This document shows, piece after piece, positions 1-16,605 of a stretch of 16,605 bases of DNA (the stretch's first letter is position 1; each line of letters begins with the position of its first letter). The translations under genes were made by a program, and so were the position numbers. Origin of the DNA: Candidatus Omnitrophota bacterium (lineage in GTDB: Bacteria; Omnitrophota; Koll11; Aquiviventales; Aquiviventaceae); the NCBI GenBank assembly GCA_016196415.1, contig JACPXS010000138.1, positions 1 to 16,605 on the forward strand, in the 5' to 3' direction. The notes beneath the pieces are model-generated. The model saw only the letters and a list, made by a program, of their open reading frames with translations. It was not told the DNA's origin and searched no databases.

Positions 1-110
1 CTTGGTCTCGAAAGGGCGCTGAAGGTCAGTCGGAAGGATCAGGCGTTCCGTCGCGAATAGGCCGCGCTTGAGCTCATCGGCCGCGAACTGACCGACGCCG
101 GCAAGCTGCA
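1..110. other. Sequence upstream of ispH that does not continue the gene
   Basis: This stretch sits where the N-terminal quarter of ispH should be, but no frame encodes it. The ispH frame hits TGA at 69-71, and the other plus frames stop at TAG 58-60 or earlier. One frame reads as an unrelated charged helical peptide broken by the TAG at 58-60 (LERALKVSRKDQAF before it, AALELIGRELTDAGK after it). The switch to clear ispH homology is abrupt, around 105-111. This may be a real rearrangement or an assembly or contig-end artefact; the sequence alone cannot decide. Confidence 0.5.
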
Positions 111-830
111 CCGGCCGTCCATGAGGCGGCCAAGGCCCGGCGGTTGCGGGTGGTGGACGCGACCTGCCCGCTCGTCACCAAGGTGCACGTTGAAGCGAAG
201 CGTTTCGCGCGGGACGGCTACACCCTGCTCTTGATCGGCCACGAGGGCCACGAGGAAGTCGAAGGCACGATGGGGGAGGCGCCGGAGGCGATCAAACTCG
301 TGCAGACCGTCGAGGAGGCGTGGACCGCTGTCGTCGACAACCCCGAGAAGGTCGCGGTCATTACGCAGACGACCTTGAGCGTGGACGATACCCGCGCGAT
401 CATCGACGCGCTGAAAACCCGCTTTCCCAAGCTCATCGTTCCAGCCAAAGACGATATCTGTTACGCGACGCAAAACCGGCAGAACGCCGTGAAGGCCGTG
501 GCCCAAGAGGCCCAGGTGCTGCTCGTCATCGGCGCCAAGAATAGCTCAAACTCCATCCGGCTGACCGAGGTGGCGGAAGATGCGGGACGGCGAGCCTACC
601 TGATCAATGACGCCCGGGAGATCCGCCCGGAGTGGTTTGAGGATGTTCGATGCGTCGGGGTCACCTCCGGCGCCTCGGCTCCCGAGCATCTCGTCCAAGA
701 GGTGGTCGAGACGCTCAAACGGTTGGGAGCCACCCGGGTCGAAGCCTGGGAGCTGACACGCGAAGACGTCAATTTCGGATTGCCGGCTGAGCTGATACAG
801 CTCCTCCCGCAACACGCCTCCCGGGCGTAA
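111..830 (+). CDS. ispH: 4-hydroxy-3-methylbut-2-enyl diphosphate reductase (IspH/LytB), 5'-truncated
   Basis: IspH is a 4Fe-4S enzyme that makes IPP and DMAPP in the last step of the MEP isoprenoid pathway. Recognisable IspH sequence begins at 111 ([20 protein letters not shown]) and runs to the TAA at 828-830. Visible motifs are [11 protein letters not shown] (second cluster Cys), [15 protein letters not shown] (active-site His/Glu region), [11 protein letters not shown] (third cluster Cys), KNSSNSIRL and VTSGASAPE. About 240 residues remain of a usual 300 or more. The N-terminal region with the first cluster cysteine is absent, and the first in-frame start codon is only TTG at 144. As it stands the product could not bind a normal Fe-S cluster, so this is a pseudogene or a gene damaged at a contig edge. 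yjbQ follows after 28 bp. Identity is secure; functionality is doubtful. Confidence 0.9.
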
Positions 831-858
831 CTCCGGCCATCCGCACGCGCCTGCCTCG

Positions 859-1272
859 ATGAAATCACTGACCGAGCACCTCTGGTTCACCACCAAGCAG
901 CGTCGAGATCTCATCAACATCACCCCCACCCTGGAATCGCTGGTCAAGCGAAGCGGCGTGCAGGAAGGGTTCTGTCTGGTCTCCGCGATGCACATCACCG
1001 CCGGCATCTGGGTCAACGACGACGAGGAGGGGCTGTGGCAGGATTTTTGGGAGCTGTTGGAGCGCCTGGTCCCCTCCGGCCGAGACTACAAACACCACCT
1101 GACGGGTGAGGATAACGGCGACGCCCACCTGAAGCGCACGCTCATCGGCCACCAGGCGACGTTGCCGGTCACCAACGGGAAGCTCGATCTCGGACCGTGG
1201 GAGCAGGTGTTCTACGCGGAGTTCGACGGGCGGCGGAAGAAGCGGGTGGTCGTAAAGATTATCGGGGAGTAG
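859..1272 (+). CDS. yjbQ: YjbQ/UPF0047 family protein (secondary thiamine-phosphate synthase type)
   Basis: A 137-residue protein of the normal length for the UPF0047 family. The family pattern is visible throughout: [14 protein letters not shown] near residue 50, [22 protein letters not shown], then [30 protein letters not shown] and a basic-hydrophobic end [12 protein letters not shown]. The conserved His and Asn-Gly-Asp-Ala-His residues that shape the family's pocket are present. The E. coli member has weak thiamine-phosphate synthase activity; the true physiological role of the family is unsettled. It starts at ATG 859, 28 bp after ispH, without an obvious Shine-Dalgarno, and probably shares the ispH transcript. 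It converges on the minus-strand C45 gene with only 23 bp between stop codons and no clear terminator. A thiamine-binding protein gene lies 6 kb away (6909-7223); no direct link is visible. Confidence 0.88.
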
Positions 1273-1295
1273 GAACCCACCAGGGGCGGGCCGCC

Positions 1296-2525
1296 TCAGC
1301 GATCAGGCGCAAGCAGCGTGGGAAGATCGAAGTGGCGGTAGGTCGTCTGCGCGGCGGGAACCTTGCCGGATGCGTTCGCCACCCAGAGGTCCGGCCAGGA
1401 CATCACCACGCTTTGAATATTCGACGGCGGGGCCACGGCGCGCGCGATGTCTTGGGCCGTGAGCCCGTCCAGCGTCCCGAAGTGCGCCGACAGGCCTGCA
1501 GCTTGGCCCAGGTAGCGGACCTCATACGCCGAGCCTTCGGGGGATTCCAAACCAGGCCGACGAGGATCCCCGCCTGAAGCAATCTGCCGGTCGCGAATGA
1601 TCGGATCCACCGCGGTATCCGCGCGGAAGACCGCATCCACCAACGGCCGCGCATAGCTGACGCGGTGCTCCGCAGGATCGTTCGCTTCAAACACCTTCAG
1701 ATCCCGGTGGGTGGTTTCCAGGACAATCGCCCGACGGGCTTTCGCATCGGCCACCACATAGTTCACACCCACCGTTCGATGCGCCTGGCGCACCACCTGC
1801 GCGGCTTCATCAAGATTCCCGGCCTCCTCCAACACACGCCGCATCATCAGCGCCATCGGTTCGCCTCGAACACTCGCATCGAGCGTCTCCGCCCCGACCT
1901 GCCCAATCGAAATCTGCGCATCATTCACTCCGGTGAGGACCCCGATAAATCCGGCCCACCCCACATTGACCACGGCTCGCTTGCCGGTCGGATGCACGAT
2001 GAAAATCGCCGCGAATTGTTGGATGCCGGCGTCCGTGTTCCAATCGAGGTTGCGGACATGAACCAGCCGCCCCCCCGCCGTCGCTCGGCCCCAGGCCGCA
2101 AAGTTGGAGCACGCATACGTGCGATCTGGAATCGCGTGCAGCCGAAACAACTCTTGGAGCGGCACGCCGGATCCATCAGCAAGCCCCCGCAGCTCGTCCA
2201 CGTCATCAGGCGGGAGAAACGGCGTGGCTTGTCGCCAGGCGGTATCCAGCCACCAGTTCGCCGCCCACGCATCGATGAGCGGAACCCTCAGATAGCTGCG
2301 GAAGTACTGAAGGACCCGGCCCACGGCAGCCCGGACTTCGGCGCCCAAGAGCTGCCCGTGCTGATAGCCGATCTCATACGGGCGCCCTGAGAGATGGACG
2401 ATCGGGAGGCCGTCTCGAGACTCCAGGCGCGCCGCCTCCGCAGGCCCGATCGCGCAGGTGCTCATCCAGATGAGCCCGATCGCTAGCCCTCGGAGCGAAG
2501 CGTGATCGTGCCCTGCGCGCATCAT
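1296..2525 (-). CDS. Secreted C45-type Ntn hydrolase (acyl-CoA:6-APA acyltransferase-like)
   Basis: A 409-residue protein starting at the first of two adjacent ATG codons, 19 bp downstream of the ceramidase-like gene stop. Residues 1-31 look like a signal peptide (hydrophobic LAIGLIWMSTCAIG, then PAEA). The mature part begins with GLPIVHLSGRPYEIGYQHGQLLG, typical of the C45 family. The presumed autocatalytic cleavage site precedes Cys139 in RTYA/CSNFAAWG, followed by GGRLVHVRNLDWN, which is the family's N-terminal nucleophile signature. Family members cleave themselves before this Cys and hydrolyse or transfer acyl groups on amide substrates. An exported location is inferred from the leader. 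It probably forms an operon with the upstream ceramidase-like gene, and both are amide-hydrolase folds that could act on lipid or N-acyl amides. The substrate cannot be read from sequence. Confidence 0.82.
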   Translation of the reverse strand: MMRAGHDHASLRGLAIGLIWMSTCAIGPAEAARLESRDGLPIVHLSGRPYEIGYQHGQLLGAEVRAAVGRVLQYFRSYLRVPLIDAWAANWWLDTAWRQATPFLPPDDVDELRGLADGSGVPLQELFRLHAIPDRTYACSNFAAWGRATAGGRLVHVRNLDWNTDAGIQQFAAIFIVHPTGKRAVVNVGWAGFIGVLTGVNDAQISIGQVGAETLDASVRGEPMALMMRRVLEEAGNLDEAAQVVRQAHRTVGVNYVVADAKARRAIVLETTHRDLKVFEANDPAEHRVSYARPLVDAVFRADTAVDPIIRDRQIASGGDPRRPGLESPEGSAYEVRYLGQAAGLSAHFGTLDGLTAQDIARAVAPPSNIQSVVMSWPDLWVANASGKVPAAQTTYRHFDLPTLLAPDR

Positions 2526-2544
2526 CCGTTCGCCGGCCGGGGGT

Positions 2545-3783
2545 TCACGGCGCGCTGAGCCGATCGAGCATCTCGACCAGATGCTCGACAACCTGCTCGC
2601 CCGCGTGCGGGCCGTTGAAGGCCATGGAACTTTCGTACTGCTTGGCCTTGTACAGCGCCTCCGAGACGCAGTACCCGATGTAGTCGTTGGCAAACCCGAT
2701 GATCATGGGCTCAAACCCCTTGGCGCGGGCGGCCTGCTTGAGCGTCTCGCCGAGGGAGGCGGCCAGATCGCACGGGACCCCGAGAAACACCGAGCGGCCA
2801 ACGGCGACCACCGTGAGCGTGGCGTCATCATCGACGAGCCATTGCCCCAGCCACCGCGGGAACACGAAGCGCTTCACGCGCACCTGGGCTGGCGGCAAGA
2901 CCAACCGCTCCTGCAGCGCCTGCACGCCATGCGGCGCTTCAGGACGCGCCGCGCTGATGAGCGCCATGACCGATTCCACGAGCGGATGCCCAATCGCCTC
3001 GGCGCGCTCAAATCCGCTTCCTGATTTCACTGGGGCCTGGTCACCCACTGCGCCGGCAAAGAACAGGCACGTGGTACCGGCTACTTGGCGCTCCACCTCG
3101 CGCATGACCACGCCGGGATAATCCGCTGAGAGCTCACGGTTCCAGGCGCCCATGGTTGTGGGGTGGGCGGCGAAGTTGACGAGAACCGCCAGGGGCTCAT
3201 TCGTGCGTTCCGGATAGACCGTCATGATCGATAGCTCGGGATCGATCAACCCCTCCGGCTCGATGCGATTCACCACCAGCCCGCTCGTCATCGCGGCCTG
3301 AGACGCCAGGCGAACCGGCTGCATCGCGGCTTGCGCGTCCAAGATCGCGCGGATGATCGCCTCGACGATCGCCTCGAAAACGCGCGGGTCAAAATGGCCC
3401 ATCGAAATTTTTTCGAGAAACCTCATTCCGTATGCGCCCGGCCCGGAGTGCGTGTGCGTCCCCGCCAGCAGGAGCACGACGTCTTGCGGCAGCCCCTCAG
3501 CCAGGAGCCGACGGCGAACCACGCTCCAGAGATGCTCATCCACCATCAGGAGATCGCAGCTGACCAGCGCCGCCGTCGCATGCGAATCGCGGATGACCAG
3601 CGCCCGAACGCCAACCGGATCGTGGAGGCCGCGCGATGGTTTCCCTCGTCGACGGCTGTAGCCGGCCAGCGGCACATGCGCTGGCAACACGAACGTCTCT
3701 TTCGCCACGCCTGCCGTGACTGCTGCCGCCGCATCGCCGGCTGGAATCCCAGCGACAAACACTGAGATCGTGATGCCCCACAC
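2545..3783 (-). CDS. Neutral/alkaline ceramidase N-terminal-domain-like secreted protein
   Basis: Homology to the neutral ceramidase family covers about 390 residues. With a GTG start at 3783 the protein is 412 residues with an N-terminal hydrophobic leader (GITISVFVAGIPAGDAAA). Zinc-site motifs are present: AGTHTHSGPG (residues 108-116) and NFAAHPTTMG (His207), and NDYIGYCVSEALYKAKQYES near the C-terminus matches the family's NDYxGY...YE region. In true ceramidases the nucleophile lies in GDVSPN; here the equivalent is GDQAPV (residues 248-252), without Ser. The C-terminal Ig-like domain of classical enzymes is missing. It is therefore safer to call it a family member of unknown substrate. 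The frame is open upstream to an ATG at 4077 that overlaps the preceding stop (ATGA), but that 98-residue extension is translated repeat sequence, so the start is uncertain. Confidence 0.78.
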   Translation of the reverse strand: MWGITISVFVAGIPAGDAAAAVTAGVAKETFVLPAHVPLAGYSRRRGKPSRGLHDPVGVRALVIRDSHATAALVSCDLLMVDEHLWSVVRRRLLAEGLPQDVVLLLAGTHTHSGPGAYGMRFLEKISMGHFDPRVFEAIVEAIIRAILDAQAAMQPVRLASQAAMTSGLVVNRIEPEGLIDPELSIMTVYPERTNEPLAVLVNFAAHPTTMGAWNRELSADYPGVVMREVERQVAGTTCLFFAGAVGDQAPVKSGSGFERAEAIGHPLVESVMALISAARPEAPHGVQALQERLVLPPAQVRVKRFVFPRWLGQWLVDDDATLTVVAVGRSVFLGVPCDLAASLGETLKQAARAKGFEPMIIGFANDYIGYCVSEALYKAKQYESSMAFNGPHAGEQVVEHLVEMLDRLSAP

Positions 3784-3801
3784 CAGCGCCGCAGTGGAAC
3801 C

Positions 3802-3819
3802 CCACGGGCAAGCCCGTGG
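3802..3819. repeat. Perfect palindrome CCACGGGC-AA-GCCCGTGG
   Basis: Two 8-bp arms separated by AA, lying just upstream of the GTG start proposed for the ceramidase-like gene. Eleven bases of its right half (CAAGCCCGTGG) recur at 10247-10257 inside the anti-sigma gene, where they are part of another hairpin, so this looks like a dispersed palindromic unit and not a gene-specific operator. Confidence 0.6.
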
Positions 3820-3867
3820 TCCCTTCCAGTACGCCCATGGGGCGGAACCTCTCCGAAACCACCCGCT

Positions 3868-3951
3868 CTTCGCCTTCCTCCCCGCCCTGCTGCGCCGTAG
3901 GGAAGCTCCGGCTTCGCAGAGGCGAGCCCAAGGGCAGGGCTTCCGGCGAAG
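3868..3951. repeat. Nested inverted-repeat element in the repeat island
   Basis: Outer arms CTTCGCC (3868-3874) and GGCGAAG (3945-3951) enclose inner arms GCCCTGC (3884-3890) and GCAGGGC (3934-3940), with a small central hairpin GAAGC-TCCG-GCTTC. The whole can fold as a branched stem of about 84 bp. No coding content is visible. Together with the palindrome at 3802 and the heptamer array at 3964 it fills almost the entire 290-bp space between the nucleotidyltransferase gene and the ceramidase-like gene. Its mobility is not shown here. Confidence 0.5.
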
Positions 3952-3963
3952 GGGGGTGACCCG

Positions 3964-4040
3964 TGTGAATGGAGCATGGGGAATGGGGAATGGGGAATGA
4001 ACAACCACTATTCCGCATTCCACATTCCGCATTCCGCACG
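3964..4040. repeat. Inverted heptamer-repeat array 1
   Basis: Eleven consecutive 7-bp units keep one register from 3964 to 4040. The left side includes GGAGCAT and three GGGGAAT units (3978-3998). The right side has CCGCATT, CCACATT, CCGCATT and CCGCAC, which are the near-complement. The two sides can pair as an imperfect hairpin with roughly one mismatch per heptamer and a loop around GAACAACCACT. Seven is not a multiple of three, so the array is not protein-driven. It resembles the heptanucleotide tandem repeats (STRR) known in cyanobacteria in style, though relationship is not implied. Confidence 0.8.
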
Positions 4041-4073
4041 GACAGACACGCTCCCCTCTTCGCCTGAGCGTGT

Positions 4074-5564
4074 TCATGCCTCCTGCTCGAGATGCGCCCG
4101 GGCCAACCTGAGCGCCTCCTCGGCCGTACGGATGCGCCCTTCCGCTTGGGCCTCCTCAATCGCGGCCAACAAGTCACCGATCAGCGGTCCTGGTTGCAGG
4201 CGAAACGTCTCCATCAACCGGGTCCCATCCATGAGTCGCGGAGGTTTCACCACCTCCTCCGCCTGGAAAAAGTACGCGTGCAGCAATTCCTCAAGACGCG
4301 CCCGCTGCTGATCCACTTGATCCAAGCGGGATTTTGGACCGCGAGTCGCCATCCGGTCAGCCCACCACGTCAAGAGGCATCCGGGGCCGTCGTCGCCCAA
4401 GTCTTTGAAGAACCGGTAGATCGCCCGACGGGTGAGCTGCGGCTCTCGGCTCAAGAACCCTGGACGGAGATGGTGCAGGATGAGCTGGCACACCGTGCGG
4501 GCTTCCCGGTTGGATAACCGGAGCCGCTCGACAATCCCCGTCGCCAGCTCGGCCCCTATCTGCTCATGCCCCAGGAACCAGATCTCTCCGTCGGGCTCCA
4601 CCGTGCGGCGCGCGGGCTTACCCACGTCGTGGAGCAACCCCGAGAGCTTGATCAGCCCCTTGCGTGAACGGCGCTCGACGAGCTGCTCCGCGCAATAGGC
4701 GGCGAGCGGCGCGCGCAGGGCGTCGGAAAATTCCCTCCAATCGGTGAGGAACCGATCCGCCTGGGCCACCGCCTCCAGTTGATGGCCCAGAACGTCGAGG
4801 TGATGGAAGTTTCCCTGATCCAGCCCCCGGCCAGGGACGAGCTCAGGGAACAGCACATCCAACGCACCGAGCTCATTGAGCGACCGCAACGCCGACGCCG
4901 CCTGGTCGGTCTCAACGATCGCGAAGAGCTCGTCTCGAATGCGCTCTCCCGACACGCGAGCCAGCAGCCCGCTCGCGCGGGCCATGAGCGGCGTCGCGCC
5001 GGGATCGACGGTGAATCCGAGCTGCGAGACGAACCGAAACGCCCTGAGAATGCGCACCGGATCCTCCTCGAACGCGCCTGGAAAACACGCGACCAGGACG
5101 CGGCGCCTGAGCGCATCCGTCCCCTGAAGCGGATCGATGAGCGGTGCCGGCTGCTGCGGTTGACGCAACCAATCCTTCAGGGTGATCGCGACGGCGTTGA
5201 TGGTGAAATCCCGATGGCCGAGATCGGCCTCCAGCGAAGGTCCCCGGAAGTCACTGACGTCGAGCTCAACGCGCGCGCCGCCGGCGATCACCACCCTCGC
5301 GCACCCGGTGGATTGATCGAGCGGCACAAACGTCCCGTGCAGCTCAGCGGCCAGGCGCCGGCACCACTCCAGGGCGTCGCGAGGGACCGCGAGATCGACG
5401 TTGAGGTAGCGCAGCGGACGCCCGAGGAGTTGGTCGCGCAGCAGCCCACCGACGAGATAGCACGGCAGTCCCTGCGATTGCGCCGCGGCATCCACGCGCG
5501 TCAGGATGGGGATCAGGTGGTCCAGGAATTCATGTGGCGACATGGACGGGTTGGGTGTGTTCAT
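4074..5564 (-). CDS. CCA tRNA nucleotidyltransferase / poly(A) polymerase family protein with HD domain
   Basis: Class II nucleotidyltransferase, 496 residues from ATG 5564. Domains in order: head domain with LVGGLLRDQLLG (residues 37-48), the metal motif, third carboxylate in ARVELDVSDF (Asp102), GHRDFTINAVAI (motif B), EDPVRILRAFRFVSQLGF (RNA-binding domain), HD domain LSGLLHDVGKPARR (His312-Asp313) with a downstream LILHHLRPGF, and a C-terminal LMDGTRLMETFRLQPGPLIGDLL region. Such enzymes add or repair the tRNA CCA end. The metal motif, normally DxD, reads NVD (Asn55, Asp57) with two extra residues before it, so catalytic competence needs testing. An alternative ATG at 5588 adds eight residues. 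A TATAAT sequence on this strand overlaps the chosen ATG. The stop overlaps a downstream ATG at 4077. Confidence 0.88.
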   Translation of the reverse strand: MNTPNPSMSPHEFLDHLIPILTRVDAAAQSQGLPCYLVGGLLRDQLLGRPLRYLNVDLAVPRDALEWCRRLAAELHGTFVPLDQSTGCARVVIAGGARVELDVSDFRGPSLEADLGHRDFTINAVAITLKDWLRQPQQPAPLIDPLQGTDALRRRVLVACFPGAFEEDPVRILRAFRFVSQLGFTVDPGATPLMARASGLLARVSGERIRDELFAIVETDQAASALRSLNELGALDVLFPELVPGRGLDQGNFHHLDVLGHQLEAVAQADRFLTDWREFSDALRAPLAAYCAEQLVERRSRKGLIKLSGLLHDVGKPARRTVEPDGEIWFLGHEQIGAELATGIVERLRLSNREARTVCQLILHHLRPGFLSREPQLTRRAIYRFFKDLGDDGPGCLLTWWADRMATRGPKSRLDQVDQQRARLEELLHAYFFQAEEVVKPPRLMDGTRLMETFRLQPGPLIGDLLAAIEEAQAEGRIRTAEEALRLARAHLEQEA

Positions 5565-5640
5565 TATAATGCACTCGCCACGACTCATCGTGATGCGCGC
5601 AGGTCATCGCGACAACGCCGTCATGAAGGCCTACGGAACT

Positions 5641-5648
5641 ACTTGACA
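5641..5648 (+). repeat. Left copy of the ACTTGACA octamer (putative target-site duplication)
   Basis: Identical in sequence and orientation to 5796-5803 on the other side of the MITE-like element. It contains TTGACA, so the element appears to have inserted at, and duplicated, a -35 box. Confidence 0.55.
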
Positions 5649-5795
5649 GGTGGTGCCTCAATGTGCCGGGGCCTGCCGCTGCGCCACCCGCGTCCCTCCT
5701 CGCCCAGCGACTCTCGCGCTGGTTCTGCGGACGGCCGAAGGGGACCCGGCTCCGCGTCACCCGGCACATTGAGGCATTACCACTGAGGCATTACC
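5649..5795. mobile_element. MITE-like element with terminal inverted repeats
   Basis: A 147-bp non-coding element. The left end (5649-5670, GGTGGTGCCTCAATGTGCCGGG minus-strand mirrored at the right) matches the right inner terminus (5760-5781) at 20 of 22 positions, 17 of them contiguous. The right end carries a further 14-bp tandem copy (TGAGGCATTACCAC at 5770-5783 and 5784-5797). The octamer ACTTGACA lies directly on both sides (5641-5648 and 5796-5803), as a target-site duplication would. The core is GC-rich and contains a smaller hairpin (CCAGCG 5704-5709 / CGCTGG 5717-5722). No transposase ORF is inside, so movement would have to be in trans. The family is unknown to me. Confidence 0.65.
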
Positions 5796-5797
5796 AC

Positions 5798-5825
5798 TTG
5801 ACAATACGAGGAGGTCTGGCACAAT
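5798..5825 (+). promoter_or_regulatory. Sigma-70-type promoter for the TPR gene
   Basis: A perfect -35 TTGACA at 5798-5803 is followed after 16 bp by CACAAT (5820-5825, four of six matches to TATAAT). The gene starts about 50 bp downstream at 5878. The -35 box belongs to the right copy of the duplicated octamer, so it borders the MITE-like element. A perfect 10-bp palindrome TGAACGTTCA (5839-5848) lies in the leader and could be an operator. No clear Shine-Dalgarno precedes the ATG. Confidence 0.5.
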
Positions 5826-5877
5826 AAGGGCAATCGCGTGAACGTTCATTATCCGGTTCGCCCATTATTCGCACCGT

Positions 5878-6327
5878 ATGCCACGCCGCTCAAAAGCCGA
5901 CGAACTACTCGATTTTGAAATCACCTTCTACGAAAAGCTCCTCACCGCTTACCCGGACTTCGTCGACGCCCTCATCCCCTTGGGGAATGCCTACACCAAG
6001 CGCGGCCTGCACGAACAGGGGCTGGCGATTGACGTGCGGCTGACGCAGCTTCGGAACGACGATCCGTTGGTGTGGTATAACTTGGCGTGCAGTTACGCCC
6101 TGCTGAAGCGCGTGGATGAATCGCTCGAGGCGCTGCGGCGGTCCGTCGAGTCCGGCTACACGGATCTCGACTACCTGCAGAAAGATCCCGACCTCAGCAA
6201 CCTGCGTCAATTACAGAAGTACCGCCAGTTTCTCGCCTCATGCTCCGCTCTGCTCGCCTCCAAGACCGCACGGGCCGATCTGGCCGCTCCCACCCAAACC
6301 GGAACCAGTCAGCCCGACCAGCCCTGA
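5878..6327 (+). CDS. Short tetratricopeptide-repeat protein
   Basis: A 149-residue protein with about two to three TPR-like helical hairpins: FYEKLLTAYPDFVDALIPLGNAYTKRG (residues 18-44), HEQGLAIDVRLTQLRNDDPLVWYNLACSYALLKR (residues 45-78) and VDESLEALRRSVESGYTDLDYL (79-100), ending LRQLQKYRQFL and a polar tail. TPRs act as protein-binding scaffolds. No signal peptide or membrane segment is visible, so it is probably cytoplasmic. The partner is unknown. Its promoter is the box pair at 5798-5825. Its last 90 bp overlap antisense with the end of the nuclease gene (stop at 6238), and the tail after about residue 125 is low complexity, consistent with sequence shared by two strands. The fold assignment is good; the role is open. 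Confidence 0.85.
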   Translation: MPRRSKADELLDFEITFYEKLLTAYPDFVDALIPLGNAYTKRGLHEQGLAIDVRLTQLRNDDPLVWYNLACSYALLKRVDESLEALRRSVESGYTDLDYLQKDPDLSNLRQLQKYRQFLASCSALLASKTARADLAAPTQTGTSQPDQP

Positions 6328-6867
6328 CCACACGCGGAGCTCGCGCCGCGCAGCCCGCTGCGTCCCGCGTGTCTCATCCCCCGCGCCAAGAAGATCTCGC
6401 GGACCATGCCGCGCTGAATCCGGCGCCCACAGCCCGCGGTGTGCCCGACGCGCTTCCTCGAGGAGGGCGCGAAATCGCTCGACATATTTCACATTGGGCG
6501 GGATGGTCAGGAGGCGCGCCAGTCCTGCCCGAAGCAGCTCCCCATTGACCATCACGTCCCCGATATAGACGTACGCAAGGATCCGCCCGAAGCGATCGTG
6601 GGTTTGCACGTCGTACTCAAGCCGGACCCGCTTGCCCTCGACGAGTTGACGGTTGAGCGCCGTCGCCTCTTGACCGAGAGGCTCGCGCACCTCGACCCAT
6701 CGATCGCCGTCTCGCCGCCGAAGCTCTGGCGCATCGATGCCGATGTATCGAAGGAGCTGCCCATCGGTGAGTGCCACGGTATCCCCGTCGATGACGCGGC
6801 GGACCGTAGCGTCTTGCGGAAGCGCCGACCCGCAGCTCAGCAGGCCGGTGAGGGCAATACCGCTCAC
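6238..6867 (-). CDS. Staphylococcal-nuclease-like (thermonuclease) secreted protein
   Basis: SNase-fold nuclease of 209 residues with a GTG start at 6867. The family catalytic set is intact: RRVIDGDTVAL (Asp27, Asp29), LRYIGIDAPE (Arg40, Asp45, Glu48) and DRFGRILAYV (Arg95), corresponding to the Ca-binding Asp and the Arg/Glu/Arg of nuclease. Members cleave DNA and RNA, usually outside the cytoplasm. The N-terminus is hydrophobic (GIALTGLLSCGSA), compatible with a leader or weak lipobox at Cys12. The frame stays open upstream and adds RVRSSILRLAFV, a good signal-peptide n-region, yet no standard start codon is there. The catalytic domain ends at RGLWA (about residue 148). The remaining 60 residues are Gly/Arg-rich and partly antisense to the TPR gene, so they are probably a non-functional read-on. 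It lies 41 bp after the thiamine-binding gene. Confidence 0.85.
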   Translation of the reverse strand: MSGIALTGLLSCGSALPQDATVRRVIDGDTVALTDGQLLRYIGIDAPELRRRDGDRWVEVREPLGQEATALNRQLVEGKRVRLEYDVQTHDRFGRILAYVYIGDVMVNGELLRAGLARLLTIPPNVKYVERFRALLEEARRAHRGLWAPDSARHGPRDLLGAGDETRGTQRAARRELRVWSGLVGLTGSGLGGSGQIGPCGLGGEQSGA

Positions 6868-6908
6868 GAAGGCGAGTCGAAGGATCGAGGAGCGAACGCG
6901 AGGAACGA

Positions 6909-7223
6909 TTACTGCTTGAGCGATTTGCCGACTTTCGCTTCGAGCGACTGCACCTTCTGGACGATCCGTCCCATCCCGGGTTGGTCTTTCCGGTCATCGA
7001 TGCGGATGGTCGTCATCACGCGATCGGTCCTTTGGAGCACGGCCTGGTGGCACTGTTTGGCCAGAAGCATCACCTGATCCCACGCTCCTTCCACGACGGT
7101 GCCCATGGGCCCCACGCGGTAGTCCAGGCCGCTGCGATCGATCAGCGCGGCCACCGCCGCTAACAGGGCGCTGAGGCTGGCGCTCTTCGTTCCGATCGGG
7201 ACGATTTCAAGTTCTGCCAGCAT
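6909..7223 (-). CDS. MTH1187/YqgV-type thiamine-binding protein (UPF0045)
   Basis: A 104-residue ferredoxin-fold protein, the normal length for this family. Recognisable parts are MLAELEIVPIGTKSASLS, then ALIDRSGLDYRVGPMGTVVEG and a C-terminal RVMTTIRIDDRKDQPGM. Family members form tetramers and bind thiamine or related pyrimidines; they are cytoplasmic and probably sense or buffer the vitamin. ATG 7223 was chosen because GGGAGGTGG lies six bases upstream; a GTG nine bases earlier falls inside that ribosome-binding site. An extended -10 promoter lies at 7247-7255. It is first in a probable two-gene unit with the nuclease. The pairing with a nuclease suggests no shared pathway. Confidence 0.87.
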   Translation of the reverse strand: MLAELEIVPIGTKSASLSALLAAVAALIDRSGLDYRVGPMGTVVEGAWDQVMLLAKQCHQAVLQRTDRVMTTIRIDDRKDQPGMGRIVQKVQSLEAKVGKSLKQ

Positions 7224-7246
7224 GACAACCACCTCCCGCTCGCTCC

Positions 7247-7255
7247 ACTATAGCA
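7247..7255 (-). promoter_or_regulatory. Extended -10 promoter for the thiamine-binding gene
   Basis: On the minus strand TGC-TATAGT matches the extended -10 pattern (TGN-TATAAT, five of six in the hexamer). No good -35 box is present, as is usual for extended -10 promoters. It lies 24 bp before ATG 7223, directly after the REP-like hairpin. Confidence 0.45.
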
Positions 7256-7259
7256 AGAA

Positions 7260-7312
7260 ACCGGGGACGTTTCTATGGCCTCTTCATCCCCACCCACGGA
7301 AACGTCCCCGGT
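7260..7312. repeat. REP-like hairpin, possible terminator of the 695-residue gene
   Basis: Perfect 14-bp inverted repeat: ACCGGGGACGTTTC (7260-7273) and GAAACGTCCCCGGT (7299-7312), loop 25 nt. It starts two bases beyond the stop codon of the large gene (7315-7317) and is followed on the minus strand by TTTCTT. It may end that long transcript. The GGGGACGTTTC arm resembles palindromes associated with REP/RAYT transposases in other genomes, but no such transposase is in this window. Confidence 0.65.
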
Positions 7313-7314
7313 CG

Positions 7315-9402
7315 TCACGCGCGGCGGATGCGGCGCACCGCAAGGACCGCGAGAGGCAACAGCGCCATGCCGAGCATCGCCGAGAACCACGGCACCGGCA
7401 GATGCACGAACGTCCCTTCCACGGTCAGCGCCTCGCCGCTTGTCATCAACCGGTTGAACTGGTAGACGATCCCGGTTTTCGGCAGGCGGATCTTCAGCGG
7501 AAAAATGCCGCGGTCTTGCAGCGCCGCGATCCGCCCCAGCCCCATGGAATTATCGAACGTGCCCCTTCCGAGTCCTTCTTTTCCATCGCGGTCACCGGGA
7601 GAGTTGGTCGACGACAGGTCTCCATGCGCTTCCTCAACGGACGGCTCTTGCTTGGCCTCAAACTCGGACTTGGACCCCGCGATCACGGCCCTCAGTTTTG
7701 GGGACAATCCCTCTCTCGCTCGTCTGAATACGGAACGCGGAGTCCCCTGGAAGCCTCTCTTCAGACGGAGGTCTACCTCACCGCTCTTCTGCAGCCCGTC
7801 GGCCAGTTCCACCTGAGATTCAGCCGCCATGGCGACCTGCGCCAGTGGCTCCTCGAGGAAATCGCTGGCCGCCAACCCGCGCTCCAGATTTCCCGTCATG
7901 CGCAGGAATTTGACCGACTCCGGCGCGTAGACAAGCCAACTCGACACCGTCGTGGGCACATCCAGCACCGGGCCCCGAAGCGCCAACCGCCCCACGCCGG
8001 TCAGTATCGGTCGCCGCTCGAAGTAGACGAGCTCCACGGTCACGGTCCCTTCGCTCCCCACTCCTCCATCTAATGGCACCAGCAGGCGATCCGCCTCGCC
8101 TTGCGCCGGCTTGACGGACTGGCCGTCCACCAGGCAGCTCCAGAGGATTCCACCTTCCGGAAGCTGCACCTCCAGGAACTGCTTCTTGTTGGTCCGGATC
8201 AGGTAGGCGGCGCGGGTCAGCAGCTCCCCCTGCCGTGAAATAACGGTCGCCAACTCGCCTCGCTCGGCGATCGCCGCCAGCACCGGATGATCCTGATGTC
8301 GCGTCACTGTCAGCGTCACCTGCGACGGATGCTGGTGGTATTTGAAGGCAAGGAGGATTGGGCTGCCCACAGCATTCTGCAGGACATCGGGCAGCTCCCT
8401 GACATCAATCCGCGTCGCGCCGTTCACTGTCGCGGGGGCCAGTTCGATGCTGCCGGAACGCGCCACCGCCAGGTAGCCACGCTCCTGCTTGACGTCCAGC
8501 AGCGCCACCACCGGGACCGCGTAGGTAGTGCCGCTCTCAATCGCTTGCTCGCCCTCCACGATGAGTTGATAGGTTGTCTCCTTCAGGACGAACCCCAACG
8601 TCACTTGCAGCACTCGCTCACCGCCGTCATCGCTGACGCGCCAGTCCTCGATCCCCGATCCGCGCACACTCACCACGCTGACCCCCTCAGGAATTCGGAG
8701 GCGGAGCTGCCGCGTCTCACCCTGGCTGATTTGGTACGTGGCGATGGCGGTGACGCGGGCCGCCTGCTCCTCAAGCGTTGCCAGCGTGTGAAGCTCCCCG
8801 TAAAGTGCAGGCTCCACCTTGACGGGCGCTGTCGGCTTGGTCCGCCAGCACAACCGGATCCGGTCGGCCGCCCCGACCCGTGCCGTCAACGTCACCCCGC
8901 CCCGGTGAGCATCGGGGGTACGCTCAACGTACAGTTGATCCTCCGGGTTGAGCTCCACATCCTTGCGCGGGACGAATAGCGACAGGGTCGAAAAGGTCGC
9001 CTGGGGAATGTCCAGCTGGATCCCTTCCCCCTGGCTATCCTGGGTCAGCAGGGTTGAGCAGGTGACCCGGATCTTATAGATGCCACCTCGGCCGGCCGCC
9101 AGGACGTATCCCCCGTCCCGGGGCATCATGTGCGCCTCCCCGACGCGCCGTTCGATAGCGATGTCGGTCATCATCGCCCCGTGCAGGGCCAACGGCACTT
9201 CCGTCCAGCCATCCCGGAGAATACGGATCGTGTATCGGACTTCCATCCGGGCAATCTGGTCGCGGATCTCGCCATGGTACTCGGCCGCCTCAATCACCCA
9301 TCCTGCTGGATTCTGCAGTGGGCCGATCGCAGATCGAGCCTGAGCCGCCGGAACCCATCCAGCCAAAACCAACGCGAACCCTACCATCCATGTCCGCTCC
9401 AT
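7315..9402 (-). CDS. Exported, tail-anchored beta-rich protein of unknown function (695 aa)
   Basis: I do not recognise a named family. ATG 9402 is preceded by AGGAGGTGGGAG, a strong ribosome-binding site. Residues 1-22 form a signal peptide (MERTWMVGFALVLAGWVPAAQA). The body alternates short polar and hydrophobic strands (for example ARMEVRYTIRILRDGWTEVPL, TVELVYFERRPIL), indicating several beta-sandwich-like domains. At residues 570-640 there is a polar, low-complexity insert, after which a conserved-looking segment resumes (FPLKIRLPKTGIVYQFNRL). The C-terminus is a single membrane helix followed by RRIRR, preceded by HLPVPW; this is laid out like a sorting or tail-anchor signal, but lacks the PEP motif of PEP-CTERM proteins. 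It follows a small ORF by 13 bp and lies under a putative sigma-E-type promoter. An envelope or surface protein produced on command of the linked sigma factor is the best inference. Confidence 0.82.
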   Translation of the reverse strand: MERTWMVGFALVLAGWVPAAQARSAIGPLQNPAGWVIEAAEYHGEIRDQIARMEVRYTIRILRDGWTEVPLALHGAMMTDIAIERRVGEAHMMPRDGGYVLAAGRGGIYKIRVTCSTLLTQDSQGEGIQLDIPQATFSTLSLFVPRKDVELNPEDQLYVERTPDAHRGGVTLTARVGAADRIRLCWRTKPTAPVKVEPALYGELHTLATLEEQAARVTAIATYQISQGETRQLRLRIPEGVSVVSVRGSGIEDWRVSDDGGERVLQVTLGFVLKETTYQLIVEGEQAIESGTTYAVPVVALLDVKQERGYLAVARSGSIELAPATVNGATRIDVRELPDVLQNAVGSPILLAFKYHQHPSQVTLTVTRHQDHPVLAAIAERGELATVISRQGELLTRAAYLIRTNKKQFLEVQLPEGGILWSCLVDGQSVKPAQGEADRLLVPLDGGVGSEGTVTVELVYFERRPILTGVGRLALRGPVLDVPTTVSSWLVYAPESVKFLRMTGNLERGLAASDFLEEPLAQVAMAAESQVELADGLQKSGEVDLRLKRGFQGTPRSVFRRAREGLSPKLRAVIAGSKSEFEAKQEPSVEEAHGDLSSTNSPGDRDGKEGLGRGTFDNSMGLGRIAALQDRGIFPLKIRLPKTGIVYQFNRLMTSGEALTVEGTFVHLPVPWFSAMLGMALLPLAVLAVRRIRRA

Positions 9403-9415
9403 CTCCCACCTCCTG

Positions 9416-9568
9416 TTACTCGCCCTTCGAACTCTGAGCATCCCATCCGGACGCCTGATCGCATCCCTCCGCGTGCTCAAGCGCTTGGAGCTCGGCTAGC
9501 AGCCGCTGCAGGCTCTCCTCGCCCATCGGCCGGAGCAGGATCACCAGGTAGAGCAGCCGTTGTCTCAT
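9416..9568 (-). CDS. Small protein (50 aa) between the anti-sigma and the large exported protein
   Basis: This ORF is real on signals, not homology: ATG 9568 has a perfect GGAGG (9574-9578) five bases upstream, its stop TAA lies within the leader of the next gene 13 bp away, and a sigma-E-like promoter precedes it. The product begins MRQRLLYLVILLRP, a short hydrophobic stretch too brief for a confident membrane helix, then MGEESLQRLLAELQALEHAEG, which would make an amphipathic leucine-rich helix, then a polar tail. It could bind the anti-sigma or the 695-residue protein. Its start codon lies inside one arm of a 9-bp inverted repeat (9561-9569 / 9588-9596). No family is recognised. Confidence 0.65.
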   Translation of the reverse strand: MRQRLLYLVILLRPMGEESLQRLLAELQALEHAEGCDQASGWDAQSSKGE

Positions 9569-9596
9569 CCGAACCTCCTTGCTGGAAGATGAGACA
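9561..9596 (-). promoter_or_regulatory. 9-bp inverted repeat overlapping the small-ORF start codon
   Basis: On the minus strand TGTCTCATC (9596-9588) and GATGAGACA (9569-9561) are perfectly complementary, with an 18-nt loop that contains the Shine-Dalgarno GGAGG. The second arm includes the ATG of the small ORF; the first arm includes the promoter -10 element. A transcript reading through from the anti-sigma gene would carry both arms, whereas one starting at the promoter would lack the first. Confidence 0.6.
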
Positions 9597-9617
9597 CCGC
9601 GGCGGAGGAAAAGTTCC
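9590..9617 (-). promoter_or_regulatory. ECF (sigma-E type) promoter for small ORF and 695-aa gene
   Basis: Minus-strand GGAACTT (9617-9611), spacer of 15 bp, then GTCTCA (9595-9590). This is nearly the E. coli sigma-E pattern (GGAACTT-N15-GTCTGA as at rpoH P3). The linked ECF sigma factor is the natural candidate to use it. The same -10 region, in a 12-mer CGGTGTCTCATC, recurs at the start of the sigma gene (11598-11609). Confidence 0.68.
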
Positions 9618-9673
9618 CGGAGGGATGGAGGACGAACCACTAGGGGGTGAGCGACCGGCCGGACACGGCCCGG

Positions 9674-10999
9674 CTAGAGTGGCTGGATGAGCTCAAGCGA
9701 GATGGTGATCCACACCGGCTGAGTGGGATCAGGAGCCGCGGGCGGGTTGGTGGAGAACTGTCGCAGAAATTCCGGCACCGCCGATGCCGGCAGCTTGATG
9801 GATAGATGATGCTCGTTCGTCGCCACCGCCAAGCCTTTCCGAGCGATGACCCAACCGCTGATCTGCGACGCAGCGGCAGCCACGTCGGCGACTTGCCATT
9901 GGACCTGGAGCGGCTCCGGCGCGACGGCGGCAAATGCAGGCGCGGCTGGGGTCGGCGCGTTGGCTTCTGCTGTCTTGGCCGCAGCCTGGAACCCCTGTGC
10001 GTTGCCGTTGACGTCTTCGGCGCGACTGGCCGTGGAAGTTGGCGCAGCAGGCGTCTCATTGGCCTGATGGGCAATCGGCTCGGCAGATTGTCCATCAGGC
10101 GATTGCTCTCCCATGGGAGCGGAGGCGTTCAGAGCGTCCTGTCTATCAGTGGCTTTCACCTTGCCATCCCAAAAGTCTCCGATACGCTTCTGGACTGTGG
10201 GCTGCGGGGTCTGGACAAGGGTCCGCGTCTCGATCAGCCCCCCGGACAAGCCCGTGGCTTCACGTCCGTCGTCCGAGTCGCTTCGCTCGCTCACCTCGTG
10301 CCGAACCCGACCCTCGGTGCGAGGCAGGACGCTCCCTCGACGCATTGCGGGCGATATCCCGAGCGAGGCGCCCCCGGCCGACCTGTCCCGAGCGGAGTCG
10401 AGGGAGGCCGGGGCCGAAATCGAGGAATCGGAGGGCAGGTCCTGGCCCTGAACCTCGAACTCAGAACCCTGAACCGATATGCGGTCTTGGGACGAACGTT
10501 CGCCTTTCTCGCCTCCGTACTCCCTTGGCGGCTTCTGCGCTAGGTTCGTTTTCAGCGCGCCCACTATTGTGGAGTCGCCTACCAGGACGTTTTTGGCGAT
10601 CACCAAAGACCGCTCCGGGCCGCCCCGGAATCGCTCCGGTGTGATCGCATCCCTCCTGGTGATCCCCGGCAGGTTGGCCACTATGATGACCAGTAACGCA
10701 GTCGTCGCCAGCGCCAGCCCGTGCAGCGGCAGGCTCGCCGGCCATGGGGTCGTGAACCGACGCGCAAGCATCTGCCACCAGGGAGCCGCCTGCAGCTTGC
10801 GATGGATACCTGGCAACAAGTCAGGAGCCTTGGGAACGTCCAGCGTTTGCAGCGTGTGGAGCATCCGCTTCAAGGAGTCCAGCTCCCCGCGGCAGACATC
10901 GCACCCGCCTAAATGGTCGTCCAGGCGGGTGCGCTCCTGCGCGCCCAGCACCCCATCGACATACGGTGAGAGCCACCGACGATACGCTGTGCAGGTCAT
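9674..10999 (-). CDS. ZAS-type membrane anti-sigma factor with periplasmic C-terminal domain
   Basis: A 441-residue protein starting at ATG 10999, which shares one base with the stop of the sigma gene (TGATG), implying translational coupling. The N-terminal zinc-binding anti-sigma domain is clear: Cys3, then His29-x3-Cys33-x2-Cys36 in DDHLGGCDVCRGEL. One membrane helix at about residues 92-111 (LHGLALATTALLVIIVANLPG). A long Pro/Ala/polar linker follows, and a final domain (about 345-441) with VQWQVADVAAAASQISGWVIARKG and WITISLELIQPL that probably senses a periplasmic signal. Residues about 171-256 are encoded by repeat-like DNA: four heptamers (10448-10475) and several palindromes. ZAS proteins hold their ECF sigma inactive until proteolysis or a conformational change. 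The M48 protease gene nearby may be relevant. Confidence 0.87.
   Translation of the reverse strand: MTCTAYRRWLSPYVDGVLGAQERTRLDDHLGGCDVCRGELDSLKRMLHTLQTLDVPKAPDLLPGIHRKLQAAPWWQMLARRFTTPWPASLPLHGLALATTALLVIIVANLPGITRRDAITPERFRGGPERSLVIAKNVLVGDSTIVGALKTNLAQKPPREYGGEKGERSSQDRISVQGSEFEVQGQDLPSDSSISAPASLDSARDRSAGGASLGISPAMRRGSVLPRTEGRVRHEVSERSDSDDGREATGLSGGLIETRTLVQTPQPTVQKRIGDFWDGKVKATDRQDALNASAPMGEQSPDGQSAEPIAHQANETPAAPTSTASRAEDVNGNAQGFQAAAKTAEANAPTPAAPAFAAVAPEPLQVQWQVADVAAAASQISGWVIARKGLAVATNEHHLSIKLPASAVPEFLRQFSTNPPAAPDPTQPVWITISLELIQPL
10243..10268. repeat. Hairpin inside the anti-sigma gene
   Basis: CGGAC-AAGCC-CGT-GGCTT-CAC-GTCCG: two 5-bp stems with a 3-nt bulge. It contains CAAGCCCGTGG, the same 11-mer as the palindrome at 3802-3819, within coding sequence of the linker. 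Confidence 0.5.
10374..10411. repeat. Palindromic repeat unit inside the anti-sigma gene
   Basis: CCGGCC (10374-10379) pairs with GGCCGG (10406-10411), with an inner TCCC/GGGA pair. The inside reads CTGTCCCGAGCGGAGTCGAG, a phrase I recognise as a dispersed palindromic repeat in many metagenomic genomes. Here it is translated in frame as ASLDSARDR. Confidence 0.5.
10448..10475. repeat. Heptamer array inside the anti-sigma gene
   Basis: Four 7-bp units in register: CCTGAAC, CTCGAAC, TCAGAAC, CCTGAAC. On the coding strand they translate as part of VQGSEFEVQGQ. The same 7-bp architecture occurs in the intergenic arrays at 3964 and 16411. Confidence 0.7.
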
Positions 11000-11622
11000 C
11001 AGAGTTTCCCGTTCAGCAGGGTCCGCAGGTTCCATCGGGCCCGGTTAAGCCGCGATTTCACCGTGCCCATCGGACAGCGGAGCATCGCAGCAATCTCCTC
11101 ATACGAACACCCCTGCAGGTCGCGCAGCACGATCACGATCCGTTCCGTCTCGCGCAACTGCCGCAAGGCCTCCCGCACCAGATCGCCCTGCTCCTGGCGT
11201 CTCGCAACCGCCCGGGGCGATGGGGACGGATCCGCTACGTCGTGGCCAAGCGATCCCTCTCCCGATTCCACGGGATCGTCGAGGGACGCCGCGATGACCC
11301 GCCGCCGTCTGGCCCACCACCGGCGACGGTTTCGGCAGAGGTTCATGGTAATGGAAACGAGCCAGGTTGACAACTTCGCCTCCCGGCGAAACGCCCCGAG
11401 GGACTGGTAGGCGCGCACAAAGGTGTCCTGGGCCACGTCCTGCGCCTCATCGTGATCACCGAGCATCCGCAGCGCAACAGCGAACACCACCTGCTGGTGG
11501 CGCCGCACGAGTGGGTCGAAGGCGCTCCCATCACCGGCGAGCACGCGCTCGATCAGTAGGCGGTCGTCATCCTGCACGCCATGCGACTCACCCGCCTGAT
11601 GAGACACCGGACCGCCTGCCAT
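10999..11622 (-). CDS. ECF (RpoE-like) RNA polymerase sigma factor
   Basis: A 207-residue extracytoplasmic-function sigma factor. Region 2 reads AFDPLVRRHQQVVFAVALRM followed by LGDHDEAQDVAQDTFVRAYQSLGAFR and LSTWLVSITMNLCRNRRRWW, the core-binding and -10-recognition parts. Region 4 reads LRETERIVIVLRDLQGCSYEEIAAMLRCPMGTVKSRLNRA, the helix-turn-helix that reads the -35. It ends TGATG with the anti-sigma gene. ATG 11622 has only AAGGGA nearby. A GTG at 11577 would give a start MQDDDRLLIERVLAGDGSAF that fits the family better and would lie about 20 bp after a putative self-activated promoter at 11600-11629. The residues between the two starts are not family-like. Confidence 0.93.
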   Translation of the reverse strand: MAGGPVSHQAGESHGVQDDDRLLIERVLAGDGSAFDPLVRRHQQVVFAVALRMLGDHDEAQDVAQDTFVRAYQSLGAFRREAKLSTWLVSITMNLCRNRRRWWARRRRVIAASLDDPVESGEGSLGHDVADPSPSPRAVARRQEQGDLVREALRQLRETERIVIVLRDLQGCSYEEIAAMLRCPMGTVKSRLNRARWNLRTLLNGKL

Positions 11623-11629
11623 GGTTCCC
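11600..11629 (-). promoter_or_regulatory. Putative autoregulatory ECF promoter at the sigma gene start
   Basis: Minus-strand GGGAACC (11629-11623), spacer of 17 bp, then GTCTCA (11605-11600). The 12-mer CGGTGTCTCATC at 11609-11598 is identical to that at 9599-9588 in the downstream promoter, and GGGAAC precedes it by 14 nt here and 13 nt there. It overlaps the annotated ATG, so it would serve the shorter GTG 11577 form. Confidence 0.5.
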
Positions 11630-11659
11630 TTTCTTCTGACACCTGGTGATTGTTCTGCG

Positions 11660-12805
11660 TCAGGCCTGTTGCTCTGCCACGCGGATCCGCTCAGTAATCG
11701 GGGGATGATCGTACAACAGCCACACGACCCACCGCGGCGGCGCCGGGTCTGCGAGGTTGAGCGCCGCTAACCGCCTCAGGGCATCGGCAAATGCCCGGGG
11801 CCGCTTCGTCACATCGACGGCGAAACGATCCGCCTGCCATTCCAAGGATCGCGAGAGCGCATGCTGAATCGGTTGGCCGATCAGGCCCACCACGGAGAGC
11901 CACAGCATGAGGATCGGAAACCCCGCGATGTCGGACAGCCCTCGGAGCCCAAGTGCATGCACCCAGGATGATCCGACGAGCCGGGTCAATTGAAACGCCA
12001 CCCACGAGCCGGCCGCGCTGAACAGCAGCAACTTGGGGATGTGGCGGTAGCGGTGATGGGCCAGCTCATGGGCCAGCACGGTTTCGATCTCTTCGGGTGT
12101 GAAGGTTGAGAGCAGCGTATCGGAGAGCAGGACTCGGCGGCTCCTGCCTACCCCCACCAGCGCCGCGTTGGCCTTCCGGGTCTCAACCCCGAGCTCCACG
12201 CGGAAGACCCCAATCGCCGCAAGCCCGACGCGCTGGCAGAGCGCCAAGAGCCTCTGCACCAGTCCCTCATCCTCCAAGCGCCTCGTCTTGTAGAAGATCG
12301 GTAGCACCACCGTCGGAAAGATGCGGGCCATCACGACGCTCACGAGGACCCAGCCGAGGGTCGCCCAGATCGGCCAGTGTGTCGGGGCATGCCGCAAGAG
12401 CGCGTAGAGCCCCTCCGCCACCAGCGCGCCCAACACGCCGCTCACCGCAAGCTGTTTCACTTCCCGGATGCTCCAGGCGGTCAGCGTCATCCGAGACAGA
12501 TGAAAGCGACGCTCAAGCAGGAAGCTGCTGTAGAAATGCAGCGGGAGCATCGCAAGGTAGTACAGGCCGCCGAACACCGCAAGGTCCCCAAGGATGGCCA
12601 GGAGGTTCCACGTCACCCGCTGAGACCACCACTGCGCGATCGAGGAGGAAAACCCGCTCGCCTGCAGCGCGCCGAGGAAGAGCATCGAGAGGGCAAGATC
12701 GACGAGGAACAGCCGGTAGCGAATCCGCGCGTAGGCCCGGGCGCTCTCTCCGCCGGCGGGATCGAACCGCCCGCATTCTGCTCTGGGCTGAGGTGGCGCG
12801 CTCAT
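11660..12805 (-). CDS. M48A family membrane metalloprotease (Ste24/CAAX prenyl protease 1-like)
   Basis: A 381-residue polytopic membrane protease. ATG 12805 overlaps the glpD stop as ATGA. Several hydrophobic segments precede the catalytic site (for example LFLVDLALSMLFLGAL, LLAILGDLAVFGGLYYLAMLP, and a pair around 150-170). Zinc motif HELAH at 246-250 and the third ligand Glu322 in LEWQADRFAV are intact, as is the family segment ETRKANAALVGVGRSRRVLLSDTLL. Two more membrane segments lie between them. Bacterial M48A proteases degrade misfolded or specific membrane proteins; prenylation is not expected in bacteria. Placed 37 bp before the ECF sigma gene, it could act in envelope quality control or on the anti-sigma factor, but this is inference. 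Confidence 0.9.
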   Translation of the reverse strand: MSAPPQPRAECGRFDPAGGESARAYARIRYRLFLVDLALSMLFLGALQASGFSSSIAQWWSQRVTWNLLAILGDLAVFGGLYYLAMLPLHFYSSFLLERRFHLSRMTLTAWSIREVKQLAVSGVLGALVAEGLYALLRHAPTHWPIWATLGWVLVSVVMARIFPTVVLPIFYKTRRLEDEGLVQRLLALCQRVGLAAIGVFRVELGVETRKANAALVGVGRSRRVLLSDTLLSTFTPEEIETVLAHELAHHRYRHIPKLLLFSAAGSWVAFQLTRLVGSSWVHALGLRGLSDIAGFPILMLWLSVVGLIGQPIQHALSRSLEWQADRFAVDVTKRPRAFADALRRLAALNLADPAPPRWVVWLLYDHPPITERIRVAEQQA

Positions 12806-14433
12806 GACGCAAGGGAGGAGAGGAGGCCCGCGCGACGAAACGCCAGGCTCCTGGCGAGGAACTGGTGGTACTCCTCGATCTGACGATCCATCTCGGCCCG
12901 AGAACGTCCGGCGTATCGCTGGCAGAGCTCGGTCATTCTCGAGAGCGCATCCAAACCCTGGCAGGAGCTCCAGGCAACGGGAGTGCGCCTGGCGAATACA
13001 TCGGTGATCGTGCACGCCAGCTCGTTCCGAAGGGCATGGACGAGCTCTGCTTCAAGCCACTCGTGGTGCGGGCACAGGGAATGGCCGAGCGCCGGATCGA
13101 GATCAAGCAGGCGTAGGATGTGCAGGGCGCCAGCGCCGTAGCGCATCAGCAGTCGCGCCAAGCGTTCAGGATCGAGCGCCCGGGTGATCGCCTGCCAGTG
13201 ATCAACGGAAACCGGCGGAACGCTCTCCAGCAAACTCACGCGATCCGTCAAACACCGATCGACCGTCCATCGGCGCTCCCTGATGAGCAGGTCAACGACC
13301 TGCTTGGCCATGAGCCGGTAGGTGGTAAATTTCCCGCCCATCACGCTGATCAATCCCCACCGGTCCACTTCGATCCGGTGCTCGCGCGAGGCCCGCGTTG
13401 CACTGCGAGCGGACGCCAACAGGGGCCGCGCTCCGGCGAACGTGGCCAGCACATCGTCGGCATCGAGGTGGCTGCTCGGCAGGATCCGATTCACCTCATC
13501 GAGCAAATAGTCCACCTCATTGGCATTCGCCGCCAGCGTCTCAAGTGTGCCGTCGAGTGGCGACTCCGTCGTGCCGATGAGCGAAGACCCCTCACCCCAG
13601 GGCAACACAAAGAACATGCGCGCATCCGCTCGGGACTGCACAAAGAGTGCTTCGTGGGCCACGCGAGGCACGATGAGGTGAACGCCTTTGCTGGGCGCCA
13701 GCCGCGGCGGGGCATCGGCTGCGCTCAGTCGCCGGATCTGATCCGACCATGGGCCTGCCGCGTTGACCACGGCTTCAGCGCGGATTTCGAATTCACGGCC
13801 GGTGAAGACGTCTTCGACGATCGCCCCACACACCACCTGGTTCGCTTTCAACAGGACCCGCAACCGCACATAGTTGCAGCACATGGCCCCTAAGCTGACG
13901 GCTTGGAGAATGTTCGCCAGACACACGCGGGCATCATCCATCTGGCAGTCGGTGTAACAGCCGACTGCCTGCAGTCCTTCCCCCCGCAAGCTCGGTTCAC
14001 GCGCGAGCGCACGGCGCGGGGAGAACATGTAAGGTGAGCGGAGATTGCGCCCGGCAGCTAACAGGCTGTAGAGCCATAACCCAAGGCGGATCTTCCAAGC
14101 CGATCGCGCATCGCCTCGATAGACCGGAAGCAGCAGCGAGAGCGGATGGATGAGCCCCGGGGCGATCGTCCGCAGGATGCGCCGCTCACGAAGGCTCTCG
14201 AAGACCAAACGCCAGTGCCCATGCTCAAGATACCGCAACCCTCCATGGATCAGCTTGGACGTCTTCGAACTGGTCCCGCTGGCGAAGTCACCCTGCTCAA
14301 TCAATGCCACCCGCAAGCCTCGCATCGCGGCATCACGCGCAATCCCCGCGCCGACAATGCCGCCGCCGATGATGAGCAGGTCAGCCCGCTCTCCTCTCAA
14401 GCGGGCCAGCGCGATATCGCGGGGCGCGGTCAT
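12802..14433 (-). CDS. glpD: FAD-dependent glycerol-3-phosphate dehydrogenase
   Basis: A 543-residue enzyme oxidising glycerol-3-phosphate to dihydroxyacetone phosphate and passing electrons to the quinone pool from the cytoplasmic membrane face. The dinucleotide-binding start LIIGGGIVGAGIARDAAMRG is followed by LIEQGDFASGTSSKTSKLIHGGLRYLE, which is diagnostic of GlpD. Other family features: VNAAGPWSDQI, SKGVHLIVPR, LPWGEGSSLIGTTESPLDG, and WGLISVMGGKFTTYRLMAKQ. The C-terminal DAO_C domain contains ITDVFARRTPVAW. ATG 14433 is preferred because it overlaps the glpK stop as ATGA; another ATG lies nine bases upstream. Directly coupled to glpK and to the M48 gene. No glycerol facilitator or glpR is in view. 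Confidence 0.95.
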   Translation of the reverse strand: MTAPRDIALARLRGERADLLIIGGGIVGAGIARDAAMRGLRVALIEQGDFASGTSSKTSKLIHGGLRYLEHGHWRLVFESLRERRILRTIAPGLIHPLSLLLPVYRGDARSAWKIRLGLWLYSLLAAGRNLRSPYMFSPRRALAREPSLRGEGLQAVGCYTDCQMDDARVCLANILQAVSLGAMCCNYVRLRVLLKANQVVCGAIVEDVFTGREFEIRAEAVVNAAGPWSDQIRRLSAADAPPRLAPSKGVHLIVPRVAHEALFVQSRADARMFFVLPWGEGSSLIGTTESPLDGTLETLAANANEVDYLLDEVNRILPSSHLDADDVLATFAGARPLLASARSATRASREHRIEVDRWGLISVMGGKFTTYRLMAKQVVDLLIRERRWTVDRCLTDRVSLLESVPPVSVDHWQAITRALDPERLARLLMRYGAGALHILRLLDLDPALGHSLCPHHEWLEAELVHALRNELACTITDVFARRTPVAWSSCQGLDALSRMTELCQRYAGRSRAEMDRQIEEYHQFLARSLAFRRAGLLSSLAS

Positions 14434-15932
14434 GGCTGGCATCCAGACGCCACCGTCCGCACGCGGTCCACCGCATCCTGCCAGCCTTGGTAGATCCGGT
14501 TGCGTTCCGCCGCGCGCATGCGAGGCACAAAGCGCCGCTGGCGCTTAGGGTTGCCTTCCAAGGCCATGAAGTGGCGTGGCGTCCACCAGCCGATGCCGAT
14601 CCCCGCCAGGAGCGCTGCGCCCTTGGCGGTATTGGCGATCATCGCGGGGCGAACGATGGGAATGCCCAGGAGATCCGCCTGGAATTGCATCAACCAATCG
14701 TTCTGCGCAGCCCCTCCGTCGACCCGCAGCTCGCGAAGGTGAAGACGGCTATCGCGCTCCATGGACTCCACTACGTCCCGCGTCTGGTAGGCGAGCGATT
14801 CGAGCGTCGCCCGCACGAGGATCGCCTGATTGGATCCTCGCGTCAGCCCCAGGATCGCGCCGCGCGCGTGCATGTCCCAGTAGGGAGCGCCGAGGCCGAC
14901 GAAGGCCGGCACCAGGTAGACGCCTCCGGTGTCCTTGACGCGTTGGGCGATCGCGGCCGTTTCCCGCGCGGTGCGAATCAGGTGGAGCTCATCCCGCAGC
15001 CATTGGATGGCTGCGCCGGCGATGAAGACGCTGCCTTCAAGCGCGTAGACCGGCTTCGCTTCGGCGCCATAGGCGAGCGTGGTGAGTAAGCCGTGGCGGC
15101 TCTCCACCAGGCGATCGCCGGTATTCAGCAGCAAGAAGCAGCCCGTCCCATAGGTGTTCTTCGCACTTCCAGGTGTCAGGCAGCCGTGCCCCACCATCGA
15201 GGCCTGCTGGTCCCCCGCCACTCCGGCAATGGGAATGCCGGCCGGGAGCGGCCCGGCACCGCTCGTCAGCCCAAATAATCCGCTGGACGGCAGCACCTGG
15301 GGCAGCAGCGAACCGGGAACTCCCAGGTAGCGCATCAAGACCGGATCCCATCGCTTCGTCCTAATGTTGTAGAGCAGCGTCCGGGAAGCGTTGGTGACAT
15401 CCGTCGCATGCACCGTCCCGCCCGTGAGATGCCACATCAGCCAGCTATCCACCGTCCCAAATGCCAGATGCCCTCGCTGAGCCAGCCGGCTGGCCCGTGG
15501 GATGTGATCCAGCAACCAGCGGATTTTCGTTCCGGAAAAGTACGCATCGAGCACCAAGCCGGTCTTGCGCCTGAAGGCGGGCTCATGATGCCGCCGCTTG
15601 AGCTGATCGCACATCGGCGCAGTCCTCCGGCATTGCCAGACAATGGCGTTTGCGATGGGCCGGCCGGTCCGGCGATCCCAGAGGATCGTGGTTTCGCGCT
15701 GATTGGCAATGCCGATCGCGTCGATCCGCCGATGGAGCCCTCGGCGTTGCGCCAGGGCTTGCCTGATGACGCCAAAGGTGACGCGGAGGATCTCATCGGG
15801 GTTGTGCTCAACCCATCCGGCGCGCGGGTAGTGCTGCGGCAGCTCGGCGTAGGCCTGCGCCGCCACCCGAGCGCGCCGGTCCACCGCCAGCACCGTCGTG
15901 CCGGTCGTTCCTTGATCAATGGCAAGGATCAT
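14430..15932 (-). CDS. glpK: Glycerol kinase
   Basis: A 500-residue FGGY kinase, the same size as the E. coli enzyme, converting glycerol and ATP to glycerol-3-phosphate. Motifs: MILAIDQGTTGTTVLAVDR (phosphate 1 loop), ANQRETTILWDRRTGRPI (glycerol-binding Arg-Glu), LDAYFSGTKIRWLLDH (Tyr contact), AGVAGDQQASMVG with the catalytic Asp near residue 240, NTYGTGCFLLLNTG (FGGY first signature area), and LRVDGGAAQNDWLMQFQADLLG near the end. One deviation is IANTAKGAALLAG where most members have E-x-TALGAAxLAG. Its ATG overlaps the pseudopilin stop (ATGA), and its stop overlaps the glpD ATG, so translation is probably coupled along the unit. Confidence 0.96.
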   Translation of the reverse strand: MILAIDQGTTGTTVLAVDRRARVAAQAYAELPQHYPRAGWVEHNPDEILRVTFGVIRQALAQRRGLHRRIDAIGIANQRETTILWDRRTGRPIANAIVWQCRRTAPMCDQLKRRHHEPAFRRKTGLVLDAYFSGTKIRWLLDHIPRASRLAQRGHLAFGTVDSWLMWHLTGGTVHATDVTNASRTLLYNIRTKRWDPVLMRYLGVPGSLLPQVLPSSGLFGLTSGAGPLPAGIPIAGVAGDQQASMVGHGCLTPGSAKNTYGTGCFLLLNTGDRLVESRHGLLTTLAYGAEAKPVYALEGSVFIAGAAIQWLRDELHLIRTARETAAIAQRVKDTGGVYLVPAFVGLGAPYWDMHARGAILGLTRGSNQAILVRATLESLAYQTRDVVESMERDSRLHLRELRVDGGAAQNDWLMQFQADLLGIPIVRPAMIANTAKGAALLAGIGIGWWTPRHFMALEGNPKRQRRFVPRMRAAERNRIYQGWQDAVDRVRTVASGCQP

Positions 15933-16297
15933 GGAATGGCCGGATCGGCGGTCGTCGCGTCACGGTTCTCCGTCGTGGCGTGAATCATCATGCGCTCATC
16001 GATCAAAAAGTGTCGAACGCCGGCCACTTGGTAGGCCTGGGGATTGCCAAGCAACGTGAAGGCGATGGACGGAGCGCCTGCCCCCGGGGTATCGGTGAGG
16101 GTCCGCTGCTCATTGGCGGTAATCCGAGCGCGCAGGATTTCATTGATGCCGGCGATGGCCAGCATGGTGAAAATCACGATCACCACCAACAGCTCAATGA
16201 GGGTGAAGGCTCGCCGGGAAGGCCAGGAGACCTCTTCCGGTATCGGGCGGTCCTGCGGGCGGCTGTCGCGCTGTCCGCTTGCAAGCGCCTTGAGCAT
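15929..16297 (-). CDS. Type IV pilin-like / GspG-like pseudopilin, shortened
   Basis: A 122-residue protein from ATG 16297, chosen because AAGGGGAT lies just upstream; an ATG at 16375 extends it by 26 residues without a ribosome-binding site. The class III leader ends SWPSRRA/FTLIELLVVIVIFTMLAIAGI: prepilin peptidase would cut before Phe, whose +5 Glu is present. After the N-terminal helix (INEILRARITANEQ) the protein passes in about 30 residues to QVAGVRHFLIDERMMIHATTENRDATTADPAIP, which resembles the C-terminal end of prepilins with the pattern GVRxFxxDExGxIR. The central 40-60 residues usual for this type are missing, so an internal deletion is likely. Its stop overlaps the glpK start. It may now matter more as the leader cistron of the glp operon than as a pilin. 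Confidence 0.78.
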   Translation of the reverse strand: MLKALASGQRDSRPQDRPIPEEVSWPSRRAFTLIELLVVIVIFTMLAIAGINEILRARITANEQRTLTDTPGAGAPSIAFTLLGNPQAYQVAGVRHFLIDERMMIHATTENRDATTADPAIP

Positions 16298-16410
16298 TCG
16301 ATCCCCTTCAATGGAGCGACCGCCATGCGGCCCGCTCGGAATCCTTGCGTCGACCTGGGTCGACGGGTCGTTCATATCAGAGCAGCGATCAACAAGACCT
16401 TGGCTGCTCT

Positions 16411-16487
16411 GGGTGCAGGGTGGAGGGTCAAGGGTGAAGGGGGTCGAGCGATGGAGCGATCCCTTCACCCTCCAGTTTTCACCCTTC
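16411..16487. repeat. Inverted heptamer-repeat array 2
   Basis: Left units GGGTGCA, GGGTGGA, GGGTCAA, GGGTGAA run in a 7-bp register from 16411 to 16438. The right side has TCCCTTC, ACCCTCC, AGTTTTC, ACCCTTC (16460-16487), the near-complement, around a centre containing GATGGAGCGATC. It can fold as a long imperfect hairpin, with the same design as the array at 3964-4040 but a different heptamer. It lies 110-190 bp upstream of the pseudopilin start. Confidence 0.78.
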
Positions 16488-16539
16488 ACCGAGAGCGCCC
16501 CGCAGTCATGTTGATAGGCGCTCTTAGCAATCTTGCATA

Positions 16540-16545
16540 AGTATA
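16540..16545 (-). promoter_or_regulatory. Possible -10 box for the pseudopilin-glp operon
   Basis: Minus-strand TATACT matches five of six -10 positions in the only AT-rich stretch upstream of the operon. No acceptable -35 box sits at normal spacing, so this is tentative. The leader would run about 240 nt and include the heptamer hairpin. Confidence 0.25.
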
Positions 16546-16551
16546 CCTGAC

Positions 16552-16590
16552 GGCATTACGCACGGTTATGTAAAATTAAGCTATAATGCC
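16552..16590. promoter_or_regulatory. 7-bp inverted repeat over a TATAAT at the window edge
   Basis: GGCATTA (16552-16558) and TAATGCC (16584-16590) are separated by 25 nt. The second arm overlaps plus-strand TATAAT (16582-16587), followed by ATG 16595 reading out of the window. This may be the control region of a divergent plus-strand gene, but no good -35 is visible and the gene is cut off. Confidence 0.3.
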
Positions 16591-16605
16591 ATCCATGCCG
16601 CGTCA

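Follow-up and report, generated by a model that had tools for sequence, protein, structure and literature searches.

Two candidate promoters of an RpoE-like ECF sigma factor in an Omnitrophota bacterium, one overlapping the sigma reading frame

In E. coli, micA and rybB are both sigma-E dependent. Their annotated 5′ ends in strain K-12 are the 7th base after GTCTGA and GTCTTA, respectively. Promoters connected with ECF sigma factor genes do not always lie ahead of the coding sequence: a passage of PMC10027907 places P3 of Mycobacterium tuberculosis sigE inside the coding region, where it is read by SigH and yields shorter isoforms, and part of PMC4921905 ties the autoregulation of Streptomyces coelicolor sigR to alternative N-termini. 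Among the papers listed in our literature searches, judged partly by titles, there was no ECF study in Omnitrophota.

Here we describe an ECF sigma factor locus on a contig of a Candidatus Omnitrophota bacterium (JACPXS010000138.1, 16 605 nt, in its whole length hereafter the window), which carries two matching sigma-E-like sites. Judging from the sequence comparisons below, we consider it highly likely that both are read by the RpoE-like sigma factor encoded between them, site 1 as an ordinary promoter and site 2 as one whose transcript begins inside the sigma coding sequence.

Gene content of the locus

The minus strand carries, in this order, genes for an M48/CAAX-like peptidase, an ECF sigma factor, a zf-HC2 anti-sigma factor, a 50-aa ORF and a 695-aa protein (Table 1); the named protein relatives are mostly MAG proteins of Candidatus Omnitrophica. 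The sigma factor matched only the Pfam families Sigma70_r2, Sigma70_r4_2, Sigma70_r4 and Sigma70_ECF, with no region 3 family among them, and its best PDB sequence matches are RpoE-type sigma factors. Against the RpoE equivalog of NCBIfam (TIGR02939) it scored 136.2 bits, which is below the curated cut-off of 236.15. As its region 4 is RpoE-like, the factor should recognise GGAAC...GTCTNA. The adjacent gene encodes a zinc-finger anti-sigma factor, and its ATG (10999–10997) overlaps the sigma stop codon (11001–10999) by one base. Both family searches with the anti-sigma protein were run on 9674–10993, two N-terminal residues short, and the NCBIfam antisigma match was sub-threshold (29.5 against a cut-off of 100).

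The peptidase gene lies upstream of the sigma gene in all 12 close loci (defined below), and the end of its stop codon ranges from 31 nt ahead of the first base of GGAAC to 41 nt past it. The peptidase itself is a candidate protease for the membrane anti-sigma factor. No Pfam or NCBIfam family matched the 695-aa protein. Its structural model is all-beta, and the stretch aligned within residues 374–666 resembles the N-terminal beta domain of M1 aminopeptidases, with low Foldseek TM-scores for the model (0.11–0.23 over the query). A likeness to oligosaccharyltransferase in the seven top VIA rows, the chains of which we take to be ribophorin I/Ost1, was set aside (rmsd 18–19 Å), and the domain match alone was used from the Foldseek matches. 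Elsewhere in the window, a glycerol-3-phosphate-dehydrogenase-like gene (DAO/DAO_C) adjoins an ORF that, judged from its translation, is glycerol-kinase-like (12802–15932), and 6238–7232 encodes a staphylococcal-nuclease-like protein and a thiamine-binding-family protein.

Table 1. Features of the window, followed by the start codon arrangements seen at site 2 in related loci
Feature	Position or loci	Strand	Remark
695-aa protein	7315–9402	−	hydrophobic helices at N-terminus and C-terminus
Small ORF, 50 aa	9416–9568	−	
Ribosome-binding site AAGGAGG of small ORF	9574–9580	−	immediately downstream of site 1
Site 1, predicted transcript start	about 9583	−	7th base after −10
Site 1, candidate ECF promoter	9588–9618	−	−35 GGAAC 9617–9613, N17, −10 GTCTCA 9595–9590
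Anti-sigma factor, zf-HC2 domain	9674–10999	−	zf-HC2 7.6e-10
ECF sigma factor	10999–11622	−	207 aa if from ATG 11622; regions 2 and 4
GTG, in-frame candidate sigma start	11575–11577	−	downstream of predicted site 2 start; 192-residue sigma
Site 2, predicted transcript start	about 11593	−	inside sigma ORF, near codon 10 from ATG 11622
Site 2, candidate ECF promoter	11598–11629	−	−35 GGAAC 11628–11624, N18, −10 GTCTCA 11605–11600
M48/CAAX-protease-like membrane peptidase	11660–13015	−	directly upstream of sigma
In-frame ATG/GTG at bases 5–7 after −10	L083, L084, L086, L088, L089, L090, L093, L098; close loci L073, L079		
ATG directly after −10	L085, L094–L097, L099		
ATG one base later than bases 5–7	L092		
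Normal leader, ATG downstream	L081		
Start codon fitting none of these arrangements	L082, L087, L091		

Chance controls and conservation of the two sites

The 12-mer CGGTGTCTCATC occurs exactly twice in the window (9588–9599 and 11598–11609, minus strand), and none of 200 dinucleotide shuffles of the window contains it. The pattern GGGAAC-N12..16-CGGTGTCTCATC gives exactly two matches, site 1 with a gap of 13 nt and site 2 with a gap of 14 nt, and none in the 200 shuffles. Sites 1 and 2 are also the sole GGAAC-N14..20-GTCTNA pairs of the window. The two matching sigma-E-like sites of the preliminary description are borne out at their places. Site 1 reads into the small ORF and the 695-aa gene, and site 2 into the sigma gene.

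For site 1 we compared the window with the ten best loci on Omnitrophota contigs (L001–L010; n=11). GGAAC precedes the 695-aa homologue, or the small ORF belonging to it, in 11/11 loci, at a spacing of 17 nt in all but L004 (16 nt), and the −10 was GTCTNA in nine of them (GTCGGA in L001, GTCGTA in L004). In the window, site 1 has the 17-nt spacing between GGAAC and GTCTNA of an RpoE-type promoter. All 18 exact matches to GGAAC-N14..20-GTCTNA in this set fell on site 1 or site 2. Bases 5–7 after the −10 were RTR in 9/11 loci, the window (CCA) and L004 (GCG) being the exceptions, compared with 3.9% of positions in these loci. Because the annotated 5′ ends of both micA and rybB fall on the 7th base after GTCTNA, we took RT|R as the mark of the transcript start. 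In 9/11 loci the stretch scanned behind site 1 contains a GGAGG-type ribosome site with a start codon; L004 has only GAGG at ribosome-site spacing, and L008 has none near, its gene starting further down. Short ORFs resembling the small ORF were seen by eye behind site 1 in L001 and L002 (3/11 loci including the window). By these features site 1 looks like an ordinary promoter with a leadered mRNA, and its proposed position in front of the operon of the small ORF and the 695-residue protein is supported by the ribosome site that follows and by its retention in every locus compared.

Outside this set, the four Acidobacteriota-type loci (L011–L014), searched with the exact pattern only, gave a single match, on the minus strand of the non-Omnitrophota locus L011 and away from the gene start. 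An upstream scan of 17 distant Omnitrophota loci gave GGAAC-N17-GTCTGC in L027 and no clear site 1 in the remaining 16; to the extent of these scans, site 1 belongs to the closer clade. In the genome of L026, site 1 stands at the head of its operon.

For site 2, a sigma alignment of 20 rows was searched against 384 genomes taken from the class to which G001 belongs, and 211 of them had a match at E≤1e-25. The best 30 matches (L070–L099) and the window make up the 31 sigma loci examined, and the window with L070–L080 the 12 close loci. The counts are not independent, since the loci are related; the genomes of L001–L010 account for ten of the 31. The motif was present near the sigma start in 31/31 loci, with the full score of 10 in 25 and a score of 9 in six. 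Of 1240 shuffles of the sigma-start regions, 24 reached a score of 9 and none reached 10. A cruder control, in which the same loci were cut into 664 tiles of 340 bp and read on both strands with the true sites kept, gave 37 scores of 10 and 16 of 9, which shows that the motif is not confined entirely to these places. The close loci have GTCTNA in 12/12 and GGAAC in 11/12 (CGAAC in L075). Conservation in relatives that keep the sigma/anti-sigma pair was the comparison on which the preliminary description had staked its reading, and both sites are conserved there (11/11 and 31/31 loci). The shuffles, the conservation and a reversed control given below rule out a chance origin of the two sites, which are very probably promoters of the adjacent RpoE-like ECF sigma factor.

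The site within the sigma reading frame

The ATG of the sigma ORF (11622–11620) sits within the spacer of site 2, and the −10 forms bases 18–23 of the ORF, its codons GTG TCT CAT reading V-S-H. In all 12 close loci the −10 lies within the sigma frame and is read GTG TCT, with an ATG 12–15 nt ahead of the GTG in seven. Between GTCT and the conserved core, nine different distances occur among 11 close loci, all in one frame (the core of L078 was not located). Among the N-termini of the best 120 of 2156 sigma proteins, the window's included, 113 have [V/M]-S-[H/N/Y/D], four have G as third residue and three have no motif. Since H, N, Y and D are encoded by NAY codons, this pattern amounts to a constraint on the DNA, GTCTNA(T/C), read as protein.

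If transcription starts at the 7th base, the site 2 transcript would, in most of the 31 loci, start only after the likely start codon. In the window the predicted start is likewise downstream of ATG 11622, which the transcript cannot then carry, and self-activation of ORF 10999–11622 from site 2 is in that form not supported. GTG 11577 is preceded by GGGTGAG (duplex −11.0 kcal/mol), and the 192-residue sigma factor would lose almost nothing of the part aligning to RpoE, which begins at residue 17.

We propose that transcription from site 1 would produce a leadered mRNA of the ordinary kind, encoding the small ORF product and the exported 695-aa protein, and that site 2 would be a sigma-responsive promoter placed on the translation start of the sigma gene itself, at the junction with the upstream M48 gene. 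The candidate sigma starts mostly have weak ribosome sites (L078, at −12.0, is among the exceptions) and lie right at the stop codon of the peptidase gene; full-length sigma factor is for this reason probably made by read-through of an M48–sigma–anti-sigma operon. The site 2 transcript would mainly supply the anti-sigma factor as a brake or, in the window, a shortened sigma factor from GTG 11577. Envelope stress would release the sigma factor, and the 695-aa protein would be made from site 1 once the anti-sigma factor lets go. The anti-sigma gene has a ribosome site of moderate strength (−4.5 to −10.3 kcal/mol for the duplex in the ten close loci scored; random GC-rich mean −3.5), and its start often overlaps the sigma stop; translation of the anti-sigma factor may need that of the sigma factor.

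One extension of this proposal is possible, if rather doubtful: throughout the phylum, the site 2 transcript might lack the sigma start codon and boost the anti-sigma factor instead of the sigma factor, as a built-in brake. We are equally tentative about its corollary, that the N-terminal PVSHQ peptide of the sigma factor is its own −10 element read as protein.

Plain positive autoregulation, which we hold to be a serious possibility just short of an even chance, would have the site 2 transcript encode the sigma factor from a leaderless or short-leader start just past the −10. The sigma start would then be GTG 11577 in the window and RTG at bases 5–7 elsewhere, and the longer N-terminus an artefact of gene calling. 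This partly overlaps our preferred explanation, which leaves the fate of the site 2 transcript open. A transcript start two bases earlier would turn an ATG or GTG at bases 5–7 into a leaderless start and so give plain positive autoregulation, but the calibrated start is the 7th base and not the 5th. An in-frame RTG stands exactly at bases 5–7 in 10/31 loci, and in frame there are ten RTG to one RTA at site 2, as against one to eight at the non-coding site 1. We did not accept that all such RTG are real starts, RTR being found at the non-coding site 1 as well and the GTG being out of frame in L094–L097. L081, with its ATG behind a normal leader, agrees with autoregulation, and so does P2 of M. 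tuberculosis sigE, which a passage of PMC10027907 describes as SigE-dependent, leaderless and coincident with the start codon. By contrast, an ATG, GTG or TTG between the predicted start and the core is seen in only four of the 12 close loci, namely the window, L071, L072 and L075, no candidate like GTG 11577 being found there in the other eight; in the close loci the reading frame continues across the −10; and in L094–L097 and L099 the ATG follows the −10 directly, with a stop codon just before it.

The last five loci make up a sigma subgroup in which the ATG comes immediately behind this same promoter. No zf-HC2-like start was found after their sigma genes, and another kind of partner gene may follow there.

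It is unlikely that the sites belong to a different ECF sigma factor of the same cell, with the motif shared among several such factors including the adjacent one. Up to six sigma matches occur per genome, and the more distant sigma types (L082–L099) carry the same motif, but site 2 accompanies the sigma gene itself in every one of the 31 loci, the usual sign of autoregulation. We reject as very improbable that site 2 is a translation-start signal, with GGGAAC as a weak ribosome site and GTGTCT as a GTG start: the invariant GTG and the ATG ahead of it in the close loci would fit, but GTGTCTCAT is present at the non-coding site 1 too, GGAAC lies 17–18 nt from GTCT and is too far away to serve that GTG, in some distant loci the conserved motif falls in different frames, and the third residue (H/N/Y/D in 113 and G in four of the 117 motif proteins) points to a constraint on DNA, not protein.

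Further targets and comparison with known systems

Pattern counts were made in 11 Omnitrophota genomes (G001–G010 and G205). GGAAC-N16/17-TGTCTNAT gave 16 matches against one for the reversed control (seven at site 2, six at site 1, three elsewhere), and GGAACTT-N15-GTCTNA gave 12 against one (seven at site 1, one at site 2, four elsewhere). Extra matches in G003 (C42), G008 (C132) and G010 (C44) are without a clear target. A search across the whole class with GGAACYTTTN13GTCTNA had a high background (45 matches in 33/384 genomes; 33 control matches), so the size of the regulon was judged from the close genomes only.

In G005, a site-1-type promoter right after the anti-sigma gene precedes an alpha-2-macroglobulin-like ORF with MG2 and bait region (L065:2-3487, minus strand), and a second one precedes an ORF whose N-terminus is signal-like, behind which a HEAT-repeat protein is encoded. 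In G009 such a promoter stands before a DUF4139 protein, and in G158 (L068:1004-6213, minus strand) it precedes an operon of three genes, which encode a 191-aa protein, a VIT/VWA protein of 853 aa and, in third place, the homologue of the 695-aa protein. Judged by their sequences, several targets look like envelope proteins, and the further sites mostly precede proteins that appear to be exported. The preliminary description had called the regulon self-contained. This holds in so far as 13/16 and 8/12 matches are the expected sites, but not for G005 and G009 with their further target sites; the sigma system, as predicted from these genomes, is compact but not closed.

For Omnitrophota, the analysis yields a consensus promoter and an initial list of genes for an ECF system of the envelope type. 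It further suggests that a promoter inside the coding start can serve ECF autoregulation, an arrangement that may overturn the positive feedback usually expected and that makes automatic start-codon calls for such genes unreliable.

The locus resembles E. coli sigma-E in its GAAC(TT)-type −35, its GTCTNA −10 and the start at the 7th base as in micA and rybB, and region 4 of the window's sigma factor is close to that of RpoE (SYEEIAA..C P.GTV.SR). Unlike in E. coli, the sigma factor falls under the equivalog cut-off, the anti-sigma factor is of the zf-HC2 type and the sigma promoter overlaps its own start codon. In this last respect it is similar to P2 of M. tuberculosis sigE, a SigE-dependent promoter that coincides with the start codon in the account given in part of PMC10027907. 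That promoter yields a leaderless full-length message according to the same passage, whereas here the −10 itself is in frame in the close loci, and the window is not among the ten of 31 loci with an in-frame RTG of the P2 type at bases 5–7. S. coelicolor sigRp2 differs in that, as described in a portion of PMC4921905, it lies upstream and gives a longer, unstable form of the sigma factor.
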